Assembly: GCF_023256255.1 (NCBI RefSeq)
Contig: NZ_JAGDXD010000066.1
Location: 1-64,000, forward strand
Source of the DNA: Caldivirga sp.
GTDB lineage: Archaea; Thermoproteota; Thermoprotei; Thermoproteales; Thermocladiaceae
Reading direction: 5' to 3'
DNA: 64,000 nt
The translations under genes and the position numbers were made by a program. Position 1 is the first letter of the stretch; the number at the start of each line of letters is the position of its first letter. This document shows, in pieces, positions 1 through 64,000 of this stretch. The notes beneath the pieces were generated by a model that ran no database searches, had not been told where the DNA came from, and worked only from the letters and a program-made list of their open reading frames with translations.

Positions 1-1
1 A

Positions 2-181
2 GCCACTACGACAGTCACATCAACCACTACTGCTGTGAGCACAGTAACAACCACAACAACAGCAGTATCAACAGTAACAATCACAAAACCAGTAATTAGC
101 ACAGCCCTAATAGCAGGAATAATAGTAATAGTCATAGTAATAGCAGCAGTAACCGCCATTATAGCACTAAGAAGAAGATAA
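2..181 (+). CDS. C-terminal end of a surface-anchored protein (5' partial)
   Basis: The frame is open from the left edge and ends at a TAA, so only the last 59 residues are visible. They form a Thr/Ser/Val-rich stalk of about 35 residues, a hydrophobic helix of about 20 residues (Ile/Val/Ala), and a terminal Arg-Arg-Arg stop-transfer tag. This arrangement is typical of archaeal secreted proteins anchored by a C-terminal helix, including ABC-type solute-binding proteins, but the ligand-binding part lies outside the window so the role is open. Codons end almost always in A or C, unlike most genes here. An AT-rich self-complementary stretch with T-runs follows (about 190-235) and may end transcription. 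Confidence 0.75.
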   Translation, partial: ATTTVTSTTTAVSTVTTTTTAVSTVTITKPVISTALIAGIIVIVIVIAAVTAIIALRRR

Positions 182-339
182 GAATTAATGCATTTTTAAT
201 TTAAAATTAAAGTTTTTATTTTAAATCAATAATTTAAGAAAATAATAAAGATATAGTTCTTTGGACCATTAGTAAAGATTGAGCTAGTGTATATTTGCAT
301 TATGATTCTTCTGAATTTAATAAAAGTATAGCTACATTC

Positions 340-792
340 TTAGGTGGATAATGTACATTTGCTCACTAAGAAACATAGGGCTATCGTAAGCTGACCTAGA
401 CCACCTATGTCATGCGTAATTGGGGTAATGTAACTAATATTATTTCCCTCAATTCTAATGTCCTGGTCTGAACCATCTACTGCAAGCATTATTCTTCCGC
501 TGATGCTAATAAACTCGGCCAAAGGCTTAACTTGCGGCCCAATTCTCCTAATGACGAGTATATTATCAGGCTTAAACAAGTCCACTGCATCCTTAATAGT
601 TGGCAGTACTATTAAGCTTGATGAGTACCTTAGAGCTATCTTAAAGGCCTCTGGTACACCTTGTTGGGCTGCTGAACCGTAAACATGAGTTAGCACTAGG
701 TTCTTTATGCCGAAGCCGTAAACCACCTTAGCGAATTCCACAGCCCTAGCTACACTGGATACATTATCAATCAACACTATTAATTCCCTCAT
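340..792 (-). CDS. Small conserved crenarchaeal protein, possible SPOUT-like fold
   Basis: 150 residues. The N-terminal half begins with a beta strand (RELIVLIDNV), followed by alternating helices and strands with a VYGSAAQQGVPEA segment. The C-terminal part (IMLAVDGSDQDI, then a Gly-rich helix GGLGQLTIAL) resembles the glycine loops of the SPOUT methyltransferase knot. I recognise it as a small family found in Crenarchaea but cannot assign a reaction. A TATA-like element (plus-strand positions 815-827) lies about 25 nt before the ATG, consistent with a leaderless single-gene transcript. Function unknown; the SPOUT idea is inference from pattern only. Confidence 0.6.
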   Translation of the reverse strand: MRELIVLIDNVSSVARAVEFAKVVYGFGIKNLVLTHVYGSAAQQGVPEAFKIALRYSSSLIVLPTIKDAVDLFKPDNILVIRRIGPQVKPLAEFISISGRIMLAVDGSDQDIRIEGNNISYITPITHDIGGLGQLTIALCFLVSKCTLST

Positions 793-1278
793 TGACCAGC
801 ATCTTCATGCGTGTATTTTTAAATTAAACCCAATGCATAGGCAGAACTTAGTACACATTTCAATAAACCATGTGAGTACATGACTCTCTAAAGTTAAGTT
901 TACCATGGGTATGTTAATGATACAGTATTCAGTCCTCCTTTCATGAAACTGAATTAAGTATCCTAATCCTCAACTTTTACCATCCTAGCTTAATAATGTT
1001 GAGTTTGGCTTAATGGGCTATGAGCTGGAGTCTCAGCTCCAATGCCGGTAAGTGATGCTGATCCCGTAAAGATACTTGTATAATGGAATAGAAATGATAC
1101 TTCAGGGTAAGGAAGCAAAATAGCGTAAACATTATAATGAGCATTTGAATTAAGAATCACGTAATCCCTCTCATAAAGGAAAGGTTAAAGGGCAAATATT
1201 ATGCCTTTATAATTTATTTATTTAACACTATGACTTATTTATAGAAACATTATTAAACTCAAAGTATTAGTTAAACCT
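793..1278. other. Intergenic region without a convincing gene
   Basis: 486 bases between divergent genes. No open frame longer than about 20 codons with a promoter is visible. The only structured element noticed is a short inverted repeat, GAGCTG at 1022-1027 and CAGCTC at 1034-1039 with a 6-nt loop. AT-rich sequence just before 1279 presumably holds the promoter of the GH1 gene. Confidence 0.5.
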
Positions 1279-2739
1279 ATGATTAAGTTCCCAAGCGACT
1301 TCAGGTTCGGCTTCTCCACGGTGGGTACTCAGCATGAAATGGGTACTCCTGGTTCCGAATTCGTAAGTGACTGGTACGTGTGGCTTCATGATCCTGAAAA
1401 CATTGCGTCAGGGCTAGTTAGCGGTGACTTACCTGAGCATGGGCCAGGCTACTGGGATCTGTATAAGCAGGATCATTCAATAGCCAGGGATCTTGGGCTT
1501 GATGCAGTATGGGTAACTGTTGAGTGGGCTAGAATATTCCCTAAACCAACCTTTGATGTTAAGGTTAAGGTTGATGAGGATGGTAAGGGTAACGTCGTGA
1601 ACATTGAAGTTAATGATACTGCATTGGATGAGTTACGTAAGTTAGCTAACATGAGTGCGGTTAACCATTATAGGGAGATATTGAGTGATTGGAAGGCTAG
1701 GGGTGGGTTACTGGTGATTAATCTTTACCACTGGGCTATGCCAACGTGGCTTCATGACCCAATAGCCGTTAGGAAGAATGGACCTGATAGGGCACCTTCT
1801 GGTTGGCTTGATAAGAAGTCTATAGTCGAGTTCACGAAGTTCGCAGCCTTCATAGCCCATGAGTTAGGGGACTTAGCTGACATGTGGTATACGATGAATG
1901 AGCCAGGGGTAGTGATAACTGAGGGTTACCTTTACGTTAAGTCAGGTTTCCCGCCAGGTTACCTAGACTTAAACTCCCTAGCCACCGCGGGTAAGCACTT
2001 GGTTGAGGCTCATGCCAGGGCCTATGATGCCATTAAGTCTTATTCAAAGAAGCCAGTGGGCCTAGTCTACTCCTTCGCTGATTATCAACCACTTAAGCAG
2101 GGTGATGAGGCTGCTGTTAAGGAGGCTAAGGGATTGGATTACTCATTCTTTGATGCTCCAATTAAGGGTGAATTCATGGGAGTCACTAGGGATGACTTGA
2201 AGGGTAGGCTTGACTGGATTGGTGTGAATTACTACACTAGGGCTGTGCTGAGGAGTAGGCAGGATGCTGGCCGGGTAAGCGTAATTGCGGTAGATGGATT
2301 CGGCTACTCCTGTGAACCTGGAGGCGTATCTGGTGATAGGAGGCCATGTAGTGATTTTGGTTGGGAAATATACCCTGAGGGAATTTACAATGTTTTAATG
2401 GATCTTTGGAGGAGGTATAGGATGCCTATGTATGTTACTGAAAACGGCATAGCTGATGAACATGATAAGTGGAGGTCATGGTTCATAGTGTCGCACTTAT
2501 ATCAAATCCACAGAGCCATGGAGGAGGGAGCGGATATTAGGGGTTACTTCCACTGGAACCTGATAGATAATCTTGAGTGGGCTGCAGGATATAGGATGAG
2601 GTTTGGGTTAGTTTACGTGGATTACACGACCAAGAGGAGGTACTTTAGGCCAAGTGCCCTGGTCATGAGGGAGATAGCTAGGCAAAAGGCCATACCAGAT
2701 TACCTGGAGCATTACGTTAAACCACCTAAAATTGAATGA
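1279..2739 (+). CDS. GH1 family beta-glycosidase
   Basis: 486 residues, close to the size of Sulfolobus LacS. It hydrolyses terminal beta-glucosides or beta-galactosides with retention of configuration. Family signatures are clear: the N-terminal FRFGFSTVGTQHEMGTPGSE region, the acid/base Glu in NEP (E208), and the catalytic nucleophile in TENG (E388). The C-terminal FHWNLIDNLEWAAGY segment is also conserved. There is no signal peptide, so the enzyme is intracellular and presumably acts on imported oligosaccharides. A GH4 enzyme, a sugar epimerase, a phosphofructokinase and a FucI-like isomerase lie nearby, pointing to a carbohydrate-use neighbourhood. Substrate preference cannot be read from the sequence. 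Confidence 0.95.
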   Translation: MIKFPSDFRFGFSTVGTQHEMGTPGSEFVSDWYVWLHDPENIASGLVSGDLPEHGPGYWDLYKQDHSIARDLGLDAVWVTVEWARIFPKPTFDVKVKVDEDGKGNVVNIEVNDTALDELRKLANMSAVNHYREILSDWKARGGLLVINLYHWAMPTWLHDPIAVRKNGPDRAPSGWLDKKSIVEFTKFAAFIAHELGDLADMWYTMNEPGVVITEGYLYVKSGFPPGYLDLNSLATAGKHLVEAHARAYDAIKSYSKKPVGLVYSFADYQPLKQGDEAAVKEAKGLDYSFFDAPIKGEFMGVTRDDLKGRLDWIGVNYYTRAVLRSRQDAGRVSVIAVDGFGYSCEPGGVSGDRRPCSDFGWEIYPEGIYNVLMDLWRRYRMPMYVTENGIADEHDKWRSWFIVSHLYQIHRAMEEGADIRGYFHWNLIDNLEWAAGYRMRFGLVYVDYTTKRRYFRPSALVMREIARQKAIPDYLEHYVKPPKIE

Positions 2740-2845
2740 AGCGCCTCCCACCTAAGCCATTGAGATGAATAGATAGCTTAAATGTGGGTGATTAATCACT
2801 AGAATTGAGGTAAGTGTTAAGTCTTACGCAGTTGTAGTCAGTGCA

Positions 2846-3547
2846 ATGGGGGATATTGTGAAGTTACTTAAGGTGTTTGAGGGAATCAGTGATAGGCTTA
2901 GGGAGAATGGATGGTTTATTGATAAGCCTGAATCCCCCAGCTGGTGGGGTGGTGCCTTAAGCCCTGAGGAGGTTATCATATCCGCCATACTGGTTCAGCA
3001 AACCAGATGGGAGAGGGTTGTTGGGGCCATGGTTAAGCTTAGGCGAAGTGGGTTAAACACGCTCAGGGCACTTGCTGAACTTAACCCAGTTAACTTAGCC
3101 AACATGTTGACTGGAATAAACTTCAGGTTTACTAAGGCTAATAGGTTGGTGGAGATTGCGAAAAATATCGTATCCATAGGTGGATTAGAGGCTTTAAGCA
3201 AGCTTAGTGACGATGATGTTAGGGGAATACTGCTATCAATGGATGGTGTTGGTCACGAAACTGCCGACTCAATAATGCTCTTCGCCCTAAATAGGTTAAC
3301 GTTACCTGTCTCAACGTACACAATTAGGGTCATTAATAGGATTAGTGGGGTACTCTATGGGGATTACGAGGAGTGGAGAATTAGACTAATGAGCCTACTG
3401 CCCAAGGCACTATATGAGTATAAGCTTTTCCACGCTGGTGTGGTAACTACTGGAAAGGAGTGGTGCCTTAGGGGGAAACCAAGATGCGGCGAATGCCCAC
3501 TACGTAATCAATGCCGCCTTGCTAGGCTTAATGCCGGTAAGGGTTAA
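2846..3547 (+). CDS. Endonuclease III-related HhH protein with [4Fe-4S] cluster, catalytic Asp replaced
   Basis: 233 residues with the HhH-GPD base-excision-repair fold. A helix-hairpin-helix lies around residues 131-144 (MDGVGHETADSI), and four cysteines at 207, 214, 217 and 223 have the C-x6-C-x2-C-x5-C spacing of the EndoIII iron-sulfur cluster. The GxGxETADSI pattern matches the EndoIII-related subgroup (COG2231-like) more than Nth itself. In that group a VVDAYTRR-type motif carries the catalytic Asp; here the aligned stretch is PVSTYTIR, so the Asp position is Ser156. The protein may bind DNA without the classical lyase chemistry, or use another residue. It ends 1 nt from the convergent NAC gene. 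Confidence 0.85.
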   Translation: MGDIVKLLKVFEGISDRLRENGWFIDKPESPSWWGGALSPEEVIISAILVQQTRWERVVGAMVKLRRSGLNTLRALAELNPVNLANMLTGINFRFTKANRLVEIAKNIVSIGGLEALSKLSDDDVRGILLSMDGVGHETADSIMLFALNRLTLPVSTYTIRVINRISGVLYGDYEEWRIRLMSLLPKALYEYKLFHAGVVTTGKEWCLRGKPRCGECPLRNQCRLARLNAGKG

Positions 3548-3548
3548 C

Positions 3549-3941
3549 TTAGGGATGGAAACCCGACCTCTGTAGTTTTAATATTGCCTCAGCTAAGTCT
3601 CCGTTAGCCTCCTCAAGGGCTTTAATAGCCTCATCCCTACTTACCCCTGTCTGATCCATGATAAGCCTAATGTCATCCTCACTATACTTTGGCGATTGCG
3701 CCTTAACAACCACTCTTGGTGGCGCCTGCGGTTGATTAGCCTTAACATCCCTCTTATCAACCTGAACCTGGTAAAGTAAAACGCCACCCGGCATTTCAAG
3801 GAGCACAACAGTTGGATTACTTAACTCAATACTGCTGCCGTCCTTTAACTCCACTATTACCTTAACTGCGTCAACGTCCTTAACGTTAACGTTAATCCCC
3901 ATTCTCTTAAGCATTCTCTTAACCTCATTAGGGTTAAACAT
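3549..3941 (-). CDS. nac: Nascent polypeptide-associated complex protein (archaeal NAC)
   Basis: 130 residues. Archaeal NAC forms a homodimer at the ribosome exit site and binds emerging nascent chains. The N-terminal part (MFNPNEVKRMLKRMGI and a VDAVKVIVELKDG strand pair) is the start of the NAC domain. The last 40 residues (SEDDIRLIMDQTGVSRDEA and following) form the UBA domain characteristic of alpha-type NAC. Length and order agree with the family. A TATA-like GTTAAATACT lies about 25-30 nt before the ATG. Convergent with the EndoIII-like gene. Confidence 0.93.
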   Translation of the reverse strand: MFNPNEVKRMLKRMGINVNVKDVDAVKVIVELKDGSSIELSNPTVVLLEMPGGVLLYQVQVDKRDVKANQPQAPPRVVVKAQSPKYSEDDIRLIMDQTGVSRDEAIKALEEANGDLAEAILKLQRSGFHP

Positions 3942-3996
3942 CCTGGTTATTAGCGGTGCTCCAGTATTTAACAGTTACCACTGGCCTTAATTAAAC

Positions 3997-4911
3997 TCAC
4001 CATAACCCATGCTTAACGCCAATCTCCTCAATAAACCTCCTAGCCTGCATAACCTCATCATCAAGCCTCTCCTTAATGTCCTGCCCACCAACATCAATAG
4101 CTACGTAACCACTGAAGTTGAATTTCCTCAACTCCTCAAACACCGCATCCCAATCCACAATACCCCTACCTGGACTCCAGTGGTAATTATCCTTACCATC
4201 ATTATCCGAGGCGTGAACGTAGAAGATCTTACCATTAAGTTTCTCTATGGATAATGGAACCAATTCCTTAGCCGCATTAAGATGCCCAACGTCTAATACA
4301 GCCCCAAAATTATCCATGTTAACCTCATCAATTAACCTAAGCATAGCATCACTATTAGCCACAGTTTCCCCAACCCTAGGCTCAATGGTGAACCTTAAGC
4401 CATGGTCAAGGGCAATCCTTGAACACTCCCTCATAACCTCAACCAGCAGTCTCCAAAAGCTCCTCCATGAGAATCCTGCGGGAATCCTAACCCTATACCT
4501 TTCAGCAAACACTATTGCCGTTGAATAGGGCCTAGAACCAATGAACTCAACTGGTGGAGTGAAGGTGTCTGTTTGAGTTAGGCCAGCGTTAAAGAATACC
4601 GCTAACTCGGTACTCCTCCTGAATAATTCAAGCCCCCTCTCCCTAACTCCATCAATTGCCGATAGTAGTTGTGGGAATATTCCAGCAACATTAATAACCT
4701 TCAATCCACGGGATTCAATAAAGTCCCTTAACTTAACCTTCTCACTCTCAACAGCCTTTAAATTATCCTCACCGTAAACCTCAAGCTCAATTGCCTTGAA
4801 ACCAAGCCTAACGGCATCGTTCACGAAATCGTAGAAGTTACTTATGCTTGGTGGGTAACCGTACTTCGTTATCGCGTATAACCATGCTAGGTTAACCCTA
4901 GGGGAATCCAT
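3997..4911 (-). CDS. Sugar phosphate isomerase/epimerase family protein (AP endonuclease 2-like TIM barrel)
   Basis: 304 residues with the xylose-isomerase-like TIM barrel: repeated beta-alpha units, GFKAIELEVYGE near the N terminus, a central FTIEPRVGE, then GAVLDVGHLN, FYVHASDNDGKDNYHWSPG and GYVAIDVGG. The acidic and His residues in these motifs are the metal-binding positions of the family, whose members interconvert keto-sugars or act in inositol and sugar catabolism. It is divergent from the GH4 gene at 4982, with a TATA element near 4931-4941. A shared role in sugar catabolism is inferred from context; the substrate is unknown. Confidence 0.85.
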   Translation of the reverse strand: MDSPRVNLAWLYAITKYGYPPSISNFYDFVNDAVRLGFKAIELEVYGEDNLKAVESEKVKLRDFIESRGLKVINVAGIFPQLLSAIDGVRERGLELFRRSTELAVFFNAGLTQTDTFTPPVEFIGSRPYSTAIVFAERYRVRIPAGFSWRSFWRLLVEVMRECSRIALDHGLRFTIEPRVGETVANSDAMLRLIDEVNMDNFGAVLDVGHLNAAKELVPLSIEKLNGKIFYVHASDNDGKDNYHWSPGRGIVDWDAVFEELRKFNFSGYVAIDVGGQDIKERLDDEVMQARRFIEEIGVKHGLW

Positions 4912-4981
4912 ACTGTTAATTCGGCATGAACGATTTTTAAGCTATACGTAATACTTAAAAGTATCCATAATCATTTACCTC

Positions 4982-6376
4982 ATGGCTGCTGTTAATCCAA
5001 ATGTTAAGGGTGTTAAAGTATGCGTCATTGGTGCTGGTAGTAAGGCCTTCATAGCGAGCCTCCTTAGGGATTTCGCCTTAACCAGTAGCCTTCATGGCAT
5101 TACATTAGCCTTAATGGACATTGATGAACATAGGTTAACTAGGTCCTATATACTAGCCCAGAAGTACTTCAGTGAACTTAAGGTTCCAATTAACATTGAG
5201 AGGACCATGGATACTAAAGCCTGTGTTGAAGGCTCCTCCTTCATTATTAACCTAGCCTTCGCGATAGGTTACGACCATTATGGTATGATGGTTGAGACTG
5301 CTGAGAAGCATGGATACTATAGAGGCGTTGACTCCACAGAATGGAACATGGTCTGCTGTTACCCAACCCTAACAGGCTATAAGCAGTACGTGGTTGCCTT
5401 AAACGTAGCTGAGCTAATTAGTGAATACGCTAAGGATGCTTGGATGATTCAAGTCTCTAATCCAGTCCTTGAAACAACAACGATACTTCACATGCAGTAC
5501 CCTAAGCTTAAACTAGTGGGTTACTGCCATGGTGCAGCACACGGTGTTGAGCAGTTGGCAAGTAAGGCCCTTGGGCTTGATACCAGTAAAATTGAGTGGC
5601 AGGCCGTTGGCTTAAACCACGTGGTCTTCCTAACTAGGCTTAAGTATAATGGGGAGGACGCTTACCACCTAATTGATGAGTGGATTGAAAAGAAGTCTGA
5701 GGAATTCTGGGCCAATTACGTGCCTGGTCCATGGGAGGAGACGCTGAGTAGGGCTGCAGTGGACATGTATAGGCTTTATGGCCTATACCCACTTGGTGAT
5801 ACTGCTAGGAGTGGGACGTGGAAGTACCATAGGGATCTTAAAACTAAGATCTACTGGTATGGGCCCGTAGGTGGTATCGATTCTGAGGTAGGGTGGGGTA
5901 TTAGGATGCTGTTGAATCAGGAGAATGAAAATAGGCTTGAAAGGACTGCATTCAATTCAAGCGTTAAGGCCACTGACGTTTACCCACCTGTTAAGAGTGG
6001 GGAGCATATTGTAGATTTCATTGATAGTGTACTTAATGGCGTTGAGAGGAGAATAATACTAAACGTACCCAATAATGGTATATTACCCAGGCTACCGAGT
6101 GATGCCATAGTTGAGGCGCCGGTGTACGTTAAGGGTGATTCAATTAGACCTGAGGCGATTGTTAACGTACCCAATAAAATGTACTCATACGTCTGGTACC
6201 CTAGATTAGCTGTAACCGAGAGAGCTCTTGAGGCTTACTTAGCCGGAAGCAGGGAGTTACTGGTAGAGGCTTTGATGCATGACCCCAGGACGAGGAGTAA
6301 TGAGCAGGCAAGGGAGGTTATTGATGATTTACTTAACTTACCATTTAATGAGGATTTGAAGAGACACTATAGGTGA
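4982..6376 (+). CDS. GH4 family glycosidase (alpha-glucosidase/alpha-galacturonidase type)
   Basis: 464 residues. GH4 enzymes cleave glycosides by an NAD-dependent oxidation-elimination mechanism using a divalent metal. An N-terminal Rossmann motif VIGAGSKAF (G17-S20) binds NAD. The metal ligands fit C182 in GYCHG and H213 in GLNHV. SNPVLETTT is the typical SNP motif. The protein has no signal peptide. The length fits the family. A TATA-like ACTTAAAAG about 25 nt before the ATG suggests leaderless expression, divergent from the sugar epimerase. The subfamily (alpha-glucosidase, galactosidase or galacturonidase) is not resolvable by eye. Confidence 0.9.
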   Translation: MAAVNPNVKGVKVCVIGAGSKAFIASLLRDFALTSSLHGITLALMDIDEHRLTRSYILAQKYFSELKVPINIERTMDTKACVEGSSFIINLAFAIGYDHYGMMVETAEKHGYYRGVDSTEWNMVCCYPTLTGYKQYVVALNVAELISEYAKDAWMIQVSNPVLETTTILHMQYPKLKLVGYCHGAAHGVEQLASKALGLDTSKIEWQAVGLNHVVFLTRLKYNGEDAYHLIDEWIEKKSEEFWANYVPGPWEETLSRAAVDMYRLYGLYPLGDTARSGTWKYHRDLKTKIYWYGPVGGIDSEVGWGIRMLLNQENENRLERTAFNSSVKATDVYPPVKSGEHIVDFIDSVLNGVERRIILNVPNNGILPRLPSDAIVEAPVYVKGDSIRPEAIVNVPNKMYSYVWYPRLAVTERALEAYLAGSRELLVEALMHDPRTRSNEQAREVIDDLLNLPFNEDLKRHYR

Positions 6377-6466
6377 CTTAAAATTAAACCAAATGTAGGG
6401 CATTATTGTTTTCAACATACACTTACGTGAGCACACCTAATCAACCTAAGCCGCATTAAAGGCCTA

Positions 6467-7276
6467 ATGAGCCTAAGTAGCTTAGGCTTAAGGCCGTTAA
6501 CAGTGTCCGTAGCCTTCACTAGTGGACCAAAGGGTGGCACAGGTAAGAGTACCTTAGTGGCTAACATAGCGTCAATGATTGATGAACCAGTGGTTATCCT
6601 TGACTTAGGCTTCGATGGTAATGTAACGGCAAGTAGGCTTCATAAGGTTGAGTACACTGATGAATCTAGTGGTTTCATAGATTACGTTGCCTACGGGTCT
6701 GAACTGAACATGATTGAGTCTAAGGAGGAACCTAACGTTAAATTCATTCCACCTGGCTCATTGAAGAGCTTAAAGATACCTAAGCTTGTTTTCTCCATGC
6801 CCCTTGAGGCCATGGCTAATAGGCTTTCAAACATGGTTGCCTTACTAGCTAAGAGTGGGTTATCAATACTGCTCATAGACCTTCCATCAAATCCAGGGTT
6901 CCTAGGTCCACTTTATCCACTCCTACTCTACTACAGCGACATAATTAATGTTGTTATTGAACCTGGTCAAGTTTACGTAGGTGTGTTAAGTGAATTGTAC
7001 AAGTGGTTAACTAAGATAGTTGATGATGAGGCCATGGTTAACGTTATAGTTAACAAGTACCACGAGTACTTTGATGGTTACCCAAAGGAGGCTAATAGAT
7101 ATGTTATAAGAGGTAAGGTGTACTTAGTTAGACTTGACCCAGTAGCCATGGCACTTACTCTGAAGGGTGAATTAGCGGTTAAGTATAGGGAAGCTGTTGT
7201 GTTTAAGAAGTCCATTGATGAATTAACTAAGGACATGGTTAACCAAGTCAGCATGTACATGGGGGTGGTTAGATGA
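6467..7276 (+). CDS. ParA/MinD-type ATPase, first gene of the HerA-like operon
   Basis: 269 residues with a deviant Walker A motif GPKGGTGKST (residues 20-29), the hallmark of ParA/MinD proteins, a Walker A' region VVILDLGFDGN, and a switch/Walker B region LLIDLPSNPG. ParA-type ATPases dimerise on ATP and position DNA or membrane machines. There is no adjacent ParB or MinE-like gene. Its stop overlaps the next start by 4 nt (ATGA, 7273-7276), so translation is coupled to the small protein that follows and ultimately to the membrane HerA-like ATPase. A role in placing or loading that machine is inference from operon structure. Confidence 0.88.
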   Translation: MSLSSLGLRPLTVSVAFTSGPKGGTGKSTLVANIASMIDEPVVILDLGFDGNVTASRLHKVEYTDESSGFIDYVAYGSELNMIESKEEPNVKFIPPGSLKSLKIPKLVFSMPLEAMANRLSNMVALLAKSGLSILLIDLPSNPGFLGPLYPLLLYYSDIINVVIEPGQVYVGVLSELYKWLTKIVDDEAMVNVIVNKYHEYFDGYPKEANRYVIRGKVYLVRLDPVAMALTLKGELAVKYREAVVFKKSIDELTKDMVNQVSMYMGVVR

Positions 7277-7587
7277 TGAAGGATATTGATAGGATTAGAA
7301 GAATAATAATGGAGGATGATGGTAATGCAACTCAAGTTAATCAACAAGTATCCATTAAGAGAAGCAAAACAGACATAGCCATTGAGCTTCTTGAGAATTT
7401 CACTGAAATATTCGGTGAGGATGATGAGTTAGTAACTAAGATACTGAATAAGGTTACCATAGATGACATATGTGTTGAAGTAAGTAAGTATAATTCAAGA
7501 TTAGCGGACTTCATAAAGACTTGGTTAAGGTTCAGGTTAAGTAAATGTGAGCCATATGGTGAAGAGAAGCATAACCAAGTACAGTAG
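7273..7587 (+). CDS. Small acidic helical protein, second gene of the ParA-HerA operon
   Basis: 104 residues, no recognised domain. The first 30 residues are charged and likely disordered; the rest predicts as amphipathic helices (TDIAIELLENFTEIFGEDDE, then DDICVEVSKYNSRLADF). There is no signal peptide or membrane segment. The start overlaps the ParA stop by ATGA, and its end overlaps the start of the next gene, so it belongs to a translationally coupled series. It could be a partner or adaptor of the ParA-like ATPase, analogous to small partners of other ParA proteins, but nothing in the sequence proves this. Confidence 0.75.
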   Translation: MMKDIDRIRRIIMEDDGNATQVNQQVSIKRSKTDIAIELLENFTEIFGEDDELVTKILNKVTIDDICVEVSKYNSRLADFIKTWLRFRLSKCEPYGEEKHNQVQ

Positions 7588-8029
7588 TTTCGTGAATAAT
7601 ACCCTTAACTCCCTGGTGGATCACGAAGCCACTCAGGAATCCAGCTTACGTAAGTATAGTATTAATGATAGTAAAATACCTAGGGAACTGGGAATTTACC
7701 TGAGGGACTGCGGTGAATTAAGGCAATGGTGCATCAGAAAGTTAAGGAAACTGTTAAGTAGATATAGGTGGTATGATGTAGTTAACTTACTTAAAATAAT
7801 TAAGGCTAAGGGATTAAACATAATAGTGTTAATGGCTTTAGCTGAAAATGAAGATGATTTACTTAACTACGTTTCAAGTGGATCATTTGATAAAGCTAAG
7901 GTTGTTAAACTACTAATGAGCGAACTAGGGATCAGTAGTGACGCTGCGGAACGCTTAGTGAACGGTAAGAACATTAATCATAAACCCCTCAGGATGTTTA
8001 GGTGGAATTTCCTCCCAAGGTCAATATGA
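7556..8029 (+). CDS. Small helical basic protein, third gene of the ParA-HerA operon
   Basis: 157 residues from ATG 7556; a GTG at 7547 is an alternative start. I do not recognise the family. It is Lys/Arg-rich with Leu/Ile-rich helices, including WCIRKLRKLLSRYRWYDVVN and a C-terminal AKVVKLLMSELGISSDAAER segment that resembles a small helical DNA- or protein-binding module. It lacks membrane segments. It overlaps the preceding gene by about 32 nt in another frame, and its TGA overlaps the ATG of the HerA-like gene (8026-8029). This degree of overlap implies coordinated synthesis of all four products. Confidence 0.7.
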   Translation: MVKRSITKYSSFVNNTLNSLVDHEATQESSLRKYSINDSKIPRELGIYLRDCGELRQWCIRKLRKLLSRYRWYDVVNLLKIIKAKGLNIIVLMALAENEDDLLNYVSSGSFDKAKVVKLLMSELGISSDAAERLVNGKNINHKPLRMFRWNFLPRSI

Positions 8030-10086
8030 TCTTCACCACGAGAATTAGAATAATGATTACCGCATTAACGCTGATAATACTTTCCTCATTAATAACTAGA
8101 TACGCCCTAATAGCTCTAGTAGTTTTAATAATAATATTCAGGAATGACCTAGTTTTACTAACCTTATCTACCAAGCATGGTGTAGGGCCGCAATTAGTGG
8201 TGAGGGATAATTACGTTTATGACCCAGTTAATAAGCTTATTCACTTATTTCTACTTGCTGAACCTATTCATGATTTACTTAGGCTGAGTGAAGATAGGTT
8301 CGTTAATCTTGTTAATGAAATGCTACTTAGGTTGAACCTATGCGATAAATGCTATGTAGCATTCATAGTAACCAGCGATAGGAAGCTGATTAGGGTATCT
8401 ATGGTTGATGAACCACCGTTTAATGATTTCAAGGCATTTCAAGCAAATGCTGTTAATGTACTAGAGGATTACTTCATGCTTAAACCAATTAAGGGAGATG
8501 AGCTTAGAAACCTTATAAATCAATCACCATACCCTGCATCAAGCCTAGTGATCGTGCTAGCGGCATCATTAGTAGTTTCCCTACTGTTCGGGGTCTTGGG
8601 TATTATACCTTGGTTAACATTCGCCACAATAGTGATTAAGCATTATTTAAGCGGAAGGTTCACTGTTAATAATGGATTCTTATTCAGCAGGATTAGTACC
8701 AGGAATGAACTTATGATGAGTAAGTTAACGCCAGCTGATGTTTACTCATTGGCGAAGGCGTTCCATAATACTATTAGTGATTATGCCCTTATAATATCAG
8801 GGAACAGTGAATTATCAATACTGGCTACTAGGGAGTATCATAAAGCCTCAGAGTCCCTTGTGGTTAAGGAAAGAGGTAAGAGTTACCCAGGCTTATTATA
8901 CTGGAGGAACGTAATAGACAGATTATCAACGGGTGAATTACCATTAAGGTTAATGCTACTGTGCAATAGAGGCTTTGAATATGTTAGCACCATTAAGAGC
9001 AAGGCTGCATCATACGCATTATGGGTTCCTGAAGGCTTCCTACTTAATGGGCTATCCCATGACACTGCAGTATTCATACCGCTTATTGGGGGGAGACTAA
9101 GGTTAAGTGAAGGCGGTAGGGTTATTAGAATTGGGGTTGATAGTCTTGGAAAACCTGTTGAGGTTGACCTAGATTCCTTACCGGCAGGCCACATGCTTCT
9201 ACTGGGGCCTACTGGTATGGGTAAATCATGGGCTGCACGGACCATATTAGCTAGGTTAATTAAAATGGGGTTAAGGGTTGTGGTAATTGATCCACATGGT
9301 GAATACGGTAACTTAGGTTTACCCACTATTGATGTTTCTGAACGCTTCGTGGACTTCCTTAATCCTGTAAGTAAGGTTGAGGGTAAGGAGACTATACTAA
9401 GGGTTGCGCAGTCAATATCTGAGGCATTCAATGTAAGTGACCTTGACTTAATACTGAGTGATTTAGGAGACTTTAATGAACATGAAGACTTTAGGGAGAC
9501 GTTTAGTAAAGCAGCGGAGGCTACGTATAGTGTGGAACTCTCATACATATATAGCATTATATCTAACAGCCTAGGCAGAAGGGGCCTTATTACCCCTGAG
9601 GAGTTAAGGCAGGGGATGGTTTTATCCTTTAAGTCAATATTACCTAACCCTGAATTAACAGCCTTCGCGATGAACCAGGTTACCGCATACCTTTACTCGA
9701 TGTTTGCCGGTAAGATGGGTAAGCTAAGCAGTATACTGGCTATTGATGAGGCGTACTACGTCATGGGTAGTAAGTTAATGGAACTCTACGTGAGGGGGCT
9801 TAGGAAGTCGGGCCTTGGTGTGATGCTTATAACACAAACTCTAACTAATGTATCAAGTAGCCTAATTCAAAACATGCCCCTAATCATAATGATGGGTGGA
9901 CCTGATTCCTACATAATTGAGTCTATGAGTTACCTTAAGCTTGACCAAAATGAATTTGAGTGGCTTAGGCTAGGCTTAGCACCTCACATGATGGGGAATA
10001 GAAGTAGGGCATTACTTATAGAGGGGCCTGTAAGGAGGCAAGTACTTGTGGATCTTGATCCAAGACTAAAACCCACGAATAATTAA
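8026..10086 (+). CDS. Membrane-anchored HerA/VirB4-type ATPase (CedB-like)
   Basis: 686 residues from the ATG that overlaps the previous stop (ATGA); a GTG at 8002 would add 8. Two hydrophobic segments lie in the first 50 residues, and another pair near residues 175-215 (SLVIVLAASLVVSLLFG and the following helix) anchors it in the membrane. The C-terminal half is a HerA/FtsK/VirB4 motor: Walker A GPTGMGKSW near residue 395, VIDPHGEYGN, Walker B LAIDEAYYVMG near 571, and a sensor region MLITQTLTNVSSSL. Such membrane-tethered hexameric ATPases pump DNA; CedB in the crenarchaeal DNA-import system has the same architecture. No pilin or polytopic channel gene is adjacent. Confidence 0.85.
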   Translation: MIFTTRIRIMITALTLIILSSLITRYALIALVVLIIIFRNDLVLLTLSTKHGVGPQLVVRDNYVYDPVNKLIHLFLLAEPIHDLLRLSEDRFVNLVNEMLLRLNLCDKCYVAFIVTSDRKLIRVSMVDEPPFNDFKAFQANAVNVLEDYFMLKPIKGDELRNLINQSPYPASSLVIVLAASLVVSLLFGVLGIIPWLTFATIVIKHYLSGRFTVNNGFLFSRISTRNELMMSKLTPADVYSLAKAFHNTISDYALIISGNSELSILATREYHKASESLVVKERGKSYPGLLYWRNVIDRLSTGELPLRLMLLCNRGFEYVSTIKSKAASYALWVPEGFLLNGLSHDTAVFIPLIGGRLRLSEGGRVIRIGVDSLGKPVEVDLDSLPAGHMLLLGPTGMGKSWAARTILARLIKMGLRVVVIDPHGEYGNLGLPTIDVSERFVDFLNPVSKVEGKETILRVAQSISEAFNVSDLDLILSDLGDFNEHEDFRETFSKAAEATYSVELSYIYSIISNSLGRRGLITPEELRQGMVLSFKSILPNPELTAFAMNQVTAYLYSMFAGKMGKLSSILAIDEAYYVMGSKLMELYVRGLRKSGLGVMLITQTLTNVSSSLIQNMPLIIMMGGPDSYIIESMSYLKLDQNEFEWLRLGLAPHMMGNRSRALLIEGPVRRQVLVDLDPRLKPTNN

Positions 10087-10159
10087 TTTAAGTATTACTC
10101 AAGTAATGATTAACTTAGATTAAGGTAATTCTTTTAAACTCAGGGCCTAATCTTGGCTT

Positions 10160-10264
10160 ATGATTAAGGAGCAGAAGGAGTTGAATAAACCGGCAGTACG
10201 TAAGTTTGAGGAGGAGTGGGAGGAGTTTGAGGAAGAGGAGTTTGAGGAGTGGGAGGAGGAGTAG
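10160..10264 (+). CDS. Extremely acidic 34-residue mini-protein
   Basis: ATG 10160 to TAG 10264. Residues 1-15 are mixed charge (MIKEQKELNKPAVRK), while the C-terminal 19 residues consist only of Glu, Trp and Phe in a repeating FEEEWEEFEEE-type pattern. A TATA-like CTTTTAAAC (10130-10138) is about 25 nt upstream, the spacing seen for leaderless genes throughout this window, which argues for real expression. It lies just downstream of the HerA-like ATPase but has its own promoter. The acidic tail could mimic nucleic acid or dock on a basic protein; that is speculation. Confidence 0.5.
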   Translation: MIKEQKELNKPAVRKFEEEWEEFEEEEFEEWEEE

Positions 10265-10320
10265 GCGGGTAACTTTATAATTAAAATAAACCGCAATGTT
10301 TTTCATCACCAAATGTAAAC

Positions 10321-10542
10321 CTACTGTAGGTTAATTTTATTTAAGTAAACTAACTGCCTAATCCTAACTCCACACTTCCTACATCTAAGAACCCTTTCCA
10401 CAACATAGTAATCACCCCTCTCCCTAACCACCTGGGATTCGACAGTTAAACCATACCCACAGCTTGGGCATTTGTAAATCTGCTCACCCAATAGGGCTAA
10501 AGTCTTCTTCGCCATATTGAGAACCGTCGACACCCTTAACAC
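10321..10542 (-). CDS. Small zinc-ribbon protein
   Basis: 73 residues from GTG 10542, or 64 from ATG 10515. Two Cys pairs (CPSCGYGLTV and CRKCGVRI) separated by about 25 residues form a zinc ribbon, as in small archaeal RNA- or DNA-associated proteins. A TATA element at 10565-10574 sits about 25 nt before the GTG, favouring that start. Function unknown. The GTG start region is antisense to nothing recognised, and the next gene upstream on this strand is the broken PaREP1 gene. Confidence 0.65.
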   Translation of the reverse strand: MLRVSTVLNMAKKTLALLGEQIYKCPSCGYGLTVESQVVRERGDYYVVERVLRCRKCGVRIRQLVYLNKINLQ

Positions 10543-10661
10543 CCTTACCTCCGTGTACCCACCTGTTTATAAATGATCCCCACCTTAAGGAGTAGGAATA
10601 TTCTAAGTGCCTAGTGTTCACCCTGTTTGTTTTAGGTGGAGAGGGAGCTACGTTTAGTAAT

Positions 10662-11162
10662 TTAATGACTCTTGGCTTCACCAAGTCTCTTAGCCCATTC
10701 AGTATCCTTTTCAGCCAAGTGCCTTATGTACCTCTCCATATCATGTATGTCAACATGCTTACTTGCCATCCCCTCAGGGTCAAGACCATTGTACTGGAAC
10801 TCATGAATACCTAACGCTAAGTCCGTTAAATATAATATGTCCCACCCATACTTATCTGTGAGAATGCCAGCAACTTCCCTCATCCTAACCGTGGGCATTA
10901 GTGCTATAATCATATCCACCCTACTTCTAATAACCCCAACTCTATCCTTCACAGTACCAGGATAACGCTTAGCCACTAGGTCCCTATTTAGGGCCGCAGC
11001 TGCCACTAAAATCGCCCTCCATGCTTGAAAAACCTTGCCCGCAGCCTGTAAAGGCCCTGTTCCAGAAATTTAATAGCCAAGTCAGTCTCATAGAGCACTT
11101 CACTTAACCTAACATCCACGTACTCTGACGCATCACGCCAAGGGGGGTGTAAACTTTAGCAT
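10662..11162 (-). pseudogene. PaREP1-family gene with two opposite frameshifts
   Basis: The C-terminal 114 residues (10662-11006) form an intact frame with the PaREP1 hallmark LGIHEFQYNGLDPEG. Homologous sequence continues upstream: AGKVFQAWRAILVAAA in the same frame, then, after a missing base near 11045, PPWRDASEYVDVRLSEVLYE and DLAIKFLEQGLYR in another frame. A further shift at a run of six C (plus-strand G run, 11142-11147) returns to the frame of ATG 11162, which has a TATA element about 25 nt upstream (11184-11194). Removing one C and restoring one base would give a normal protein of about 167 residues. PaREP1 is a multicopy Thermoproteales family of unknown function. Confidence 0.8.
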
Positions 11163-11264
11163 TAAGGTAAAGTCACGTAATATGCTTAAAAACCTTCATA
11201 CAATAGTTTATCACCTATTTAAACGATTACGTCAGTTTTAATGAGGATACTGCCCTGCAATGAT

Positions 11265-12455
11265 TCATGAAGATTTATAAGCCTTGGCCGCCTCAGCCAG
11301 TCTCCTAATACCCTCAATTAGGCGGTCAGTCCTCTCCCACACAAATGAAACCCTTACAGCCGCCTTATACTGTTCACTGAAGTAGCTTCCCGGAACTAAG
11401 GCAACACTATACTTCTCCATGGCGAATTCAGCGAACTTGTCACTATCATCAATGTACTTCGCCAAATCCACGAAAATGAACATTGAACCCTTCGGGACTA
11501 TGAACTTAGCCTCAGGTAAATTCCTCCTAATAGCATCAACGGCTGCATCCCTCTTAGCACGGTACTGCTCAACAACGTACTTAATGTGCTTTAACCTAAC
11601 CTCAGATCTTAAGTATGTTGCTACAAAGCGCTGCGCAAATGATGGTGGACAATACGTCATCTCCTCACCGGCTAGCTTAATTCTTGAAACAACCTCCCTG
11701 GGTCCATAAACAAAGCCAAGCCTCCAACCTGGTATTCCAGGATCCTTTGAAAACGTGTTTAAGGATATTACGTAATCTGGGGCGTACTTATAGAAGTATA
11801 CGTGATTACCCTCGTAGATTAGGGTTCTGTAGGCTTCATCCGATATTATCCAGAAGTCCTTATCCTTAGCTAAGTCGGCTAAGGCCTTTGCAACATCCTC
11901 ACTAACTATGGAACCCGTTGGATTATCTGGGGAAACAAGGATCACTGCCTTAGTCCTACTGCTTATTAATTCCTTAAGAGCCTCCACGTTTATCCTGAAA
12001 CCATCATCCATGCTTAACTTTAACCTCTTGATCCTAGCACCGAAGTACTCTATTAGGGGTTTGTAACCGAAGTATGTTGGATCCATTAGTATTACTTCAT
12101 CACCAGGATTCAATATAGTCATTAATGTTGCGAACATGGCCTCCTGACCACCGGCTACGATAACTATGTCATCAGGCTTAACGTCAAGAGAACCAAGTCT
12201 CTTCAAGTCTTCAGAAACAGCTTCCCTTAACTCAACTATACCTTGACTTGGCGTGTACGCGTATAGGTCCATGCTTTCCTTAGCTAATTCCTCAGCCATT
12301 ATTGCCCTAATCTCAGGGGGTGGGGGTATGCTTGGTTGACCAGCGGATAAAACTATTATATCCCTGTTTTCACGCCTAAGCCTTTCCCTTATCGCATCAA
12401 TTCTTCTGGTTGGTGATTCCCTTAAAGCGGATATTCTATCGGAAAGTTCACGCAC
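11265..12455 (-). CDS. PLP-dependent aminotransferase class I/II (aspartate aminotransferase-like)
   Basis: 396 residues from GTG 12455; this start is preferred over GTG 12464 because the TATA element ATATATAAG (12473-12483) lies about 24 nt before it. Fold type I motifs: SAGQPSIPPPPEI near the N terminus, SPDNPTGS, ISDEAYR, and the PLP-binding Lys237 in NTFSKDPGIPGWRLG, followed by the substrate-binding Arg near the C terminus (VRVSFVWER). The enzyme transfers an amino group between an amino acid and a 2-oxo acid, with aspartate/glutamate or aromatic amino acids as likely substrates. Specificity cannot be fixed by eye. Confidence 0.92.
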   Translation of the reverse strand: MRELSDRISALRESPTRRIDAIRERLRRENRDIIVLSAGQPSIPPPPEIRAIMAEELAKESMDLYAYTPSQGIVELREAVSEDLKRLGSLDVKPDDIVIVAGGQEAMFATLMTILNPGDEVILMDPTYFGYKPLIEYFGARIKRLKLSMDDGFRINVEALKELISSRTKAVILVSPDNPTGSIVSEDVAKALADLAKDKDFWIISDEAYRTLIYEGNHVYFYKYAPDYVISLNTFSKDPGIPGWRLGFVYGPREVVSRIKLAGEEMTYCPPSFAQRFVATYLRSEVRLKHIKYVVEQYRAKRDAAVDAIRRNLPEAKFIVPKGSMFIFVDLAKYIDDSDKFAEFAMEKYSVALVPGSYFSEQYKAAVRVSFVWERTDRLIEGIRRLAEAAKAYKSS

Positions 12456-12614
12456 AATACACACGCTAAGGCTTATATATATGCATTACGTATTTATTTT
12501 TAGCAAATTAAACATACAATGTAGATACTATACATGATTGCGTAAAACCATTAACAATCATAGGCTTATAAATACCCCCAGATTACTTGAAAACCTAGTT
12601 CAATAATATTAATC

Positions 12615-12650
12615 ACTCATTACCAATGAGTACACTTAAGTACACTCATT
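12615..12650. promoter_or_regulatory. Inverted and direct repeat upstream of phosphofructokinase
   Basis: ACTCATT at 12615-12621 and AATGAGT at 12625-12631 form a perfect 7-bp inverted repeat with a 3-nt centre. A third copy, ACTCATT, follows in direct orientation at 12644-12650. It lies in the 319-bp gap between the divergent aminotransferase and phosphofructokinase genes, which holds no gene. The arrangement suits a dimeric regulator; which gene it controls is unknown. Confidence 0.45.
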
Positions 12651-12774
12651 TTAACCCAACCCTAGGATAACACCACAAGAGTTAAATTCGCTTAACCCAG
12701 TAACTACCTATGGATTACTTAATCACCATTGGAAATTACTGGGCAATTAACATGAAATATAGGGGTGAGGAATC

Positions 12775-13776
12775 ATGAGGATTGGAATACTAACCAGTGG
12801 TGGGGATGCCCCTGGATTAAACATTGCAGTTTACTCCTTCATTAAGCTAGCTGAGAAGAAGCATGAATTATTCGCTGTGCTTCATGGTTGGGAAGGATTC
12901 ATTGATGGTTCCATTAGGAGAATTGAATCCATGGATATATTGCCCTATTTATCAATGGGTGGCACAGTACTTAAGACGTCGAGGAGAAATGTGTTTGATA
13001 ATGAAGATGATGCTAGGAAACTTGTTGAAGCCATTAATAATTATGGCCTTGATTGCGTGCTTGCAATTGGTGGCGATGGATCATTGAAAGCCTCCTATAA
13101 GGCCACTGAACTGGATATACGAGTCATTCATATTCCTAAGACTATTGATAATGATGTTTTTGGTACTGATTTTACTATTGGTTTTGATTCTGCTGTTAAT
13201 GCTGCTGTTAATGTTACTGAGTCTTTTAAGACTACGTTAGTGTCTCATGAGAGGATTGGCGTAGTTGAGGTTATGGGTAGGGAAGCAGGATGGGTAGCAC
13301 TACACACAGGACTAGCAACAATGGCAGACGCAACACTAATACCTGAATACCCATTAACAATAGACTTCATAATTAATAAGCTTATTGAGGCCTATAAGGT
13401 AAAGCACTACGCATTAGTTGTAACAGCTGAGGGCATTAACGTGAGTGACGGTATGATTACAGCCAATAAGCACCCCATGCCTAATGGAATTGGGTATAAG
13501 TTGGCTGAGTTAATTGAGAAAATGACTGGGATAGAAACTAGGGGTGTTTCACCAGGTCATTCAATAAGGGGTGTTCAACCATCTGTGTTTGATCGGGTTT
13601 TAGCCGTTAACTATGCTGCTAAGGCTTATGAGGCCGTGGAGAACGAGTTATGTAATGTTATGGTTAATTACAGTGGGTCAAGGTATGGTTACGTACCAAT
13701 ACATGAGGTTGTTGGTAGGAATAAGCTTGTTGGTGGTGAATGGCTTAGGCTTTATGAGGATTTTTGGATTAATTAA
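12775..13776 (+). CDS. pfkA: 6-phosphofructokinase, PfkA family (ATP- or PPi-dependent)
   Basis: 333 residues. It phosphorylates fructose 6-phosphate to fructose 1,6-bisphosphate. The N-terminal GILTSGGDAPGLN motif, GGDGS (99-103) and PKTIDND (121-127) place it in the PfkA family. The donor signature is mixed: Gly102 is the residue of ATP enzymes, while Lys122 replaces the Gly of E. coli PfkA and is typical of PPi enzymes, so donor choice needs assay. Codons 120-153 (13132-13233) end in T in 31 of 34 cases, followed by a stretch (13282-13371) where 27 of 30 end in A or C. It converges on the isomerase gene with no bases between. Confidence 0.93.
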   Translation: MRIGILTSGGDAPGLNIAVYSFIKLAEKKHELFAVLHGWEGFIDGSIRRIESMDILPYLSMGGTVLKTSRRNVFDNEDDARKLVEAINNYGLDCVLAIGGDGSLKASYKATELDIRVIHIPKTIDNDVFGTDFTIGFDSAVNAAVNVTESFKTTLVSHERIGVVEVMGREAGWVALHTGLATMADATLIPEYPLTIDFIINKLIEAYKVKHYALVVTAEGINVSDGMITANKHPMPNGIGYKLAELIEKMTGIETRGVSPGHSIRGVQPSVFDRVLAVNYAAKAYEAVENELCNVMVNYSGSRYGYVPIHEVVGRNKLVGGEWLRLYEDFWIN

Positions 13777-15132
13777 TTATTGATCCTCCTCAATTACCTT
13801 AAATCCCATTAGTCTAGCCACTTTCCTAAGTTCATCCCTGTGATCACCCAGTAGAGGCACCCTATGCCAGCCTGCACCCCACTTCCCATTCAATGCCTTA
13901 ACATTAGCCTTGGCGATAACCTTAGTTCCGCATGCTGGTAGTGATAGTTCATTACCGGTAACCCTACTGACGTGAATATGCATAACCCTATTAACCGCAT
14001 CAATACCCACCGCCGTTAAATCTGAACCAACAGGGTACTCCACATTAACCGCAGCATACCTAGTGCCTAAATGCGATGGTATTATCGAGTACCTAAGCCT
14101 AATGCCCGGCTTGGGGTTGATTGGTAGGTAGCAGTGGTAGTATATGACCTCACCAGTTAACTCATCGGTAACTGGGTCAGTGGCTGAACCGGCAGTGTTC
14201 AGTAGGTATTTGCCTATTAATGCTGCTATTAGTGAGTTGGCGTCAGCCTCACACATTGGCACGTACTTACCATCAAGCCAGAGCTGCATCCAGGTTAAGC
14301 ATGGCCAAGCATCAAGAACAACACCTGATGCACTCCTAAGGCCTAGGCAATCAATGGTTACTGCATTAGCCTTATAATCCTCAAGAAGCCTATTAACGGC
14401 AATATAAAGCCTAGCACTCTTCAAAACCTCAGGCCACTGCTTATCGGGCTCCGGGTAATGTGAGGCACCCTTAACCCAAGCCTCGGCAATGGGCTTAGCC
14501 TCATCATTAGTAACCTTACTGTAGTACTTATCCACAAACTCACCACCACTCATTAAAGTGAACCTAACCCCAGTATTCCTGGATACTTGGGATAGCCAGT
14601 TGGATAAGTCCCTATTACTAATGACTACGGCGTGGGTCTCCCTAAGCCTAGCCAGGGCCACCAGGTACTTCACCAGGCCTAGGGCTTCGTCTGAGTCAAT
14701 ACTCCTGGTCACAATGCCTAATACTGGGTATTGTTCAAGGAGCCTATTGTAGAGTAGGTAATCCCCACCACCGCCTAGGGATTCAGCAATGAAGATCACG
14801 GGCTTACCTGCTGATAAAACCCTCTGAACCATCCCCGATGGGCCCTGTAGATCAACCACAACGTAACCCACCGCATCAGTCTCCTTGGTTAAGGCATCCT
14901 CAAGATCATCAATACTCCTAGCGTAGTATGGCGTAAACTCAACATCAGGGTAGAGAGCCTTAAGCCTACTCAAAACCCTAGACTCAAAATCACCAGCCCA
15001 CTTCCAAAAAGTCTCAAACCAGGAAGCAACCTCACCAGAAACCCCACCCTGAAGATACTTAAAGCTTGGACCACCCGGAAACCCCACAGCCCCAAGAGGA
15101 GGCTCCAGAAACAAAACAGGCAACCTAACCAT
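13777..15132 (-). CDS. L-fucose/arabinose isomerase-like protein
   Basis: 451 residues, soluble. The architecture resembles FucI/AraA-type ketol isomerases: an N-terminal alpha/beta domain (DAVGYVVVDLQGPSGMV, KPVIFIAESLGG), a central catalytic part containing TIDCLGL and PMCEADANSLIAALI (the Cys-Glu-Ala-Asp motif of the family), and a C-terminal beta-barrel ending in GWHRVPLLGDHRDEL. Such enzymes interconvert aldoses and ketoses with a divalent metal. The exact sugar is unknown. The first 60 codons are unusually rich in T- and G-ending codons. A TATA element lies about 25 nt before the ATG. Confidence 0.8.
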   Translation of the reverse strand: MVRLPVLFLEPPLGAVGFPGGPSFKYLQGGVSGEVASWFETFWKWAGDFESRVLSRLKALYPDVEFTPYYARSIDDLEDALTKETDAVGYVVVDLQGPSGMVQRVLSAGKPVIFIAESLGGGGDYLLYNRLLEQYPVLGIVTRSIDSDEALGLVKYLVALARLRETHAVVISNRDLSNWLSQVSRNTGVRFTLMSGGEFVDKYYSKVTNDEAKPIAEAWVKGASHYPEPDKQWPEVLKSARLYIAVNRLLEDYKANAVTIDCLGLRSASGVVLDAWPCLTWMQLWLDGKYVPMCEADANSLIAALIGKYLLNTAGSATDPVTDELTGEVIYYHCYLPINPKPGIRLRYSIIPSHLGTRYAAVNVEYPVGSDLTAVGIDAVNRVMHIHVSRVTGNELSLPACGTKVIAKANVKALNGKWGAGWHRVPLLGDHRDELRKVARLMGFKVIEEDQ

Positions 15133-15322
15133 AAACTAAGGAATAGGGGTAAGTTTTAAAGTATTATTCATGTAGTTAAAGGAAACCTTAATGATAATAA
15201 TAGTTCAATTATAGGCTTATCGCCAGGTGGTGCAAACAAATCAAGGGTGCCTAAGGTGTGGGTACTCATTATGAATTAACCATCTACATCGCTAAGTGAG
15301 GATTAATAATGAAGGTAAGGAA

Positions 15323-15583
15323 TCACTTAATTATTGAACCTGTTAATCTAATTAATCCACCATGAGGCGCGTAAATCTGCCAATTACTTAACTTAAACCT
15401 ATTGCCTAATTCCACCGTTAAGTCAACAAGGGTTGTTAAGCTTATGGGCTTCTCAATGTAGATGCCTATGTGCATTAAACCCTCACGTTCATTGGCATGA
15501 ACCTTAATGTACCTAATGTTAACAATACCCCTTGATTTAAAGAAGCCCTTAACCACCTCCTTAACGCTTCCTTGATCCACCAT
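15323..15583 (-). CDS. Small conserved hypothetical protein
   Basis: 86 residues, soluble, with an alternating strand-helix pattern: RYIKVHANEREGLMHIGIYI (strands), PISLTTLVDLTVELGNRFK (helix), WQIYAPHGGLIRLTGS (strand pair). The compact alpha/beta layout resembles small ferredoxin-like or ACT-like folds, but no family motif is recognisable. It is followed on the same strand upstream by the ribonucleotide reductase gene, with only 39 nt between them, so the two may be co-transcribed. Function unknown. Confidence 0.6.
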   Translation of the reverse strand: MVDQGSVKEVVKGFFKSRGIVNIRYIKVHANEREGLMHIGIYIEKPISLTTLVDLTVELGNRFKLSNWQIYAPHGGLIRLTGSIIK

Positions 15584-15622
15584 TAACTACTTTAATCAGG
15601 GTTAGCTTAATAAGTTAATGCC

Positions 15623-18256
15623 TTATCCACATACCCCTGTTCTACACGCTGGGTCATCTGTTTCACCTATTTCCTCAAGCTTATTCTCCTCGATTTCCTT
15701 ATTGAGGTTAATGGCCTTAACAGTAACCTTAATTGCCTTAGACTCAGTGCTCTGGGCCTTACCCTTCCTCTCGACGCCAGTGTATATTACTTGAACTGAC
15801 TTACTCTTATCCCTGTACACCGTTATACCGAATGCTCCTAGGGCCCAGGCCAGGCTGTATGCTCCGTTGATATCCTCTTTAGTTGCGTTACTGGGCATGT
15901 TTATTGTCTTGCTTACCCCAGAGTCACTCCACTTGGCGAAGGTGACCTGCATGAAGACATGCCACCTCCAGTGTATTTCATTAGCGGTCTTGAGTAGTGA
16001 ATGCATTACATGGTTACTGGGCAGCATACCGGTTTCAAGCACCTTGGAGGTTGTTTCATTATCCAATGCATTGGAGTCCTTAAGCTTCCTGAGGGCTGTG
16101 TAATTATACTCTATTAACTTCCCAATGCTTAAATTCCTCACGTAGGCTATTGCAAAGATAGGCTCTATGCTTGAATTAACCCCAGCAATTAGGCTTCTTG
16201 AACCCTCTGGGGCAATGCTGATTAAGGCACCATTCCTAACACCCACTGTTGATGCATCTTTAATTAACTCATCATCAGTTGCCCTTAACTTAGCCAAGTA
16301 CTCCTCAGCCTTATTGGGTAGGCTACCTAATTCACCGTAACCTAACTTAAGGATATCAAGGTACTCCTCCACGTCGCTTGAAACACCCTTAACCTCAAGC
16401 ATCTTTGAAACCCTCTCCTCATGAGCCCTCCAGGGTAGGAAGCCACTCCTCCACTTGCTTGATGGCCAAAGCGGGAATGGGCCCTTCTCCTTAGCTAACT
16501 CTACACTGGCCCTAACTGCAACCCTCGTTACAAACCCCATTACCACGTCGGCTAATGCAATGGCCTTAGGTGAATCGTAAGGTATGTCAAGTGACACCAG
16601 TACATCAGCCCAACCATTAATGCCTAGGCCAATTCTCCTACTAGCCTTATTAGCCCTATCAAGGTACTCGTGTGGGTGCTGGTTAGCGTCAATAACATCA
16701 TCAAGGAACCTGACCGCTAGAACCACATCCTTAGCCAAGGATTCCCAATCAATTGAACCATCCTTAATGTACCTGGTTAAGTTTATGCTACCTAAGTTGC
16801 AGGATTCAAATGGGTACAGGGCCACTTCACCGCATGGGTTGGTTCCATTTATCACCTTATATTTATCAAACACCGCATTGTTTATGAACTCTATCTTACT
16901 ATTAGCCACATCCTTATTCCATAATCCTGGGTCACCGCTATCCCAGGCTGACTCAACTATCTTACTCCATAATTCACCCGCATTAACCCTCCTCCATACC
17001 TTCACCAGGCCTGCCTTAACCTTGCTTACGCATTCCTCATAACATTTAACGAAATCCTGGCCCCAAGTTTGGTATAGGCAATTGCATTCCCTTGGATTAA
17101 GTAGATATACGTCTTCACCCCTTAGGGCCTTGGTCATGAAGTAATCATCTATGGTTACGCTTATGTTGAAGTTCTGGAGCTGAACATCCTTCAATTGACC
17201 TGTCTTTGAAGTTATGAACTTCTCAACATCAGGATGCCACCAGAAGAGCATACCCATTTGAGCTCCACGCCTCTTACCACCCTGCTTAATAACATCCACC
17301 AGGGTATCGAAGAGCCTCATGAATGATAATGGGCCTGAGGCCACACCACTCGTTGATTTAACGACATCACCCTCAGGCCTTAATTCACCGAACTGGTAAC
17401 CAACCCCAGCACCGGCTTGGAAGAGTAATGCAGCTAACTTGGCTGCATCCATTATTCCGAAGAAGCAGTTTGGATTATCCCTATTACTATCCTTACTTAA
17501 GCAGTCATCAACAGGTATAACGAAGCATGCCGATAACTCACCCAGCTTAGTGAGGGCGTTAAACATTGTTGGGGAATTGGGAAGAAACTTCAATTGACTT
17601 GTTAAGTCGTAGAATTCCTTAACCCAATTAACTGGGTCATTACCGTACTTAACCTCACTGTAGGCTACACCCATGGCTATCCTCATCCACATGTACTGTG
17701 GGGTCTCAAAGAATGAGCCATCAAGTCTCTTCATAAGGTACCTACTCATAAGTGTCCTAATACCATTATAGGTTAGGAGCATGTCCCTTGATGGGTCCAG
17801 TTTACTCATTAACTCATCCAAGTGCTTCTCATAGAATTTAGCAGCATCAGGGTTCCATAAGCCTTGGTTAAGCCCGTGGTTGAACCAATCCCTGAAGCCC
17901 CTCCTGTAGACTTCACTTAATGTTAATGAACCTGAATTAACACTCTTAATCACCTCCTTACCCCAGACCTGCTTGTAAATACTGAAGAGTAGGTAGTTTC
18001 TAGCTGCATCATGCCACCTAAAGTCCTCACTAATTAAGTTAAGCATAATTAATTGAACAGCATCAGATATTTCACTTGAGTTAACTTCACCCTTACCCCT
18101 AATTTGGCCAGTAGCCTCCTCAAGTACACGTTCCGGATCAGGTGCCCCCGCTAATTTTAAACTGTTAAGTAACTTAACTGGATTAAATTCCTCCCTTAGG
18201 CCGTTTCTCTTAATTACCGTAATCATAGTTCTCTCTCCAGTAACTTTCTGTTCCAT
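15623..18256 (-). CDS. nrdJ: Class II adenosylcobalamin-dependent ribonucleoside-diphosphate reductase
   Basis: 877 residues. It reduces ribonucleotides to deoxyribonucleotides using adenosylcobalamin to generate the radical. The N-terminal 90 residues form an ATP-cone (TVIKRNGLREEFNPVKLL). The catalytic domain has NPCGE at 473-477 and ESCNLGSINL just after, and C871 and C876 in the tail CRTGVCG serve as the redox shuttle. No small NrdB subunit is nearby, as expected for class II. A putative cobalamin adenosyltransferase lies at 24190. The start is supported by a TATA-like TTTATTAG about 22 nt upstream. Confidence 0.95.
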   Translation of the reverse strand: MEQKVTGERTMITVIKRNGLREEFNPVKLLNSLKLAGAPDPERVLEEATGQIRGKGEVNSSEISDAVQLIMLNLISEDFRWHDAARNYLLFSIYKQVWGKEVIKSVNSGSLTLSEVYRRGFRDWFNHGLNQGLWNPDAAKFYEKHLDELMSKLDPSRDMLLTYNGIRTLMSRYLMKRLDGSFFETPQYMWMRIAMGVAYSEVKYGNDPVNWVKEFYDLTSQLKFLPNSPTMFNALTKLGELSACFVIPVDDCLSKDSNRDNPNCFFGIMDAAKLAALLFQAGAGVGYQFGELRPEGDVVKSTSGVASGPLSFMRLFDTLVDVIKQGGKRRGAQMGMLFWWHPDVEKFITSKTGQLKDVQLQNFNISVTIDDYFMTKALRGEDVYLLNPRECNCLYQTWGQDFVKCYEECVSKVKAGLVKVWRRVNAGELWSKIVESAWDSGDPGLWNKDVANSKIEFINNAVFDKYKVINGTNPCGEVALYPFESCNLGSINLTRYIKDGSIDWESLAKDVVLAVRFLDDVIDANQHPHEYLDRANKASRRIGLGINGWADVLVSLDIPYDSPKAIALADVVMGFVTRVAVRASVELAKEKGPFPLWPSSKWRSGFLPWRAHEERVSKMLEVKGVSSDVEEYLDILKLGYGELGSLPNKAEEYLAKLRATDDELIKDASTVGVRNGALISIAPEGSRSLIAGVNSSIEPIFAIAYVRNLSIGKLIEYNYTALRKLKDSNALDNETTSKVLETGMLPSNHVMHSLLKTANEIHWRWHVFMQVTFAKWSDSGVSKTINMPSNATKEDINGAYSLAWALGAFGITVYRDKSKSVQVIYTGVERKGKAQSTESKAIKVTVKAINLNKEIEENKLEEIGETDDPACRTGVCG

Positions 18257-18433
18257 ATTACGGCAACACCCCTAATAAACCCTTCCTATTCAATAATAAA
18301 GAACCAGCAGTTAAAATATCCCGCAGTGAACAGTCAACAATAAGTATATTACCTGCAGCTGGCATAATGAGTTCCTTCACCCTTCTGATTAATACGGTTT
18401 CTGATAGAGAGGTGACTGAAAGTAAACCTCCCA

Positions 18434-18457
18434 TAGGTAGGATAATTATCCTACCTA
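18434..18457. promoter_or_regulatory. Perfect 24-bp palindrome, candidate operator
   Basis: The half-site TAGGTAGGATAA at 18434-18445 is followed without spacer by its exact reverse complement to 18457. It lies between nrdJ (start 18256, minus) and the methyltransferase gene (start 18516, plus), about 14 nt upstream of the likely TATA element (18471-18482) of the latter. The length and perfection suit a dimeric or tetrameric DNA-binding regulator. It is not followed by the T-run of a terminator. Confidence 0.65.
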
Positions 18458-18515
18458 GTTAAATACCCTTCCGTAAAAATAAGAATTAAGAGACCTGCAA
18501 CTAATAAAGATACGG

Positions 18516-18977
18516 ATGATGACAATTACCAGTAAGGTAAGAGTTAGGGAACTCTACGAGAGAATGGGGTTAAGTTACCTTGAGCTTTACCTAGTGGAAA
18601 GTGTTACGGGTTATTTAACATTAATTGAGGGGGTTAAGTTAAGGGATGTGAGGGTTATTGACATTGGGTGTGGGCTGGGAATTGGGGCGGGTTTACTCTC
18701 AGGTATTACGAAGCAGTACGCCTGTATTGATATTGCATGCGGCTTATTAAGGTACCCAGCTAGTCTACCTAATGTTGACGTTGTATGCTCCGATGGAGCA
18801 ATGTTGCCCATTAGGTCATCATCCTTCAACACCTCTATTCTACTTAACACTGTTAATGCTGACTTAGACGGCTCAGACTTGATAAGGGAGGCACGTAGGG
18901 TTAGTAGTCTTGTCCTCGCTAGGTCACCTAGGAGTATTGATAATGAGCTTATCGCTACGCTACTTCGCGGTGGCTAA
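18516..18977 (+). CDS. Small SAM-dependent methyltransferase
   Basis: 153 residues. Motif I VIDIGCGLGIGAG (47-59) marks a class I Rossmann methyltransferase, and the following ACIDIACG and VVCSDGAMLPIRSSSFN fit motifs II-III of UbiE-like enzymes. At 153 residues it is shorter than usual and lacks much of the C-terminal substrate cap. It is followed by the prenyl synthase gene, which has its own TATA element inside the end of this gene, so co-transcription is not required. A lipid or quinone methylation role is possible from the neighbour but unproven. Confidence 0.75.
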   Translation: MMTITSKVRVRELYERMGLSYLELYLVESVTGYLTLIEGVKLRDVRVIDIGCGLGIGAGLLSGITKQYACIDIACGLLRYPASLPNVDVVCSDGAMLPIRSSSFNTSILLNTVNADLDGSDLIREARRVSSLVLARSPRSIDNELIATLLRGG

Positions 18978-19007
18978 TACTTTAAAACGTTGTTTAATTC
19001 CGTGACT

Positions 19008-20030
19008 ATGGTTGACGTTTTAAGTGAACTGCACGAGAAGTATGGAGAATTGGTTAATAAGGCAATTGAAAAGTACTTAACCATAGGTGTTGACCCATCA
19101 TTCAGGGATGCTGTACTCTATCAAGTGGCCACTGGCGGTAAGAGAATTAGGCCACTGATGGTTATTGAATCTGCCTTAGCCTGCGGTGGTTCCCTTGAAT
19201 CCTCCTTACCCTACGCTGCCATAGTTGAGTTAATACATAACTACTCCCTCATATACGATGACATAATTGACGAAGCAGACTTGAGGAGGAATATGCCGAC
19301 GGTAAGGAAGAAATACGGTGACTACACAGCAATACTGGTGGGGATATGGTATAGGGAGGCTATTGAGGAGGCTGTGTTAGATACTAGGAACCCCAGTGAA
19401 GTGGCTAGGATTGTTGCTGAAACAATAAGGGCGATTGATGAGGGTGAGAGGCTTGATATCCTAATGGAGTATTCAGGCAGGAGGGACCCATACTTCATTG
19501 AGAATAGGCTAGTTAAGGAAATAACCCCAGTTCTAAGGGACCTTTATTTAAGAATGATTTCGCTTAAGACTGCAGCATTGTTTAAGACATCAATGTGGCT
19601 TGGAGGTTACTCAGCAGGCTGTAGTAATGAACAGTTAAAGGCCTTAAGTAACTTCGGCCATAACGTGGGTATAGCCTTCCAAATAATAGATGATGTCCTT
19701 GACATATTCGGTGACTTAAAGAAGTTCGGTAAGGAGATTGGTAAGGACCTTAAGGAGCATAAGGTTGGTAACCTAGTTATATTACTTTCACTCCTCGAGA
19801 GCGAGCATGCTAGTAAATTGTTGAGTGTACTTTCTAAGCAGAGGCCAACCCAGGATGATGTTAAGGAGGCTGTGGAGGTTATTTCATCAACTAAGGCTAG
19901 GGAAGAGGCCCTTAGGATGGCTAATGAGTACATGGATAAGGCCATCAATGAATTAAGCAAGATACCTAGGAACGAGCACACGAAGAAGCTTGAGGAATTA
20001 GCAAGATTCATAGTTTATAGGGAGTATTGA
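19008..20030 (+). CDS. Polyprenyl (geranylgeranyl/farnesylgeranyl) diphosphate synthase
   Basis: 340 residues from ATG 19008, chosen because the TATA element TTTAAAA (18981-18987) is about 24 nt upstream; a TTG at 18990 would fall almost on the promoter. It is a trans-isoprenyl diphosphate synthase that condenses IPP units into the archaeal lipid side chains. It shows GGKRIRP, the first Asp-rich motif DDIID (84-88), and a second DDVLD beginning near residue 228 followed by FGKEIGKDL. Chain length (C20 or C25) cannot be told from the sequence. Confidence 0.9.
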   Translation: MVDVLSELHEKYGELVNKAIEKYLTIGVDPSFRDAVLYQVATGGKRIRPLMVIESALACGGSLESSLPYAAIVELIHNYSLIYDDIIDEADLRRNMPTVRKKYGDYTAILVGIWYREAIEEAVLDTRNPSEVARIVAETIRAIDEGERLDILMEYSGRRDPYFIENRLVKEITPVLRDLYLRMISLKTAALFKTSMWLGGYSAGCSNEQLKALSNFGHNVGIAFQIIDDVLDIFGDLKKFGKEIGKDLKEHKVGNLVILLSLLESEHASKLLSVLSKQRPTQDDVKEAVEVISSTKAREEALRMANEYMDKAINELSKIPRNEHTKKLEELARFIVYREY

Positions 20031-20071
20031 AAAATTAAAAAGTTTTAAGAAAAGAGACTGAGGTTAATGTT

Positions 20072-20908
20072 TTAGGAGTGGCCTTTACTTGAGTGGCCCC
20101 TACCGTTGTCCTGACCTTTACCACTACTTGGCTTAGTGTGCCCATTGCCTTTACCGTGGCCATGAAGGACCTTATACTCCTCAGCCCATTTCTTAGCCTC
20201 CTCATGAACCTGCTTAGCTAATTGCACCATACTCTGCTTAACATTACTGAGCGTCTTTAATGCTCCAGTGTAGTTACCTTCCTTAATCAGCTTCTCGGCT
20301 AACTTAGTTTGATTAATTAAACTCCTTATCTTACTTACTAAAGTATAGTTACCTGTCTCATTAGCTATCCTGTAGGCTACAGTAAGTGTCCTATTCAGCA
20401 TTCTTAACTCAGCCTCAGCCTTAGCGATTTCAGTTATGTTAACATGTTTCTCCACGTTAAATGCCCTAATAACGCTGCTCCAAGCCCTCTGCTCCAAGTG
20501 AATCGCCTCTATGGCCTCCTTCAACGCTGTGAAGCATAGTCCCTTGCTTAAAGTCTCATTAGCAACCTTAGTTAAATTGTAAGCCTCACTTAGTGTATAA
20601 TTAACTAGCTTTAATTCACCAGTTGCATTAGCCAGAACCTTAACCTTCTGGTAGAAGAATAGGCTAAGCTCAACGTGAACCATTGCTGCAGTGCAGGTTG
20701 CATTCTGGGCCATTGATGAATTACCAGGTGCTGGTGAAGTAGTAGTTGTACTTGTAGTAGTTAATAGGGCGCCTTCAGTCGTGGTTGAATTTGATACTGT
20801 TGAGTTTATGGCAGCAGCTGGGTTAACCATCAAGTGCACTGGCGATGCGACTAACGCTGTAGCTAGTCCTATAGCCATAGCCAGTATGAATAGGCTCACC
20901 GGCTTCAT
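20072..20908 (-). CDS. Secreted, heavily glycosylatable helical protein
   Basis: 278 residues. An N-terminal signal sequence (Lys2, then a hydrophobic stretch to about residue 24) is followed by a Ser/Thr-rich linker of about 45 residues and then by long amphipathic helices carrying many N-x-S/T sites (NATG, NYTL, NLTK, NETL, NITE). The last 30 residues are Gly/His/Lys-rich and low complexity. No family recognised. It is probably an extracellular or pseudoperiplasmic helical protein with N-glycans; the His-rich tail could bind metal. The TATA element CTTTAAAG lies about 26 nt before the ATG. Confidence 0.75.
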   Translation of the reverse strand: MKPVSLFILAMAIGLATALVASPVHLMVNPAAAINSTVSNSTTTEGALLTTTSTTTTSPAPGNSSMAQNATCTAAMVHVELSLFFYQKVKVLANATGELKLVNYTLSEAYNLTKVANETLSKGLCFTALKEAIEAIHLEQRAWSSVIRAFNVEKHVNITEIAKAEAELRMLNRTLTVAYRIANETGNYTLVSKIRSLINQTKLAEKLIKEGNYTGALKTLSNVKQSMVQLAKQVHEEAKKWAEEYKVLHGHGKGNGHTKPSSGKGQDNGRGHSSKGHS

Positions 20909-21060
20909 AGGTGAGTAGCCGGTGAACGCGCTTTAAAGGGACATGTCCCGGAACCTTAGTTCCACCATATGGAACAGTAATAGGTCATTGTGAAACAAGT
21001 TGAAAAACACTGAACCCTCTTTTCTGTCCTTAATGAGCATGATAAAGCAGTAAAGTTTAA

Positions 21061-21102
21061 GTTAAGGAGGGGAATTTAGGCTTTCAACTAAATTACCTTA
21101 AC
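21061..21102 (+). repeat. Two-part inverted repeat (hairpin) in intergenic DNA
   Basis: AATTTAG (21073-21079) pairs with CTAAATT (21088-21094) around an 8-nt loop. Flanking GTTAAGG (21061-21067) pairs with CCTTAAC (21096-21102) after an asymmetric bulge. It lies between the divergent secreted-protein gene and the 21201 gene. It could be an operator or a small RNA hairpin; no further support is visible. Confidence 0.35.
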
Positions 21103-21200
21103 CCCTCAACCATAAAGGACAGGTTGCAATCATGGATGCTTAACCAGCTTGACTGATCTACAATGGGTAATTTTAAAAACCGAATACTACTTTTTACTCA

Positions 21201-21557
21201 GTGAGCACTGACTATATAGTGTTTAGGAGTATTAGTGAGTTCAGTAGGTTTGTTGAGAGTATGGTTAAGGAGCTTACTGAGATAGAGTCCACTTTGAAGA
21301 AATCCGCACCTAAGGGTGAGCCAATTAGCGCAATCGATGTTGAATCAATGGTTAACATTGGGTTGGATTCTAAGGAACTACTTAACGTTGTACGTGAAGC
21401 TAAGGAAGCTTACTTAAGGATCCTTAAATCAATACCTGTGGAAATTAAGGATGTTGAGTGGGTTACTGTACTTGAGCTTATGGGTAATAGGCCTGTTAAG
21501 GCCTATATAATACCCGTGAGACTAAGCCCTGAGAATAATGGGCAGGGCAATCAGTAG
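21201..21557 (+). CDS. Conserved hypothetical helical protein
   Basis: 118 residues from GTG 21201; a TATA-like TTTTAAAAACC (21171-21181) about 25 nt upstream supports it. The N-terminal two thirds predicts as helices (ISEFSRFVESMVKELTEIES and SKELLNVVREAKEAYLRIL), followed by a strand-rich end (VEWVTVLELMGNRPVKAYIIPV). No motif recognised; no membrane segment. The last 7 nt overlap the end of the convergent TmcA gene. Function unknown. Confidence 0.6.
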   Translation: MSTDYIVFRSISEFSRFVESMVKELTEIESTLKKSAPKGEPISAIDVESMVNIGLDSKELLNVVREAKEAYLRILKSIPVEIKDVEWVTVLELMGNRPVKAYIIPVRLSPENNGQGNQ

Positions 21558-23938
21558 GCCTGCTTCTGCCTCTTGGATGGTTGAATCATGAAAACAGGTA
21601 TGTTGAAGCTATTACCGTAGAAGTAAACCAGCAGTACTCTCGATATGGCCCTTAAACCAAGCATGAGAACCGTTGGCTTAACCCCGAGTTCCCTAGCCGC
21701 AGCACTCCAGGTTTTTGATTGAAAAACCTTTGCAATAATGCCCTTTTCCATTATCTCAGGTATCCTAAAGCCAACCTTACTAATCCTCATGAAGTACGCC
21801 TTGAATAACTCAATTAATGCGTCCACAGTGTTCTCGTAAGTCATGGGGCCCCAGGCATAGGCTACAAGCCTATTAAACTGACCCTTGGTAAGGTTCAATT
21901 CTTGAAGTGGAGCCGCTGGTTCATTACTAGCCAGTAGCATTAGGGCCACATCAGGCTCAAGTCCAACATAGGGTCCACTTAAACTACTCAATAGCCTTAT
22001 CCTAAACTCCCTATTAGCGTAGTAAACAGCCTCCTTAGCGGTATTGCTTATAGGCTTAATCATCAGTACACTATACTCCCCACTTACTGGATTCCTCTCG
22101 GGGCTTATGTGTATCGGTAAGTACCCGTTTTTAACCCAGAACTTGAGGAGCTGCGCATTAACCCCAAAGCCAACCCCAATCCAATCTAATCCCCTTACCC
22201 TAGCTTCATTCTCAAGCATTCCTAAGGCTCTGGAACCAAGCCCTTTATCCTGAAGTTCAGGGTGGGTAGCTATCCTGACTATCCTCCACCCCCTTAACTT
22301 AGCGAAATCCGGTATCTTCCAGTACTTAACCATCCTATCCGGTATTATATTGCCTGGGGGTTTGAAGCCTAAAACCATGTTGTTAATGGTATCATCATCT
22401 AAACCACCCTCCTCAGCCAGTTCAATTGAAACCACTACCTTACCATTCTCCAGTGTTAATGCCCTGACCGTGTGATGGGGAGCATCCATCATCATTCCTA
22501 AATCGTCGGGTTCATTCCTGTAGTGGGCCTGAACATATATACCGAAGAATTGCCTTAACGTTTCCTCATCCTTAAGGAATAATTCATCAATGTTCGGCTC
22601 AATGTACTTAACCCTGCCTTCATTAATCAGTTTCAAGTCATCATCATTAACGTGGGCTGGCTCAGCATCAAGTAGAAATGTCTTAAAGAGCCACTTCTCA
22701 ATGGGATCATCCTTAGCATACCTTATCGGCTCAGTCATTTCATACTCAAGAACCCTAATACTCCTCCTGCTCTTAAGGTACTTAAGGAACCTAACACTGA
22801 AGCCTCTACCAGCGCCCTCGTAGCCATGTATTGTGGTTGAGTAGATAACCCTATTGAACTTATTGTGTATGCCGTAAAGCACCGGTAGGGGCATCATGGC
22901 TGCCTCATCAACGACAACTAGGTCAATTGGCCTCTGTAGGGACATAAGTGGGTAAGGCTTGTAGTAATCCACGTAAACACCCCTTGTTGATAAACCCACA
23001 ATACTGCCACCGGTTCTGGAAACTTCAACGTCGTAACCTAATTCCTCGAAACCCCTCCTAGCGAACTCCATTAGTGTTTCAGCATTATCAGGGCTTTCAG
23101 CAGTAACTACTATTCTAGCAACCCCACGTCTCCTCCTTAACCTATGTCCAATTAATGATACGGCAAGCCCCACGGCTGCGGACTTACCCCTACCCCTATC
23201 TGCTATTATAACTGCATTAACCTTACCCTTCTCATTTATCATACCCTCGAGCATTGATATTACGTTAACCTGATCCTGTGTTTTAGCCAGCTTATACACT
23301 TCAATAGCCTTACCTTTAATGTTAGGTATACTTAACTGGGCTTGACCCACTTCCAGTGTATTAACTGGTTGAGGGGGCTTAATGAAACTAGATCCATCTA
23401 TATCATATATTGAAATACCCTCACCCTTCATTAGGCTTTCCCAGAACCTAAACTTAAGGTACTGCCTAACCTCCTCTGGTTTATGAGGGGGTGTTATTAG
23501 CTTAAGTTGAAACTTAGTAATGGACCTAAGCCACTTATCCACTGGAGGCATTAAGAACACGTAGATACCGCCACCCCTTACAACACTGCCAACCCTACCA
23601 ATGTCGTTTGGCTTAAGGTCATTGAATAGGTCTACCACTGCATAGTCTAGCGTTTGACCTAGGAGCAACTTAGTGTCCTTAAAGGGCATTGGCTTGAACT
23701 TAATACTGCCCATACCATCCATGAAGACTTTCAATCTCCTCCTCGCATCACCGTACTCAGGTTGATATAAGTAAACACCATTGTTCATATTGGTTAAATT
23801 TAGGAACAGCTTAACAACCTCCACTGCGGATTCAGCTACGGCATCATCATTTGACCCAACTAAGACTACGATTCTCCTATGATTAGCCTTAACACCACTC
23901 CTAATGAAGTCCTCAAGATCCTTAACCCATTCAGACAT
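21551..23938 (-). CDS. tmcA: tRNA(Met) cytidine acetyltransferase TmcA
   Basis: 795 residues. In archaea this helicase-like acetyltransferase forms N4-acetylcytidine in tRNA and, in some lineages, widely in rRNA. The domain order fits: an N-terminal alpha/beta domain, a RecD-like helicase core with Walker A DRGRGKSAA (247-255) and Walker B VVVDEAAMMP (341-350), a GNAT acetyltransferase domain (IVRIATHPELQDKGLGSRAL, with the acetyl-CoA loop), and a C-terminal helical part ending in a basic tail KRQKQ. The length is normal. A TATA element lies in 23961-23981. Confidence 0.95.
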   Translation of the reverse strand: MSEWVKDLEDFIRSGVKANHRRIVVLVGSNDDAVAESAVEVVKLFLNLTNMNNGVYLYQPEYGDARRRLKVFMDGMGSIKFKPMPFKDTKLLLGQTLDYAVVDLFNDLKPNDIGRVGSVVRGGGIYVFLMPPVDKWLRSITKFQLKLITPPHKPEEVRQYLKFRFWESLMKGEGISIYDIDGSSFIKPPQPVNTLEVGQAQLSIPNIKGKAIEVYKLAKTQDQVNVISMLEGMINEKGKVNAVIIADRGRGKSAAVGLAVSLIGHRLRRRRGVARIVVTAESPDNAETLMEFARRGFEELGYDVEVSRTGGSIVGLSTRGVYVDYYKPYPLMSLQRPIDLVVVDEAAMMPLPVLYGIHNKFNRVIYSTTIHGYEGAGRGFSVRFLKYLKSRRSIRVLEYEMTEPIRYAKDDPIEKWLFKTFLLDAEPAHVNDDDLKLINEGRVKYIEPNIDELFLKDEETLRQFFGIYVQAHYRNEPDDLGMMMDAPHHTVRALTLENGKVVVSIELAEEGGLDDDTINNMVLGFKPPGNIIPDRMVKYWKIPDFAKLRGWRIVRIATHPELQDKGLGSRALGMLENEARVRGLDWIGVGFGVNAQLLKFWVKNGYLPIHISPERNPVSGEYSVLMIKPISNTAKEAVYYANREFRIRLLSSLSGPYVGLEPDVALMLLASNEPAAPLQELNLTKGQFNRLVAYAWGPMTYENTVDALIELFKAYFMRISKVGFRIPEIMEKGIIAKVFQSKTWSAAARELGVKPTVLMLGLRAISRVLLVYFYGNSFNIPVFMIQPSKRQKQAY

Positions 23939-24189
23939 AAGTCACCTTTAAGACGCTGATGTTGAGTTAATAAATCTTTACAATAAACCTAATGGCACTT
24001 AACCAGCACTTACCTAAACGTGGCTAAGGATTAATCACACGTAGGGTGTTATTGCGATTATTATAATGACCTTAATGCACTCAACATTATGAAGCGTGGA
24101 TGTAAATCAGAGTAGGGTTAAACTTTAAGCTATGGGTACGTAATCATTTTAAAAAATAGCTTATTAAAGCCTGCGCGAGTTTAAATTAG

Positions 24190-24846
24190 GTGCCTGAGGT
24201 GGATAAGGAGCAGCGCTGTGAAGATCCTAAGCCTGTGGCGAGATTACCGCTGTTTACGGATTGCCGGGAAGTAGCAGGTGACGTAGCATGTCCTGGTGAT
24301 AGCGGATACAGTACCATACCGGTTTTTGGAAGGACCATGAGGCTTAGGAAGGATTCACCAGCAATAATGCTAATGGGTTGCCTTGATGAGTTAGTTAACT
24401 TGACTAATGGGATTAGGCTTAACTTCAAGAATGAACTTAAGGTAGCGTCGATGGCTGCAGTGGTTATGGCATTATCCATGCAGTTAAACGCCTACTTGGT
24501 TCAAGGAACCCAGGAGAGGCTAAGTAAGGTTAAGATAGTGGAAACCCTCCTTGAAACTAAGGTTAGTGACTTATGCTCATCCTATAGGGGTGACGTTGGA
24601 TGGATAGTGGCCTCTACCCCGGAGGCCCAGGCCATTGATGGAATTAGGGTTAAGCTAAGGGAATGCGGTAGGGTTGCCTCATCAATGCTTGACAAGTACC
24701 CTGAAGTAGATAATATAATAAAAGTTCTTAATCATGCCGATAAGTTAGTGGCGCAGTCACTTTATTGCCTCGGCGGTAAGGTGTATAAGTCAATTGATGA
24801 CGTCACCGGTGCATTACTGTCAAGCACACTGGATAATAACGCTTAA
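24190..24846 (+). CDS. Divergent PduO-type ATP:cob(I)alamin adenosyltransferase
   Basis: 218 residues from GTG 24190. The PduO pattern is recognisable: a GDSGYST stretch (36-42) in place of GDxGxTSL, KDSP (54-57), GCLDELVNLTNGI (63-75) matching the GxxDELNxxIG helix, and a C-terminal ASTPEAQAIDGIRVKLRECG region aligned with the GGxxAAxxHxAR helix. Such enzymes attach the adenosyl group to cobalamin. The B12-dependent ribonucleotide reductase 6 kb away gives a need for the product. The N terminus is longer than usual and Cys-rich. Assignment is by motif only and the protein is divergent. Confidence 0.65.
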   Translation: MPEVDKEQRCEDPKPVARLPLFTDCREVAGDVACPGDSGYSTIPVFGRTMRLRKDSPAIMLMGCLDELVNLTNGIRLNFKNELKVASMAAVVMALSMQLNAYLVQGTQERLSKVKIVETLLETKVSDLCSSYRGDVGWIVASTPEAQAIDGIRVKLRECGRVASSMLDKYPEVDNIIKVLNHADKLVAQSLYCLGGKVYKSIDDVTGALLSSTLDNNA

Positions 24847-24870
24847 AACTAAGGCCTATTAAGGCTAATC

Positions 24871-25227
24871 ATGCAGCAGCCTCATGAGGAATGCATAACT
24901 GATTACGTAATCATAGATGTGTGTAAGAATGGTGAGGAAGCGGTTAAGAAGACCTTAAGCTCAGCCGTTATTAATGCAAGAAAGGGACCTGGTAGAGTTT
25001 TCCAAATAGCTATACTATGCCCCCAGGTTGACTACACAAAGTACCTGCTTAACGCTAATGAGGTTGTAGCCAACAATATGGATGTTAGGATTGAGTTGTA
25101 TGAAGTATCATCTGAGGATGGGGCGTTAAAGACTCTTAGGTACTTGGCTAATAGGTGTAAGCCTAGGCAAATAATTAAGGTTGCTAATGTAGACTTAGGC
25201 GAATTCGAGAATTTAATTAAGCCCTAA
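24871..25227 (+). CDS. Hypothetical alpha/beta protein
   Basis: 118 residues, starting 24 nt after the adenosyltransferase-like gene and probably in the same transcript. The sequence alternates strands (DYVIIDVC, VFQIAILCP, DVRIELYEV, QIIKVANVDL) with helices, suggesting a small Rossmann-like or thioredoxin-like fold, with Cys residues at 8, 18, 50 and 92. No family motif is recognisable. A cobalamin-related role would be guilt by association only. Confidence 0.55.
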   Translation: MQQPHEECITDYVIIDVCKNGEEAVKKTLSSAVINARKGPGRVFQIAILCPQVDYTKYLLNANEVVANNMDVRIELYEVSSEDGALKTLRYLANRCKPRQIIKVANVDLGEFENLIKP

Positions 25228-25557
25228 ATGCATTTATGGAAACCTTATTAACCATGTAATTCACATAAATTGGGTCATAAGTCTTAATCAGCCCATGCGA
25301 TTACTCATCAAGTCTCAGTAACCGACCGCCACATCACTTCTTCAATAATTAGGCTCCCTAAATGGGCTTAAAAGATTAGCCTCCCATAAACTGAACTAAA
25401 GTCATTGCCTAGTTACTCCTTTAGAATCATCTACATCGCCTACCACTCACGGAAGAATCATTAATATTGGTGACTATTTAATGTAGCTTTCAATCTTAAC
25501 CTATTATCAATATTAATATGAGTTAAGGTTAATAAAAGGGAACAGGTAATTGTATTA
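25228..25557. other. Intergenic region, no gene seen
   Basis: 330 bases. No open frame of useful length, no tRNA-like or G+C-rich RNA signal. The last 60 bases contain an AATATTAATATGAG stretch and AT-rich sequence that probably holds the promoter of the 25558 gene. Confidence 0.4.
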
Positions 25558-26139
25558 ATGGGGTTAGACTATAGGGGGTTAATTCACCAGGTTGATTCTA
25601 TGATTAGGAGTAATGTTCTGAGAAGCCTAGGTGACTTAGAAAGCAGTATGGAGGGTATTATTGAGTTAATCACCGAGACTCTTAATGTTGAGAAGCCTAG
25701 GTTAATAGTCACCATTAATAATGTTAATGAGTGCAGTAGGTTTGATTCAGGTACATGCTCAACGGTGCTTGGATTATATGCCGCCAGTGAATCAGTAATA
25801 CTAGTTAACTATAAGGCTGACTTAAGCACGTTACTGCACCTCCTTTCTCACCATCTTCAAGCCCTGGAGAACGGTAAAGCTAGGTACATTCAAATTAAGG
25901 AGACTGAGGAAACTAGGTTGCCATGGGAGGCTAGACCCCTTGAGGCTAATGCGGTAATTAGGACAGTCTACCTAGCCAGAAGCTTACCCCCAAGGGTATT
26001 TAAGGTGTGGAATGAGGAGGTTAAGCCTATGGTTAAGGAGGTTGAGGAGGGGGTTAACAGGGTTAAGGCGCTGGTGAACCACTTAACTAGAAGTATTGAA
26101 TTATCCACTTTAAGTGGATCTGATTTGAGACGAATTTAA
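25558..26139 (+). CDS. Zincin-like protein with degenerate HxxxH motif
   Basis: 193 residues, mostly helical. The centre has the layout of a minimal zinc metalloprotease: LLHLLSHHLQ (H94, H98, H99) where an HExxH motif would stand, then PWEARPLEANAV (122-133), which resembles the downstream Glu helix with a W-E-x-R-P-x-E-A pattern. The catalytic Glu is replaced by Leu95, so proteolysis by the standard mechanism is unlikely. The family is not otherwise recognised. No signal peptide. The degenerate-zincin reading is inference. Confidence 0.6.
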   Translation: MGLDYRGLIHQVDSMIRSNVLRSLGDLESSMEGIIELITETLNVEKPRLIVTINNVNECSRFDSGTCSTVLGLYAASESVILVNYKADLSTLLHLLSHHLQALENGKARYIQIKETEETRLPWEARPLEANAVIRTVYLARSLPPRVFKVWNEEVKPMVKEVEEGVNRVKALVNHLTRSIELSTLSGSDLRRI

Positions 26140-26225
26140 AAGGGTATTAAATAAACCAGCCGTGACTATTCGTGAATCCTTAATGCTCAGGCATTAGTTT
26201 ATTAGGTTAAGCAAACTTACTCCAT

Positions 26226-26645
26226 ATGATTAGGATAGCCCTATGCACTAATGACGGTAAAACCATAAGTGATGGGCACTTCGCCCACGCGAAAAGATAC
26301 GTAATATACGACTACGATGAGGAGACAGGGAACTTAAAGCATGTTGAAACCAGGGATAATCCACTGGGTAATGTTGCAGATCTAGATGATCCTGAGGCAA
26401 TACACAGCGCCATGAGTGAGATAGGTGTACCAATGCATGGTGTCGAGAAGTATGAGTGGCTTCGCAATAATGTACTGAATGATGTTAATATTGTGATAGC
26501 CTCAGGGGCTTGTCCATTAAGCCACTCATACTTCACATCAATGGGTGTTCAACTTGTTTTCGTGGAGCCTAATACGCAAATAGACTTAATAATAGATTAC
26601 CTTAAGGAGATTCCCAATGAGAGGAACATGAATGAACTTGAATAA
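26226..26645 (+). CDS. NifX/NifB-like dinitrogenase iron-molybdenum cofactor family protein
   Basis: 139 residues. The N-terminal RIALCTNDGKTISDGHFAHA, with the His-containing loop, and the central NIVIASGACPLSHSYFTSMGVQLVFV match the RNase H-like NifX/NafY fold that binds iron-molybdenum or iron-sulfur cofactors. No nitrogenase genes are in the window, and archaea without nitrogenase often carry stand-alone members of unknown role, probably in metal-cluster handling. A second distant relative may be the 38196 product. Soluble; normal length. Confidence 0.85.
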   Translation: MIRIALCTNDGKTISDGHFAHAKRYVIYDYDEETGNLKHVETRDNPLGNVADLDDPEAIHSAMSEIGVPMHGVEKYEWLRNNVLNDVNIVIASGACPLSHSYFTSMGVQLVFVEPNTQIDLIIDYLKEIPNERNMNELE

Positions 26646-26775
26646 CCATGAACTAACCATATAGTATACATAGTTTAAATTCATTATAAGGTACAGTATA
26701 CCTCCTCTATATGTTCTATTAGTATTATTCACCGTATTATTTCTTTAAAATAAGGTATTACCATTCGCACTGAGC

Positions 26776-27600
26776 ATGATTGGGATAATTGGTTATGGCT
26801 CGGTGGGATCCATGTTAGCGTATTTCCTTAACAAGGCAGGTCACATACCATATGTATTGACTAAGGGAAGGGAACATTGTACAGTGGAGTTCAATGGCAA
26901 TAAGCATCAAGTGAAAGTTAAGGTAGTGAATTACCTCCCAGGGAACGTTAAGTATACCCTAGTGGCGGTTAAGGCTTATGACACTGCATCCATTATCAGC
27001 AAGATTAAAGGTATACCAGTAGTCTTTCAAAATGGTATTGGTGGGTTAGAGCTTGTTAAGGCTAATTTAGGCTTAGGCTACAGTGCCGTGGTAACTTATG
27101 GAGCATATAGGAATGGTGATTCAACATTAGTAGTTAAAGGTAACGTAATCATGCCTAAGGAACTTCATGAACTAGCCAACTTATTAACAGAAGGCGGCAT
27201 GGTAATTAGGCTTGTTAATAATGTGGAACCGTATAGGTGGCTTAAGGCTATGGTTAATTCAGCCATTAATCCAATTACCGCAATTCTTAAGACTAAGGTT
27301 GGTGCAGTTATTGATAATGCGCAAGCAAGGTGGATAGCGGATAGTATAATTAATGAGTGTATTAGGGTCACTGATGCAATGGGTATTACAATGCCAACTG
27401 ATCCTCATGAGGAGTTAATTAGAGTCGCTGAGTCAGCTAGGGAACATTACTCATCAATGTACCAGGACATAATCAACCACAAGCCCACTGAAGTGGATTA
27501 CTTAAATGGTGTCTTCGTTAATAAGGGTGAAGAACTCGGCGTTGAGGCTCCCTACAATAAATTAATGTTTAAACTCATAAAGGCCATGGAAATATCCTAG
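26776..27600 (+). CDS. panE: 2-dehydropantoate 2-reductase (ketopantoate reductase)
   Basis: 274 residues. It reduces ketopantoate to pantoate for coenzyme A synthesis. An N-terminal Rossmann motif GYGSVGSML binds NAD(P)H; LVAVKAYDT and VVFQNGIGGLELV are the conserved ApbA/PanE segments; the C-terminal helical domain contains the catalytic Lys region WLKAMVNSAINPITAI. Length is slightly below the bacterial norm of about 300. It overlaps the end of the convergent Rdx-like gene by 4 nt. Confidence 0.9.
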   Translation: MIGIIGYGSVGSMLAYFLNKAGHIPYVLTKGREHCTVEFNGNKHQVKVKVVNYLPGNVKYTLVAVKAYDTASIISKIKGIPVVFQNGIGGLELVKANLGLGYSAVVTYGAYRNGDSTLVVKGNVIMPKELHELANLLTEGGMVIRLVNNVEPYRWLKAMVNSAINPITAILKTKVGAVIDNAQARWIADSIINECIRVTDAMGITMPTDPHEELIRVAESAREHYSSMYQDIINHKPTEVDYLNGVFVNKGEELGVEAPYNKLMFKLIKAMEIS

Positions 27601-27851
27601 GTTGGTTTTGCTAGGGTTACCGTGGCTTTGATTATGCCTATTATTTCGCTTGATTCAGGGAACCTCTTTTCCTCATGCCTAGAGAACACGAGTTTATCAT
27701 CAACATACACATCGAATACTCCATTGCTGCCAGGTACTAAGGTAACCATCACGCCAGCGTAACCTAATTCGCTCAGTACGTCTTTGGCTAATTTAATAGC
27801 CCTATCTAGGTATCCGCAAGGCCGACAATAAACTACCCTTACACTAACCAT
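27597..27851 (-). CDS. SelT/SelW/SelH-like Rdx family protein
   Basis: 84 residues from ATG 27851. This start gives the family's usual beginning (VRVVYCRPCGYLDRA) and sits about 25 nt after a TATA-like CTTATTTA, whereas the upstream ATG at 27884 falls on that element. C9 and C12 form the CxxC redox motif of the Rdx thioredoxin-like fold, followed by LVPGSNGVFDVYVDDKLVFS and a C-terminal helix. Members are thought to act in thiol redox or metal chemistry; the exact partner is unknown. Confidence 0.85.
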   Translation of the reverse strand: MVSVRVVYCRPCGYLDRAIKLAKDVLSELGYAGVMVTLVPGSNGVFDVYVDDKLVFSRHEEKRFPESSEIIGIIKATVTLAKPT

Positions 27852-27952
27852 TCGATAGGCCCGGCATAAGGGTAAATAAGGCATTAGCTCTAGGTAACTC
27901 TTCAGTGAATTCTGAAAAACCCTTAAATACCATTTTTAAACATTCATGATAC

Positions 27953-28319
27953 ATGGGTAAATATGCCTTTATAATACTATGCAACCCTGAGGACCTCTCG
28001 GAGGCGATTAAGGCTGCCCATGCCTTGCATTACGCTGTCCAGCTTAAACGACTAGGGCATGATGTAGTGGTCTACTTTGATGGACTAGGCTCTAAGATAC
28101 CCATAGCCGACAGCCCCTATAAGGGTTTAAGGCCTGCGTATGAGACTGCCCAGAATGAGGGAGTAATATATGGGGCCTGTGGATACTGCGCCTCACCACC
28201 TCACTTAAATATTCAAGGATAAGTTAAGTGCGATTAGGATTAGGTTAATCGGTGATGAGGATCATCATGCTGATTTATCAATGTTCATAAATAACGGGTA
28301 CTTAATCTTAGTTTTTTAA
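27953..28319 (+). pseudogene. DsrE-family gene with a frameshift
   Basis: The frame from ATG 27953 gives 89 residues with the DsrE start (YAFIILCNPEDLSEAIKAAH, LKRLGHDVVVYFDGLG) and the conserved GACGYCA, then stops at a TAA at about 28220. The missing C terminus is present one frame over: KDKLSAIRIRLIGDEDHHAD, then a short LSMFINNGYLILVF end, stopping at 28319. One extra base in the AT-rich run near 28205-28212 would explain it. The restored protein of about 121 residues is the normal DsrE size. It may be a real mutation, a sequencing error or, less likely, programmed shifting. Confidence 0.8.
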
Positions 28320-28367
28320 TAAACCTAGAGGGAATTAACTATAGGCTTAGGTTCACTATTTACTAAC

Positions 28368-28622
28368 CTACGCTAATGCCAAGTCCCTGAAGTCATAGGG
28401 TGGGTTAATTCCCTTAGCCTTATAGTAATCGTACTTTTTACCTAGAAACTCCTCTAATATTGGGCAACCCTCATACCTACCATCCCTTGGGCACTTTGGG
28501 TTATCACTATCCATTATTAGGCATGTTCCAGTCTTAAAATCGTAGTGCGGGCACTTCTTGTAGTAACGCTGTATGGAGGCTACTATCCTATTTATCCACT
28601 TCTGCTTGGGGTTATTACCCAT
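28368..28622 (-). CDS. Cys-containing small conserved protein, start uncertain
   Basis: 84 residues from ATG 28622. Four or five cysteines (CPHYDFKTGTC, NPKCPRDGRYEGCPI) suggest a zinc or iron-sulfur site. The same frame stays open upstream and reads like protein (SYEEDLSEFEIEQKKKT just before the Met) back to a stop near 28740, but contains no ATG, GTG or TTG. A TATA-like CTTAAAAAACC (28731-28742) would place the transcript start near 28705, supporting an N-terminal extension with an unusual start or an early frameshift. Function unknown. Confidence 0.6.
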   Translation of the reverse strand: MGNNPKQKWINRIVASIQRYYKKCPHYDFKTGTCLIMDSDNPKCPRDGRYEGCPILEEFLGKKYDYYKAKGINPPYDFRDLALA

Positions 28623-28751
28623 GGTTTTCTTCTTCTGTTCAATCTCGAATTCGCTTAAGTCCTCCTCATACGACAGGCTTAACCACCTCCACCTTTTCAG
28701 TAGCTGAGGCTTAAAATACCTTTCCCAGATGGTTTTTTAAGCATACTTAAT

Positions 28752-29432
28752 TCAAGGTGTTATTAATGTTCCATCAATGGTGCCGTATCTTAAGTACTTA
28801 ATTAACTTCCCTGGATCCCTGCTATCTAATATTACCATTGATACGTTACTCCTCTTCATTATTTGTAACGCCCATTCATCTATAAGCTCATAGGTTCCTG
28901 CAAATGACCTAACACCCTCCCTACTTAATATACCCTCAACTTCACTTAACTTAGCTCTCCCAATCTTAACAGCATTGGGGTTTTTAGATGGATCATCAGT
29001 GTAGAGGGCATCAATGTTGGAGCAATTCACCACTGTGCCTATGCCTAAGTACTCAGCCGCTAGTACTGATACCATTGTTGTTGATTGACCAGGCTGCAAC
29101 CCACCCATTACAATGACCTTGGATGATGAATATGCTCTACCAAGCTCCTGAAGGGTTTCAGGTATGCTTAAGTAAACGTTAACACCCCTAGCCAGTAGTG
29201 TATACATCATTAGTAGCGCGTTTAACCTACTTGCCCAAATGCCTAACATGTCGGCTGCAGCCTCCCGTCCAGTTAACTTTCTAGCCATTTCAATGTACCT
29301 CCTAGCTACATCACCACCCCCAGTCACCACCACAACTCCCTTACCTGCCTCCTCCGCTATAATATCAGCATACTTACTTACTAACTCCTCACTATTGAAC
29401 ACCCTACCCGTTAGTTTAATCACTATTCCCAT
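28752..29432 (-). CDS. pyrH: Uridylate kinase (archaeal UMP kinase)
   Basis: 226 residues of the amino-acid-kinase fold. It phosphorylates UMP to UDP. Motifs: VIKLTGRVFN at the N terminus, VVVTGGGDVARRY, EAAADMLGIWASRLNALLM, VMGGLQPGQSTTMVS, and NCSNIDALYTDDPSKNP near the nucleotide site. The length matches archaeal PyrH. A TATA element CTTTTTAAGC (29453-29462) lies about 25 nt upstream of the ATG. Confidence 0.93.
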   Translation of the reverse strand: MGIVIKLTGRVFNSEELVSKYADIIAEEAGKGVVVVTGGGDVARRYIEMARKLTGREAAADMLGIWASRLNALLMMYTLLARGVNVYLSIPETLQELGRAYSSSKVIVMGGLQPGQSTTMVSVLAAEYLGIGTVVNCSNIDALYTDDPSKNPNAVKIGRAKLSEVEGILSREGVRSFAGTYELIDEWALQIMKRSNVSMVILDSRDPGKLIKYLRYGTIDGTLITP

Positions 29433-30039
29433 TAATGCTGAATTAAGGGAACGCTTTTTAAGCTCTCATGAACCATAATGCTGATGATTACTTTACTTTG
29501 GTAAAATTGCAGGAGTACTGTATTTAGATTTAGAGACTTTTTCACACCATCCTAGCTGATAATCCTATGTTGAAATCACCTTGAACTCACATTACTACCC
29601 ACCATTAATCAACCATCCGTAGTAAATAAATTAATGAGGAGACTAATGATCGAAAGAGTTTTCACTCACATAGATTCTACCAAGAAAAGCAAAGGTTACT
29701 TTTAAATCTCAGCGCTGTGGATTAAGCATAGCCGGTGGTTTAGGTGGCGAAGAAGAAGAAGACCACAGAAGAGAAGAAGGAGGGTGGACAGCAGAAGAAG
29801 TAATCACCCAATCCTAATTAAAAACAAATAAACTCAGCTTTTTTCCTTCATACCCATCTCCTATCCCTTCGATCACCTCAACTTTTAGTGAAGATAAGCA
29901 CCATTCTGCTTGGCATTACTGCTAACCTCCAATACCAGATGTATCATTCAGTATACTTAGTGATTAAATCTTGCACCAGGAATGATGAAGCGGCCCCTAG
30001 CTTTAAGGTTAATAGTTTAGAAACCGAATGGGCGTTAAT
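29433..30039. other. Long intergenic region with one candidate mini-ORF
   Basis: 607 bases between two minus-strand genes. Apart from the 19-codon ORF at 29744-29803 and a T-run after it (about 29839-29845) that could end its transcript, no gene, tRNA or strong hairpin is visible. The stretch 29443-29465 carries the promoter of the UMP kinase gene. Confidence 0.4.
29744..29803 (+). CDS. Candidate 19-residue lysine-rich mini-ORF
   Basis: GTG 29744 to TAA 29803, product of Lys, Glu, Thr, Gly and Gln only after the first residues (MAKKKKTTEEKKEGG and a short tail). A TATA-like CTTTTAAATC at 29698-29707 and a GGTGG element at 29734-29738, just before the GTG, suggest expression. The N terminus recalls lysine-rich starts of ribosomal proteins such as S25e, but no continuation exists, so it could be a remnant. 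Low confidence. Confidence 0.3.
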   Translation: MAKKKKTTEEKKEGGQQKK

Positions 30040-30942
30040 TCACTTTTTAACATTATCAATAACATGCTTAATTATGTGCCTCGCTGGGTTTATTCCTGTG
30101 GCTTCCTTAAAGCCTTGCCAGGACATTGATGGATTAACCTCAAGTATGAAGTATCCTTCATTGGTTTCAGCCACATCAACCCCAGCGTAGCCAAGGCCTA
30201 GAACCTCGCAGGTTTTTACGGCTAATTCCGATAACTCGCTGCTGGGGTTGACGGCTTCAGGCTTAGCGCCCTGGGCAACATTACTCTTCCACCCTATTCC
30301 CCTCCTGAATATTGAACCAATTACCTGACCACCCACAACCACTACCCTATAGTCCCCATTCCCCTTCTTCTCCAGGAACTTTTGAACATACATTGGTTTA
30401 CTGAAGTTAAGCAGGTAGCTGAATATGTTCATTGCTACGTCAGGGTCATTCACCTTAAATACCCCATAGCCCATTGAACCCCTTAACTCCTTGATAACCG
30501 CCTCATTAAACCTCTTCACTGCGTCATACGCCATGAACATGTTTTCACTCGACTCAGTTTCAGGAACCGGTAAGCCATTCTTAGCAAGTATCATTAATGC
30601 CGCTAACTTATCACTGGCTACTAGCCAATTCATTGCACTATTAACCACGTAAACCCCCATGCTTTCAATAGCCCTCACGACCCAAACCCTATGAAGTAGC
30701 TGTTCAAAGTCCCTAATGAGACCAAGGTGCCTAAGCACACCACCATCAATTGAGACAGGTTCCCTGACACCCCTCCCTATAGCCTGGTAAACACTTACAC
30801 TGCCCTTACTTAACCTAACGCTAGCCATGTTAACGTAAACCCTCTTAACCCTATGGCCAAATTCCCTCACGGCTTGTTCAAGGTCCTCAATATCAGGTTG
30901 ATTAAACTCAACCTCATACGGCCTAATTATGCCTATATCCAT
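30040..30942 (-). CDS. RimK-like ATP-grasp ligase
   Basis: 300 residues from ATG 30942, which lies about 26 nt after the TATA element TTTATAAT (30965-30972); an in-frame start at 30984 would precede the promoter. ATP-grasp features: DKLAALMILAKNGLPVPET, AVIKELRGSMGYGVFKV (ATP-binding strand and Gly loop), YVQKFLEKKGNGDYRVVVVG, and FILEVNPSMSWQGFKEATG with the metal-binding Glu/Asn. Relatives add glutamate to proteins or cofactors (RimK, MptN, LysX). The acceptor here is unknown; with no methanopterin or lysine genes around, substrate assignment would be guesswork. Confidence 0.85.
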   Translation of the reverse strand: MDIGIIRPYEVEFNQPDIEDLEQAVREFGHRVKRVYVNMASVRLSKGSVSVYQAIGRGVREPVSIDGGVLRHLGLIRDFEQLLHRVWVVRAIESMGVYVVNSAMNWLVASDKLAALMILAKNGLPVPETESSENMFMAYDAVKRFNEAVIKELRGSMGYGVFKVNDPDVAMNIFSYLLNFSKPMYVQKFLEKKGNGDYRVVVVGGQVIGSIFRRGIGWKSNVAQGAKPEAVNPSSELSELAVKTCEVLGLGYAGVDVAETNEGYFILEVNPSMSWQGFKEATGINPARHIIKHVIDNVKK

Positions 30943-31069
30943 ACTTAAACCTGGATTCCTTCGAATTATAAACATTAATACCATGAAACTTTAAGACCAT
31001 GGTAAACCTAAGCAAGGGTTTAAGGAGCAATGGCTCTACTGTGTTCATTACCCTAAGGGTAACAAGGCC

Positions 31070-31840
31070 TTAAGCTGTAGGAGGAATTAGCACCAGGAGT
31101 AGTAGAAGCAGTAAGGATTCAGCAAGACCACCCCACCCTATCCTCCTAATCCTTAACCTAACTTCACTAGGATTAAGCTTATCCTCCCATAGGGCATGTA
31201 TGGCCCTTATGGTGGGTTCAATAAGCGGTATGAAGTAGTAAACACTGGCGTCAAGGTAACCTATTACTACGTAAGTCACTAATACTAGTGACGTGAACCA
31301 AACCAATGAGGAGACCCAGGGCTTAATTAACCTGAAGGGTAACTTGCCTTCAACGTACGTTGATGAGAAGGCGTGGTAAGTTAACCAAACTATGTCAATG
31401 TAGAAAACCACAGGATGAAGTGAACCACCCATCATTATGTACCAGGGTAAGTAAACAGAAGCCATAAGTACTGTACCAGCTACATTAGCCACCGCACCCC
31501 TACCCTTCCCCCTAAGGGTCTCAATTACGAAAATTAGAAGTAAGCCAATTGAGGGTGTAACCCACAGTAACCCGTACTTAATGTAGAGTAGGTAGGAGTA
31601 AGGTAGTGCATTAATGATGAGTAGCGCGTAGTCAAGTGGCCTTGGCCTTGATATTAATCTTAAATGAACCTTTGTTAGGCTTAAGGCATTAAACAGCATA
31701 AGCATGAACACTAACGTAGCCTTAAGTGGATTGAATGAGGCATTAAGCATTATTAAGGATATTAATGATAAAACGTATGTAGTGGCTAATACTGAAACCG
31801 CCCCACTATCCATGTGCCTTACCCTCCGTGTGGAGTTCAT
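31070..31840 (-). CDS. Polytopic membrane protein of unknown function
   Basis: 256 residues with about seven or eight hydrophobic segments, including AVSVLATTYVLSLISLIML, TLVFMLMLFNALSL, a WVTPSIGLLLIFVIE helix, SSLVWFTSLVLVTYVVIGY and a terminal ESLLLLLLLVLI. Charged loops contain RPRPLDY and RLRIRRIGWGG. No transporter or enzyme motif is recognisable. A promoter-like TACTTATT sits about 26 nt before the ATG. It is divergent from aconitase. Confidence 0.65.
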   Translation of the reverse strand: MNSTRRVRHMDSGAVSVLATTYVLSLISLIMLNASFNPLKATLVFMLMLFNALSLTKVHLRLISRPRPLDYALLIINALPYSYLLYIKYGLLWVTPSIGLLLIFVIETLRGKGRGAVANVAGTVLMASVYLPWYIMMGGSLHPVVFYIDIVWLTYHAFSSTYVEGKLPFRLIKPWVSSLVWFTSLVLVTYVVIGYLDASVYYFIPLIEPTIRAIHALWEDKLNPSEVRLRIRRIGWGGLAESLLLLLLLVLIPPTA

Positions 31841-32014
31841 TATGCTGATTACCCTGGGTTAATCAATAAGTATTACTTAAGGTACTGGGAGCGTGAAAAT
31901 AATGAATAAGGTCACTAATCACCTAGTGCCGATTGCCTGGAGAATTTCAATTAGTTTACTGTTGAATCAACCTTAGGGCCAGTAATTTTTTAAGTACCTA
32001 AGGCTAAGGCCCCT

Positions 32015-34699
32015 ATGAGCATCAGCGCTAAGGACCTTGAGCATATTAAGGAGCAGTGGAGTTCACCAATCGGTAAATTAAGCATCTGGAACATAAGTAA
32101 GTTCGAGGAAATAGGGTTTAGGGTTTCTAAACTACCCATAAGCATTAGGATACTTCTGGAGAGTGTGGTTAGGAATTACGATGATAAGGTTGTTAAGGCT
32201 GAGGACGTGGAGTCCCTGCTCAAGTGGGATCCTAAGGCCCAGTACCCTAAGGAAATACCCTTCATACCCGCCAGGTTGATACTACAGGACTTCACCGGTG
32301 TCCCACTTGTAGCTGACTTAGCCGCAATGAGGGATGCAGTAGCTAAGCTGGGTAAGGACCCTAGGTTAGTTAACCCACTAATCCCAGTGGACCTGGTTAT
32401 TGACCACTCTGTTCAGGTTGACTACTTTGGTGCGGCTGATGCCTTAAGGTTAAACATGAAGCTTGAGTTTGAGAGGAATAGGGAGAGGTACGTCTTCCTT
32501 AAGTGGGCTCAATCAGCCTTCAACAACTTCAAGGTGGTACCCCCTGGTAGAGGCATAATACACCAAGTCAATATAGAGTACTTGGCCAAGGTGGTTTTCG
32601 TTAGCCAGAACAATGCCTCAGCTTACCCAGATACTGTGCTTGGTACAGATAGCCACACAACCATGGTAAGTGGCATTGGTGTACTAGGCTGGGGTGTGGG
32701 TGGTATTGAGGCTGAGGCCGTCATGCTTGGTCAACCCCACTACATAACAGTACCCCAGGTGGTTGGGGTTAGGTTAGTGGGTGAGCCCAGGGAAGGTGTT
32801 ACTGCAACCGATATTGTCCTCAACATTACTGAATTCCTAAGGAAGAGGAACGTGGTGGGTAAGATAGTTGAGTACTATGGTCCAGGAATTAAGGCTCTAC
32901 CTGCCTGGGATAGGGCTACCGTGTCCAATATGGCCCCAGAGTACGGTGCAACCACTGGCTTATTCCCAGTGGATGAATTAACCCTAAGCTACCTTAGGTT
33001 AACAGGTAGGGACGAGGCTCACGTTAAGCTTGTTGAGGAGTACCTGAGGCACGTGGGCTTATTCTACACTGAGGATTATGAACCCATGTTCAGTGAGAGT
33101 TACCAGTTTGACTTAAGTGAGGTTGAACCAGCAATAGCTGGGCCAAGGAACCCTGATGAGAAGATACCCCTTAAGGCGGCTAAGGCAACGGTGTCTAAGC
33201 TTATTGATGAATACGCCAACAGTAGGGGTGGAAAGAAAAGCACCCTGGTTAACCTTAATGATGAAAACGTTAGGTTAAGCGACGGCGCTGTTGTTATAGC
33301 TGCAATAACAAGCTGCACTAATACCAGTAACCCAACAGTACTCATTGGGGCGGGCTTAATAGCCAAGAAGGCAGTGGAGAAGGGCCTTAGGACCAAGCCC
33401 TGGGTTAAGACTAGCCTAGCCCCAGGTTCAAGGGTTGTTACAGATTACTTAACAACAGCAGGATTAATGCCTTACCTAGAGGCCCTAGGCTTCCACGTGA
33501 CTGGGTACGGTTGCACAGTGTGCATAGGTAATACTGGTCCATTACCTGAACCCATAGCTAAGGCTATTAGGGAGAATGACATCTACACAGTTGCGGTCTT
33601 AAGCGGTAATAGGAACTATGAGGGTAGGATACACCCACTGGTTAAGGCAGCCTACTTAGCATCACCAATGCTCGTAGTTGCCTACGCCTTAGCTGGTAGG
33701 GTGGATATTGACTTCGATAATGAACCACTTGGTTATGACCCTAATGGCAGGCCAGTCTACCTACGGGATGTATGGCCAAGTGTAAGTGAGATTAATTCAA
33801 TAATCAGGAACACGATAGTTCCTGAAATGTTCAGGAGGAAATACGAGGATGTGTACAAGGGTGATGAATTCTGGGAGGGGCTTAAGGCACCCAGTGGTGT
33901 ACTTTACCAGTGGGACCCGTCATCAACCTACATAAGGAAACCACCATTCTTCGATAATGTGGCCCCGGAACCTGCGCCACTGAGGGATATTAAGGGCGCT
34001 AGGATACTGCTACTCCTCGGAGATAAGATAACCACTGACCACATTTCCCCAGCAGGCTCAATACCATTAGATAGCCCAGCAGCCAAATACCTCATGGAGA
34101 GGGGGGTTAAGCCAGAGGAGTTCAACACGTACGGCTCCAGGAGGGGTAACCACGAGGTCATGGTTAGGGGAGGCTTCAGTAACATTAAGCTCAGGAACCT
34201 CATGGTTAATAGGGACGGTGGATACACTGTGCATTGGCCTGATGGTAAAGTAATGACTGTTTACGATGCGGCAGTCCAATACCAGAGTGAGGGGATTCCA
34301 CTAGTTGTCTTTGCTGGTAAGCAGTATGGTTCAGGGAGTAGTAGGGATTGGGCAGCTAAGGCAACGTTACTCCTTGGCGTCAAGGCAGTCATCGCTGAGA
34401 GCTTTGAGAGAATCCACAGAAGTAACCTAGTGGACATGGGTGTGTTGCCAATTCAACTACCTGAGGGTGTTAGCTGGAAGAACCTGGGCTTAACGGGTAA
34501 TGAGACTGTGGACATTATTGGCATTGAGGAGGGACTTGAACCAAGGAAGAAGCTGACAATAAGGATAACTAAGTCTGATGGAAGCGTTAAGGAGGTTGAA
34601 GCCGTAGCTAGGCTTGATAATGAGGTTGAGGTTGAGTACTATAGGCATGGTGGAATCCTACCGTACATGCTTAGGAAGCTGGCGGGTTACATTAAATGA
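32015..34699 (+). CDS. acnA: Aconitate hydratase
   Basis: 894 residues, the AcnA/IRP type. It isomerises citrate and isocitrate through cis-aconitate in the citric acid cycle. The [4Fe-4S] ligands are C434 (TSCTNTSNP), C500 and C503 (GYGCTVCIGN). Other conserved segments are DSHTTMVSGIGVLGWGVGGIE, KITTDHISPAG and GSRRGNHEVM, and the swivel-domain GKQYGSGSSRDWAAK. Length is normal. A TATA-like TTTTTTAAGT (31986-31995) lies about 25 nt before the ATG. It is transcribed alone. Confidence 0.97.
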   Translation: MSISAKDLEHIKEQWSSPIGKLSIWNISKFEEIGFRVSKLPISIRILLESVVRNYDDKVVKAEDVESLLKWDPKAQYPKEIPFIPARLILQDFTGVPLVADLAAMRDAVAKLGKDPRLVNPLIPVDLVIDHSVQVDYFGAADALRLNMKLEFERNRERYVFLKWAQSAFNNFKVVPPGRGIIHQVNIEYLAKVVFVSQNNASAYPDTVLGTDSHTTMVSGIGVLGWGVGGIEAEAVMLGQPHYITVPQVVGVRLVGEPREGVTATDIVLNITEFLRKRNVVGKIVEYYGPGIKALPAWDRATVSNMAPEYGATTGLFPVDELTLSYLRLTGRDEAHVKLVEEYLRHVGLFYTEDYEPMFSESYQFDLSEVEPAIAGPRNPDEKIPLKAAKATVSKLIDEYANSRGGKKSTLVNLNDENVRLSDGAVVIAAITSCTNTSNPTVLIGAGLIAKKAVEKGLRTKPWVKTSLAPGSRVVTDYLTTAGLMPYLEALGFHVTGYGCTVCIGNTGPLPEPIAKAIRENDIYTVAVLSGNRNYEGRIHPLVKAAYLASPMLVVAYALAGRVDIDFDNEPLGYDPNGRPVYLRDVWPSVSEINSIIRNTIVPEMFRRKYEDVYKGDEFWEGLKAPSGVLYQWDPSSTYIRKPPFFDNVAPEPAPLRDIKGARILLLLGDKITTDHISPAGSIPLDSPAAKYLMERGVKPEEFNTYGSRRGNHEVMVRGGFSNIKLRNLMVNRDGGYTVHWPDGKVMTVYDAAVQYQSEGIPLVVFAGKQYGSGSSRDWAAKATLLLGVKAVIAESFERIHRSNLVDMGVLPIQLPEGVSWKNLGLTGNETVDIIGIEEGLEPRKKLTIRITKSDGSVKEVEAVARLDNEVEVEYYRHGGILPYMLRKLAGYIK

Positions 34700-34748
34700 A
34701 GGCCTAGGCCCAAAGCACCCTAAAATCAATGTAAGTTAATGCACCTAT

Positions 34749-34931
34749 CTAATTAAGCCCGGGGCTCTTTAATACAACATCCATTATGCCCACAGCCCCT
34801 TTAGATACCCGTTCAGGTTCACCATAGGTACTCCTACCATGCTCAGGCACCATCCTCCTCACTATTGACACTAATTTATCCACAGTTCCCTTAGTAGATA
34901 GCGTTTCCCCTATTGGTAATTTCCTCGCCAT
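34749..34931 (-). CDS. Small conserved-looking protein
   Basis: 60 residues, basic, no recognised motif (MARKLPIGETLSTKGTVDK, a DKLVSIVRRMVPEHGRS helix, then a hydrophobic GAVGIMDVVL end). A TATA-like TTATATTG is about 25 nt before the ATG, matching the leaderless spacing of neighbouring genes, which is the main support. Function unknown. Confidence 0.5.
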   Translation of the reverse strand: MARKLPIGETLSTKGTVDKLVSIVRRMVPEHGRSTYGEPERVSKGAVGIMDVVLKSPGLN

Positions 34932-35216
34932 TTATTAGCGTTAACTCTACAATATAATGTATCTCAACTAGACTTAACTGCGCCTGGGTCTAAGGCTATG
35001 TGAATTGAACTCAATATCAGTAATCACCTTATTGACTTAGAACCCTATTGCCTCCTGTTGAGAGTAATTGAATAAGCATTAGTGAATATGCCTTATGCGA
35101 TTACTTCACATGCTGTGGTGAGGCGGATTCGCGTTGATTAATTCCCTTAATTCGCTAGCCTCATTCTCTAATTCCTCATCCCAAATATCCCTAAATAAAT
35201 CCTTTACATTTGATAT

Positions 35217-35591
35217 CTACTTAAGCACCTCCACTAAGTCCTCCTTAACCTCGTTTAGGTTCCTGTAATCAACAAGGTTTGGGTCTAGGCCATTGTATGA
35301 GAATCTATGCAGGGAGAGCACCATCCTTACAATGAGCTTCACATCAATGCCTAGTTTCCTTAAATCCCTAGATATTCCTATGAGTCCAGTGGTTGATGCT
35401 GAGTAGCCCACATTCTCGTACCAATCCCTTTCCCTAGTATCCTTACCCTCAACTATCTTATCAATATTCTTAACAATTAATGAACTAATAATGGACTTAC
35501 TGCTCATGATGACCTTAGCTGAGGCGTTTTGAAGTAGATCCTTATTCAGCATCTCAAGGGCTAACCTGGCCTCAACTAGGCCGTCAAGCAC
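35217..35591 (-). CDS. PaREP1-family protein, apparently damaged at both ends
   Basis: 124 residues from GTG 35591, with the PaREP1 pattern ARLALEMLNKDLLQNASAKV and the hallmark LHRFSYNGLDPNLVDY. Homologous sequence continues upstream in frame (SYLDYRRDPKAYVYAK) but without a start codon. ATG 35652 with a promoter-like element upstream would join it if one base after codon 2 were removed. Downstream of the TAG stop the same frame reads on for 35 residues (VKDLFRDIWDEELENEASEL and more) to TGA at 35106. Together this suggests a decaying gene, although the 124-residue core could still be expressed. Function of the family is unknown. Confidence 0.65.
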   Translation of the reverse strand: MLDGLVEARLALEMLNKDLLQNASAKVIMSSKSIISSLIVKNIDKIVEGKDTRERDWYENVGYSASTTGLIGISRDLRKLGIDVKLIVRMVLSLHRFSYNGLDPNLVDYRNLNEVKEDLVEVLK

Positions 35592-35969
35592 TTTAGCATA
35601 TACATACGCCTTGGGATCCCTCCTGTAATCGAGGTAACTAATCTCTATGCATAATAACTGTTTTAAATTAATAAAGTATTGCCTAGTTTAGCTAAAATCG
35701 CTACTAGTTAAGTTTACTTACCTCTAACTAATGATCTCTATGGCCTACTATTGAATGGATAGCAGGAGTGAAGATAATAAATCACAAAAAAGAAAACTAC
35801 ACTAATACGGAGATGAAGACAATGTTCAAAGATTACCTTCTAAGGCGGAATAAGCCATAGCTCCTATTACATTAGGTTAATGTTATAATAATTAAGATGA
35901 CTAGGTTAATGAATTAAGTAGTATTTGTTGATCTCTTAATCTTACTAATGGGAAGAAAGTATTCATGAA
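35592..35969. other. Intergenic region, no intact gene
   Basis: 378 bases. Its first 60 bases hold the probable lost N terminus and promoter of the PaREP1 copy. The rest is AT-rich with no frame longer than 16 codons and no obvious structured RNA. Confidence 0.4.
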
Positions 35970-36659
35970 TTAAACTAGCCCAATCTTAATCTCCATAGCT
36001 GCCAAAACCAAGTTTACCACGTGACTTGTGGTTAATGGTTCTCCATTAGCTAAGCTATAGACCCTGTCTGCAAGCATCCTGACCTCACTACTTACGCTTC
36101 CTCTGGGTATTCCACTAACCATGACTACTACACCACTGTTTCTGGTTAATAGGTCCGCCAGTTCAAGGATCCTTATGGGTTCACCATCCCTCTCCAGCAG
36201 TATTGTTAATGGCGCATTCATGGATTTAACTAACTCAGCCAACGTAGTATCAACGATCCTAAGCAACCACTTACCGCCTGGTGGTACTGAGCCGTACTTG
36301 AATAGCTGCTCCATTAGGCCAAGGAAGTTTATGTAGTTTTGAGGGGGCCTCTCCCCTGGAGCCACCTCTATTACTTTACCGTTTATTGTATGTATGTGAA
36401 CCGTTAGCATTCCCTTGGCTGCCAGTAGGCTGTTTAATGAATCTAGGAGGAACTTGTGGACTATATCCGGCCTACCCCTAACTTCCTTATTCCTGAGCCT
36501 ACCCATGGCTCTGAAGTGGAGTGCCTTATCCAGGGGCATGTGGTCTGGATCCCTGCCTAACCTCCTCGCTACCCTAATTACTGCTTCATCATTCCTCAAC
36601 TCAATGGGTATTGGCTCCAGGGCTGCGTCAACAAGCATGAGATTAAGCGCTAGTACCAT
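35970..36659 (-). CDS. nep1: Nep1/Emg1-type rRNA pseudouridine N1-methyltransferase
   Basis: 229 residues, SPOUT-class methyltransferase. Nep1 methylates a pseudouridine of 16S rRNA and helps assemble the small subunit. Recognisable segments: LNLMLVDAALEPIP at the N terminus, RPDIVHKFLLDSLNSLLA, MLTVHIHTINGKVIEVAPGERPP (the conserved HT-x-G-x-x-I-x-V stretch), NYINFLGLMEQLF, and the C-terminal knot VVVMVSGIPRGS with SLANGEPLTTSHV. Length is normal for archaea. It is followed upstream on the same strand by a CBS protein with 31 nt between. Confidence 0.92.
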   Translation of the reverse strand: MVLALNLMLVDAALEPIPIELRNDEAVIRVARRLGRDPDHMPLDKALHFRAMGRLRNKEVRGRPDIVHKFLLDSLNSLLAAKGMLTVHIHTINGKVIEVAPGERPPQNYINFLGLMEQLFKYGSVPPGGKWLLRIVDTTLAELVKSMNAPLTILLERDGEPIRILELADLLTRNSGVVVMVSGIPRGSVSSEVRMLADRVYSLANGEPLTTSHVVNLVLAAMEIKIGLV

Positions 36660-36690
36660 TAATGCTTGAAGGAGACGTTACTAATTTAAC

Positions 36691-37122
36691 TTATTCCCTA
36701 ACCGGTGGGTGGGGGCGGATTTTAGCTAGTGCATTAACAACTTCCTTTTCTCTTAATAGATCCCTAATAGATATTACGCTAATAACCCTGTTGTTATCAT
36801 CAACAACCACCACGTGCCTAACCTGCCTCTCATTCATTAATTGAGCCACAGTGGTTATGTAATCGTAGTACTTAACTGATACTATGTTGCCCATTGTCCC
36901 CACCTGCTCCACAGTGGCCTTACTCACATCAACCCCCTTGGCTAACGCCCTGATAACATCCCTCTCACTAATCACACCCAAAACCCTCTTGTTCTCAGGT
37001 GAATCAACTATGACTACTAGGCCCACGTTGTTCTCAGCCATAAGTCTCACAGCGTCCATAACTGGGGAACCAACCTTAATCACTACTGGGCTTTTGCGGG
37101 TTATTAGCTCTGAGGCCTTCAT
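36691..37122 (-). CDS. CBS-domain pair protein
   Basis: 143 residues comprising two CBS motifs: PVVIKVGSPVMDAVRLMAEN with VLGVISERDVIRALA, and GNIVSVKYYDYITTVAQLMN with VISVISIRDLLREKE. Stand-alone CBS pairs bind adenine nucleotides and regulate partner proteins. No partner domain is fused. The AT-rich promoter (37125-37155) is just upstream. It could be co-transcribed with nep1, but the functional link is unknown. Confidence 0.9.
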   Translation of the reverse strand: MKASELITRKSPVVIKVGSPVMDAVRLMAENNVGLVVIVDSPENKRVLGVISERDVIRALAKGVDVSKATVEQVGTMGNIVSVKYYDYITTVAQLMNERQVRHVVVVDDNNRVISVISIRDLLREKEVVNALAKIRPHPPVRE

Positions 37123-37205
37123 GATAGTATTATATTTTATTGTTTTTAAACTTAACCCCTAGTAGTTAATATAGAGACAGTAATTAATTATGTTACTCAC
37201 GTTAA

Positions 37206-38132
37206 TTACGCAATAATTTCACCAACATCACTATTGATTACATAACCCTTAACGTTAAGTCCCCTCAACCTCCTCAATTCCTTAAGGAGACCCTCAGCCT
37301 CATTAATTGAATCCCTCCTAACCACTATATCGAAGTCCTCCTGAATAACCTTAATGAAGTTTAAGCCCCACTTCTCCGCATGGTACTGGGTTATGAAACC
37401 ATAGTCCGCCTCACCCCTGAGTATTGCCTTGGCCACGTCATCGTGAGTCCAGGCAACAACATTAAGTGACCTCGGGTTAAGCACACCCATTCTCCTAAGC
37501 CATAGTTCACTAAGCAGCCTAGTTCCTGAACCAGGATTCCTCTTAACCATGGTTAACTCACCTCTCCTAATTCTCTCAGCAATGTCCCTTAGGCTCAATG
37601 AACCTAACCCCCCACTATACCCAATTCCAATAACCCTAACGTAACCCCTCACTAATGCAACATCATCTAGTACACCTAACATGCTGAGTAGCTTAAGGTT
37701 GCTGCCATATATCGACGATAAGTGTATCCCAGCCACCTGGGCCTTATTAACCAGGAGCATTGATAAGCCATTCATTGAACCAACCCAAGTCACCTGGGCG
37801 TGATCATCTAGGATGTAGGAGAGGAGTTCATCATGGCTACTCGCCACGGTCAACCCACCCTCTAAGCCACCTTCATTGAAGGTTAGTAGAAGCTCCTCCC
37901 CAAGCCTAGTTAACCTACTGTACCCACCCCTGGAACCACCTCTAACGCCCTCTATTAGGGCTTCCGATAAGGTGGCTTCAGTCTCCTTAATCATCCTGAA
38001 GGCTGTGGAGTAGGGTATGTTGAGTAGTTTAGCCGCCTTACTTAATGAACCATGCTTCCTTATTAAGCTGAGTAATTCAATGACCTCAATCCTAACGTCA
38101 ACACCCCTAAACCTAACAGTCCTATTACTCAT
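37206..38132 (-). CDS. ModE-type HTH regulator with periplasmic-binding-like domain
   Basis: 308 residues. The N-terminal 80 residues are a LysR/ModE-like winged helix (IRKHGSLSKAAKLLNIPYST and FRMIKETEATL). The remaining 220 residues form a type 2 periplasmic-binding-protein fold of the PBP-like sensor class: WVGSMNGLSMLLV, SLRDIAERIRRGELTMVKRN, NPGSGTRLLSELWLRRMGV and AILRGEADYGFITQY. Such one-component regulators sense molybdate, tungstate or a pterin precursor. It is divergent from a NifX-like and a MobA-like gene, its probable targets. Confidence 0.85.
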   Translation of the reverse strand: MSNRTVRFRGVDVRIEVIELLSLIRKHGSLSKAAKLLNIPYSTAFRMIKETEATLSEALIEGVRGGSRGGYSRLTRLGEELLLTFNEGGLEGGLTVASSHDELLSYILDDHAQVTWVGSMNGLSMLLVNKAQVAGIHLSSIYGSNLKLLSMLGVLDDVALVRGYVRVIGIGYSGGLGSLSLRDIAERIRRGELTMVKRNPGSGTRLLSELWLRRMGVLNPRSLNVVAWTHDDVAKAILRGEADYGFITQYHAEKWGLNFIKVIQEDFDIVVRRDSINEAEGLLKELRRLRGLNVKGYVINSDVGEIIA

Positions 38133-38195
38133 TACTGCTCTTGATTTTAAATAAACTAATGCAGTGTTTATAAATCCAAGCTCAATCCCTCCCTG

Positions 38196-38558
38196 ATGAT
38201 AGTGTGCACTACCGTTAATGATGACTACAGGGTTGAGGTCTTCTCTAAGGCTACGAAGCTCATACTAATGGACACTAGTAGGAATATAATACACGTTGAG
38301 GATAACCCAGCGCTACTCAGCCCAAGTAAAAGGCCCACGGTGGCTAAGAGGTGTGTGGAGCTTGGCGCTAACGTGGTTATTGCAGCTCATGGCTCAGTAT
38401 GCTACCCATCCTACCGCATATTGAGGCAGCGTAACGTGAAGATTTACATTACTGAACCAGGCTCAGACCTAAGCAACGTTAATGTAACACCCATAACCCA
38501 GTGGGAGGTCCTCTACTCAAGCATAATAGCAATGCTTGAGAGGCTAAGTGGGCATTAG
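38196..38558 (+). CDS. NifX-like fold protein (divergent)
   Basis: 120 residues. The pattern of strands and a central NVVIAAHGSVCYPSYRILRQ stretch resembles the NifX/dinitrogenase cofactor-binding fold, in which a Gly-x-x-Cys loop precedes the last helix-strand unit. Similarity is weak and by eye. A TATA element TTTATAAAT (38166-38174) lies about 26 nt before the ATG. The following gene overlaps or abuts its stop, forming a two-gene operon divergent from the ModE-like regulator, so a role in molybdenum or tungsten cofactor handling is plausible but inferred. Confidence 0.55.
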   Translation: MIVCTTVNDDYRVEVFSKATKLILMDTSRNIIHVEDNPALLSPSKRPTVAKRCVELGANVVIAAHGSVCYPSYRILRQRNVKIYITEPGSDLSNVNVTPITQWEVLYSSIIAMLERLSGH

Positions 38559-38559
38559 C

Positions 38560-39111
38560 ATGGTCACTGCAATAGTGGTTATACCACCAGTTAATGATGG
38601 TGAATTACTAGGTAAGGTAATAGGCTACATGGAACGCAGCCTAACTAAGGCTGGGTTAAATAATGTAGTGTTCTGTGGCCCACTGAAGGGTGCTAGAATC
38701 CCTGGGTTAGTGGCCTTAGCAACCTACGTTGACTACAACTACGTATCATCCAGGGGATTACTGAAGGCATGCATTGAGGTTAACGTAAAACCACCCATAA
38801 TGCTGATTAGGGGGAGTCAACCCTACTTAAGCCCGGAAACCTATGCTGAAGCCCTCTGGGCCTTAAGCTCCTTCAATAGGCCCATAGTAGTGTTATCCAG
38901 GGGTGGCAGGGGTTTAAGTACACCTATACTAGTGTCTAGTAGTAAATTGGTGAGTAGGCTAGTTTGGCTTAACTCTAGGTTTAAGTTAGCAAGCGCAATG
39001 GTTAGGTTCCTCATTGAGCATAAGAGGGATGTGTTACTTGTTGAGGTTAAGGATGAGTGCCTTGGTGTTAGGCTCAGCCCCTCAGCCTGCTTAAGTAGGA
39101 TTAATGACTAG
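38560..39111 (+). CDS. Putative nucleotidyltransferase-like protein (MobA-like)
   Basis: 183 residues from ATG 38560, placed immediately after the previous stop; GTG 38548 in the overlap is an alternative. The N terminus (TAIVVIPPVNDGELLGKVI) and spacing of strands loosely resemble the MobA/NTP-transferase fold, and PIVVLSRGGRGLSTPILVS recalls the substrate-binding middle of such enzymes. The canonical LAGGxSxRxG motif is absent, so catalysis is doubtful. Its partnership with a NifX-like gene and a ModE-like regulator suggests molybdopterin or metal-cofactor work; uncertain. Confidence 0.5.
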   Translation: MVTAIVVIPPVNDGELLGKVIGYMERSLTKAGLNNVVFCGPLKGARIPGLVALATYVDYNYVSSRGLLKACIEVNVKPPIMLIRGSQPYLSPETYAEALWALSSFNRPIVVLSRGGRGLSTPILVSSSKLVSRLVWLNSRFKLASAMVRFLIEHKRDVLLVEVKDECLGVRLSPSACLSRIND

Positions 39112-39130
39112 ACATAATGCCTGGTTAATG

Positions 39131-41011
39131 CTACTTGCTAAGGTTATTACTGGTGAACTCCTTAAGCATTCTTACGAGTTCCTCCTCACTTGAGGTAACC
39201 TCAATGTTAGGTAAGTAATTCGTCATTTCCCTCCATATTATTGGATTATCCTTGAACCTATAATCCATGAGTATTATAAAGACCCTATCCTTATCGGACC
39301 TAAGCCCCCTACCTATGGCCTGCTTAACCTTAACTAAGGCTTGCCAAGTGTAGACTGCGTGCCACGCATCATCGTAGTTGGCCCTAGACTTAACAACATC
39401 AACTAACCCATTCATGAAATCATTCGGCTCAGGGTAAGGTACACCAATTATTGCCACTGCATCTATGTAGTTGATGTCATTGAACCTGAACTCAATACCC
39501 TCAACAAGCTTACCTCCGGCAACCGCCAGTATTAACTTATGTGGGTTAACTTTAATCGACCCTAACACATCCTCTATGGTTGTTGTACCTATTTCAACCA
39601 CTAAGTCAACCCCATGCTTAATGTACTTCCTAGTGGCCTTAAGCGTGTCGTATGATGGGAAGACTGCTAGAACACTGTGGTTCACGGCATCATAAACACT
39701 TATCAATGCCTGCGCAATCCTACTGTACTGTTCCTCACTCCTTTCAGTATACTTTGTGGTTACTTCACCGTAAACCACAGCCTTAACGTTAGAGGACTTA
39801 ACGTACTCGGTTAATCCAATCCTTAACTCACTAACCTTAACCTTAACACCCAGTAGGCTTGTGAAGAGCCTCGTAGGGGGCATTGTACCACTCATGACTA
39901 TGAAACTATGGGCATTATTCAAAACCCCAGAGGCTGCTACCGATGGATCCATTAACCTGCTTACAATGGCCCTACCATCATTACCAATAGATAGGAAGAG
40001 GGCCTTATCCTTAGGCATCTTAACCACTGACTTGTAGAAATCAATTATGTCACTTAAGGGTGTACCAGCCAGAAGAATACCCCTACTCCTTTTACTGGCT
40101 AAAACCTCACCAGAGGCTTCACTTAAGTAATCAACGTCATTGAAGTACTCCAAGACCTTGGTTGAGTCAACCCTACGCTCACCCTGCTCGGTAACGCCTA
40201 TGAAGAGGTCCCTGAAGAGGGCCCTTATTGATGCTAATGCCCTTAATGCCCCCGCTTTAACGTTAATGTCGCTTACGAACCTCCTAACATCAACTACCGC
40301 GGCCTTAACCATGGCCTCGGTGAGGTATTGGGTGTTTAGATCCAGTACTGCGTAGGGGAGGTTGTGCGCCTCATCAATGATTAGTATCGATGACTTAAGG
40401 TCTAGGTCAACAACCTCAGGGGCGTTTAGGGAGAATAAGTAGTAGTAGGATAGGATTATTAACTTTGCATCGCTGATGAGCATCCTTGAGGCATCATATG
40501 GGCATACGCCAAGCTTACATATTGACTTAACGTACTCACCTGGTGATTCCAACCCAGCCACAGTATCCATGAATAGGCTATGGTCAATTCCACTCTCCCT
40601 CAACTTAATATAATACCTACATTCCCCAGTCCTCTTAAGGTAATTACACTCCATTAGGAAGTCCCTATAGGGTAACTTGGACGTTGATGATATGCAACAC
40701 ATCCTCGCCCTATTCCTAACTAGGACGTAGGGTATGAAGAGCCCCTTAACCTTAAGTAACTTACTCAACTCCCTCATTGGGGCTATTGCCTGGTTATTAG
40801 TCCTAATCATGTAAATAACCTTAATAGGCTCACCCTCACTATAGGCTAAGGCCGCGGCCAAGGCAGCTGCAGTCTTACCCACACCAGTGGGTGCCTCAAT
40901 CACAACACCCCTACCCTCCCCTAAATTACTGTATATGAAGTCGGCAATCTTAGCTTGAAGAGGCCTCCAACCCACGTACGGTAAGTACCTACTCACCTTA
41001 GTATTAATCAT
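39131..41011 (-). CDS. xpd: XPD/Rad3-family DNA helicase with iron-sulfur cluster
   Basis: 626 residues from ATG 41011. A GTG at 41035 is only about 10 nt from the TATA element, so the ATG fits leaderless initiation. It is a 5'-to-3' SF2 helicase of nucleotide excision repair and transcription in other organisms. Walker A EAPTGVGKT (residues 39-47) and DEAH (213-216) bracket the iron-sulfur domain, with Cys around 105-106, 122, 131 and 170. Motif VI near the C terminus is QAIGRGLRSDKDR. The length is in the range of archaeal XPD. Product is cytoplasmic. Confidence 0.92.
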   Translation of the reverse strand: MINTKVSRYLPYVGWRPLQAKIADFIYSNLGEGRGVVIEAPTGVGKTAAALAAALAYSEGEPIKVIYMIRTNNQAIAPMRELSKLLKVKGLFIPYVLVRNRARMCCISSTSKLPYRDFLMECNYLKRTGECRYYIKLRESGIDHSLFMDTVAGLESPGEYVKSICKLGVCPYDASRMLISDAKLIILSYYYLFSLNAPEVVDLDLKSSILIIDEAHNLPYAVLDLNTQYLTEAMVKAAVVDVRRFVSDINVKAGALRALASIRALFRDLFIGVTEQGERRVDSTKVLEYFNDVDYLSEASGEVLASKRSRGILLAGTPLSDIIDFYKSVVKMPKDKALFLSIGNDGRAIVSRLMDPSVAASGVLNNAHSFIVMSGTMPPTRLFTSLLGVKVKVSELRIGLTEYVKSSNVKAVVYGEVTTKYTERSEEQYSRIAQALISVYDAVNHSVLAVFPSYDTLKATRKYIKHGVDLVVEIGTTTIEDVLGSIKVNPHKLILAVAGGKLVEGIEFRFNDINYIDAVAIIGVPYPEPNDFMNGLVDVVKSRANYDDAWHAVYTWQALVKVKQAIGRGLRSDKDRVFIILMDYRFKDNPIIWREMTNYLPNIEVTSSEEELVRMLKEFTSNNLSK

Positions 41012-41294
41012 TAGACCAGCATTGAGACGCTGCACGCTTTAAAAACCTATGGCTCAGTGCCTTAATCTTGATGAAGCTATAACCCTTACCTCATTATTAG
41101 TACATTACGGTTTTAGGTAATAAGCCTTATAAAATGAAGTTACGTTGAACACTTGCAGTTATAAAATAATTACCAATTACGACTAATTGCATTTTAAAGT
41201 AATCTAGCATTTTCTCACAATATTTTTCTTATTGCACATCAAGTGTGAAATAAAAGATTTTAACTATTCATGAACTAAAAGGTATAGTGATACT

Positions 41295-41717
41295 ATGGGC
41301 GAGAAAAGGAAGAAAATGGCTGTAGCCGTATTCTCAGGCAGTATAGATAGGTTAACTGGGTTGGCTATCCTTGTTTCTGGTGCAGTGGCCATGGGTATGG
41401 AGGTTGAATTATTCCTTCAATTATGGGGTGCATATTCCTTTAGGAAGGATGTTATACAGAAGAACATGAACTTTAGCGAATTTCAAAACCTGAGTTCTGA
41501 GGTTGCTAAGAGGTTGCAGGAATTGAAATTACCATCATGGTTTGATTTATTAAGGGAGGCTAAGAGGATGGGCAACTTAAAAATTTATGTGTGCTCCACG
41601 GCGGCTGCAATATGGAAGGCTAAGAAAGAGGACTTCGTTGATCTAGTTGATGACATAATAGGTGTGGGTGAATGGGTGGATAAAATGTCAGAAGCCGACA
41701 TAACGCTATTCGTGTAG
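41295..41717 (+). CDS. DsrE-family (DsrE2-like) protein, first gene of the Qmo-type operon
   Basis: 140 residues. The DsrE2/peroxiredoxin-like pattern is clear: MAVAVFSGSIDRLTGLAILVSGA, GMEVELFLQLWG, a Lys/Asp-rich middle, then NLKIYVCSTAAAIW with the conserved Cys, and a WVDKMSEADITLFV end. Relatives bind or carry sulfane sulfur between TusA and Hdr/Dsr enzymes. It starts an operon with TusA-like, MvhD-like and Qmo-like genes. The 100 bases upstream are extremely AT-rich and contain the promoter. Confidence 0.88.
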   Translation: MGEKRKKMAVAVFSGSIDRLTGLAILVSGAVAMGMEVELFLQLWGAYSFRKDVIQKNMNFSEFQNLSSEVAKRLQELKLPSWFDLLREAKRMGNLKIYVCSTAAAIWKAKKEDFVDLVDDIIGVGEWVDKMSEADITLFV

Positions 41718-41726
41718 GTGATGGGC

Positions 41727-42002
41727 ATGAATGAGATAAAGGGTGAATTAAGTCCCGAGGAGCTTAGGAAACTTAAACCAAACAAGACAGTAGACGCTAG
41801 GGGCATGTCTTGCCCAGGTCCTCTCCTGGCGGCTAAGCAGGCTATAACTGAAGTACCAGTTGGGGGAATACTGGAAACTCTCTCATCAGATCCTGGTACA
41901 AAAAGGGACTTACCCCTTTGGGCTAAGAAGATGGGGCATGTATACCTAGGCACAATAGAGGAGCCTGGGTACTGGAGAATATTCGTGAGGAGAATGAAGT
42001 GA
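41727..42002 (+). CDS. tusA: TusA-family sulfur carrier protein
   Basis: About 91 residues from ATG 41727; GTG 41718 and ATG 41721 are alternatives, but the AGGTGATG Shine-Dalgarno (41716-41723) favours the later ATG. The hallmark is DARGMSCPGPLLAAK, with the CPxP active-site Cys that carries persulfide. The N terminus has an extra 30 charged residues. TusA passes sulfur with DsrE-type proteins, which agrees with the gene just upstream (stop overlapping the Shine-Dalgarno). Confidence 0.92.
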   Translation: MNEIKGELSPEELRKLKPNKTVDARGMSCPGPLLAAKQAITEVPVGGILETLSSDPGTKRDLPLWAKKMGHVYLGTIEEPGYWRIFVRRMK

Positions 42003-42021
42003 TTAAGTAGGTGATTGAGTA

Positions 42022-42447
42022 TTGACTAGTAAAGAATCAAAACCGCAGGTTCTTATTTTCGCTACAAACATTATTTCAGACCCTGGAATATGCTCAGCCG
42101 GCTTAATGCACTTGAGTTACCCAGCTCAAACAACCATTATCAAAGTTCCATGTTCCTCCATGATAAGGCCAGAGTGGATACTAATAGCGATTGAAAGCGG
42201 CTTCGATGGCGTATTCATTGCTGCCGATGGTACTGATTGCCCATACTTAAGTGATTGCACAGACAGGACTGCGAAGCATGTTAGGGAGGCTCAAGAATTA
42301 TTAAGCAATAGGGGTATTGAACCCGATAGAGTTAGAATGGCCGCCATTTGCTCAGTATGTGGGGAAGCCTTCTCTAGATTAATGAACGACTTTTACTCTA
42401 GGTTAATGAAACTAGGCCCCATTAAGGTGAGCTACCGTGGGGAATGA
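42022..42447 (+). CDS. MvhD/FlpD-like iron-sulfur protein
   Basis: 141 residues from TTG 42022, supported by an AGGTGAT Shine-Dalgarno just upstream. The sequence follows the MvhD pattern: an N-terminal strand with Cys (FATNIISDPGICSAG), PCSSMIRPEWILIAIESGFDGV (compare the family's RxDPxxVLxAFxxGADGV), DGTDCPYLSDCTDRTAKHV, then GIEPDRVRMAAICSVCGE. MvhD transfers electrons between a hydrogenase or other donor and HdrA. In Desulfovibrio QmoB this domain is fused to the C terminus; here it is a separate gene before qmoA. The next start overlaps by 11 nt. Confidence 0.85.
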   Translation: MTSKESKPQVLIFATNIISDPGICSAGLMHLSYPAQTTIIKVPCSSMIRPEWILIAIESGFDGVFIAADGTDCPYLSDCTDRTAKHVREAQELLSNRGIEPDRVRMAAICSVCGEAFSRLMNDFYSRLMKLGPIKVSYRGE

Positions 42448-43816
42448 CTTGTTTAGGAAGATCCTTGAGAAGGCTGAAATCGTGAATGAGCCACTTAACT
42501 ACGATGTTGTAGTAATAGGTGGTGGCATAGCGGGCATAGAGGCGGCACTTGATTTAGCGGAAATGGATTATAAGGTTCTCTTAGTTGAGAAGGAGACAAC
42601 TGTAGGTGGTAAAATGCTTTTACTAAGTAAGGTATTCCCAACTCTTGACTGTGCTAGTTGCATATCAACTCCGAAAATGGCGGCCGCTGCTCATCACCCT
42701 AACATAGAATTATGGACCTACTCAGAGGTTACCAGTATTGATGTTAAGGGAAGGGGTGATTTTGAAGTCACAGTTCTGAAGAAACCCAGGTTTGTTAATG
42801 ATGCCTTATGTACTGGATGCGGTAAATGCGAGGACGTATGCCCTGTAGTTATACCAAGAGAGTTGGATTATGGCCTTAGGGGGAGGAAGGCAGCATACAT
42901 ACCCTTTGATACTGCCGTCCCAAAGATAACTGTAGTAGATGTGGATAACTGCATTTTCTGTGGGCAATGTGAAAGGGTGTGCCCCGCAGGAGCCATTGAC
43001 TTCACTCAGAAGCCTAAGATCTATAGGGTTAAGACACACGCATTAATAATAACTACTGGTTACAGACTTTTTCCTGCGGAGAGGAAGGAATCCTATGGTT
43101 ATGGTAAGGTACCTAACGTAATAACGGCAATGCAAATGGAGAGACTATTATCCCCCACAAGGCCATTTAATTCTGTTTTAAGGCCATCCGATGGTAAGGA
43201 ACCAAGTAGTATTGGGTATGTGCTCTGTGTTGGTTCTAGGGATAAGACTGTGGGGAACCCCAGGTGTTCTCAAGTTTGCTGCATGTATTCGATAAAGCAG
43301 GCTCAGTTAATCTTAGGGGCAGTACCATTGGCTGATGTAACAATATACTGCATGGACATAAGGGCTTACGGTAAAGGTTTCGAGGAATTTTACCAGAAGG
43401 CTAAAGCAATGGGTGTTAGGTTCGTGCGCAGTAGGGTGGCTAAGATTGAGGGATTGCCTAACGGTAATGTTAAGGTGATTTATGAAGATATTGATGATGG
43501 AAAGGTGAAGTCCGCAGAACATGACTTAGTGGTTTTATCCGTGGGCCTATTACCAAGCAGTAATGATGTTGTTTCAATAATTCATGGTGCAAAATTAACC
43601 GTTGATGCACTGGGATTTATAATAACGGATCCATCGGCACCTACTCAGACGAACATAGAGGGCATTTTCGCGGCAGGTTGCGCAACGGGACCTAAGGATA
43701 TTCCTGATACCATATTGGAGGCGGCATCAGCCGCAGCGAGATGCGCAGCTTATCTAAGATTGCTTAAGCAGGAAAGAATGACGACAGTAGAAGTGGTCAG
43801 CGATGGAGAGAAATAA
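42437..43816 (+). CDS. qmoA: QmoA-like HdrA-family flavoprotein
   Basis: 459 residues from GTG 42437, with an AGGTGAGC Shine-Dalgarno 4 nt before it. It is an HdrA-type flavin protein: FAD motif VVIGGGIAGIEAALDL, a CASCIST Cys pair region, two [4Fe-4S] ferredoxin sites (CTGCGKCEDVCP from C125 and CIFCGQCERVCP from C172), and VCCMYSIKQAQL. QmoA, B and C form the quinone-interacting membrane-bound oxidoreductase that links menaquinol to APS reductase in sulfate reducers. Membership in Qmo rather than a soluble Hdr complex is inferred from the QmoC-like partner downstream. Overlaps the next gene by 14 nt. Confidence 0.85.
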   Translation: MGNDLFRKILEKAEIVNEPLNYDVVVIGGGIAGIEAALDLAEMDYKVLLVEKETTVGGKMLLLSKVFPTLDCASCISTPKMAAAAHHPNIELWTYSEVTSIDVKGRGDFEVTVLKKPRFVNDALCTGCGKCEDVCPVVIPRELDYGLRGRKAAYIPFDTAVPKITVVDVDNCIFCGQCERVCPAGAIDFTQKPKIYRVKTHALIITTGYRLFPAERKESYGYGKVPNVITAMQMERLLSPTRPFNSVLRPSDGKEPSSIGYVLCVGSRDKTVGNPRCSQVCCMYSIKQAQLILGAVPLADVTIYCMDIRAYGKGFEEFYQKAKAMGVRFVRSRVAKIEGLPNGNVKVIYEDIDDGKVKSAEHDLVVLSVGLLPSSNDVVSIIHGAKLTVDALGFIITDPSAPTQTNIEGIFAAGCATGPKDIPDTILEAASAAARCAAYLRLLKQERMTTVEVVSDGEK

Positions 43817-45773
43817 CAAGATTAGGATCGGTGTATACGTATGCCATTGCGGTGGCAATATTTCTGACGTTGTTAATGTAAAGAGGGTTGTTGAGGAGGT
43901 ACGTAAGGAAAAGGATGTAGTTATTGCTAAGGATTTCATGTTCATGTGCTCTGAAGCTGGTCAGAAATTGATCGAGGATGACGTAAGAAGTGGTAGGGTA
44001 AATGCGGTGGTTGTTGCCTCATGTTCCCCAAGACTTCATGAGGCGACATTCAAGGCCGCAATAGCGAGGGCTGGTGGTAATCCGTATATGTATTACCATG
44101 TTGATATTAGGGAGGAGTGCTCATGGGTTCATGAGAATGATAAAGAAGAAGCCACGAATAAGGCTATAAGGCAAGTTAGAATGGCTATAGCCTACCTTAG
44201 GCATGCTGAGCCACTTAGTAAGGTAAGGGTAAGGTGTGAACAGTCAGTACTTGTAATTGGAGGGGGCATAGCTGGGTTAAGGGCTGCCTTAGATTTAGCT
44301 GAATCTGGCATTACTGTGCACCTTGTTGAACGTACCCCATTTCTCGGCGGCAATGCTGCCAAAATCGGTAAAATTAAGGTTTTCCCTTATGAGAAAACAG
44401 CCATTGAAATAGTTAGAGAACTTACACAAAAGCTTAGGATGATGAGCAACGTGTCAATATACACTAACGCTGAGGTGGAGGATGTGTCAGGGTATGTAGG
44501 CAACTTTGACGTTACTATTAAGGTGAATCCACGTTATTTTAAGGGCAAGTGTGACGAACAAGAGGTTGAGGAACTTAGAAGGGCATGTCCAAGGAAGACC
44601 CAGGATGAGTTTAGCTATGAGGTCTCCGAGAGGACTGCAATAATGCTTCCTCCGTTCAATGGCGCTTACCCTGAAATACCAGCGATAGATATTGCATTAT
44701 GTGATAAATGCAGTTTGTGTACTAAGGTGTGTGATAAGATTGATTTCTCTCAGAAGCCGCAGACTGTTCATCTAAGAGTTGGCGCAATAATCGTAGCCAC
44801 TGGGTTTAAACCATATAAGTCTCAAAAGGGTGAGTATGAGTATGGATCGCCTGACGTAATTACTCTCCAAGAGTTAGTGGGGATGATTAATAAATACGGT
44901 GATGTAATTATTAATGGTAAGAGACCGAGGAGTATAGCATTCATTTACTGCGTGGGAAGTAGGCAAAGGAGGGAGGAGGGCAAGAGTGTGAATGAGTACT
45001 GCTCTAGGTATTGCTGTATAGCCGCGCTAGATGTCGCGGTAGCTATTAAGGAGCTTTTGAAGGATGTTAAGATATATCATATAGTTAGGGATGTTAGGTC
45101 TTACGGTATAAATGAGTTATTGTATGAGGAAACGAGTAGGCAGGGGCAGGTTTTCGTAAAGTATGATGTTGATGAAGGTGAACCACAGATCGCATATGTT
45201 AATGATAAGCCTATTGTTAAGGTTAAGGATGTTTTAACTGAACACATGGAAATAGAGTTACCTGTTGATTTAGTAGTCCTTGTTACGGGCATGGAACCAT
45301 CAGATGGTACAGTGAATATTGCAGAGAAAATGAAAATATCTAAAGGCACTGATGGATTTCTCCAGGAGATTCATCCTAAACTTAGGCCTGTGGAGACAAT
45401 GCTAAATGGAATATTTATTGCAGGCACTGCGCAGGCACCACGTGGTATTAGTGAAACCTTAGCGTCCGCATCAGCAGCTGCGGCGAAAGCTATGTCACTT
45501 GTCCTGAAGGGATACACTGAGTTGGAACCATTTGTTGCTTTTGTTGACCAGGATAAATGTAAGGGTTCTGGATTATGCATAAGCGAATGCCCATATGGTG
45601 CTATCGTAATTAAGGATTATGCAGGTGGTAAGAAGGCGTGGGTAAATGAAGCGCTTTGTAAGGGTTGCGGGGCTTGTGCGGCCGTGTGCCCAAGTGGTGC
45701 CATTCAACTTAAGGGTCTTAGAAACGTGCAGATTGAGGATATGATAAAGGCGGCAGGTGGTTTCTATGTCTAG
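43803..45773 (+). CDS. qmoB: QmoB-like HdrA-family flavoprotein
   Basis: 656 residues. The N-terminal 140 residues form the HdrA module starting GVYVCHCGGNISDVVNVKRV, with the Cys-rich FMCSEAGQ and SCSPRLHEATFKAAI. An FAD motif SVLVIGGGIAGLRAALDLAE follows, then further Cys groups, and a C-terminal two-cluster ferredoxin (CKGSGLCISECP and CKGCGACAAVCP). Unlike Desulfovibrio QmoB there is no fused MvhD domain; that function is encoded by the 42022 gene. Translation is coupled to qmoA (14-nt overlap) and to the wHTH gene. Confidence 0.85.
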   Translation: MERNNKIRIGVYVCHCGGNISDVVNVKRVVEEVRKEKDVVIAKDFMFMCSEAGQKLIEDDVRSGRVNAVVVASCSPRLHEATFKAAIARAGGNPYMYYHVDIREECSWVHENDKEEATNKAIRQVRMAIAYLRHAEPLSKVRVRCEQSVLVIGGGIAGLRAALDLAESGITVHLVERTPFLGGNAAKIGKIKVFPYEKTAIEIVRELTQKLRMMSNVSIYTNAEVEDVSGYVGNFDVTIKVNPRYFKGKCDEQEVEELRRACPRKTQDEFSYEVSERTAIMLPPFNGAYPEIPAIDIALCDKCSLCTKVCDKIDFSQKPQTVHLRVGAIIVATGFKPYKSQKGEYEYGSPDVITLQELVGMINKYGDVIINGKRPRSIAFIYCVGSRQRREEGKSVNEYCSRYCCIAALDVAVAIKELLKDVKIYHIVRDVRSYGINELLYEETSRQGQVFVKYDVDEGEPQIAYVNDKPIVKVKDVLTEHMEIELPVDLVVLVTGMEPSDGTVNIAEKMKISKGTDGFLQEIHPKLRPVETMLNGIFIAGTAQAPRGISETLASASAAAAKAMSLVLKGYTELEPFVAFVDQDKCKGSGLCISECPYGAIVIKDYAGGKKAWVNEALCKGCGACAAVCPSGAIQLKGLRNVQIEDMIKAAGGFYV

Positions 45774-46059
45774 GAGAGAGCTTACGATAGATAAATTAAA
45801 GAAGGAGATGGGGATTCAGCCACCTAAGGAGCTTACGGAGTACGTTAGGGAAGTAACGACTATAAGAAGTAAAATAATTAATTGCCTAAGAAAGTATGGG
45901 GAATTAACAGTCAAGGATATTTCCCTAAAGATGAGTATACCAGAGAATGTAGTCCTCTGGCACCTTATGACAATGTTCAAGTACGGCTTGATTGAACCAA
46001 CCGAAAAGACTGATGATGGTTATTACAGGTATAGACTGAAGGGTGAGACTCATGGCTAA
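45766..46059 (+). CDS. Winged-helix protein inside the Qmo-type operon
   Basis: 97 residues from ATG 45766; a GGTGGT Shine-Dalgarno within the end of qmoB favours this over GTG 45757. Residues 30-90 form a winged helix: SKIINCLRKYGELTVKDISL, MSIPENVVLWHLMTMFKYGLIE and a wing GYYRYRLK. It overlaps both neighbours, so it is co-made with the complex. Possible roles: an autoregulator of the operon sensing redox or sulfur state, or a structural partner. No Cys is present, so direct iron-sulfur sensing is unlikely. Confidence 0.8.
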   Translation: MSRRELTIDKLKKEMGIQPPKELTEYVREVTTIRSKIINCLRKYGELTVKDISLKMSIPENVVLWHLMTMFKYGLIEPTEKTDDGYYRYRLKGETHG

Positions 46060-47182
46060 GGTAAATCCTAAATTAATAAATGAGTTGAAGGAGCTTGGGG
46101 CATTCGATATATCGGCTTGCTATAGTTGTGGCATTTGTACAGTAACCTGTCCCTTAGTCCAAGAGGGGCATGAGTTCCCAAGGAAGATAATAAGGTACGC
46201 AATCCTCGGTCTTGAAGATAAGCTTGTCTCAAGTACTGAGCCTTGGCTATGTTATTACTGTGGCGAGTGTACACAATCATGCCCAAGGGGTGCGGACCCA
46301 GCGGGCTTCATGATGGCTACGAGAAGGTACTTGACAACTCGTTATGATCAAACTGGATTCTCGAAGAGACTCTATAAATCAAGGTTCATTGAATTCATTT
46401 CAGCTGCACTACTCTTCGCTCTCACAGTTTCAGTTATTTACCTCCTTCATGGGCCAATAGTTCTCTCAAAAGTTGACCTAGACTCCTTCCTACCAACACA
46501 CCTAGTTGAGTTAGGTGACCTAGTGATACTAGTGGTGCTTTCGGGTCTTTTATTGGCTAACATTTACAGGATGTATAGATTCACAGTTTCAGCTAAGGGT
46601 ATTCCTTTCTTAGTGCATATAAAGGAGTTCATAAGGACAGTGGTACCGCATTTCCTTACCCAAGTTAGGATGCTGAAGTGTAGTAGAAACACCATAAACT
46701 GGATTATGCATGTATTGATCGTGTACGGTTACGCGACAATATTCATACTAGTGGTGGTTTTCTTACCTCTATTTCAAACAAACATTATTTACCCAATATA
46801 TAACCCAGTAAGGTTAGGTGGGTATTTAGCATCTGCAGCATTAATAGTAGGGGCAGGTTACGGAATCTATGGCCGTATAAGGAAGAACACATTGGTAAGG
46901 CAATACTCCCACTCAACTGATTGGCTCTTCCTAACATTACTATACCTCACCATAGTTTCAGGCATACTTATTGATGTGTTCAAGTACCTTAACCTACCCC
47001 TGGAAACATACGTAATATACACCATTCACTTAGGCTTCGTGACACCACTACTAGTACTGGAGGTGCCGTTTGCGAAATGGTCACATTTAGCCTACAGACC
47101 CTTAGCAATATACTTCACTAGACTTAATGATATCGCTAAGACAAAAAGCGAAGCCCACATATTAGTTAAGGTGAGTAATTAA
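46052..47182 (+). CDS. qmoC: QmoC-like fusion of HdrC ferredoxin and cytochrome b membrane domain
   Basis: 376 residues from ATG 46052 (GGGTGAGA Shine-Dalgarno; GTG 46043 is the alternative). Two [4Fe-4S] sites CYSCGICTVTCP and CYYCGECTQSCP lie in the first 90 residues, the HdrC-like part. From residue about 115 there are five or six membrane helices (AALLFALTVSVIYLLHG, LVILVVLSGLLLANI, VYGYATIFILVVVFLP, GGYLASAALIVGAGYG, LFLTLLYLTIVSG and a last one), with His residues suited to heme b. The fold resembles NarI/DsrM-type cytochromes. This subunit would exchange electrons with the quinone pool. Confidence 0.88.
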   Translation: MAKVNPKLINELKELGAFDISACYSCGICTVTCPLVQEGHEFPRKIIRYAILGLEDKLVSSTEPWLCYYCGECTQSCPRGADPAGFMMATRRYLTTRYDQTGFSKRLYKSRFIEFISAALLFALTVSVIYLLHGPIVLSKVDLDSFLPTHLVELGDLVILVVLSGLLLANIYRMYRFTVSAKGIPFLVHIKEFIRTVVPHFLTQVRMLKCSRNTINWIMHVLIVYGYATIFILVVVFLPLFQTNIIYPIYNPVRLGGYLASAALIVGAGYGIYGRIRKNTLVRQYSHSTDWLFLTLLYLTIVSGILIDVFKYLNLPLETYVIYTIHLGFVTPLLVLEVPFAKWSHLAYRPLAIYFTRLNDIAKTKSEAHILVKVSN

Positions 47183-47281
47183 ACCTGCTTTATTGCCAAA
47201 GTATATGTCATTAAACTTCACGCTTACTGGCTTAGAAACATACGGCCGCATTCTTTAACTGGAGGGATTAGGATTAACATG

Positions 47282-47595
47282 GGCCCAACCCCCACCCCAC
47301 TACTGATTAGCCTCAGCCGTAGCCATAGGCCCATGCTCGGGCCAGTAGACCCCTGAACACGCCCACCCCGGCTTAGGGCCGCTCCCTCCCGGGCCTAACC
47401 CGGTTCACCGGAGCCCCACTACCCACAGCCCTACGGCTGTAGGCGTGGGTAGTGGACGTCTCAGGGGGCTGGCCTTCATGGCGGTGCCCATGGCCCGACA
47501 CTGGACTAACCAGTAGCGGAGTGGAGTTTCGGCCTCCGTTTACCTACGGCCCTCATTGAGAGGGGGAGGGGTGGCGCCCCTCCAGGCCTGGCCCG
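47282..47595 (-). ncRNA. Signal recognition particle RNA (7S RNA)
   Basis: A 310-nt G+C-rich block in AT-rich surroundings. On the minus strand it contains the SRP helix 8 region at about 47369-47405: GTGAACCGGG, then TTAGGCCC, tetraloop GGGA, then GGGAGCGGCCC. This aligns with the universal archaeal pattern (GTGAACCCGGTCAGGTCC, GGAA, GGAAGCAGCC). G-rich 5' and 3' ends can pair as helix 1. A TATA element GTTAAAAAGC (47614-47623 plus) lies about 25 nt before the proposed 5' end. End positions are estimates. It binds SRP54 and SRP19 for membrane-protein targeting. Confidence 0.9.
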
Positions 47596-47715
47596 GTTTG
47601 AATGTGTGGTGAGCTTTTTAACTCTTACTTGTTGAGGAGTCAATATAGTTTATGTTAAACTATTTATGAGTATTGGTTTAAGGAAAAACTATTAAAGTAC
47701 CCTTGCCTATTGCTG

Positions 47716-48834
47716 ATGGAGTTGAGGATGAGTGACTCAATTGATGCGTCAATAGTAGTACCGACGCTTAATGAGGCTGATAATGTAGGTAGACTCATTG
47801 AGGAATTAGCCAGCAACATTAAGGGTATTAATTATGAGGTGATAATTGTTGATGATGGGTCAACTGACGGTACTGTTAAGGTTGCCGAGGAGACTGCTAG
47901 GAGGCTTGGGGTTAACCTTAAGGTTATTGAGAGGGGTAGGAGACTTGGCTTATCAAGCGCGGTAATAGATGGTATAAGGGCTAGTAGAGGAGGCATAATT
48001 GTGGTGATGGATGCTGACCTACAGCACCCACCATCTGTAGTACCGAAGCTAATTGAGGCCGTCTCCAACGGGGCTGATGTAGCGGTTGCGTCTAGGTACA
48101 TTAAGGGTGGTGGGATAGCCGGTAATTGGCCCCTCCTGAGGAGGATAATAAGCCGTGGAGCAGTTACCTTAGCCCACATACTGGTGCCTACAGCCAGGGA
48201 TGTTAAGGATCCTGTCTCAGGTTTCTTCGCAGTGAAGAGGAGTGCCGTATGTCTAGGTAAGCCCCACGGCGACTACAAGATCCTGCTCGACATACTTGCC
48301 CTCTGCAGGGTTAGGAGGATTGCGGAGGTTCCCTACGTTTTTAGGACTAGGGAGGCTGGCTCATCTAAGTTAGGCACTAAGCAAATAATAAACTACGTTA
48401 AGCAGATTGCCTCAATATCATTAAGCCTACTTTCCCTAAGTGGTTATAGACCTATTAAGTTTGCCATTGTTGGTGTAATAGGCTTATTCGTATCGGAGCT
48501 TGTGCTTCACGTATTCTGGAGGATGCTTGGGTTAGCATACTTCATATCCCTAATACCAGCCATTGAGGCGGGGGTTGTTAATAACTTTACCCTAAACAAG
48601 GTGTGGACTTTTAAGGACAGGTCAGTGGGTTACTGGGTGGGGTTAGGTAAGTACCATGTAGCCAGTTTAACCGGAACAGCTGTAACATATGCTGTGACGA
48701 ACCTGCTTCACTACGTTCTCGGCGTGAACGGTTACGTAGCATACATAATAGGAGTTATATTCGGCTTCATAGCCAACTACATTATGGCTGAGATTTACGT
48801 CTTCAAATACCATCACGCAGGTACCAGTAGTTAG
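47716..48834 (+). CDS. DPM1-like GT2 glycosyltransferase fused to GtrA membrane domain
   Basis: 372 residues from ATG 47716, about 25 nt after TATA-like TATTAAAG; in-frame TTG 47710 is too close to the promoter. Residues 1-230 are a dolichol-phosphate mannosyltransferase-like GT2 domain: SIVVPTLNEADNVG, VDDGSTDGT, and VVMDADLQHPP with the DxD metal site. The last 130 residues carry four membrane helices of the GtrA type. Such fusions transfer mannose or glucose from a nucleotide sugar to a polyprenyl phosphate for protein N-glycosylation or lipid decoration. Confidence 0.9.
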   Translation: MELRMSDSIDASIVVPTLNEADNVGRLIEELASNIKGINYEVIIVDDGSTDGTVKVAEETARRLGVNLKVIERGRRLGLSSAVIDGIRASRGGIIVVMDADLQHPPSVVPKLIEAVSNGADVAVASRYIKGGGIAGNWPLLRRIISRGAVTLAHILVPTARDVKDPVSGFFAVKRSAVCLGKPHGDYKILLDILALCRVRRIAEVPYVFRTREAGSSKLGTKQIINYVKQIASISLSLLSLSGYRPIKFAIVGVIGLFVSELVLHVFWRMLGLAYFISLIPAIEAGVVNNFTLNKVWTFKDRSVGYWVGLGKYHVASLTGTAVTYAVTNLLHYVLGVNGYVAYIIGVIFGFIANYIMAEIYVFKYHHAGTSS

Positions 48835-49045
48835 TTACTCCACCCCTTAAGCATGAGGGTGCTTGCTCCACTACTCTAACTGAACCTTCAATACCCTAAC
48901 GCCTAAGCACTAGCATAAGCCCTAAACCTCACAGTGAACATAAGGGGTAAGTACTTGGGGCAAAAGTATCTCAAGCCTTACCCCAGTCATAGAGAAAGGA
49001 TTTTTAATGTAATAGTAATAACCTTTAAAAGCGTTAACATTATTG

Positions 49046-49618
49046 ATGCTTGTGGCCAACAATAAGAGGGGCTGTGACCCAGTAAGCATTAGGCTTGAGG
49101 CCGAGGATTTTAGACTATGGTATACTAAGTTCAGGGATGTTATAAGCGACTTAAGCCTAGTTAGGAGAGTGTCCTCAATAGTGTATAACCTCCTCAACCA
49201 AGGCTGCAGTGAGGAGGAAGTTGTTAAGGCTGTTGAGGATATTTTAAGGAACCTTAACGTAGACCCATTAATGATTAAGAGGGGGGAATTCCAGGGACTT
49301 AGAGGTGACGTAGTTGAGGTTTTAAAGGTAGTATTCCCGAATGCGATACAGGAGACTAAACCACCCTTCTTCATCAATGAGAGGAATAAGAGGGGGAAGA
49401 GCCAGCAACCTCCAGTTAATAGACAGGTGAAGAAGGCTGTTAGGCGTACTTTAAGAATTAGAGGCACTGAGGCGCTCTCCTGGATAATACTAGGAGTATC
49501 CTCAATCACAGCAATAATATCCCTGGTAATTAACAATAAGCTAATACTGGGTATAAGCTCATCGCTAGCCTTAATATTCCTCATAGTGGCATTAATGGCA
49601 CACATACGCATGATATGA
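49046..49618 (+). CDS. Hypothetical protein with two C-terminal membrane helices
   Basis: 190 residues from ATG 49046 (TATA-like CTTTAAAAGC at 49022-49031). The N-terminal 100 residues are soluble and helical (a RLWYTKFRDVISDLSLVRRV stretch, then EEEVVKAVEDILRNLNVD), followed by a basic linker and two membrane helices (WIILGVSSITAIISLVI and LILGISSSLALIFLIVAL) close to the end. No motif recognised. A tail-anchored cytoplasmic domain that binds a partner is a fair structural guess; function unknown. Confidence 0.6.
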   Translation: MLVANNKRGCDPVSIRLEAEDFRLWYTKFRDVISDLSLVRRVSSIVYNLLNQGCSEEEVVKAVEDILRNLNVDPLMIKRGEFQGLRGDVVEVLKVVFPNAIQETKPPFFINERNKRGKSQQPPVNRQVKKAVRRTLRIRGTEALSWIILGVSSITAIISLVINNKLILGISSSLALIFLIVALMAHIRMI

Positions 49619-49689
49619 GCCTTATGAATGCTTATGATACCTATTTGATACTGTATGATTTTAAATCCCTAAACGCTCTTTCAGTATAA

Positions 49690-49830
49690 GGACGAAGTAA
49701 GAGTTCGGTCTTCATTGTGGTTAGTAGTTACTTGGCCTCATTACTCCTCCCCCTCGGGGACGCGGGGTTTCATTGGGTGCCTTCCCCAATACCCACTCAC
49801 AAGCCCCACAACGGCACCCTCCAATTAAGA
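49690..49830 (+). ncRNA. Candidate structured noncoding RNA
   Basis: An isolated G+C-rich stretch (about 49745-49825) inside a 512-bp AT-rich gap with no long ORF. A TATA-like TTTTAAATCC at 49659-49668 could start a plus-strand transcript near 49690. Hairpins: TCCCC (49748-49752) with GGGGA (49756-49760); ATTGGG (49772-49777) with CCCAAT (49785-49790), which excludes the alternative pairing of GGGTGCC (49775-49781) with GGCACCC (49813-49819). It matches no RNA family I know; RNase P conserved boxes are absent. Strand is uncertain. Confidence 0.4.
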
Positions 49831-50003
49831 GTCCATGAATTTTAGCTTACCTTGCATTAAAGGATTAAACGTAATTAAAAATTAATGAGTAATTACGTAA
49901 AAATATTACAGACAGAGGAAGAATGGGGAATGATGAATACAGTAGAAGGGTGAGACTTGTCGCTCGTTTTTATCATTATACTTAAAGCTCACTCCTCAAG
50001 TAA

Positions 50004-50108
50004 ATGAAGTCTGGTAAACTAAGAATAGTGAATTCAAGAATTAGTTTCAGTTACTTAGGCAGGAGGCTTAATAATGCTTTTAAGTTAAATCTATCCAAAA
50101 GTAATTAA
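50004..50108 (+). CDS. Candidate basic 34-residue mini-protein
   Basis: ATG 50004 to TAA 50108; product MKSGKLRIVNSRISFSY then a basic GRRLNNAFKLNLSKSN tail, net positive with nine Lys/Arg. A TATA-like ACTTAAAG (49979-49986) lies about 22-25 nt before the ATG, the leaderless spacing typical of this window. The stop overlaps the promoter of the roadblock gene. No family recognised; could be chance. Confidence 0.35.
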   Translation: MKSGKLRIVNSRISFSYLGRRLNNAFKLNLSKSN

Positions 50109-50130
50109 AGTTAGTATCAGTAATACCTTA

Positions 50131-50535
50131 GTGAAGCAGGGAAAGGGCCTAGTTAATGAACTTAATGACTTACTTGAGTCTTACCTGAGGGATATGGAGG
50201 GGGATGTGGTAAGTGTGGTGATATCGGATATTAATGGTTTACCAATAGCATATAAGTCTGTAATTAACCTGGATGTTGATTCACTATCAGCATTATGTGC
50301 CTTGGCCATTAACCATATGCAGAAGATTAGTAGTGAGACTAAGCTAGGTGATGTTGAGTACATAATAGTAAGCTATAGTGGTTACGTACTTTACATTGAG
50401 CACATTTATGGTGACTTACTACTCATAGTGGTTACTAATAGGGATGCTAACATGGGCTTAATAACATATGTAACAAGCAGGTATGCTGAGCACATAAGTA
50501 ATTTAATAAAGTCTGCAAAGGATTCCAACGATTGA
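50131..50535 (+). CDS. Roadblock/LC7-domain protein
   Basis: 134 residues from GTG 50131, about 26 nt after the TATA-like TAATTAAAG (50102-50110). The roadblock fold is recognisable: an N-terminal helix LVNELNDLLESYLRDMEG, strand VVSVVISDINGLPIAYKSV, helix SLSALCALAINHMQKISSET, and a strand pair EYIIVSYSGYVLYIEHIYGD with LLIVVTNRDANMGL before the last helix. Archaeal roadblock proteins act as scaffolds or GTPase regulators. No GTPase gene is adjacent. Confidence 0.85.
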   Translation: MKQGKGLVNELNDLLESYLRDMEGDVVSVVISDINGLPIAYKSVINLDVDSLSALCALAINHMQKISSETKLGDVEYIIVSYSGYVLYIEHIYGDLLLIVVTNRDANMGLITYVTSRYAEHISNLIKSAKDSND

Positions 50536-50723
50536 TAATAATTAATGGCGATACTGAGAATCCTTTATATTGATGTTTATATAGGGATTAGTAATGAGCT
50601 GAATTCTATCATAGTTTATTTTCCTATTATTCCTAACTATTAAATGCAAATAATGTAGTGAATTGAACCTTAATGCGAACACTATAGAAAATCTTAAAAA
50701 ATAATAAAATATTAACTGAATTG

Positions 50724-51276
50724 GTGAGGTTAAGGAACGTGAAGGTCTGGATAATGATTATCATTATTATGATATTATTAGCACTACACTTGGGTGCTCC
50801 TCAATGGATTAAAGTTTCAGCCATCACCATGTCTCCAAGTACTCGCACTACTTATAATCAAAATCTAAATCTTAACTAAATATAATTGCCCACATTACTT
50901 AAACATAACCCAAAATTCAGCAACGTTCTCACTATGCTCAATACCTAAGGCCTTCTCTCTCAGTCAACTTCAAGTAGACTTCATTTATAATGGTACAGGG
51001 TACACTGTTTCCTCTAACGGTACAGCAACCATGTATCCCGGATATAGTATGATATTTAACTTAACTCTCCATAATAAATCAATGATAGTTGCCTTTGCAT
51101 GGGCTCCACCATGTAATATGAATCTCGGTTTACCCTGCTTCACAGGGCTTACCCTACCTTCGCCTAACTCACTTTCAGTATTCAATGGTACGGTAACCAT
51201 GAATTGGTACATTAAGGATCGCACCCTCTACCTAACCGTGCTGCTTAAGAATCTAAGTAACAATACCTCTCATTAG
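50724..51276 (+). pseudogene. Secreted or membrane-anchored protein gene with a frameshift
   Basis: GTG 50724 opens a 51-codon frame with a strong N-terminal hydrophobic helix (VWIMIIIIMILLALHLG) that stops at TAA 50877. The next frame is open from just before this stop, without a start codon, through CPHYLNITQNSATFSLCSIP and a Thr/Asn-rich beta-like domain (VDFIYNGTGYTVSSNGTAT, MIFNLTLHNKS, NWYIKDRTLYLTVLLKNLSN) to TAG 51276. Several N-glycosylation sites suit an extracellular protein. One missing base in the AT-rich run near 50865-50880 would fuse them into about 184 residues. Family unknown. Confidence 0.65.
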
Positions 51277-51335
51277 TTAATTACTCGTCTTATTTGCCTT
51301 TAAGAGCATCCCTAAGATCATTGATTATCTGCATC

Positions 51336-51920
51336 TTAGTGACCACTTTTTGCTATTGCTTCTAATAATGTATCTATTCTCTTATTAGTTTCATCTATAC
51401 GCCTGTTAATGCGTTCCTCCATGCCTCCTATTAGCTTTAGAACTTCATCAATCCTCTTATTTGTCTCATCAATCCTCCTATTAGTATCCTCCACCCTTCT
51501 ACTAACTTCATCAATTCTGGCACTTAATGACTTACCAATGTCATCAATCTTGGCATTTAATGACTTATCAATGTCATTAATCCTAGCATTTAATGAATCC
51601 ATGCGCTTATTAATGCGTTCCTCCATATCCCCCATTAGCCTTAGGATCTCATCAATCCTCTTATTCGTTTCATCAATCCTCCTATAAACATCGTTAATTT
51701 TAACGTCAATTTTAGCATCAAGTGCATCAATGCGTTTATTTAATGCATCAGTAATGGCATCTAGTCTCTTATTTGCCTCATCAATACGCCTATTAGTTTC
51801 ACGAAACATCCCAATCATTAAGACCACTAAATCCTCAATACTCAATTTCTTACCATCCTCAATCTTCTTAAGTACAGTCTCCAAAGCCTTATCAACAATG
51901 GGGCCAACAATAGACTCCAC
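51336..51920 (-). CDS. Long coiled-coil protein with internal repeats
   Basis: 194 residues from GTG 51920. After an N-terminal helical cap (VDKALETVLKKIEDGKKLS, then an EDLVVLMIGMF segment) the protein is a continuous heptad coiled coil. RRIDETNKRIDE, followed by L-x-L-(I/M)-G-x-MEERIN, occurs twice about 70 residues apart, and NARINDIDKSLNAKIDDIGK is a shorter tandem. Similar coiled coils are common in Thermoproteales, often next to nuclease-like genes. No catalytic motif. TATA-like GTTTTTAACT lies about 25 nt upstream. It presumably oligomerises; partner unknown. Confidence 0.75.
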   Translation of the reverse strand: MESIVGPIVDKALETVLKKIEDGKKLSIEDLVVLMIGMFRETNRRIDEANKRLDAITDALNKRIDALDAKIDVKINDVYRRIDETNKRIDEILRLMGDMEERINKRMDSLNARINDIDKSLNAKIDDIGKSLSARIDEVSRRVEDTNRRIDETNKRIDEVLKLIGGMEERINRRIDETNKRIDTLLEAIAKSGH

Positions 51921-51999
51921 AGTAATTAAGAGGTTAAGTAGTTAAAAACCTTGCCTAACCTAATACGTAATATACCCATGTAGTTGAATGCAGTAATAG

Positions 52000-52114
52000 A
52001 GCCCCGGCCGGGATTCGAACCCGGGACCTCCCGCTCACCTGGATTTTAACCTACAAGGCCTACGCGGGGGTAAGTAACCCCCTGGGCGCTCCAACCAGGC
52101 TGAGCTACCGGGGC
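52000..52114 (-). tRNA. tRNA-Thr(UGU) with two introns
   Basis: Acceptor GCCCCGG pairs with CCGGGGC, discriminator U; D arm GCTC...GAGC; T arm CCGGG-TTCGAAT-CCCGG. The anticodon arm is only restored (CCCGC-CTTGTAA-GCGGG) if a 24-nt intron at 52060-52083, between positions 29 and 30, and a 16-nt intron at 52036-52051, between 37 and 38, are removed, giving a 75-nt tRNA with anticodon TGT. Non-canonical intron sites are typical of Thermoproteales, spliced by the heterotetrameric endonuclease at bulge-helix-bulge motifs. Exact cut positions could slide by a base. CCA is not encoded. Confidence 0.93.
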
Positions 52115-52318
52115 TTCATGGTTTTTTAGGTAAGTGATTTTAAGGTTTTCTCCCAGGAGAACCATGCTTTAATTGAAAGGTAACCTTCATGTTGATCAGT
52201 AGGCTCATAAACACTCACTCATCGTCTTAGCTCAGCCTCATCATCAACCTCACTATTACTTAAAAGCACTAAGCCTAATGTGGGGGCTGTTTTTATTCTT
52301 TTACCCTAGGCATTAGGC

Positions 52319-53062
52319 TTAGTCATTATATTTACTTAAACATACTATGAATCTTGATAATGCGCCATGAACATGGTCAACACCTATGCAGTACGCATTT
52401 AAACCTAGTGAACCAGCCTCATCAATGACAATATCCAGTAAATACGAGGGAAGCGTCATTACAATGCTTCCACCATTAGCCAACACCTCAGTGGCTGATT
52501 TAAGGAATCTGATGTAGAGGCTACTGAGCCTTGAACCTGTTCTAAACACTCTATTGAAGGGGGGATCAGTTACCACTGCCTTAATTGAACCAGGCCTAAT
52601 AGGCATCATTAGTGCATTGCAGGTAATGTCACTCACACTCCTCACATCACACCCAATTGCACGTATGCCTAGTTCCTCAGCAATCCTAGGTATCGTGCCT
52701 ACTCCAGCGAATGGGTCAATTATTGGGCCATCAGCGACGCCCGTTAAGTTAATCATAAGTAGTGCGTGAAGTGGATTCAGGTGAGGTAAATCAACCCTAA
52801 TGCTGCTTAAAACCGCCTTAATTAGGGTAGGTTTATACTTAACCTTATTAATCATCATCTCCTTAACTAAGGCCGCCCTATTAATAACGCCTATCAATCG
52901 CTCAGGTTCACCATCAGTAGTCACCTTAGCCCAACCATCCCCGCATTCAACATTACTTACTCTTAATCCACTTAACTTAACCAACGTCCTTAATTCTAGG
53001 CACGCTAACTCAATACCCATTAATCTCTTTAGTTTAATGAAGGCCTTCATTTCAACGTTCAA
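52319..53062 (-). CDS. Trm11/TrmG10-like tRNA guanine-N2 methyltransferase
   Basis: 247 residues from TTG 53062, chosen because GGAGGATT (about 53069-53076) is a good Shine-Dalgarno 5-7 nt before it; ATG 53050 is the alternative. Motif I DPFAGVGTIPRIAEELG and the catalytic VVTDPPFN fit the tRNA G10 N2-methyltransferase family. The usual N-terminal THUMP domain is largely missing: only about 110 residues precede motif I, against about 170 in TrmG10. It may bind tRNA differently. Overlaps the upstream DUF373 gene by 11 nt. Confidence 0.8.
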   Translation of the reverse strand: MNVEMKAFIKLKRLMGIELACLELRTLVKLSGLRVSNVECGDGWAKVTTDGEPERLIGVINRAALVKEMMINKVKYKPTLIKAVLSSIRVDLPHLNPLHALLMINLTGVADGPIIDPFAGVGTIPRIAEELGIRAIGCDVRSVSDITCNALMMPIRPGSIKAVVTDPPFNRVFRTGSRLSSLYIRFLKSATEVLANGGSIVMTLPSYLLDIVIDEAGSLGLNAYCIGVDHVHGALSRFIVCLSKYND

Positions 53063-54101
53063 TACTAATCCTCCTCATATGTCTCCTAATCACGAATATG
53101 ACCGCCAGCACCAATATGTTGATTAGCACGTAGACTATGAGGAACAGTATGAGTGATGTTATGTTAAAGCCAGGCACTATTATGGAGGATAACCCAGTTA
53201 AGGGTGATATCAATGATATTGAGGCTATATGACCATAAGGTACCCTGTGGGTTTTCGAATAAGTCTCAATAACCAGAACTGCCACTAATGCACCATACAT
53301 TATACCTATAATTTCAGGTAAGGTTAATGGCTTCCCTATTAAGAGTGGGTATGGGTTACTCCTCAGTATGGGTGAGTAGACGTTCAGATACATGGCTAGT
53401 ATAACTGCAGTTACTAGTATCGTAAAGAATGTTGCCTCATAACGCCTTATGAATAAGATAAGCGGCCTATAGGCGTTGAAGGCTATGAAGAGTAGCGTGA
53501 TGCCAATCAATAGTGATATTGATGAAGCTATCATGGGCTTAATTGCTTGGGGAATCAAGAGCCATATCCCATAAAGCATAACCACTAACCCAGGTAAGCC
53601 AAGGGTATATTGCCTCCACCCTGGCTCAAGGAATGCCTTCCTAAGGTAATACCTAGTTAGTACGGCGAAGTCCTCAACGCTCCTAGTCTGCTTAACAACA
53701 ATCCTCTTAACCGATATTACTGTTCTCCTTGATTGTATGAGGGGCAGCACAACTTCATCGGAGGGGCCGTCTGAAACCAGTATTATGCCGTCAGCGTTGA
53801 AGACGCTCAGAACCTTATCTAACTCAGCCATAACCTTCAAGTCAGCTTCAACATCACTATCACTACTCCCAGTAACTAAAGCCACCTCTATGTTACTACC
53901 GTATATTGGCTTTAAACTATCGTAAACCCTAATAGCCCCAAATATGGCGTTTGCGTCTGAGTCATCCGGGTACCTGACTATGAAGTCTATCCCAACCTTA
54001 AGGACTTCATCCCTACCGATAACTGGAGTCTTAACACCAAGCCTATCCCCAACATCATTATCCCTATCTACGCAAAGCACCAGTATCTTCTCTTCAACCA
54101 T
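53052..54101 (-). CDS. DUF373-family membrane protein
   Basis: 349 residues from ATG 54101 (GTG 54116 possible; the frame extends to 54179). The N-terminal 170 residues are the soluble alpha/beta DUF373 part: KILVLCVDRDNDVGDRLG, VIGRDEVLKVGIDFIVRYPD, DSDANAIFGAIRVYD, VALVTGSSDSDVEAD and IILVSDGPSDEVVLPLI. The rest has seven or eight membrane helices. The family is restricted to archaea and of unknown function; the Asp-rich loop suggests metal or nucleotide binding. Translation of the methyltransferase gene is coupled to it. Confidence 0.88.
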   Translation of the reverse strand: MVEEKILVLCVDRDNDVGDRLGVKTPVIGRDEVLKVGIDFIVRYPDDSDANAIFGAIRVYDSLKPIYGSNIEVALVTGSSDSDVEADLKVMAELDKVLSVFNADGIILVSDGPSDEVVLPLIQSRRTVISVKRIVVKQTRSVEDFAVLTRYYLRKAFLEPGWRQYTLGLPGLVVMLYGIWLLIPQAIKPMIASSISLLIGITLLFIAFNAYRPLILFIRRYEATFFTILVTAVILAMYLNVYSPILRSNPYPLLIGKPLTLPEIIGIMYGALVAVLVIETYSKTHRVPYGHIASISLISPLTGLSSIIVPGFNITSLILFLIVYVLINILVLAVIFVIRRHMRRISIER

Positions 54102-54210
54102 TACTACATCATCCACTTGTGTCTCCACCTTAATAAATCTGATGTTAAGAGGACGCGGATGATTTAAAATGAGGAGCAATGCTTTATACCACCCATTTAC
54201 TTAACGTAGC

Positions 54211-54735
54211 ATGCAGGTAGCCATCGCAGCCCATAGTGGTGAATACAGGGGTGAGCACGTTAAGGCTGTTAAGGAGGTTATGGATTCCTTAACCCAATGC
54301 AGACCCACAGTACTCCTAGGTGGCTATTGGGGCTTAATGAAGGTTGCCGCTGATGAGGCTATTTCAAGGGGATTAAGGGTTGTGTTAATACTACCTATTG
54401 AGAACGAACACATTGAGGCCCCTAAGGACGCTGTAGTGGTGAGGACTGGTATGGAGTTTAGGGAAAGGTCTGTTGTATTGGTTAGGAGCAGTGACTCAGT
54501 AATAGCGCTCGGTGGTGCTGCTGGAACAATAATGGAGGTGCTCTTGGCGTACGCCATGGGTAAACCAACAATAGTTCTTAAGGGTACAGGTTTCCCAACA
54601 GATAGGCTTGAATTAGCCTTCCCTGATTACGTTGATGATAGGAGGACATCCAGGATAATTTACGTAACTAACCCTAGTGAAGCCGGTAAGCTGGCCTGTG
54701 CCTCAAGGGGGATTCAAGTTGAGGAAAAGGGATGA
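54211..54735 (+). CDS. LOG/TIGR00725-type SLOG family protein
   Basis: 174 residues of Rossmann-like SLOG fold. Signature: VLLGGYWGLMKVAADEAISRG (compare GGGxxGLM) and ALGGAAGTIMEVLLAYAMGK in place of the PGGxGTxxE motif, retaining the catalytic Glu. Relatives are nucleoside monophosphate phosphoribohydrolases (LOG) or nucleotide-sensing domains. Function in archaea is unsettled. TATA-like CTTTATACC lies about 25 nt before the ATG. Confidence 0.82.
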   Translation: MQVAIAAHSGEYRGEHVKAVKEVMDSLTQCRPTVLLGGYWGLMKVAADEAISRGLRVVLILPIENEHIEAPKDAVVVRTGMEFRERSVVLVRSSDSVIALGGAAGTIMEVLLAYAMGKPTIVLKGTGFPTDRLELAFPDYVDDRRTSRIIYVTNPSEAGKLACASRGIQVEEKG

Positions 54736-54819
54736 TGCATCTAGGTATATAAAATGAACATGAGCTGAAGTTAAAAGCCGTGTGAAAAACATTAAAAATA
54801 GCGGAACAGAGCCTAATTC

Positions 54820-55896
54820 ATGAAGTTTGCATTGAAGTGTAGCCCAGGCCAGAAGATCAGTAAGAGGCAAGGTAAAGTAGCTATAATTGGGGCTGGGCCA
54901 GCGGGCCTAGGTGCCGCTGGTTACTTAATATGCAAGGGTTATGATGTTGATGTTTACGATAGAATGCCTGAACCAGGCGGAATGACATTATTCGCCATAC
55001 CTAACTGGAGACTGCCTTGGAATAACATTAGGGCCGGCGTGAGGGAGCTCAGGGAACTGGGCGTTAACTTCTTCAGTAATGTTAAGGTTATTTGCGATGA
55101 TGAGTACAGGATTGAGGGCGACCAGTTTGTTAAGAGTAAGATACATCTAGAGGAGTTAATAGATAAGTATGATGCCTTAATAATAGCAACGGGGACGTGG
55201 GAATCCAGGAAACTTAAAATCCCCGGGGAGGACCTTAAGGGATCATACCTAGCCCTTGATTACTTATTTAGAATATACGCAAGCCAGCACGGTTACTTAC
55301 CTAAGTCTGAAGTCTTCAAAACTGGGTTAAGGTCCATGGTGGTTGGGGCTGGTTTAACAGCTGTTGATGCTGCTATAGAGTCTCAATTAGAGGGGGCTAA
55401 GGAGGTTTACTTATCCTACAGGAGAACTATAAACGAGGCCCCTGCCGGTAAGGCTGAGATAAATAGGTTAATTCAGAGGGGTGTTAAGCTCCTTGAATTA
55501 ACACTACCGGTGGAGGTTAATGGTAAGGAGTACGTTGAGGCCGTTAAGATGATTAAAATGAGGCTGGGTAAACCGGATGCCTCAGGTAGACCTGCCCCAG
55601 AGCCAATACCTGGCTCTGAGTTCACACTCAGTATAGATACTTTAATATCGGCGGTTGGTGAAATACCAACACCACCCATGAGGAAGGAGTGCTGTGGCGT
55701 GAAGTTAAGGCACAATGGCACTATAGACACTGACGCCCAGGGTAGGACAACTAGGCTTGGTGTCTTTGCTGCTGGCGACGTCACGAATGGCCCAACGTTA
55801 ATTGGTAAGGCGCTGTCTCACGGCATGAGGATAGCGCAGTCGGTGGAAGCCTTCCTTGAGGCTGGGGGTAAGAAGGGAGGGAGTTGGAGGTCTTAG
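54820..55896 (+). CDS. GltD-like NAD(P)H flavoprotein oxidoreductase
   Basis: 358 residues. FAD motif [17 protein letters not shown] (about 25-41), then [17 protein letters not shown] typical of the glutamate synthase small subunit family, a NAD(P)-binding [18 protein letters not shown], and the C-terminal [19 protein letters not shown]. It lacks the N-terminal [4Fe-4S] adaptor of GltD, having only a short Cys-containing tail (CSPGQ). It probably feeds electrons from NAD(P)H to an unidentified partner. Overlaps the end of upp by 4 nt. Confidence 0.85.
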
Positions 55897-56552
55897 GCTT
55901 CACCGTAAGCCCTATCTCCAGCATCCCCTAGCCCCGGTACAATGAACCCCCTCTCATTTAACTCCGGGTCAACGGCAACTAGGTAAACATCAATGTTAGG
56001 GTACTTGGCAAGGATCCTCTCTATGGCGTACCTAGTGCCTATTACGTGCACGGTTATGGTTCTCTTAGGTTTCCCATGCCTATACACTATGTCTAGGGTG
56101 GATAATATTGTTGATCCAGTGGCCAGCATTGGGTCAACAACAATTAACGTATCATCACTGTGTATTTCAGGTATCCTGTAGTACCCAATGTCTATTTGAA
56201 ACTCCATTGATCCAGGCACATGAGTATTCTCAACCCTCCTTGCACTAACCACACCTATTCTGGCGGCTGGGAAAGCCTTAAGGAGACCCTCAACCATGGG
56301 CATAGCTGCCCTAAGTACCTGAACTATGATGACCTTATCAACGTCCTTAATCCTAACCCCCCTAGCCTTAACCCCGAGGGGAGTCTCAACCTCCACACTG
56401 TAAGTCTCAAAGGACTTAATTATCTCATAACCTATTAACCTGCCAAGCCTAACCAATCCCTTCCTAAACTCAATTTGACCAGTCCCCTTATCCCTAAGCG
56501 TCGTTAATATATCCTGAGCCAGGGGATGATCAACTATTACCACCTTCCCCAT
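55893..56552 (-). CDS. upp: Uracil phosphoribosyltransferase
   Basis: 219 residues. It salvages uracil to UMP using PRPP. The N-terminal [19 protein letters not shown], the substrate loop [17 protein letters not shown], the PRPP motif [11 protein letters not shown] and the uracil-binding end [19 protein letters not shown] are all typical. The first ATG follows a TATA element embedded in an inverted repeat (56571-56592), which may be the control site. Confidence 0.95.
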
Positions 56553-56570
56553 GAATTACCAGCATAACTG

Positions 56571-56592
56571 ACCCTTAAGCCTTTTTAAGGGT
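56571..56592. promoter_or_regulatory. Inverted repeat over the upp promoter
   Basis: ACCCTTAA (56571-56578) and TTAAGGGT (56585-56592) form a perfect 8-bp inverted repeat with 6 nt between. The right part covers the TATA-like TTAAAAAGG of upp (read on the minus strand), about 25-35 nt before its ATG. Placement over the TATA suits repression, possibly by a pyrimidine-sensing regulator. Confidence 0.5.
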
Positions 56593-56677
56593 GACATTGT
56601 GTTTAAAATTGGGTAAATCCATGTAAGCGTGGGATGCTTAAAAATGAGCAATGTAAAGCTAAGCCAGGTGAATCCTA

Positions 56678-57331
56678 ATGAACCTCGATTACTTAAGTAG
56701 GGTACTTTACTCCCCGGTTATTTCAGATATCTTAGATGAGTTAGGCATCTATAATCACGCATTACCAAGTAACATACTTCCAATTAACCCCGAATACGTG
56801 GTTGCGGGCTACGCATACCCAATGTACGTTAGTGAAGCCAATGACTTCGACCCCAATAACCCTTATAGGGGACTTATTGAAGCTGTTGATGCAGTTCCAG
56901 AGGACTCAGTAATAGTTATTGAGGTTAATGAGAATGTTAGAGGTAAGGCTGCTGTATGGGGTGAATTAACGAGTACTGCGGCAATGGCTAGAGGCGCTAG
57001 GGGTGTTATTGCACATGGTCTAATTAGGGATGTCAACCAGGTTTTAAGAATGGGATTCCCAGTATTCGCAATAGGCCATACACCATACGACATTAAGGGT
57101 AGGGGTGAGTTTAAGAGCCATGGGGTTGAAGTAACTGTAGGTAATGTGAAGGTTAAGGTAGGTGACTTAGTGTTCGGTGACATTAATGGCGTAGTTATTG
57201 TGCCTAGGGAAGTAATGAGCGAGGTCATTAATAGGGCTATGGAGAAGGTGAATAAGGAGAGTACTGCAAAACGTGAGATAAGGAGGGGTACTCTTCTTAA
57301 GGATATATGGGACAGGTATAAGGTCCTATAG
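56678..57331 (+). CDS. RraA/HMG aldolase family protein
   Basis: 217 residues. The core WGELTSTAAMARGARGVIAHG (residues about 93-113), LIRDVNQVLRMGFPVFAIG and GDLVFGDINGVVIVPREV is the RraA-like fold shared by 4-hydroxy-4-methyl-2-oxoglutarate aldolases, with the Arg-Asp metal/substrate pair in LIRDV. A CAGGTGAATCC leader gives a Shine-Dalgarno and a TATA-like CTTAAAAATG lies about 35 nt upstream, so this transcript has a short leader. Exact substrate unknown; older names such as demethylmenaquinone methyltransferase are probably wrong. Confidence 0.88.
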   Translation: MNLDYLSRVLYSPVISDILDELGIYNHALPSNILPINPEYVVAGYAYPMYVSEANDFDPNNPYRGLIEAVDAVPEDSVIVIEVNENVRGKAAVWGELTSTAAMARGARGVIAHGLIRDVNQVLRMGFPVFAIGHTPYDIKGRGEFKSHGVEVTVGNVKVKVGDLVFGDINGVVIVPREVMSEVINRAMEKVNKESTAKREIRRGTLLKDIWDRYKVL

Positions 57332-57480
57332 TGATTAGGCCACTGCTTATAATCATTAAATGTGCTTTATAATAATGCTAGCATAATCCGTATATTCACC
57401 ATTGCTTGGTTTAATGCCATTAGATTAATTATAGTGAAGCTGCAAAACATTTTTAATTTTAAAACAGTATATTACTAATA

Positions 57481-57507
57481 ATGATTAAGTCAGGTGGTTT
57501 AACTTGA
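57481..57507 (+). CDS. Eight-codon leader ORF overlapping the radical SAM start
   Basis: ATG 57481 to TGA 57507 encodes MIKSGGLT. A TATA-like AATTTTAAAA (57455-57464) lies about 21-25 nt before this ATG, so a leaderless ribosome would begin here. The TGA overlaps the TTG start of the next gene (TTGA, 57504-57507), and the GGTGG inside the leader would serve as Shine-Dalgarno for that TTG. Translational coupling is inferred. Confidence 0.45.
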   Translation: MIKSGGLT

Positions 57508-58658
57508 CTAGTGAGTTGGTTAAAGATTCAGGGTTAATATTCCTCACAGAGTGCCCTGCTACCCCATTAACCCACATACTAGCGCTTAACAATGGGGACT
57601 ACGCTGAAAGCATTGGTAGGTTACTTGGCTCAAGGGGTCCAGTGGACGCTACCCTTTACTTAACTAGGGCATGCAACCTGAGGTGTACTACCTGCTATGT
57701 ATCAGCCTCTAAGCCCCTTCCAAATGAACTCAACGTGGATGAGTGGATTAGGGTTGTGGATGAACTGAGTGAACTGGGGGTAAGGTACCTTTACCTGCTT
57801 GGTGGTGAACCCCTTCTTCTACTTAACAGGGGGTTACTTGACATTATTAAGAGGGGTAAGGAGAATGGGATGGTTGTTTCCATAAGCACTAATGGAACTT
57901 TGGTAAGTGAAGATTCCGCAGTTAAGTTAAGGAATTCAGGCGTGGATCAGGTTCAAGTGAGCCTCGATGGACCTAATCCAGTGGTTAACGACTTAATTAG
58001 GGGTCGTGGATCCTTCAGGAAGGCCATTAACGCGATTAAGCACCTTAAGGAAGCGGGCGTGCCTGTGACCCTATCGTACACTGTTACAATAATTAATGCT
58101 GACTACGTGAAGGACTTAGTTAAACTAGCCGTTGACTTAAGGATCCCTGTAGTAACATTCGTTAGGGTTCAGGAATTCGGTAGAGCCAGTGAGTGGGGGT
58201 TAGGCATTAGTAATGAATTGGCGCATGAAGTACTAATTAAGTTAAGTGAAGTAAACCCCACTGGTGTTAAGGTGGTGTACAGTGGCTTCAGGTTTGGGTT
58301 ACTGAGCCTCATTAGGAAAGCCTACGGTGAAGCTGAGGAGCTGCTTAATAGGCTTAAGGTAGTTAATTACGGTACGTGCCCAGCCGGTAAGAGTAGGCTT
58401 GTTATCGACTCTAACGGTGACATTTATGGTTGTGAATTACTGATGAAGCCAGAGTTTAGGGAGGGTAATGTTAAACAGGATGAGTTAGGTAAGGTGTGGG
58501 TAAGTGGATTTAGGGCCTTTAGAAATAGGACACCTAGCTCACTATGCGTTACTTGCCCATTCTTTAAACTATGCCAGGGAGGGTGCCCAGCTAGGGCTTA
58601 CGTTAAGTATGGTTCATTAAATAGCCCTGACCCACAATGCCCATTCATCAGAAACTAG
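57504..58658 (+). CDS. Radical SAM protein with SPASM domain
   Basis: 384 residues from TTG 57504, supported by GGTGG at 57493-57497. The radical SAM cluster CNLRCTTC (about residues 56-63, in TRACNLRCTTCYVSA) binds [4Fe-4S] and SAM; GGEPLL is the SAM-binding GGE motif. The C-terminal SPASM domain has auxiliary-cluster cysteines: CPAGKSRLVIDSNGDIYGCE, CVTCPFFKLCQGGCPA and a final CPF. Relatives modify peptides (anSME, PqqE) or tetrapyrroles (AhbD). No precursor-peptide gene or heme genes are evident next to it, so the substrate is unknown. Confidence 0.88.
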   Translation: MTSELVKDSGLIFLTECPATPLTHILALNNGDYAESIGRLLGSRGPVDATLYLTRACNLRCTTCYVSASKPLPNELNVDEWIRVVDELSELGVRYLYLLGGEPLLLLNRGLLDIIKRGKENGMVVSISTNGTLVSEDSAVKLRNSGVDQVQVSLDGPNPVVNDLIRGRGSFRKAINAIKHLKEAGVPVTLSYTVTIINADYVKDLVKLAVDLRIPVVTFVRVQEFGRASEWGLGISNELAHEVLIKLSEVNPTGVKVVYSGFRFGLLSLIRKAYGEAEELLNRLKVVNYGTCPAGKSRLVIDSNGDIYGCELLMKPEFREGNVKQDELGKVWVSGFRAFRNRTPSSLCVTCPFFKLCQGGCPARAYVKYGSLNSPDPQCPFIRN

Positions 58659-58699
58659 GTGTTAAGCTTAATAAGGGTTGGTAAGCAGGGATGTAGGGT

Positions 58700-60196
58700 A
58701 TGGTTGTTTTACCACCATTACAGTACAGTATAATTAAGGCGTTGGCCGAGGCTAATGAGCCTATTGACGCTGATTCCCTAGCCAGTAAGGTGGGTAAGAG
58801 GGCTGAGGACATCATGAGGGATCTTGAGGAACTTAGGGCGAGGGGACTCGTTAGGATTGAACATAGGCTAGTCACTAGAGTTACCTTAACAAACCTTGGT
58901 GAGGAGTACCTAAGGAGCGGCTTACCCGAGGAGAGGCTCATGGCACGTTTAAGGGAATTGGGTGGTAATGCAAGTATTAGTGAATTAAACCAATCAACGG
59001 GCTTAAGTGGGGAGGAATTCACAGCCGCCTTAGGTAGGCTCAGGAGGCTTAAGGTAATTAACCTAAGCGGTAATTCAATTAGTTTAACTGGAGATGAAAG
59101 TGAACTGAGGAGCTACATTAGTGAGCTTAAGGCAATCCTAAGCAGTATTAGGGGTGAAGTGGAGTACACTGGTGAATTACCTAAGCCTGTTGAGGAGGCT
59201 AAGCGTAGGGGGCTTATTAAGGTTCGTCAAGTGAGGAAACTCATAGTGGCTGCAACTCAGGAAGCCTTGAACCTGTATAGGGTTGGTGAATTAACCAGCG
59301 CTAGGGTGATAACTAGCTTAACCTCGGTTGACTTAGCCTCAGGTTCCTGGAGGGGTGGGGTCTTCAAGGAGTTCGACCTAACAGTAGAGGTACCCCTAAG
59401 GCCTATTAGGCGTAAGCACCCCTTCACCGAATTCCTGAATCACGTTAGGGATGAATTAGTGGCTATGGGTTTTGAGGAGGTTAAGGATGACCATGTTGAT
59501 GCAGCCTTATGGAACTTCGACACCCTCCTAGTACCTCAATACCACCCTGCTAGGCGTGAAACAGACGTATTCTATGTTGAGAATAAGCTGAAACCAAGGG
59601 AAACCCCAGGTGAGGTTATGGAGAAGGCTAGTGAACAGCATGAATTGGTTTGGTCATATAAGTGGAGTAGGGATGAGGCCCTCAGGATACTTCTAAGAAC
59701 ACACACGACGCTAGTTACCATTAGGCAGATTTACCATAGGGGGCCAGGTGAATACAGGCTATTCTCACTGGATAGGGTTTATAGGCCTGACACCCCTGAC
59801 CCAACGCACTTCATGGAGTTTCACCAATTGGAGGGCATAATAGTGGGTAGGGGGGTTACCTTCAGGAATCTGTTAGGCTTCTTCACTGAGCTTGCGAATA
59901 GGCTTAGGCTTGGTAAGGTTTACTTTAAGCCAGCGTACTTCCCCTTCACTGAGCCAAGTGTTGAAGGCTACGTAAAGCATCCAAGGCTTGGCCAACTTGA
60001 GGTATTCCCAGGAGGCATGTTTAGACCTGAGGTGCTTAGGATAGTGGGCTTAAGTAACGATTATAAGGTTGCGGCTTGGGGTGTTGGCATAGATAGATTA
60101 GCAATGGTTGTTCTAGGCGTTGACGACATTAGAACCCTCTACACTAATAACGTTAAGGAAATAGACTCAATGAGGAACCCTATTGAGGTGATTTAA
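58700..60196 (+). CDS. pheS: Phenylalanyl-tRNA synthetase alpha subunit
   Basis: 498 residues, the long archaeal/eukaryal form. The N-terminal 170 residues contain winged-helix DNA/tRNA-binding repeats (LKALAEANEPIDADSLASKV type and an ISELNQSTGLSGEEF repeat). The catalytic core has class II motif 2 (RVYRPDTPDPTHFMEFHQLE) and motif 3 (WGVGIDRLAMVVLGVDDI). It charges tRNA-Phe as a heterotetramer with PheT, whose gene starts 1 nt after its stop. Start ATG follows directly on a GTAGGGT leader. Confidence 0.96.
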   Translation: MVVLPPLQYSIIKALAEANEPIDADSLASKVGKRAEDIMRDLEELRARGLVRIEHRLVTRVTLTNLGEEYLRSGLPEERLMARLRELGGNASISELNQSTGLSGEEFTAALGRLRRLKVINLSGNSISLTGDESELRSYISELKAILSSIRGEVEYTGELPKPVEEAKRRGLIKVRQVRKLIVAATQEALNLYRVGELTSARVITSLTSVDLASGSWRGGVFKEFDLTVEVPLRPIRRKHPFTEFLNHVRDELVAMGFEEVKDDHVDAALWNFDTLLVPQYHPARRETDVFYVENKLKPRETPGEVMEKASEQHELVWSYKWSRDEALRILLRTHTTLVTIRQIYHRGPGEYRLFSLDRVYRPDTPDPTHFMEFHQLEGIIVGRGVTFRNLLGFFTELANRLRLGKVYFKPAYFPFTEPSVEGYVKHPRLGQLEVFPGGMFRPEVLRIVGLSNDYKVAAWGVGIDRLAMVVLGVDDIRTLYTNNVKEIDSMRNPIEVI

Positions 60197-60197
60197 A

Positions 60198-61844
60198 ATG
60201 CCAACTATTGAAGTCTCATTAAGGGACCTTGCCTCAATAGCACGAACGGATTTAACACTTGATAAACTTAAGGAGGTGGTGGAGGTCCTTAAGGGTGAGG
60301 TTACTGAGGTTAAGGGTGATTACGTATCCATTGAGCTTAATTACGATAGGCCAGACTTATTCTCAGCGGAGGGGCTTGGGAGGGCTATAGGAATATACTT
60401 AGGTTCAAGAAGTTTACCGCAGTACAGCATTAATGGCCCAGTCACTAAGCTAGATGTAACCAAGGCACCGGCCTACAGGCCATACGCCTACATGGCCATC
60501 GTAAGGAACGTTGAGCTTAACGACGAGGCCATTAGGCAACTCTTTCAGCTTCAGGAAATTATGCACAGGGACTACGGTGGTGATAGGAGGCTAGTATCGA
60601 TAGGCCTATATGACCTTGACACTGTTAAGCCACCCTTCAGTTACATTGCGGTTAAGGAAGCCTCCTATAGGCCGTTAGGTTACAGTGAATTCATGACGCT
60701 TACTGATGTACTTAAAGTAACCGAGAAAGGTAAAGCCTACTCAAGCTTAGTTAAGCCTGGGGAATACCCACTGCTCATTGATGGTGAGGGTAAGGTTCTT
60801 TCATTCCCACCAATACTCAACAGTGAGGAGACAAAGATAACTGAGACTACCAGGAACGTGTTGATTGATGTAACTGGTGTTGAACCTGAATTAATGAAAC
60901 GCGTATTAAACATCATGGTTACTGCAGTGTCGGAGAGATCTAGAAGCCCTGTAATAGAGTCTATTGAGGCAACTGGGGTTAATAGTGAACTTACCCCAAG
61001 CCTTAAGTGGGTTAGAGTTAACGTTAAGTTAAGGGATATTGAGGATTTACTGGGTGTGAAGCTTGAACCCCCTGTGATTATTAATGTGCTAACTAGAATG
61101 GGGGTTAAGGCCTCAGACTTAGGTGACTCAATTGAGGTGTTTGCCCCACCCTATAGGATTGATGTCCATAGTTACGTTGACGTGGTTGAGGACATAGCCA
61201 TCGGCCTTGGCTACAATAGCCTTGAACCAAACCTACCACCCCCAACGCACTTCGGTGTTAAGCACCCTGTAGAGCACCTGAGCAGTGTTATAAAGGACCT
61301 ATTGCTAGGCATGGGGCTACAGGAGGTGGTTAACTTTAATTTAATTAGTGATGAAGTTATGAGGATCATTGGCTTTATTAACTTCGTTAAGTTAAGCAAC
61401 CCTAAGATTAAGGACTACTCGGCGCTTCGCAATTCACTAATACCTTCACTGCTCCTAACAGCTAAAGTTAACCAAAGACTTGTTGGTAGACTAGAGGTCT
61501 TCGAGGTGGGTGATGTAGTTGAGTTGAAGAATGATACAGCCGTCACCAGTAGGAGGGTTGGTATACTGCTCATGGGTGATGGATACACGTTAACTGATGG
61601 ATTATCAGTATTTAAGTCACTTCTTAAGGCACTAGGAATAACAACCAGCCTACGTAGATGCAGTAGTAGACCCTTTATACCTGTACGCGCAGTGGAGGTG
61701 CTAGTGAATGATACAGGAATTGGGTGCATTGGTGAAGTCGACCCTGAAATTCTAGTTAATCTAGGTATAGAGAAACCTACTGTTATCGGTGAATTAAACG
61801 TAGACTTAATACTAAGCATACTTAAAAGCCTTCAGCAGAGTTAA
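60198..61844 (+). CDS. pheT: Phenylalanyl-tRNA synthetase beta subunit
   Basis: 548 residues, the shorter archaeal PheT. It begins with PTIEVSLRDLASI and the conserved NYDRPDLFSAEGLGRAI, has the B3/B4 editing region in the middle, B5 (VEDLLGVKL), and the catalytic-like core around RIDVHSYVDVVEDIAIGLGY to the C terminus (VIGELNVDLIL). Paired with pheS in a two-gene operon with nearly no gap; the GDPD gene begins 5 nt after its stop and may be in the same transcript. Confidence 0.95.
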   Translation: MPTIEVSLRDLASIARTDLTLDKLKEVVEVLKGEVTEVKGDYVSIELNYDRPDLFSAEGLGRAIGIYLGSRSLPQYSINGPVTKLDVTKAPAYRPYAYMAIVRNVELNDEAIRQLFQLQEIMHRDYGGDRRLVSIGLYDLDTVKPPFSYIAVKEASYRPLGYSEFMTLTDVLKVTEKGKAYSSLVKPGEYPLLIDGEGKVLSFPPILNSEETKITETTRNVLIDVTGVEPELMKRVLNIMVTAVSERSRSPVIESIEATGVNSELTPSLKWVRVNVKLRDIEDLLGVKLEPPVIINVLTRMGVKASDLGDSIEVFAPPYRIDVHSYVDVVEDIAIGLGYNSLEPNLPPPTHFGVKHPVEHLSSVIKDLLLGMGLQEVVNFNLISDEVMRIIGFINFVKLSNPKIKDYSALRNSLIPSLLLTAKVNQRLVGRLEVFEVGDVVELKNDTAVTSRRVGILLMGDGYTLTDGLSVFKSLLKALGITTSLRRCSSRPFIPVRAVEVLVNDTGIGCIGEVDPEILVNLGIEKPTVIGELNVDLILSILKSLQQS

Positions 61845-61849
61845 GACTC

Positions 61850-62569
61850 ATGGTACTGGTTATTGGCCATAGGGGAGCTAGGTGCTGCGCTCCAGAGAAC
61901 ACAATACCATCATTTAAACTAGCAATTGAGACTGGTGTAAATGGGGTTGAGTTAGATGTGCATATGACTAAAGATGGGGAAGTGGTCGTAATTCATGACG
62001 ATACATTAGACAGGACTACCACAGGGTCAGGTTACGTTAAGGACTACACACTTAATGAGATAAGGAACTTTGATGCTGGGGTTAAGTTTGGCTTAGAGTG
62101 GCGTGGGGTTAAGATACCAACCCTCGATGAAGTTCTTAGTGAATTTAGAAACAGGACCAGTTATGTAATTGAACTTAAGCATGGTAGTGACGTGTACCCT
62201 GGCATTGAGGAGAAGGTGCTTAACTTAGTTAGAAAACATGATGTGAAGGTTAAGATCGTGTCCTTTGATTTCGATGCTCTTGAGAGGGTGAGGCAGTTTG
62301 ATGACTCTGTGGAACTAGGGTTAATATTCGTAGGTAAAGCCAGGTGGTTCATTGACATTGCTAAGAGATTAAAGGCACAGTGGCTTCAAGCTGAATATAA
62401 GCTAATTAACGAAAATGATGTTAAGATTGTTCATAACGCTGGTTTAAAGATTGGTGCCTGGACGATTAATGATGCGGATACGGCCGTTAAATTATATAAA
62501 ATGGGCATTGATGAAGTAACCACAGATAATCCAAGCCTAATAATAGGAAGCCTTAAACGCCATAAGTAG
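61850..62569 (+). CDS. Glycerophosphodiester phosphodiesterase
   Basis: 239 residues, TIM-barrel GDPD. The catalytic elements are GHRGARCCAPENT (His and Glu), ELDVHMTKDGEVVVIHDD (metal Glu/Asp and second His) and TLDRTTTGSG. It hydrolyses glycerophosphodiesters to glycerol phosphate and an alcohol, probably in turnover of lipid head groups. No signal peptide, so cytoplasmic. It follows pheT by 5 nt. Confidence 0.93.
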   Translation: MVLVIGHRGARCCAPENTIPSFKLAIETGVNGVELDVHMTKDGEVVVIHDDTLDRTTTGSGYVKDYTLNEIRNFDAGVKFGLEWRGVKIPTLDEVLSEFRNRTSYVIELKHGSDVYPGIEEKVLNLVRKHDVKVKIVSFDFDALERVRQFDDSVELGLIFVGKARWFIDIAKRLKAQWLQAEYKLINENDVKIVHNAGLKIGAWTINDADTAVKLYKMGIDEVTTDNPSLIIGSLKRHK

Positions 62570-62630
62570 CCAATTAATGCAAACTTAAATGACTGGAAAT
62601 GTTTTTAAATTTAACCATGGCTTTAATCAA

Positions 62631-63035
62631 GTGTCTGTTCGTGATGAGTTTTTGCGTTTGTTGAGGGAGGATGAGGTTTTTAGGCTTGCTGTTTTGGGTT
62701 ATTTGGGTATTTCTGATGTTCAGTCTTCTGTTAGGGAGTTGGTTAATGTTGTTAATGATCTTGCTAGGAATCAGTTAAGCATGATTAATACACTTAATAA
62801 GGTGATAAGCATAATGCAGAGGGGTATTAGTATTGAGACTAAGCCAACGCACTTCAATACTAAGTACGAATTCGACATATACGGTACAAACAACCAAATA
62901 ACCATAATAGGCGAAGCAAAAACCAGAGCCGGCCCAAGGACTATTCAAAGGCTTGTTAATAGAGTTGAAGAGTTAAAAAGAATGATGTTTGGCTTATTGA
63001 ATCAGGGAAAGAAAGGAATGTTGCAAGTGCTCTAA
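62631..63035 (+). CDS. Truncated PD-(D/E)xK nuclease-like protein (DUF3782-type)
   Basis: 134 residues from GTG 62631, about 25 nt after the TATA-like TTTTTAAA (62602-62609); an ATG at 62589 precedes the promoter. The start SVRDEFLRLLREDEVFRLAV and the coiled linker are typical of a Thermoproteales multicopy family. The end has the nuclease-like strand pair FDIYGTNNQITIIGEAKTR (D-x..E-x-K) and then stops at GKKGMLQVL, about 40-50 residues before the usual end. Codons 62631-62768 end only in T or G (46 of 46), while 62868-62942 end mostly in A or C (22 of 25). Probably a truncated or recombinant gene. Confidence 0.6.
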   Translation: MSVRDEFLRLLREDEVFRLAVLGYLGISDVQSSVRELVNVVNDLARNQLSMINTLNKVISIMQRGISIETKPTHFNTKYEFDIYGTNNQITIIGEAKTRAGPRTIQRLVNRVEELKRMMFGLLNQGKKGMLQVL

Positions 63036-63249
63036 GCTAAGGTTAATTAAACATATGTGAAATCTCTTAACCACTTACCTAAAGTATCACTTAAATTCAG
63101 CTTCATTAAGCCTAGGTTACTCATTATCCTATAAGTGCTCCATAAAATGATAGCGAATACTATTAAAACACTAAGTAATAAATACGCTGAGACTAGTGTA
63201 ACGAGAAATGCCCATAAAATTGATGTTAATAATATTAGTCGTGAGGATC

Positions 63250-63426
63250 ATGCCAAGTCCTGCCTCATCATCAATAATTGCTTCGAGACATTACAAGGAC
63301 TTTAACGCTAACTCATTAATACCCTTAATTAAGAATGGTTTAAGGCGAAACTTACTAAGTAGAGCCGGATTAAAGGCTGAGCCTACTTACATGGTAGCTA
63401 CATGGACCTTACTGAGATTAGTATAG
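63250..63426 (+). CDS. Small basic protein preceding the MFS gene
   Basis: 58 residues from ATG 63250, about 22 nt after TATA-like TTAATAATA (63223-63232); the frame opens earlier at 63208. The product has a Lys/Arg-rich helical end (LIPLIKNGLRRNLLSRAGLK, EPTYMVATWTLLRLV). No family recognised. The next gene has a Shine-Dalgarno and starts 19 nt after this stop, which implies that transcription comes from here and supports this ORF being real. Function unknown. Confidence 0.45.
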   Translation: MPSPASSSIIASRHYKDFNANSLIPLIKNGLRRNLLSRAGLKAEPTYMVATWTLLRLV

Positions 63427-63445
63427 GATATGGTGGTGATGCATT

Positions 63446-64000
63446 ATGAGGGGGCAGTACTTAGGGTTGACTCAGGCATTATTGATAATAGCACCTCTGA
63501 CAATAGCTGTTAGAGCGTCCAATAACATGCTGATGACTACAATACCTCTATTAGCTAGGTATAACTTTCACTTCAGTAACACGCTCATTGGTCTGTTATC
63601 AGCATTAACAGCCTTAATGACATTCTTAAGCAGCGGCTTAGTTAATTCAAGGTTAAGGGCTCACAGTAGAAGGTTAATTTTCATAGTATCTTCAATAATA
63701 TATGCAATGGTTTACCCATTATTCTGGTTATCAACACCATTAATTATATGGCCACTCTCAGCCATTGCTGGGTTTACCTTAGGTTTCCTAATGCCTAATA
63801 TAATAACCTCAGCTAGCTTACTGCCCGATAGAAGAACTAGGGAAAGGTTACTGAACATTTATACATTATCACTCAGCATAAGCCTAATACTAGGCCCAGC
63901 TATTGAGTCATTTATACTAAAGTATTATAGTCTTAGGGAATCCTTCCTACTTCTCACAGCACTCCCAGTGCTTGCCTTAGTCATAACTCCACTTGTTAAG
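63446..64000 (+). CDS. Major facilitator superfamily transporter (3' partial)
   Basis: The frame from ATG 63446 runs off the window with 185 residues visible. The start is fixed by GGTGGTGAT (63432-63440), a near-perfect Shine-Dalgarno. Six hydrophobic segments are visible, with the MFS layout: a first helix after MRGQYLGLTQ, loop motif A-like SGLVNSRLRAHSRR between helices 2 and 3, and a charged DRRTRERLL loop after helix 4. Substrate unknown; related archaeal carriers move sugars, drugs or organic acids. Confidence 0.8.
   Translation, partial: MRGQYLGLTQALLIIAPLTIAVRASNNMLMTTIPLLARYNFHFSNTLIGLLSALTALMTFLSSGLVNSRLRAHSRRLIFIVSSIIYAMVYPLFWLSTPLIIWPLSAIAGFTLGFLMPNIITSASLLPDRRTRERLLNIYTLSLSISLILGPAIESFILKYYSLRESFLLLTALPVLALVITPLVK

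Follow-up and report, generated by a model that had tools for sequence, protein, structure and literature searches.

Which machine is served by a four-gene Caldivirga operon that begins with a ParA-type ATPase, continues with two small proteins, and ends with a membrane-anchored pump-type ATPase? Genetic work has demonstrated in Sulfolobales that chromosomal DNA is exchanged through a system of this general kind, for which both Ced and the Ups pilus are needed; in Thermoproteales, the structure of a mating pilus has been solved. An earlier note on this DNA had likened the last gene to CedB and TedB while suggesting a DNA transfer, segregation, or defense machine not yet described. The comparisons reported here indicate that the operon very probably encodes TedB plus the ParA module of the Ted system of Thermoproteales, a putative apparatus that is thought to pass DNA between cells in heat-loving archaea.

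Organization and conservation of the operon

The window, that is, the whole stretch of DNA that was analyzed, is a 64-kb part of one contig (C66) of a genome in 71 contigs. Its relevant features are as follows.

6395..6426, + strand: degenerate putative operator copy, 40 nt upstream of the ParA start codon
6467..7276, + strand: ParA/MinD-family ATPase (TadZ/FleN- and VirC1-like), 269 aa; CbiA/ParA match, E 1.1e-7
7273..7587, + strand: S1, small acidic helical protein, candidate Ted accessory, 104 aa; without a known family
7556..8029, + strand: S2, small basic helical protein, candidate Ted accessory, 157 aa; CX6C cysteine pair
8026..10086, + strand: TedB-clade VirB4/HerA ATPase, 686 aa; DUF87 match, E 1.6e-18

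All four open reading frames lie on the + strand in one tightly overlapping operon, with ATGA overlaps at the ParA/S1 junction (7273) and the S2/ATPase junction (8026) and an overlap of 32 nt where the ATG start of S2 lies within S1. An alternative GTG start upstream at 7547 is possible for S2, and another at 8002 would extend the ATPase to 694 aa. The reading frames and their domain matches bear out the earlier description of four serially overlapping genes with ParA first and a pump-type ATPase last. Protein identities to the other Caldivirga genomes are 81 to 97% for S1, 66 to 82% for S2, 84 to 93% for ParA, and 69 to 86% for the ATPase. The same gene order recurs in three other Caldivirga genomes, Thermocladium, a third genus (g2), and Vulcanisaeta, so that a comparison of gene neighborhoods, in which the related genera searched also included Thermoproteus and Pyrobaculum, finds it kept in four genera of the family. 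Because of these identities (66 to 97% overall) and this conserved order, we regard all four genes as real. In the other Caldivirga genomes the operon occupies the same chromosomal place, between metabolic genes.

Placement of the ATPase

Hydrophobic blocks at residues 1 to 49 and 168 to 205 of the ATPase each have room for two helices, in agreement with the two pairs of membrane helices predicted earlier. The Walker A motif (GPTGMGKS) is found at about residues 394 to 401, and the Walker B motif ends in DEA, with D574 and E575. The reference TedB locus comes from a genome that we take to be of the Pyrobaculum calidifontis type. TedC of this locus matches PDB 8dft (E 7.5e-64) and has the cleavage site named in Beltran et al. 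2023. The TedB of this type aligns over its full length with the window ATPase, and D574 and E575 are conserved.

The phylogenetic tree unites the window ATPase with the P. calidifontis-type TedB, the gene adjacent to tedC in Thermocladium, and the genes of Vulcanisaeta in one clade (support, 98/99), which is separate from the HerA helicases and CedD and has CedB as a weaker neighbor (89/91). By sequence, the window ATPase thus belongs to the TedB clade. This clade also takes in a second TedB-like paralogue of the window genome (C40), and the tree settles neither the branching order among the paralogues nor which of the two is the ortholog of P. calidifontis TedB. The best match to the CedB model in the window genome scored 29 bits against a curated cutoff of 700, and the window ATPase scored 34.8 bits against the CedD cutoff of 600 (best in the genome, 56 bits); membership in Ced was rejected on these scores. 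Identity as a HerA-NurA repair helicase was also rejected, both by the score against the HerA equivalog NF040819 (29 bits; cutoff, 970) and by the tree. The proposed likeness to CedB and TedB therefore holds more literally than had been suggested, and the idea of an undescribed machine does not hold for the core system, as the ATPase clusters with the known TedB of the Ted system.

ParA and the remaining Ted components

As described by Beltran et al. 2023 (PMC9905601), Ted comprises a pilin (TedC), a channel (TedA), and an ATPase (TedB), which VirC1/ParA-like and HerA-like genes often accompany. A MinD/ParA (VirC1-like) ATPase is present in the locus studied here: its product has a deviant Walker A motif (KGGTGKST), its nearest solved relatives are archaeal MinD proteins, and it gives a profile match (probability 97) to the ParA of the Pyrobaculum Ted locus. 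ParA is thus not the unusual added partner for which it had been taken.

A TedC homologue is encoded in the window genome on a contig separate from that of the operon (G000:C55:42671-43015; E 1.1e-28) and is followed there by the gene for a 1101-aa polytopic protein. No profile match to the VirB6-like channel TedA was obtained in the window genome, and the family of the polytopic protein has no profile similarity to TedA. The neighbors of tedC on this contig include genes for glutamyl-tRNA reductase, RNase HII, and a MoCF-domain protein, and their identification as pilus genes was rejected. In Thermocladium, the genes for ParA, S1, S2, TedB, TedC, and the polytopic protein are contiguous, which agrees with the published statement that the ATPase gene adjoins tedC in this genus (PMC9905601). 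The remark in the earlier note that no pilin or channel is adjacent to the operon consequently applies to Caldivirga but not to Thermocladium, where genes for a pilin and a polytopic protein directly follow.

Two small proteins of no recognized family

Searches of Pfam, NCBIfam, and PADLOC found no credible family for S1 or S2, as had been expected for the two middle genes. Both AlphaFold models are of moderate to low confidence (pLDDT of 61 for S1, which is all helical, and 70 for S2), and a Foldseek search of the S2 model against PDB returned nothing below an E value of 1.8. The small genes are nevertheless conserved with the ATPase. S2 is present in 20 of the 61 genomes searched, counting its own genome and one doubtful match, and its cysteines C52 and C59 (CX6C) are invariant in all 15 aligned sequences. 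S1 is more variable and was recognized in Caldivirga, in Thermocladium, and, with a match probability of 70, in the third genus. The positional counterparts in Pyrobaculum (cl6) have no profile similarity to either protein, and therefore we do not claim homology of S1 and S2 across the order. S1 and S2 appear to be new conserved candidate components of Ted.

A palindrome common to Ted and pilus-type genes in Caldivirga

A search for promoter elements in the sequences preceding ParA, tedC, and a TadA/VirB11-type ATPase gene on contig C14, three unlinked loci that were inspected before the motif was known, revealed a palindrome with identical spacing in all three. Its 32-bp Caldivirga consensus is GTAGGGTAATG-N10-CATTACCCTAC, and it usually lies 37 to 41 nt upstream of a start codon, often between divergent genes. 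The copy in the window is the weakest of the set, with mismatches at 7 of 22 arm positions; the pattern TRTAGGG-N21-CYTACDT is matched exactly at 6394-6428, and the position upstream of ParA is kept in the other three Caldivirga genomes. Sites with four or fewer arm mismatches were absent from six shuffles of 508 kb, and a set of further loci totaling 1.23 Mb contained a single one, itself from Caldivirga. Genome-wide counts, made by a pattern search that allowed one mismatch, exceeded those of a reversed-pattern control in each of the Caldivirga genomes (24 versus 6, 20 versus 10, 27 versus 6, 19 versus 9, and 10 versus 4). Outside Caldivirga there was no consistent excess over this control, except in a Vulcanisaeta-type genome (G013; 11 versus 3).

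The putative operator is common to the ParA-S1-S2-TedB operon, tedC with the gene for the polytopic protein, and the TadA/VirB11-type ATPase gene, and it is also found at genes for a TadC-like platform protein (C28) and for pilin-like proteins (C57 and C43). At another locus with the operator (C42; G001:518647), no target gene is evident. Such loci, having been selected by the motif, are no proof of its enrichment, and it is their gene content that provides an independent test: the platform protein is homologous to that of a Vulcanisaeta Ted locus (probability 99.9; E 9e-38), as is a pilin-like protein to another protein of the Vulcanisaeta locus (probability 97; E 3e-11). The occurrence of one palindrome at Ted and pilus-type genes in Caldivirga appears to be new, and no report of a control link between Ted and type IV pili was found in the papers searched. 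The ParA-TedB operon, tedC, and the pilus genes would be coregulated through this putative operator, and we consider a joint regulon of Ted with a type IV pilus likely.

Clustering with type IV pilus genes in Vulcanisaeta

The window operon itself includes neither a secretion ATPase gene nor a TadC platform gene; both occur at other places in this genome with copies of the operator, the TadA/VirB11-type ATPase gene standing alone on C14. In Vulcanisaeta, ParA, S1, and S2 lie just downstream of genes for a TadA/VirB11-type ATPase and a TadC-like protein of about seven helices. This locus includes TedB, TedC, and TedA as well in two genomes (L042/L120 and L043/L121); other genomes have the trio without TedB. 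Counterparts of most of the operator-linked Caldivirga genes are thus found side by side in one Vulcanisaeta locus, a clustering that appears to be new. In the third genus, a TadA/VirB11-type ATPase gene adjoins tedC.

A set comprising a secretion ATPase, TadC, a distinct FleN/MinD ATPase, and small helical cytoplasmic proteins has been described for the clade 4G pili of Thermoproteales and occurs in Vulcanisaeta, Caldivirga, and Pyrobaculum (Makarova 2016, PMC4858521). The main text of that paper mentions neither VirB4 nor conjugation. The pilus set found here probably corresponds to clade 4G.

Alternative explanations

The same gene orders could be read differently, with ParA, S1, and S2 as a positioning module (TadZ/FleN-like) of a type IV pilus and TedB as a mere traveling neighbor, so that there would be no single complex. 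Vulcanisaeta loci L173 to L176, a second set in which the trio accompanies TadC-like and TadA-like genes without TedB, suggest that the trio may chiefly be part of the pilus, and the distinct FleN/MinD ATPase of clade 4G pili (PMC4858521) points the same way. However, it is TedB, rather than any pilus gene, that adjoins the trio in Caldivirga, Thermocladium, and the third genus, and in the window the trio is tied to TedB by translational overlaps. We regard this explanation as rather unlikely.

A module for the segregation of plasmid-like or chromosomal DNA, composed of ParA, S1 and S2 as its partners, and an FtsK/HerA-type pump, would account for the ParA fold, the DNA-pump-type ATPase, and the basic character of S2. 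It is very improbable given that the ATPase is closer to TedB, that the operon is contiguous with the tedC pilin gene in Thermocladium, and that the chromosomal neighbors are the same in other Caldivirga genomes; furthermore, no ParB-like family match was found among the operon proteins, and protein-level plasmid matches amounted to a single P-loop match. The constant place between metabolic genes also speaks against a mobile conjugative element, as opposed to a domesticated cell system, as does a search for viral or plasmid relatives that gave P-loop-level matches only. Multiple copies of TedB in some Pyrobaculum-family and Vulcanisaeta genomes would fit such an element, which we likewise hold to be quite improbable. 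Least probable of all is an antiviral defense system built on a HerA-type ATPase, a role that the earlier note had also entertained: the PADLOC HerA and Mads8 profiles do match the ATPase, but only in the shared ATPase domain, with none on ParA, S1, or S2. There is no nuclease or sensor partner and no adjoining defense gene, the neighbors being metabolic genes, and an order kept across four genera better suits a housekeeping role.

Proposed function of the operon

Assignment of the operon to Ted is supported by the TedB clade (98/99), the contiguity in Thermocladium, the TedC homologue in the genome, and the common operator, and it is weakened by the failure to detect TedA, the unsettled orthology with respect to the C40 paralogue, and the poor operator copy in the window. 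Within a Ted machine, we infer from its family that TedB is a VirB4-like pump, anchored in the membrane, that would most likely drive the translocation of DNA, the assembly of the TedC mating pilus, or both. Gene order suggests that ParA, of the MinD/TadZ/VirC1 type, may position the machine and that S1 and S2 may be adaptors linking ParA to it in a physical complex. Ted would probably act together with a type IV pilus, by analogy to Ced with Ups in Sulfolobales. In Caldivirga, the parts lie scattered over contigs with one palindromic operator in common. Whether Ted and the type IV pilus of the Caldivirga/Vulcanisaeta family form one coregulated composite machine, positioned by ParA/MinD through two new adaptors and, in Caldivirga, scattered under a single palindromic operator, we judge to be evenly balanced.

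The locus is thus a new genomic arrangement of a system already known, to which it adds two candidate components not previously reported and a proposed regulon that can be tested. In the papers searched, we found no report for Thermoproteales of a counterpart to Ups, of a regulator, or of a complete list of parts; the common operator offers such a list for the entire regulon, in which S1 and S2 figure as candidates and a pilus partner is predicted.

Comparison with known systems

Compared with Ted as published (PMC9905601), the Caldivirga system has the same TedB-clade ATPase, ParA-like partner, and TedC pilin encoded in the genome, the contiguity in Thermocladium being a further likeness. It differs in that the TedB operon is detached from tedC, includes two unreported small proteins, and has its operator in common with genes of a type IV pilus, and in that a much larger polytopic protein takes the position of TedA. 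The Ced system of Sulfolobales (CedA, CedA1, CedA2, CedB, and CedD; PMC11868833) likewise has a membrane-anchored VirB4/HerA ATPase and works beside a type IV pilus, Ups, as Ted probably does here. Unlike the operon described here, it lacks ParA, and the CedB and CedD models match here only far below their cutoffs. TadZ/CpaE of the bacterial Tad pilus and VirC1 of Agrobacterium provide a further likeness, a ParA/MinD ATPase gene that accompanies a pilus or T4SS motor, and the kinship shown here between them and the ParA of Caldivirga is at the level of the superfamily.

Operator sites and Ted-associated genes in Caldivirga and related genera

In the genome from which the window comes (G000), the palindromic operator reads GTAGGGTAATG-N10-CATTACCCTAC and lies ~39 nt 5' of its target genes.

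Operator sites in G000 (contig, locus, target)
C55 (L109): tedC, the pilin gene
C14 (L185): TadA/VirB11-type ATPase
C28 (L228): TadC-like platform
C57 (L230) and C43 (L229): pilin-like genes
C42 (L227): without a clear target

Divergent from tedC is a gene encoding a 342-aa protein (L109:10154-11182; orthologues in L110 to L112) with no match in Pfam. The operator is found 39 nt from this gene in all four of these Caldivirga genomes, and the protein may be a further Ted component. TedB or TedC is found alongside members of one protein family, 900-1800 aa long, whose N-terminal part has six to seven helices (L042:3426-7760, L047:10950-16316, and L109:6376-9681). In Caldivirga and Thermocladium this family occupies the position of the TedA channel.

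Multiple TedB-like loci

One Pyrobaculum-family genome, G025, has five TedB-like loci (L066, L067, and L069 to L071; contigs C1, C2, C3, C5, and C7) with similar neighbors, which would be unexpected if Ted were purely domesticated. Vulcanisaeta distributa JCM 11216 (G021) carries four TedB-like copies, several with broken frames (contigs C26, C27, C28, and C31; L180, L061, L046, and L045). Pyrobaculum-type Ted loci also contain a RadA-like recombinase paralogue (L076:14227-15165; also L066, L075, and L077).

A second TedB-like ATPase is encoded, without the operator, at G000:C40:3961-5907 (L058) and on contig C41 of another genome, G003 (L059). A TedA homologue lies a few kilobases from the G003 gene, which suggests a second Ted-type system.
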